A stretch of 5,269 nucleotides of DNA from Candidatus Eiseniibacteriota bacterium. GTDB lineage: Bacteria > JAFGKV01. The notes below the pieces were generated by a model. It was not told the origin of the DNA, searched no databases, and worked only from the letters and a program-made list of their open reading frames with translations. Location: positions 10,780 through 16,048 of the forward strand of contig JALOPK010000085.1 in assembly GCA_025453925.1 (NCBI GenBank), written 5' to 3'. Position 1 is the stretch's first letter, and every line of letters begins with the position of its first letter. The translations under genes and the position numbers were made by a program. This document shows, in pieces, positions 1 through 5,269 of the stretch.

Positions 1-781
1 TCCCCCAGATGTCTCCCGCTACCTCGAGGGCGTCGGCACCGGGCGCGACACCACCCAGCAGGGGCAGGACAATACCCCACGCTATCACGCCTCCGATGGT
101 AATGAGCGCTGCTATGGGGAGATCCACGATGTAGCCGACCGCGATCAACGCAGGGCTCATGTCAGCGCCGACGTAGAGTGCCCGCTGCCCGAGGGAGGTC
201 GCCCACTCGACCGTTCCCCTCACCAGCTTCACGCCGCTCACAAGGAGTTTGAACACCGTGCCCGTCAACAGGCCCAGCGCGATCGCCTTCACGCCGGCGC
301 CGCCCTTCTCTCCGGTGATGAGCACCTCGGCGCAGGCGATCCCCTCTGGATAGGTAAGATCCGGGCGCTCGACAATGAGGGCGCGCCGCATCGGGATCAT
401 GAACACAATGCCCAGCAGGCCTCCGAGCAGGGCGATGAGGGTAGTGGGTACGAACTTGAAGTCCTGCCATGCGCCGACAAGGACGAGAGCGGGCACCGTG
501 AAGACGATTCCTGCCGCGAGGCTCTCGCCGGCGGACGCCATCGTCTGTACGATGTTGTTCTCGAGGATGCTGCCCCGTCGGAACACACCCCTCAGAATTG
601 CCATGCTGATGACGGCAGCCGGAATCGAGGCACTGACCGTCATGCCGGCATACAGGCCAAGGTACGCATTGGCTGCCCCCATGATAACGGAGAGGACGAT
701 GCCGAGGGAGACTGCTGCAATACTGGTCTCTCGGTCCTCGCGTCTCGCGGTAGTGCGCCTTTGGCGGTGGTGGTTGGTCAC
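1..781 (-). CDS. OPT-family oligopeptide transporter, N-terminal part (3' end outside window)
   Basis: The minus-strand frame is open from the GTG at 781 to the window edge and gives 260 residues. It matches the prokaryotic OPT (oligopeptide transporter) family, inner-membrane proteins that import peptides or metal chelates by cation symport. Family hallmarks seen are GAANAYLGLYAGMTVSAS at residues 35-52 followed by IPAAVISMAILR, ENNIVQTMASAGES at 74-87, TYPEG at 143-147 before ACAEVL, and a segment around 200-222 ending GYIVD. Hydrophobic membrane segments lie near residues 21-43, 45-63, 88-104, 112-130, 164-182 and 209-245. The first 20 residues are polar and Arg-rich, as expected for a cytoplasmic tail. 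The GTG start is chosen because GGGAG sits 7 nt upstream and the next in-frame stop upstream (821-823) leaves no ATG. The family is usually about 550-700 residues, so over half lies outside the window. It starts 39 bp after the MshEN-DnaA gene, so co-transcription is likely. The substrate cannot be told. Family assignment is confident; the start is fairly confident. Confidence 0.93.
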   Translation of the reverse strand, partial: MTNHHRQRRTTARREDRETSIAAVSLGIVLSVIMGAANAYLGLYAGMTVSASIPAAVISMAILRGVFRRGSILENNIVQTMASAGESLAAGIVFTVPALVLVGAWQDFKFVPTTLIALLGGLLGIVFMIPMRRALIVERPDLTYPEGIACAEVLITGEKGGAGVKAIALGLLTGTVFKLLVSGVKLVRGTVEWATSLGQRALYVGADMSPALIAVGYIVDLPIAALITIGGVIAWGIVLPLLGGVAPGADALEVAGDIWG

Positions 782-788
782 GGTCTTG

Positions 789-793
789 CTCCC
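789..793 (-). promoter_or_regulatory. Ribosome binding site deciding the GTG start of the OPT gene
   Basis: On the minus strand GGGAG lies 7 nt before the GTG at 781. It supports this non-ATG start. No ATG occurs in the frame until residue 34, which is already inside the first conserved membrane segment. A nearby ATG at 795-793 is in another frame and stops after five codons. Confidence 0.6.
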
Positions 794-820
794 ATGGTAC
801 CCTCGTCCTTGCTGATAGGG

Positions 821-2017
821 CTACGTGCGCATCAGCGTCAGGTGTCTCCGAATCGCGTCGATTGTGGGCTTCTCGCCGCTGATGGCGAGGCGAAGGGAGA
901 GGTTGCGGAGCGTGCCCTCCAGATACCGGATGTCGTCCGGCAATTCCCGGGCCAACTCGCCGATGAGCGCGTCGGGAAGCCTGGCTTCCGATGCCTTCTG
1001 CTTGGCCATGATGATCGCCGTCTTCAATGCGACGCTGGCGGTCCCCACGTGGACCGTGGCGCCGGTTGAGAACTGCGACCGGATTTCATCCAGCAGCACA
1101 TCGAGCTCCTCCAGCGGCCGGTCGCTGGTTGCCGCAACCTGCTTTCCCTGCGCGCAGAGAAGTCGGAACAGCTTTGCGAATTCCTGCTGCACTCCGCGAT
1201 GGCGTGCCAGGAACTGGATGTCGTCGAGAAGCAGGAGATCGGCTCGCTGGTATCGGGAATGGAACTGCTCCACCGACTTGGTCTCGATGGCTTCTGTCAG
1301 TTCGTGTTCCACTTCCGTGGCCGGGAGCCACGCCAGACAGCGGGAAGGATCCCGGGCCAGGGCGCGATTGCCGATGGCGCACAGCAAGTGGGTCTTGCCA
1401 TGACCGACTTCGCCGTAGATGAGCAGCGGGTTTCTCGCCGTCCCCGGATACTCGGCAGCCTCTTCGGCCGCAAGGTAGGTCGTTCGGTTGGCGTCGCCCA
1501 CCACGAAGGTCTCGAAGGAGAGATTCGGCGGCGGCTGAGGGAACACGGGCATCGCTGCGGTGACTTCAGGCGCGAAGGCGACCTCAGCGCCGTAGTGGAG
1601 AGAAATCGCCCGACTCAATGTGTCGCGGGGGCACAGAACCGGGCGAACCCGCCGCCGCAGGAACGCCGATATCGCCTGGACCGCACGGTCGTTCATGGGA
1701 TTGGCGAATGCCACCGTTACCTGGTCGAACGAGGCGCCTATAGGCATGGCCTGGTACTGGTGCGCCATGGACGAGGGGATCAAACCAACGATGTCAGCGC
1801 TGATCTTGCAGTCTGCAAGGGTAGGTTGCAGGCGTGCATAGTGCCGTGCAAGCAGCGGCAGGAGAATGCTCTCCTCGACGAAGCCGAGTTCCACCAGAGT
1901 GTTGCCGAGGATTTGGCCCGTGCGGCGCTGGTGATGGAGAGCCTCCTTCAACTGATGCTCGGTGATCACCCTTTCCTCCACCAGCATTGTCCCGAGGCGC
2001 TTTCGTTCCTGTTTCAT
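821..2017 (-). CDS. MshEN (GspE/PilB N-terminal)-DnaA-like AAA+ fusion protein
   Basis: This is a complete 398-residue cytoplasmic protein with two modules. Residues 6-143 form an MshEN/T2SSE N-terminal domain, a module that binds cyclic di-GMP in several type II secretion and type IV pilus ATPases. Two 24-residue motifs (7-30, starting RLG and ending Q; 36-59, starting ILG and ending H) are separated by 5 residues, the family's spacing. After a short Pro-rich linker (158-164), residues 165-395 match DnaA domain III: LSFETFVVG at 166-174, Walker A GEVGHGKT at 202-209, Walker B LLLLDDIQFL at 261-270, sensor I ATSDRP at 296-301, and sensor II Arg364 in DDIRYLEG. The arginine-finger position (SRF in DnaA) reads SQF at 314-316. 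The protein ends right after the AAA+ lid, so DnaA domain IV, the DNA-binding helix-turn-helix, is absent. No secretion ATPase core is present. The ATG at 2017 is chosen because GGAG lies 9 nt upstream and the MshEN motif begins at once. A longer in-frame start at 2152 would add 45 residues with no domain character and run across the likely promoter. Role unknown; a regulatory ATPase is likeliest. Confidence 0.9.
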   Translation of the reverse strand: MKQERKRLGTMLVEERVITEHQLKEALHHQRRTGQILGNTLVELGFVEESILLPLLARHYARLQPTLADCKISADIVGLIPSSMAHQYQAMPIGASFDQVTVAFANPMNDRAVQAISAFLRRRVRPVLCPRDTLSRAISLHYGAEVAFAPEVTAAMPVFPQPPPNLSFETFVVGDANRTTYLAAEEAAEYPGTARNPLLIYGEVGHGKTHLLCAIGNRALARDPSRCLAWLPATEVEHELTEAIETKSVEQFHSRYQRADLLLLDDIQFLARHRGVQQEFAKLFRLLCAQGKQVAATSDRPLEELDVLLDEIRSQFSTGATVHVGTASVALKTAIIMAKQKASEARLPDALIGELARELPDDIRYLEGTLRNLSLRLAISGEKPTIDAIRRHLTLMRT

Positions 2018-2026
2018 CCCTTGCTG

Positions 2027-2030
2027 CTCC
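2027..2030 (-). promoter_or_regulatory. Ribosome binding site for the MshEN-DnaA gene
   Basis: GGAG on the minus strand is 9 nt before the ATG at 2017. A further AAGGG abuts the ATG but is too close to serve. This site decides between the ATG at 2017 and the upstream in-frame ATG at 2152. Confidence 0.5.
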
Positions 2031-2083
2031 GATGCACATCTCGATGGGGGAACCGGCCAGTGGTGTGTCGACCATTGCACATG

Positions 2084-2106
2084 CCGGGTTCTTCTATCAG
2101 ACCCGG
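2084..2106. repeat. Inverted repeat overlapping the candidate promoter (possible operator)
   Basis: CCGGGT at 2084-2089 and ACCCGG at 2101-2106 are perfect 6-bp inverted arms separated by 11 bp. One arm lies in the -35/-10 spacer and the other just after the -10 hexamer, so a dimeric repressor bound here would block the promoter. With only six bases per arm in GC-rich DNA it could be chance. Confidence 0.35.
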
Positions 2107-2119
2107 TGTCAAAAGTCAA
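2091..2119 (-). promoter_or_regulatory. Candidate sigma70-type promoter for the MshEN-DnaA/OPT unit
   Basis: On the minus strand TTGACT (2119-2114, five of six matches to TTGACA) is followed after 17 nt by TAGAAG (2096-2091, four of six matches to TATAAT). Initiation would be near 2084, leaving a leader of about 65 nt before the ATG at 2017. A second TTGACA (2112-2107) overlaps the spacer but has no suitable -10 at the right distance. The location downstream of the protease terminator and upstream of the fusion gene fits. The -10 match is only moderate. Confidence 0.4.
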
Positions 2120-2184
2120 GAGGCGCAATGTGGGCACGCGCCCCGTTCGCACGATCTACGGGTACTTCTCGGGGACAAAGCGAA

Positions 2185-2215
2185 GGCACCCCGGCCGGAT
2201 CCCGGCCGGGGTGCC
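2185..2215 (-). terminator. Hairpin terminator behind the S8 protease gene
   Basis: GGCACCCCGGCCGG (2185-2198) and CCGGCCGGGGTGCC (2202-2215) form a perfect 14-bp stem with a 3-nt loop. It lies 15 nt after the protease stop codon. In the minus-strand transcript it is followed by TTCGCTTTG, a weak U-rich tract, so termination by this hairpin is likely though not textbook. The plus-strand exit has no T run, so it should act on the minus strand. Confidence 0.75.
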
Positions 2216-2230
2216 CGTATGTGGCGGGAA

Positions 2231-5200
2231 CTACCGCAGAACGATCATTCGCTGGGTCGCCTGGTCGGTGCCTGCGACGATCCGCGCGAAGTAGGTACCC
2301 GCCGCGACGGGCCGATGGTCCCGGTCCCGCCTATCCCACATCGCCGAATGAGTGCCCGCGTCCAGAACGCGGTCGATGATCGTAGCGACCTCTCTGCCCA
2401 TGATGTCGTAGATGGCCAGAGAGACCGGAGACTTCTCTGGTAGATCGAATCTGATGGTCGTCTCGTCGGTCATCGGGTTGGGGGCGCTCTGATGGAACTC
2501 AAACGTGAAGGAGATCGGCTTCGGCGGTCCGAAGGCCAGGGCCGCGCCGACTCCTCCGGTCACACTCAGCGTGTAGGAACTCGTCGCTCCGTTGTACCCA
2601 TCGACAAAGAGATAGTAGCGGCCAGTCGTTGCCGAGTAGCTCCCGGTCTCGGGATTCGAGGTGGAATAGCCGCGGGCAACCTCGGTCAGGCCGGAGTTGT
2701 ACAGGAACCAGTCGAGATCAACGGAGCTGCCGATGGCCAGCGAGATGTTCACCGTGCCCGCAGTCGTGACGTCGAAGTAGAACCAGTCGTCATCGGTGCT
2801 TGACGAGATGGAGCCAGACACGGTGACCCCCGAGCCGACAGGACCATCACTCGTCCCGGAGTCGTTGTTTGGTTCGCTCTCCGCGGTGATGTAGCTCACT
2901 CCGCTGCTTCCCGTCACGCTGATGTCGTCGAAGGCCATGCCGTCGGTGGTCATCGGGTAGTCGTCATACTGCTGGAACTTGACCACGAAGGTGCTGGTCA
3001 GGCTCAGGCCGGCGGTGGCCGCCAACTGGTCCACGTCAAGCGTGAACTGGTTCCAGGTGTTGTCGGTGTAGGAGGCGCCCGCGAGGCTGTAGACCTTGGT
3101 GAAGGTACTGCCGCCGTTGCTGGAGAAGTAGACCCCGTCATTGGTCTGGGTCTCGTCGTTGAAGTCCTTCCACCAGAACGACAGAGTTGCCTGGGTGTAG
3201 CCCGCCAGATTGAGGCGCAGCCAGGCAACGTTCTGCGAGTAGCCGCCGCTGGTGGCGTCGTCCATGCACATGTGGTACGAGCCGCCGTGCGGGGTGTTGG
3301 TGGTCAGCAGCCTGACGCGCCCGTTGTTGTTGGAGCTGGTGGACCAGTACTGGTCGACAGCCCCGGTCTCGAAGCCCGTGCTGTACGGCAGCGTGGCATA
3401 GGTCGCCCCGGAGACCTGGATGGTGAAGTTGGCGTTGCTGATGTCGTTAGTGGCAGAGGCCGCGGCATCAGAGACCCGCACGCGGCCCTGGGTGGTCGCG
3501 GTCGACGGAACCGTCCACGCCTGGGAACCGTCATTGGGAGTGGAACTGGTGATAGTAGTCCAATTCACTCCCGCGTTGGTCGAGTACTCCAGCATCACGT
3601 TGGCGATGGTGCCGGTGGACGTCCACGTGATGGTGTAACTGGCGCCGCCGGTGAGGGTCTCGCCTCCGTTCGGGGCCGTGACCGTCACGCTGTTCGTCAC
3701 GGGCAACTGGATGGTGAAGTTCGCGTTGCTGACGTCGTTGGTTGCTGCGTTGGCTGCATCTGAGACGCGCACACGCCCTTGGCTGGTGGCCGATGACGGC
3801 ACAGTCCACGCCTGGGAGCCATCGTTGGTCGTAGAGCTGGTGATGGTCGTCCACGAGGAACCGGCATTCGTGGAGTATTCCAGCTTCACGTTGGCGATGC
3901 TGCCGGTGGACGTCCACGTGATGGTGTAACTGGCGCCGCCGGTGAGGGTCTCGCCTCCGTTCGGGGCCGTGACCGTCACGCTGTTCGCCGGCCCGCCGCC
4001 GCCGACTGCCGCGGCTGCGTCGACCATGCCATAGCCGGTGTAACGATCCCACCCGGCGCCTGATTCGACGCTGCTGACATCCTGGGCGGTGGTCACCAGC
4101 CGGTCCCGGATCTGGGCGTTGGTGAATGATGAGTTGGCCGACTTGATGAGGGCGCACACGCCGGCCGCATACGGCGTCGCGCACGAGGTTCCGTTGAACC
4201 ACTTGGAGTAGTTGCCGGAGTCGTAGCCGCCGCTCCCGCTGATATCAGTGGTCGGCAGGATGGTCGGGGCGATAACGTCTACGGCACCTGCGGCATTCTG
4301 GGTCGTGGTTCCGTAATTGGATCCCCACCAGCGCTCGCCGTCGCACGTGTAGCCGTTGGGATCGGTGTTGACGCCAGGATTCACTTCGCTGGAGCTGCTG
4401 CTGCTGCGCTTGCGCTCACCGCATGGAGATGCGGCGCCGACGCCGATCACGTAGGAGTTGATCGCGGGATAGCTGATGGTCGAGCTGTTCTCGTTGCCGG
4501 TGGCAGCCAGAATGGTGCAGCCTTTGTTGTAGGCGTACAGGATCGCATTGTCGGTGGCCGTGTCACTCGATATGGCCGCCCCGAGACTCATGCTGATGAC
4601 GTGCGCGCCGTTGTCTCCGGCATAATAGAGCGCATTTTGGATCGCGGAGAAGTACATGGAGCCATCGCTGGAGGCGACCTTCAGGGGCATGATCTTGCAG
4701 TTGGCAGCGATGCCAGCGGCACCGACGCTGTTGTTCACCTTGGAGGCGACAACGCCTGCGCAGCACGTGCCATGGCCGGCTTCCGCACTGTTATCCATGG
4801 GATTGCTGTCATTGTCGCCGTAGTCGTAGCCCGTGACCAAGGTGAGATCCGGGTGCGCGGTGTCCACCCCGCTGTCAATGATGGCGACGATGACCGTCGA
4901 GCTGCCGTAGCCCTGACTCCCGTCCCAGGCTGCGTGGGCGTTGGCATCGAAGCCGACGGTTCCCACAGCCGAACCAGCCTCGTGCGAGCCGGCGCTCCAG
5001 TTGAAGGAGAGCATCTGAGCCGTGTTGTTGTGCCCCCAATGCATGGAATGGAGCGGATCGGTTGGTACTGCGGCGGGGACCGCTCGCCAATCCGGCGAGG
5101 CCGCCTCAATGTTCTCGTCATCCGCGAATGCCCTTGCAACAGCGAGGGGATCCTGCGCTGGATCGATCTCGACCATGAACCACCGGTCGACTCCGATTCT

Positions 5201-5269
5201 GGCCTGCAGGTCCGCATCCTTGAGGCGGTCATACGGTTTGACCAGTCGCGTCGCGCCGAAGCGGCCGCA
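2231..5269 (-). CDS. Secreted multidomain subtilisin-like S8 serine protease (5' end outside window)
   Basis: There are 1012 visible residues; the frame stays open to the right edge, so the signal peptide and true start are missing. The first visible ATG (5176) is internal, because residues before it continue a typical S8 propeptide (about 1-65). The catalytic domain (about 80-425) has Asp132 in AIIDSGVD (codon 4874-4876), His166 in AGHGT (4772-4774), oxyanion Asn259 in AATGNEN (4493-4495) and Ser362 in NGTSCATP (4184-4186), so it should be active. Next come two near-identical 93-residue Ig-like/Kre9-KNH-type modules (429-521 and 526-618), a MAM/LamG-like jelly-roll domain starting near STGFETG (about 620-787), a PPC (pre-peptidase C-terminal) domain starting ESEPNND (about 796-906), and a FlgD-like/T9SS type A sorting-like domain (927-1012: APNPM, LAIYDIMGREV, GTYFARI, ending QRMIVLR). 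The expected role is degradation of extracellular proteins, on the cell surface or released. A Ser-rich insert lies between Asn259 and Ser362. Its stop is followed by a terminator hairpin. Family and layout are confident; the secretion route is inferred. Confidence 0.95.
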   Translation of the reverse strand, partial: CGRFGATRLVKPYDRLKDADLQARIGVDRWFMVEIDPAQDPLAVARAFADDENIEAASPDWRAVPAAVPTDPLHSMHWGHNNTAQMLSFNWSAGSHEAGSAVGTVGFDANAHAAWDGSQGYGSSTVIVAIIDSGVDTAHPDLTLVTGYDYGDNDSNPMDNSAEAGHGTCCAGVVASKVNNSVGAAGIAANCKIMPLKVASSDGSMYFSAIQNALYYAGDNGAHVISMSLGAAISSDTATDNAILYAYNKGCTILAATGNENSSTISYPAINSYVIGVGAASPCGERKRSSSSSSEVNPGVNTDPNGYTCDGERWWGSNYGTTTQNAAGAVDVIAPTILPTTDISGSGGYDSGNYSKWFNGTSCATPYAAGVCALIKSANSSFTNAQIRDRLVTTAQDVSSVESGAGWDRYTGYGMVDAAAAVGGGGPANSVTVTAPNGGETLTGGASYTITWTSTGSIANVKLEYSTNAGSSWTTITSSTTNDGSQAWTVPSSATSQGRVRVSDAANAATNDVSNANFTIQLPVTNSVTVTAPNGGETLTGGASYTITWTSTGTIANVMLEYSTNAGVNWTTITSSTPNDGSQAWTVPSTATTQGRVRVSDAAASATNDISNANFTIQVSGATYATLPYSTGFETGAVDQYWSTSSNNNGRVRLLTTNTPHGGSYHMCMDDATSGGYSQNVAWLRLNLAGYTQATLSFWWKDFNDETQTNDGVYFSSNGGSTFTKVYSLAGASYTDNTWNQFTLDVDQLAATAGLSLTSTFVVKFQQYDDYPMTTDGMAFDDISVTGSSGVSYITAESEPNNDSGTSDGPVGSGVTVSGSISSSTDDDWFYFDVTTAGTVNISLAIGSSVDLDWFLYNSGLTEVARGYSTSNPETGSYSATTGRYYLFVDGYNGATSSYTLSVTGGVGAALAFGPPKPISFTFEFHQSAPNPMTDETTIRFDLPEKSPVSLAIYDIMGREVATIIDRVLDAGTHSAMWDRRDRDHRPVAAGTYFARIVAGTDQATQRMIVLR
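3416..3694 (-). repeat. Second copy of tandem 291-bp module in the protease
   Basis: This encodes the second Kre9/KNH-like beta module (visible residues 526-618). It begins NSVTVTAPNGGETLTGG and ends NANFTIQ, and matches the first copy at 83 of 93 residues. The offset between copies is exactly 291 bp (97 codons). The stretch 3610-3696 is identical base for base to 3901-3987. Confidence 0.92.
3707..3985 (-). repeat. First copy of tandem 291-bp module in the protease
   Basis: This encodes the first Kre9/KNH-like module (visible residues 429-521), directly after the catalytic domain. It has the same start and end motifs as the second copy and ten residue differences from it, clustered in the C-terminal two thirds. 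Such modules are usually surface-binding or spacer domains. Confidence 0.92.
4325..4426 (-). other. Ser/Cys-containing insert in the S8 catalytic domain
   Basis: Between the oxyanion Asn and the catalytic Ser, the protease carries an extra surface segment of about 34 residues. It starts PCGERKR, continues with six serines (4388-4405, five AGC codons and one TCC), passes through VNPGVNTDPNGYTCDG, and ends before WWGSNYG. Two cysteines bracket it and could form a disulfide. Asp/Asn-rich turns could bind calcium; both ideas are inference. Confidence 0.6.

Follow-up and report, generated by a model that had tools for sequence, protein, structure and literature searches.

The gene at positions 821-2017 of the window, by which we mean the whole 5,269-nucleotide stretch of DNA that was analysed, encodes a 398-residue protein in which an MshEN domain is, with certainty, joined to a DnaA-type AAA+ domain. 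The architecture is real and conserved and is apparently undescribed. A literature search, for which most subscription papers were out of reach, found no description of MshEN-DnaA proteins, of REC-DnaA proteins or of DnaA-domain response regulators. The protein is likely to serve in signalling; a link to type IV pili is plausible and a link to replication is unlikely.

Two domains in one chain

The N-terminal half of the protein begins with the 53-residue c-di-GMP motif region of the MshE type (NCBIfam NF053729; residues 7-58, 62.2 bits against a cut-off of 38, 3e-17), followed by the MshEN domain PF05157 (residues 67-145, positions 1583-1819 of the minus strand, as are all features of the gene given here; 59 bits against a Pfam cut-off of 23.1, E 4.5e-16). 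A short linker (residues 146-165, 1523-1582) connects it to the Bac_DnaA AAA+ domain PF00308 (residues 166-322, 1052-1522; 143.4 bits against 23, E 9.5e-42), and an AAA+ lid (residues 323-398, 824-1051) completes the chain. In a phmmer search of the PDB, the first 150 residues resembled MshE (5htl, 7e-18) and PilF/PilB, and residues 160-380 resembled DnaA domain III (8bv3, 1e-40). The fusion, which an earlier note had proposed from the letters of the sequence, is thus confirmed by Pfam, NCBIfam, the PDB matches and a full-length ortholog.

The same note had stated that no secretion ATPase core follows the MshEN module, and the T2SSE profile PF00437 indeed had no Pfam match in the window protein. 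Also missing is the domain IV helix-turn-helix of DnaA, as PF08299 gave no match at E ≤ 1 and the chain ends with the lid. The domain I profile PF11638 had no match either, the N-terminus being MshEN, but this is a weak criterion here because the genome's own DnaA also lacks a PF11638 match. The NCBIfam model of DnaA (TIGR00362) scored 203.6 bits, below its equivalog cut-off of 343.9, with the match stopping at model position 336 of 437, and that of Hda (TIGR03420) scored 69.2 bits, far below 194.8.

A comparison with the three known systems shows where the protein departs from each. With MshE, PilB and PilF it shares the two-motif region with its 5-residue spacer, the MshEN_C part and the key residues of motif I, but it lacks the ATPase core as well as Arg38 and Gln61 of motif II. 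With DnaA domain III it shares the FVVG N-linker, Walker A and B, sensors I and II, and an alignment free of gaps from Walker A to Walker B; it differs from DnaA in the absence of domains I and IV and in the replacement of Arg285 by Gln and of Arg281 by Glu. Like Hda, it has a DnaA-type AAA+ domain and no DNA-binding domain, whereas its score, its MshEN module and its missing arginine finger set it apart. Overall, the protein resembles a hybrid between an MshEN sensor and an AAA+ protein of the DnaA/Hda type, but identity with DnaA fails on domain IV, the arginine finger and the equivalog score, identity with Hda on the equivalog score, and identity with PilB/GspE on the T2SSE core.

The mechanically called open reading frame begins at position 2152. 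We took the ATG at 2017 as the start instead; it fits the MshEN motif as well as the place where the ortholog begins, and a GGAG, a putative ribosome-binding site (2027-2030), lies 9 nt upstream. With this start, the length and the start region are as in the ortholog. The structure predicted for the protein from two sequences was too poor to be of use (mean pLDDT 45).

The ortholog comes from Candidatus Fermentibacteria bacterium CSMAG_2897 (G002), a member of the same family but of a different genus. It is 66% identical over the same layout and the same 398 residues, with 63% identity in the MshEN half, 69% in the AAA+ half and 40% in the linker, the lowest of the protein. Codon positions 1, 2 and 3 differ by 28, 18 and 59%, and dN is about 0.27 against a dS of about 2.5, which is near saturation. 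Judged from this codon comparison, purifying selection is acting on both halves of the fusion. A scan of genome contigs found the Candidatus Fermentibacteria ortholog alone, and a scan of viral contigs gave a single weak match, to the P-loop region. The same-genus genome G001 (94% complete) contained no close ortholog, its best match being 39% identical; hence, the gene is dispensable or patchily distributed.

The window genome is a metagenome-assembled genome (MAG) of 3.9 Mb in 502 contigs, 82% complete, whose class is assigned by NCBI to Candidatus Fermentibacterota of the FCB group. The scaffold contains a run of Ns just past the window start, which might raise the suspicion of an assembly artefact or of a chance join of two genes, but the same fusion in a uniform frame in an independent MAG from a different genus, and the recurrence of the architecture in four lineages, reduce the probability of this to practically nil.

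Functional residues of the two halves

The AAA+ half carries the elements named in the earlier note: FVVG, Walker A (GEVGHGKT, residues 202-209, 1391-1414), Walker B (LLLLDD, residues 261-266, 1220-1237, within LLLLDDIQFL), sensor I (TSD, residues 297-299, 1121-1129) and the sensor II arginine (Arg364, 926-928, placed by the family alignment). The set K208, T209, D265, D266, D299 and R364 is retained in full, and the protein probably binds ATP. The note had missed two features, namely the loss of the arginine finger and the degeneration of MshEN motif II.

The first lies in box VII (EIRSQ, residues 311-315, 1073-1087), which we aligned to solved DnaA chains and to the family. The equivalent of E. 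coli Arg281 is Glu311 and that of the arginine finger Arg285 is Gln315. E. coli DnaA needs Arg285 for its intrinsic ATPase activity and to oligomerise head to tail in an ATP-dependent manner, and the sensor 2 residue Arg334 is important for hydrolysis (PMC5742627). As the Arg285 position is occupied by Gln, the window protein would not be expected to form DnaA-style filaments with itself through arginine-finger contacts.

The second concerns the ligand. Motif I (RLGTMLVEERVITEHQLKEALHHQ, residues 7-30, 1928-1999) keeps R, L, G, L, L and Q, with Arg in place of G18. In motif II (ILGNTLVELGFVEESILLPLLARH, residues 36-59, 1841-1912), R38 is replaced by Ile and Q61 by His, and the ortholog has the same changes. 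The Arg and Gln of this motif touch c-di-GMP in MshE (PMC5013675), which makes c-di-GMP binding by the window copy doubtful; its motif falls outside even the relaxed motif of that study. The organism itself probably makes c-di-GMP, as its genome contains 12 GGDEF matches.

Relatives and their gene clusters

In a spread sample of 386 species, MshEN-DnaA proteins were found in at least ten genomes of four lineages: three small phyla with three genomes each and the genome G131. Four candidates were scored per genome in these broad runs, and the count is therefore a lower bound. With a family profile, full-span proteins of the genomes other than G131 scored 557-625 bits against at most 362 bits for DnaA-only matches. 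A common origin for the whole set of MshEN-DnaA proteins was not rejected (AU p 0.355), and for this reason we dropped the claim that the fusion arose repeatedly and independently. In all three lineages that were checked, a full-length dnaA is present in addition to the family, and in the window genome the canonical DnaA scores 476.5 bits with TIGR00362 and possesses domain IV. A conserved family across several phylum-level lineages, accompanied by a real dnaA, is what the earlier note had named as support for a dedicated regulator.

In G131, the tenth genome, the MshEN-DnaA gene lies beside a gene for an MshEN-only protein, which directly precedes it, and no pilus genes are in view. A search of the phylum around G131 at a strict threshold was empty; the family-profile match of G131 itself is under that threshold, probably on account of a long linker. 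Stand-alone MshEN proteins of 150-190 residues, the one in G131 among them, occur at L055:5163-5630, L063:3807-4268 and L122:7513-8085.

Three lineages provide a genomic context. In lineage f25, the gene for a 435-468-residue MshEN-DnaA protein heads a pilB-pilT-pilS-pilR operon in three of three genomes, with pilC too where seen. The order is pilB, pilT, pilS, pilR in L112 and L119, and in L113 an open reading frame occupies the position of pilB with the rest unchanged; profile tests were run in G026, and G311 and G173 were matched in order by the starts of their open reading frames. In Fermentibacterota, tandem MshEN-DnaA genes are located between the prepilin peptidase gene (pilD) and pilB-pilT-pilC-pilS-pilR (L046, L118 and, in part, L045). 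The tandem cluster of G001 and G002 encodes a 983-residue protein with MshEN and DnaA domains, a 420-440-residue MshEN protein, a 409-423-residue MshEN-DnaA protein and a protein of 1308 (cut) to 1993 residues, which starts with MshEN-DnaA and in G002 carries another DnaA domain close to the C-terminus. The G002 cluster opens with a pilin-like gene (a weak PilA match), the prepilin peptidase, the four MshEN/DnaA genes and a TonB_C gene, after which come pilB, one more gene, pilT, pilC, pilS, a second pilT-like gene and a pilR-like regulator. The window genome has the prepilin peptidase and the start of a gene of the 983-residue type at the end of contig C183 (L054).

In the third lineage, f117, the protein is present in three of three genomes and its gene sits between two DUF4388 genes (in G382 the contig breaks off on one side). 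Next to it are genes for a Ras/Arf-type, MglA-like small GTPase and for a Roadblock protein that among the NCBIfam models matches MglB best, at a score below the cut-off. MglA and MglB are described as setting pilus polarity in Myxococcus, and the f117 gene context fits such a role.

The proteins of the f25 and Fermentibacterota pilus clusters share the two-domain layout with the window protein from end to end, but are only 31-39% identical to it. Its closest MshEN-bearing relatives are those in L045 and L046 (37-39%). The arginine finger that the window protein lacks is retained in the f25 proteins and in the long protein of the cluster, which in L046 also retains the key residues of both MshEN motifs.

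The window copy is flanked by an OPT transporter and a subtilase, with no pil genes adjacent, and the neighbours of its ortholog are different again. The OPT-family gene (2-781, minus strand), which is interrupted by the run of Ns, begins about 40 bases past the MshEN-DnaA stop, so that the two may be co-transcribed. On the other side, the subtilisin-like protease (2231-5269, minus strand) has tandem Ig-like repeats and a C-terminal sorting domain of the Por-secretion/FlgD type, which resembles those of secreted proteins of the FCB group. A strong, terminator-like GC-rich inverted repeat (GGCACCCCGGCCGGATCCCGGCCGGGGTGCC, 2187-2218) follows the stop of the subtilase gene and precedes the start of the MshEN-DnaA gene.

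DnaA-type AAA+ domains are also joined to receiver domains. Three genomes from the phylum of the window have 9-13 Bac_DnaA matches each, and six REC-DnaA response regulators were found in the window genome, G000 (L049:6492-8363, L048:2265-4370, L050:6154-7959, L051:5595-6818, L052:2189-4042 and L053:1850-3322), and six in G001. They have a receiver in place of MshEN, and most share an additional C-terminal region of about 200 residues, e.g. PVIVLG...IPEGDRWAYLVH...SMRRLF, which has no Pfam match. The AAA+ domain of the window protein groups with two short cluster proteins and the REC-DnaA set (SH-aLRT 96), a moderate result given the long branches and supports of the SH-aLRT type only. Five of the six listed REC-DnaA proteins share the R-to-E change in box VII, and the arginine finger is lost in five of the six.

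A proposed signalling ATPase and its possible target

The DnaA AAA+ domain is known as the engine of replication initiation, and Hda as its regulator. The reading that we tentatively favour, while placing it slightly short of probable, is that the window protein is a signalling ATPase in which an MshEN input is coupled to an AAA+ domain of the initiator clade without a DNA-binding part, with control of type IV pili or of surface behaviour as its probable output. In the case of the window copy, the pilus part of this reading is drawn from the relatives, whose gene context is indirect evidence, not from its own neighbourhood. The MshEN module would either sense a ligand, c-di-GMP with full or weakened affinity, or dock on MshEN domains of partners, and would thereby determine whether the AAA+ domain is in its ATP or ADP state, or which partners it binds. 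This domain would work as a switch or an assembly factor that depends on ATP, and its targets would be protein partners (the motor of the pilus, polarity factors or DnaA-like paralogues that have a finger), not oriC. As the ATP pocket is kept and the finger is absent, the protein could accept the arginine finger of a neighbouring paralogue, but could not supply one, and would then cap or modulate mixed AAA+ oligomers.

A possible, though less probable, explanation is a general regulator of signalling or gene expression unrelated to pili, i.e. an MshEN-input sister of the REC-input versions with some other target. The sister position of its AAA+ domain to the REC-DnaA radiation, the six such proteins in each of G000 and G001 and the absence of pilus neighbours are all in line with it. 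On the other hand, no DNA-binding domain was detected in the window protein and its nearest MshEN-bearing relatives sit in a pilus cluster.

The earlier note had suggested that the protein links a second messenger to a DnaA/Hda-type ATPase, with replication initiation among its possible targets. A signalling regulator is still the best reading, but for the window copy the tie to c-di-GMP is weakened by motif II, and action on replication initiation was not supported. An Hda-like or DnaA-competing protein would bind the AAA+ face of DnaA and shift initiation upon a signal, and the clearly DnaA-type domain, an ATP site that the arginine finger of DnaA could reach and the presence of a real DnaA all speak for this. 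We nevertheless regard it as improbable: domains I and IV and the finger are missing, the Hda score is low, no replication genes were found as neighbours in any lineage examined, and the relatives occur in pilus or MglA-MglB-type clusters.

Equally doubtful is a diverged paralogue that has lost its signalling role and persists as an ATP-binding scaffold, its MshEN half kept only for protein contacts. The changes in motifs I and II and the missing finger agree with such a loss, and there is a precedent in Xcc GspE, in which c-di-GMP binding was lost through changes of key residues (PMC5013675). However, the two halves are about equally conserved in the ortholog, dN is far below dS, and perfect conservation of the motif may not be required for binding (PMC5013675).

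Extending the signalling reading, DnaA-type AAA+ domains could form a general class of signalling outputs, in which mixed oligomers of MshEN-DnaA and REC-DnaA proteins, some with fingers and some without, would control type IV pili and cell polarity in response to second messengers or phosphorylation, independently of replication. We consider this broader scheme speculative and rather unlikely as it stands. Here the DnaA-type AAA+ domain is found behind MshEN and receiver inputs, a genome having about a dozen copies, and in several lineages its genes lie directly in pilus or polarity clusters. Should this be confirmed, the proteins would represent a novel class of AAA+ proteins in signal transduction, MshEN would have an output of a new type, and machinery of replication would clearly have been turned to surface behaviour. 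For annotation, some caution is advised, as MshEN-DnaA genes are readily mislabelled as dnaA.

Other arrangements were seen in the course of these searches. Giant TPR proteins with a DnaA-type AAA+ domain at their end, in which the DnaA domain seems to have been reused as well, are encoded at L116:3958-10356 (G014, 2132 residues, with an N-terminus that by eye is like a primase-type zinc finger) and at L083:1-2310 (G301). Proteins of about 700 residues with two DnaA-type AAA+ domains per chain are encoded at L117:5392-7497 (G107), where a DUF4388-like gene lies nearby, and at L092:1471-3546 (G243). Outside the window, on contig C7 of the window genome, L044:1143-2003 encodes a relative of the FmrO/Rmt-type 16S rRNA (G1405) methyltransferases beside tgt (Pfam 4e-52; NCBIfam 213 bits, under the cut-off of 250).
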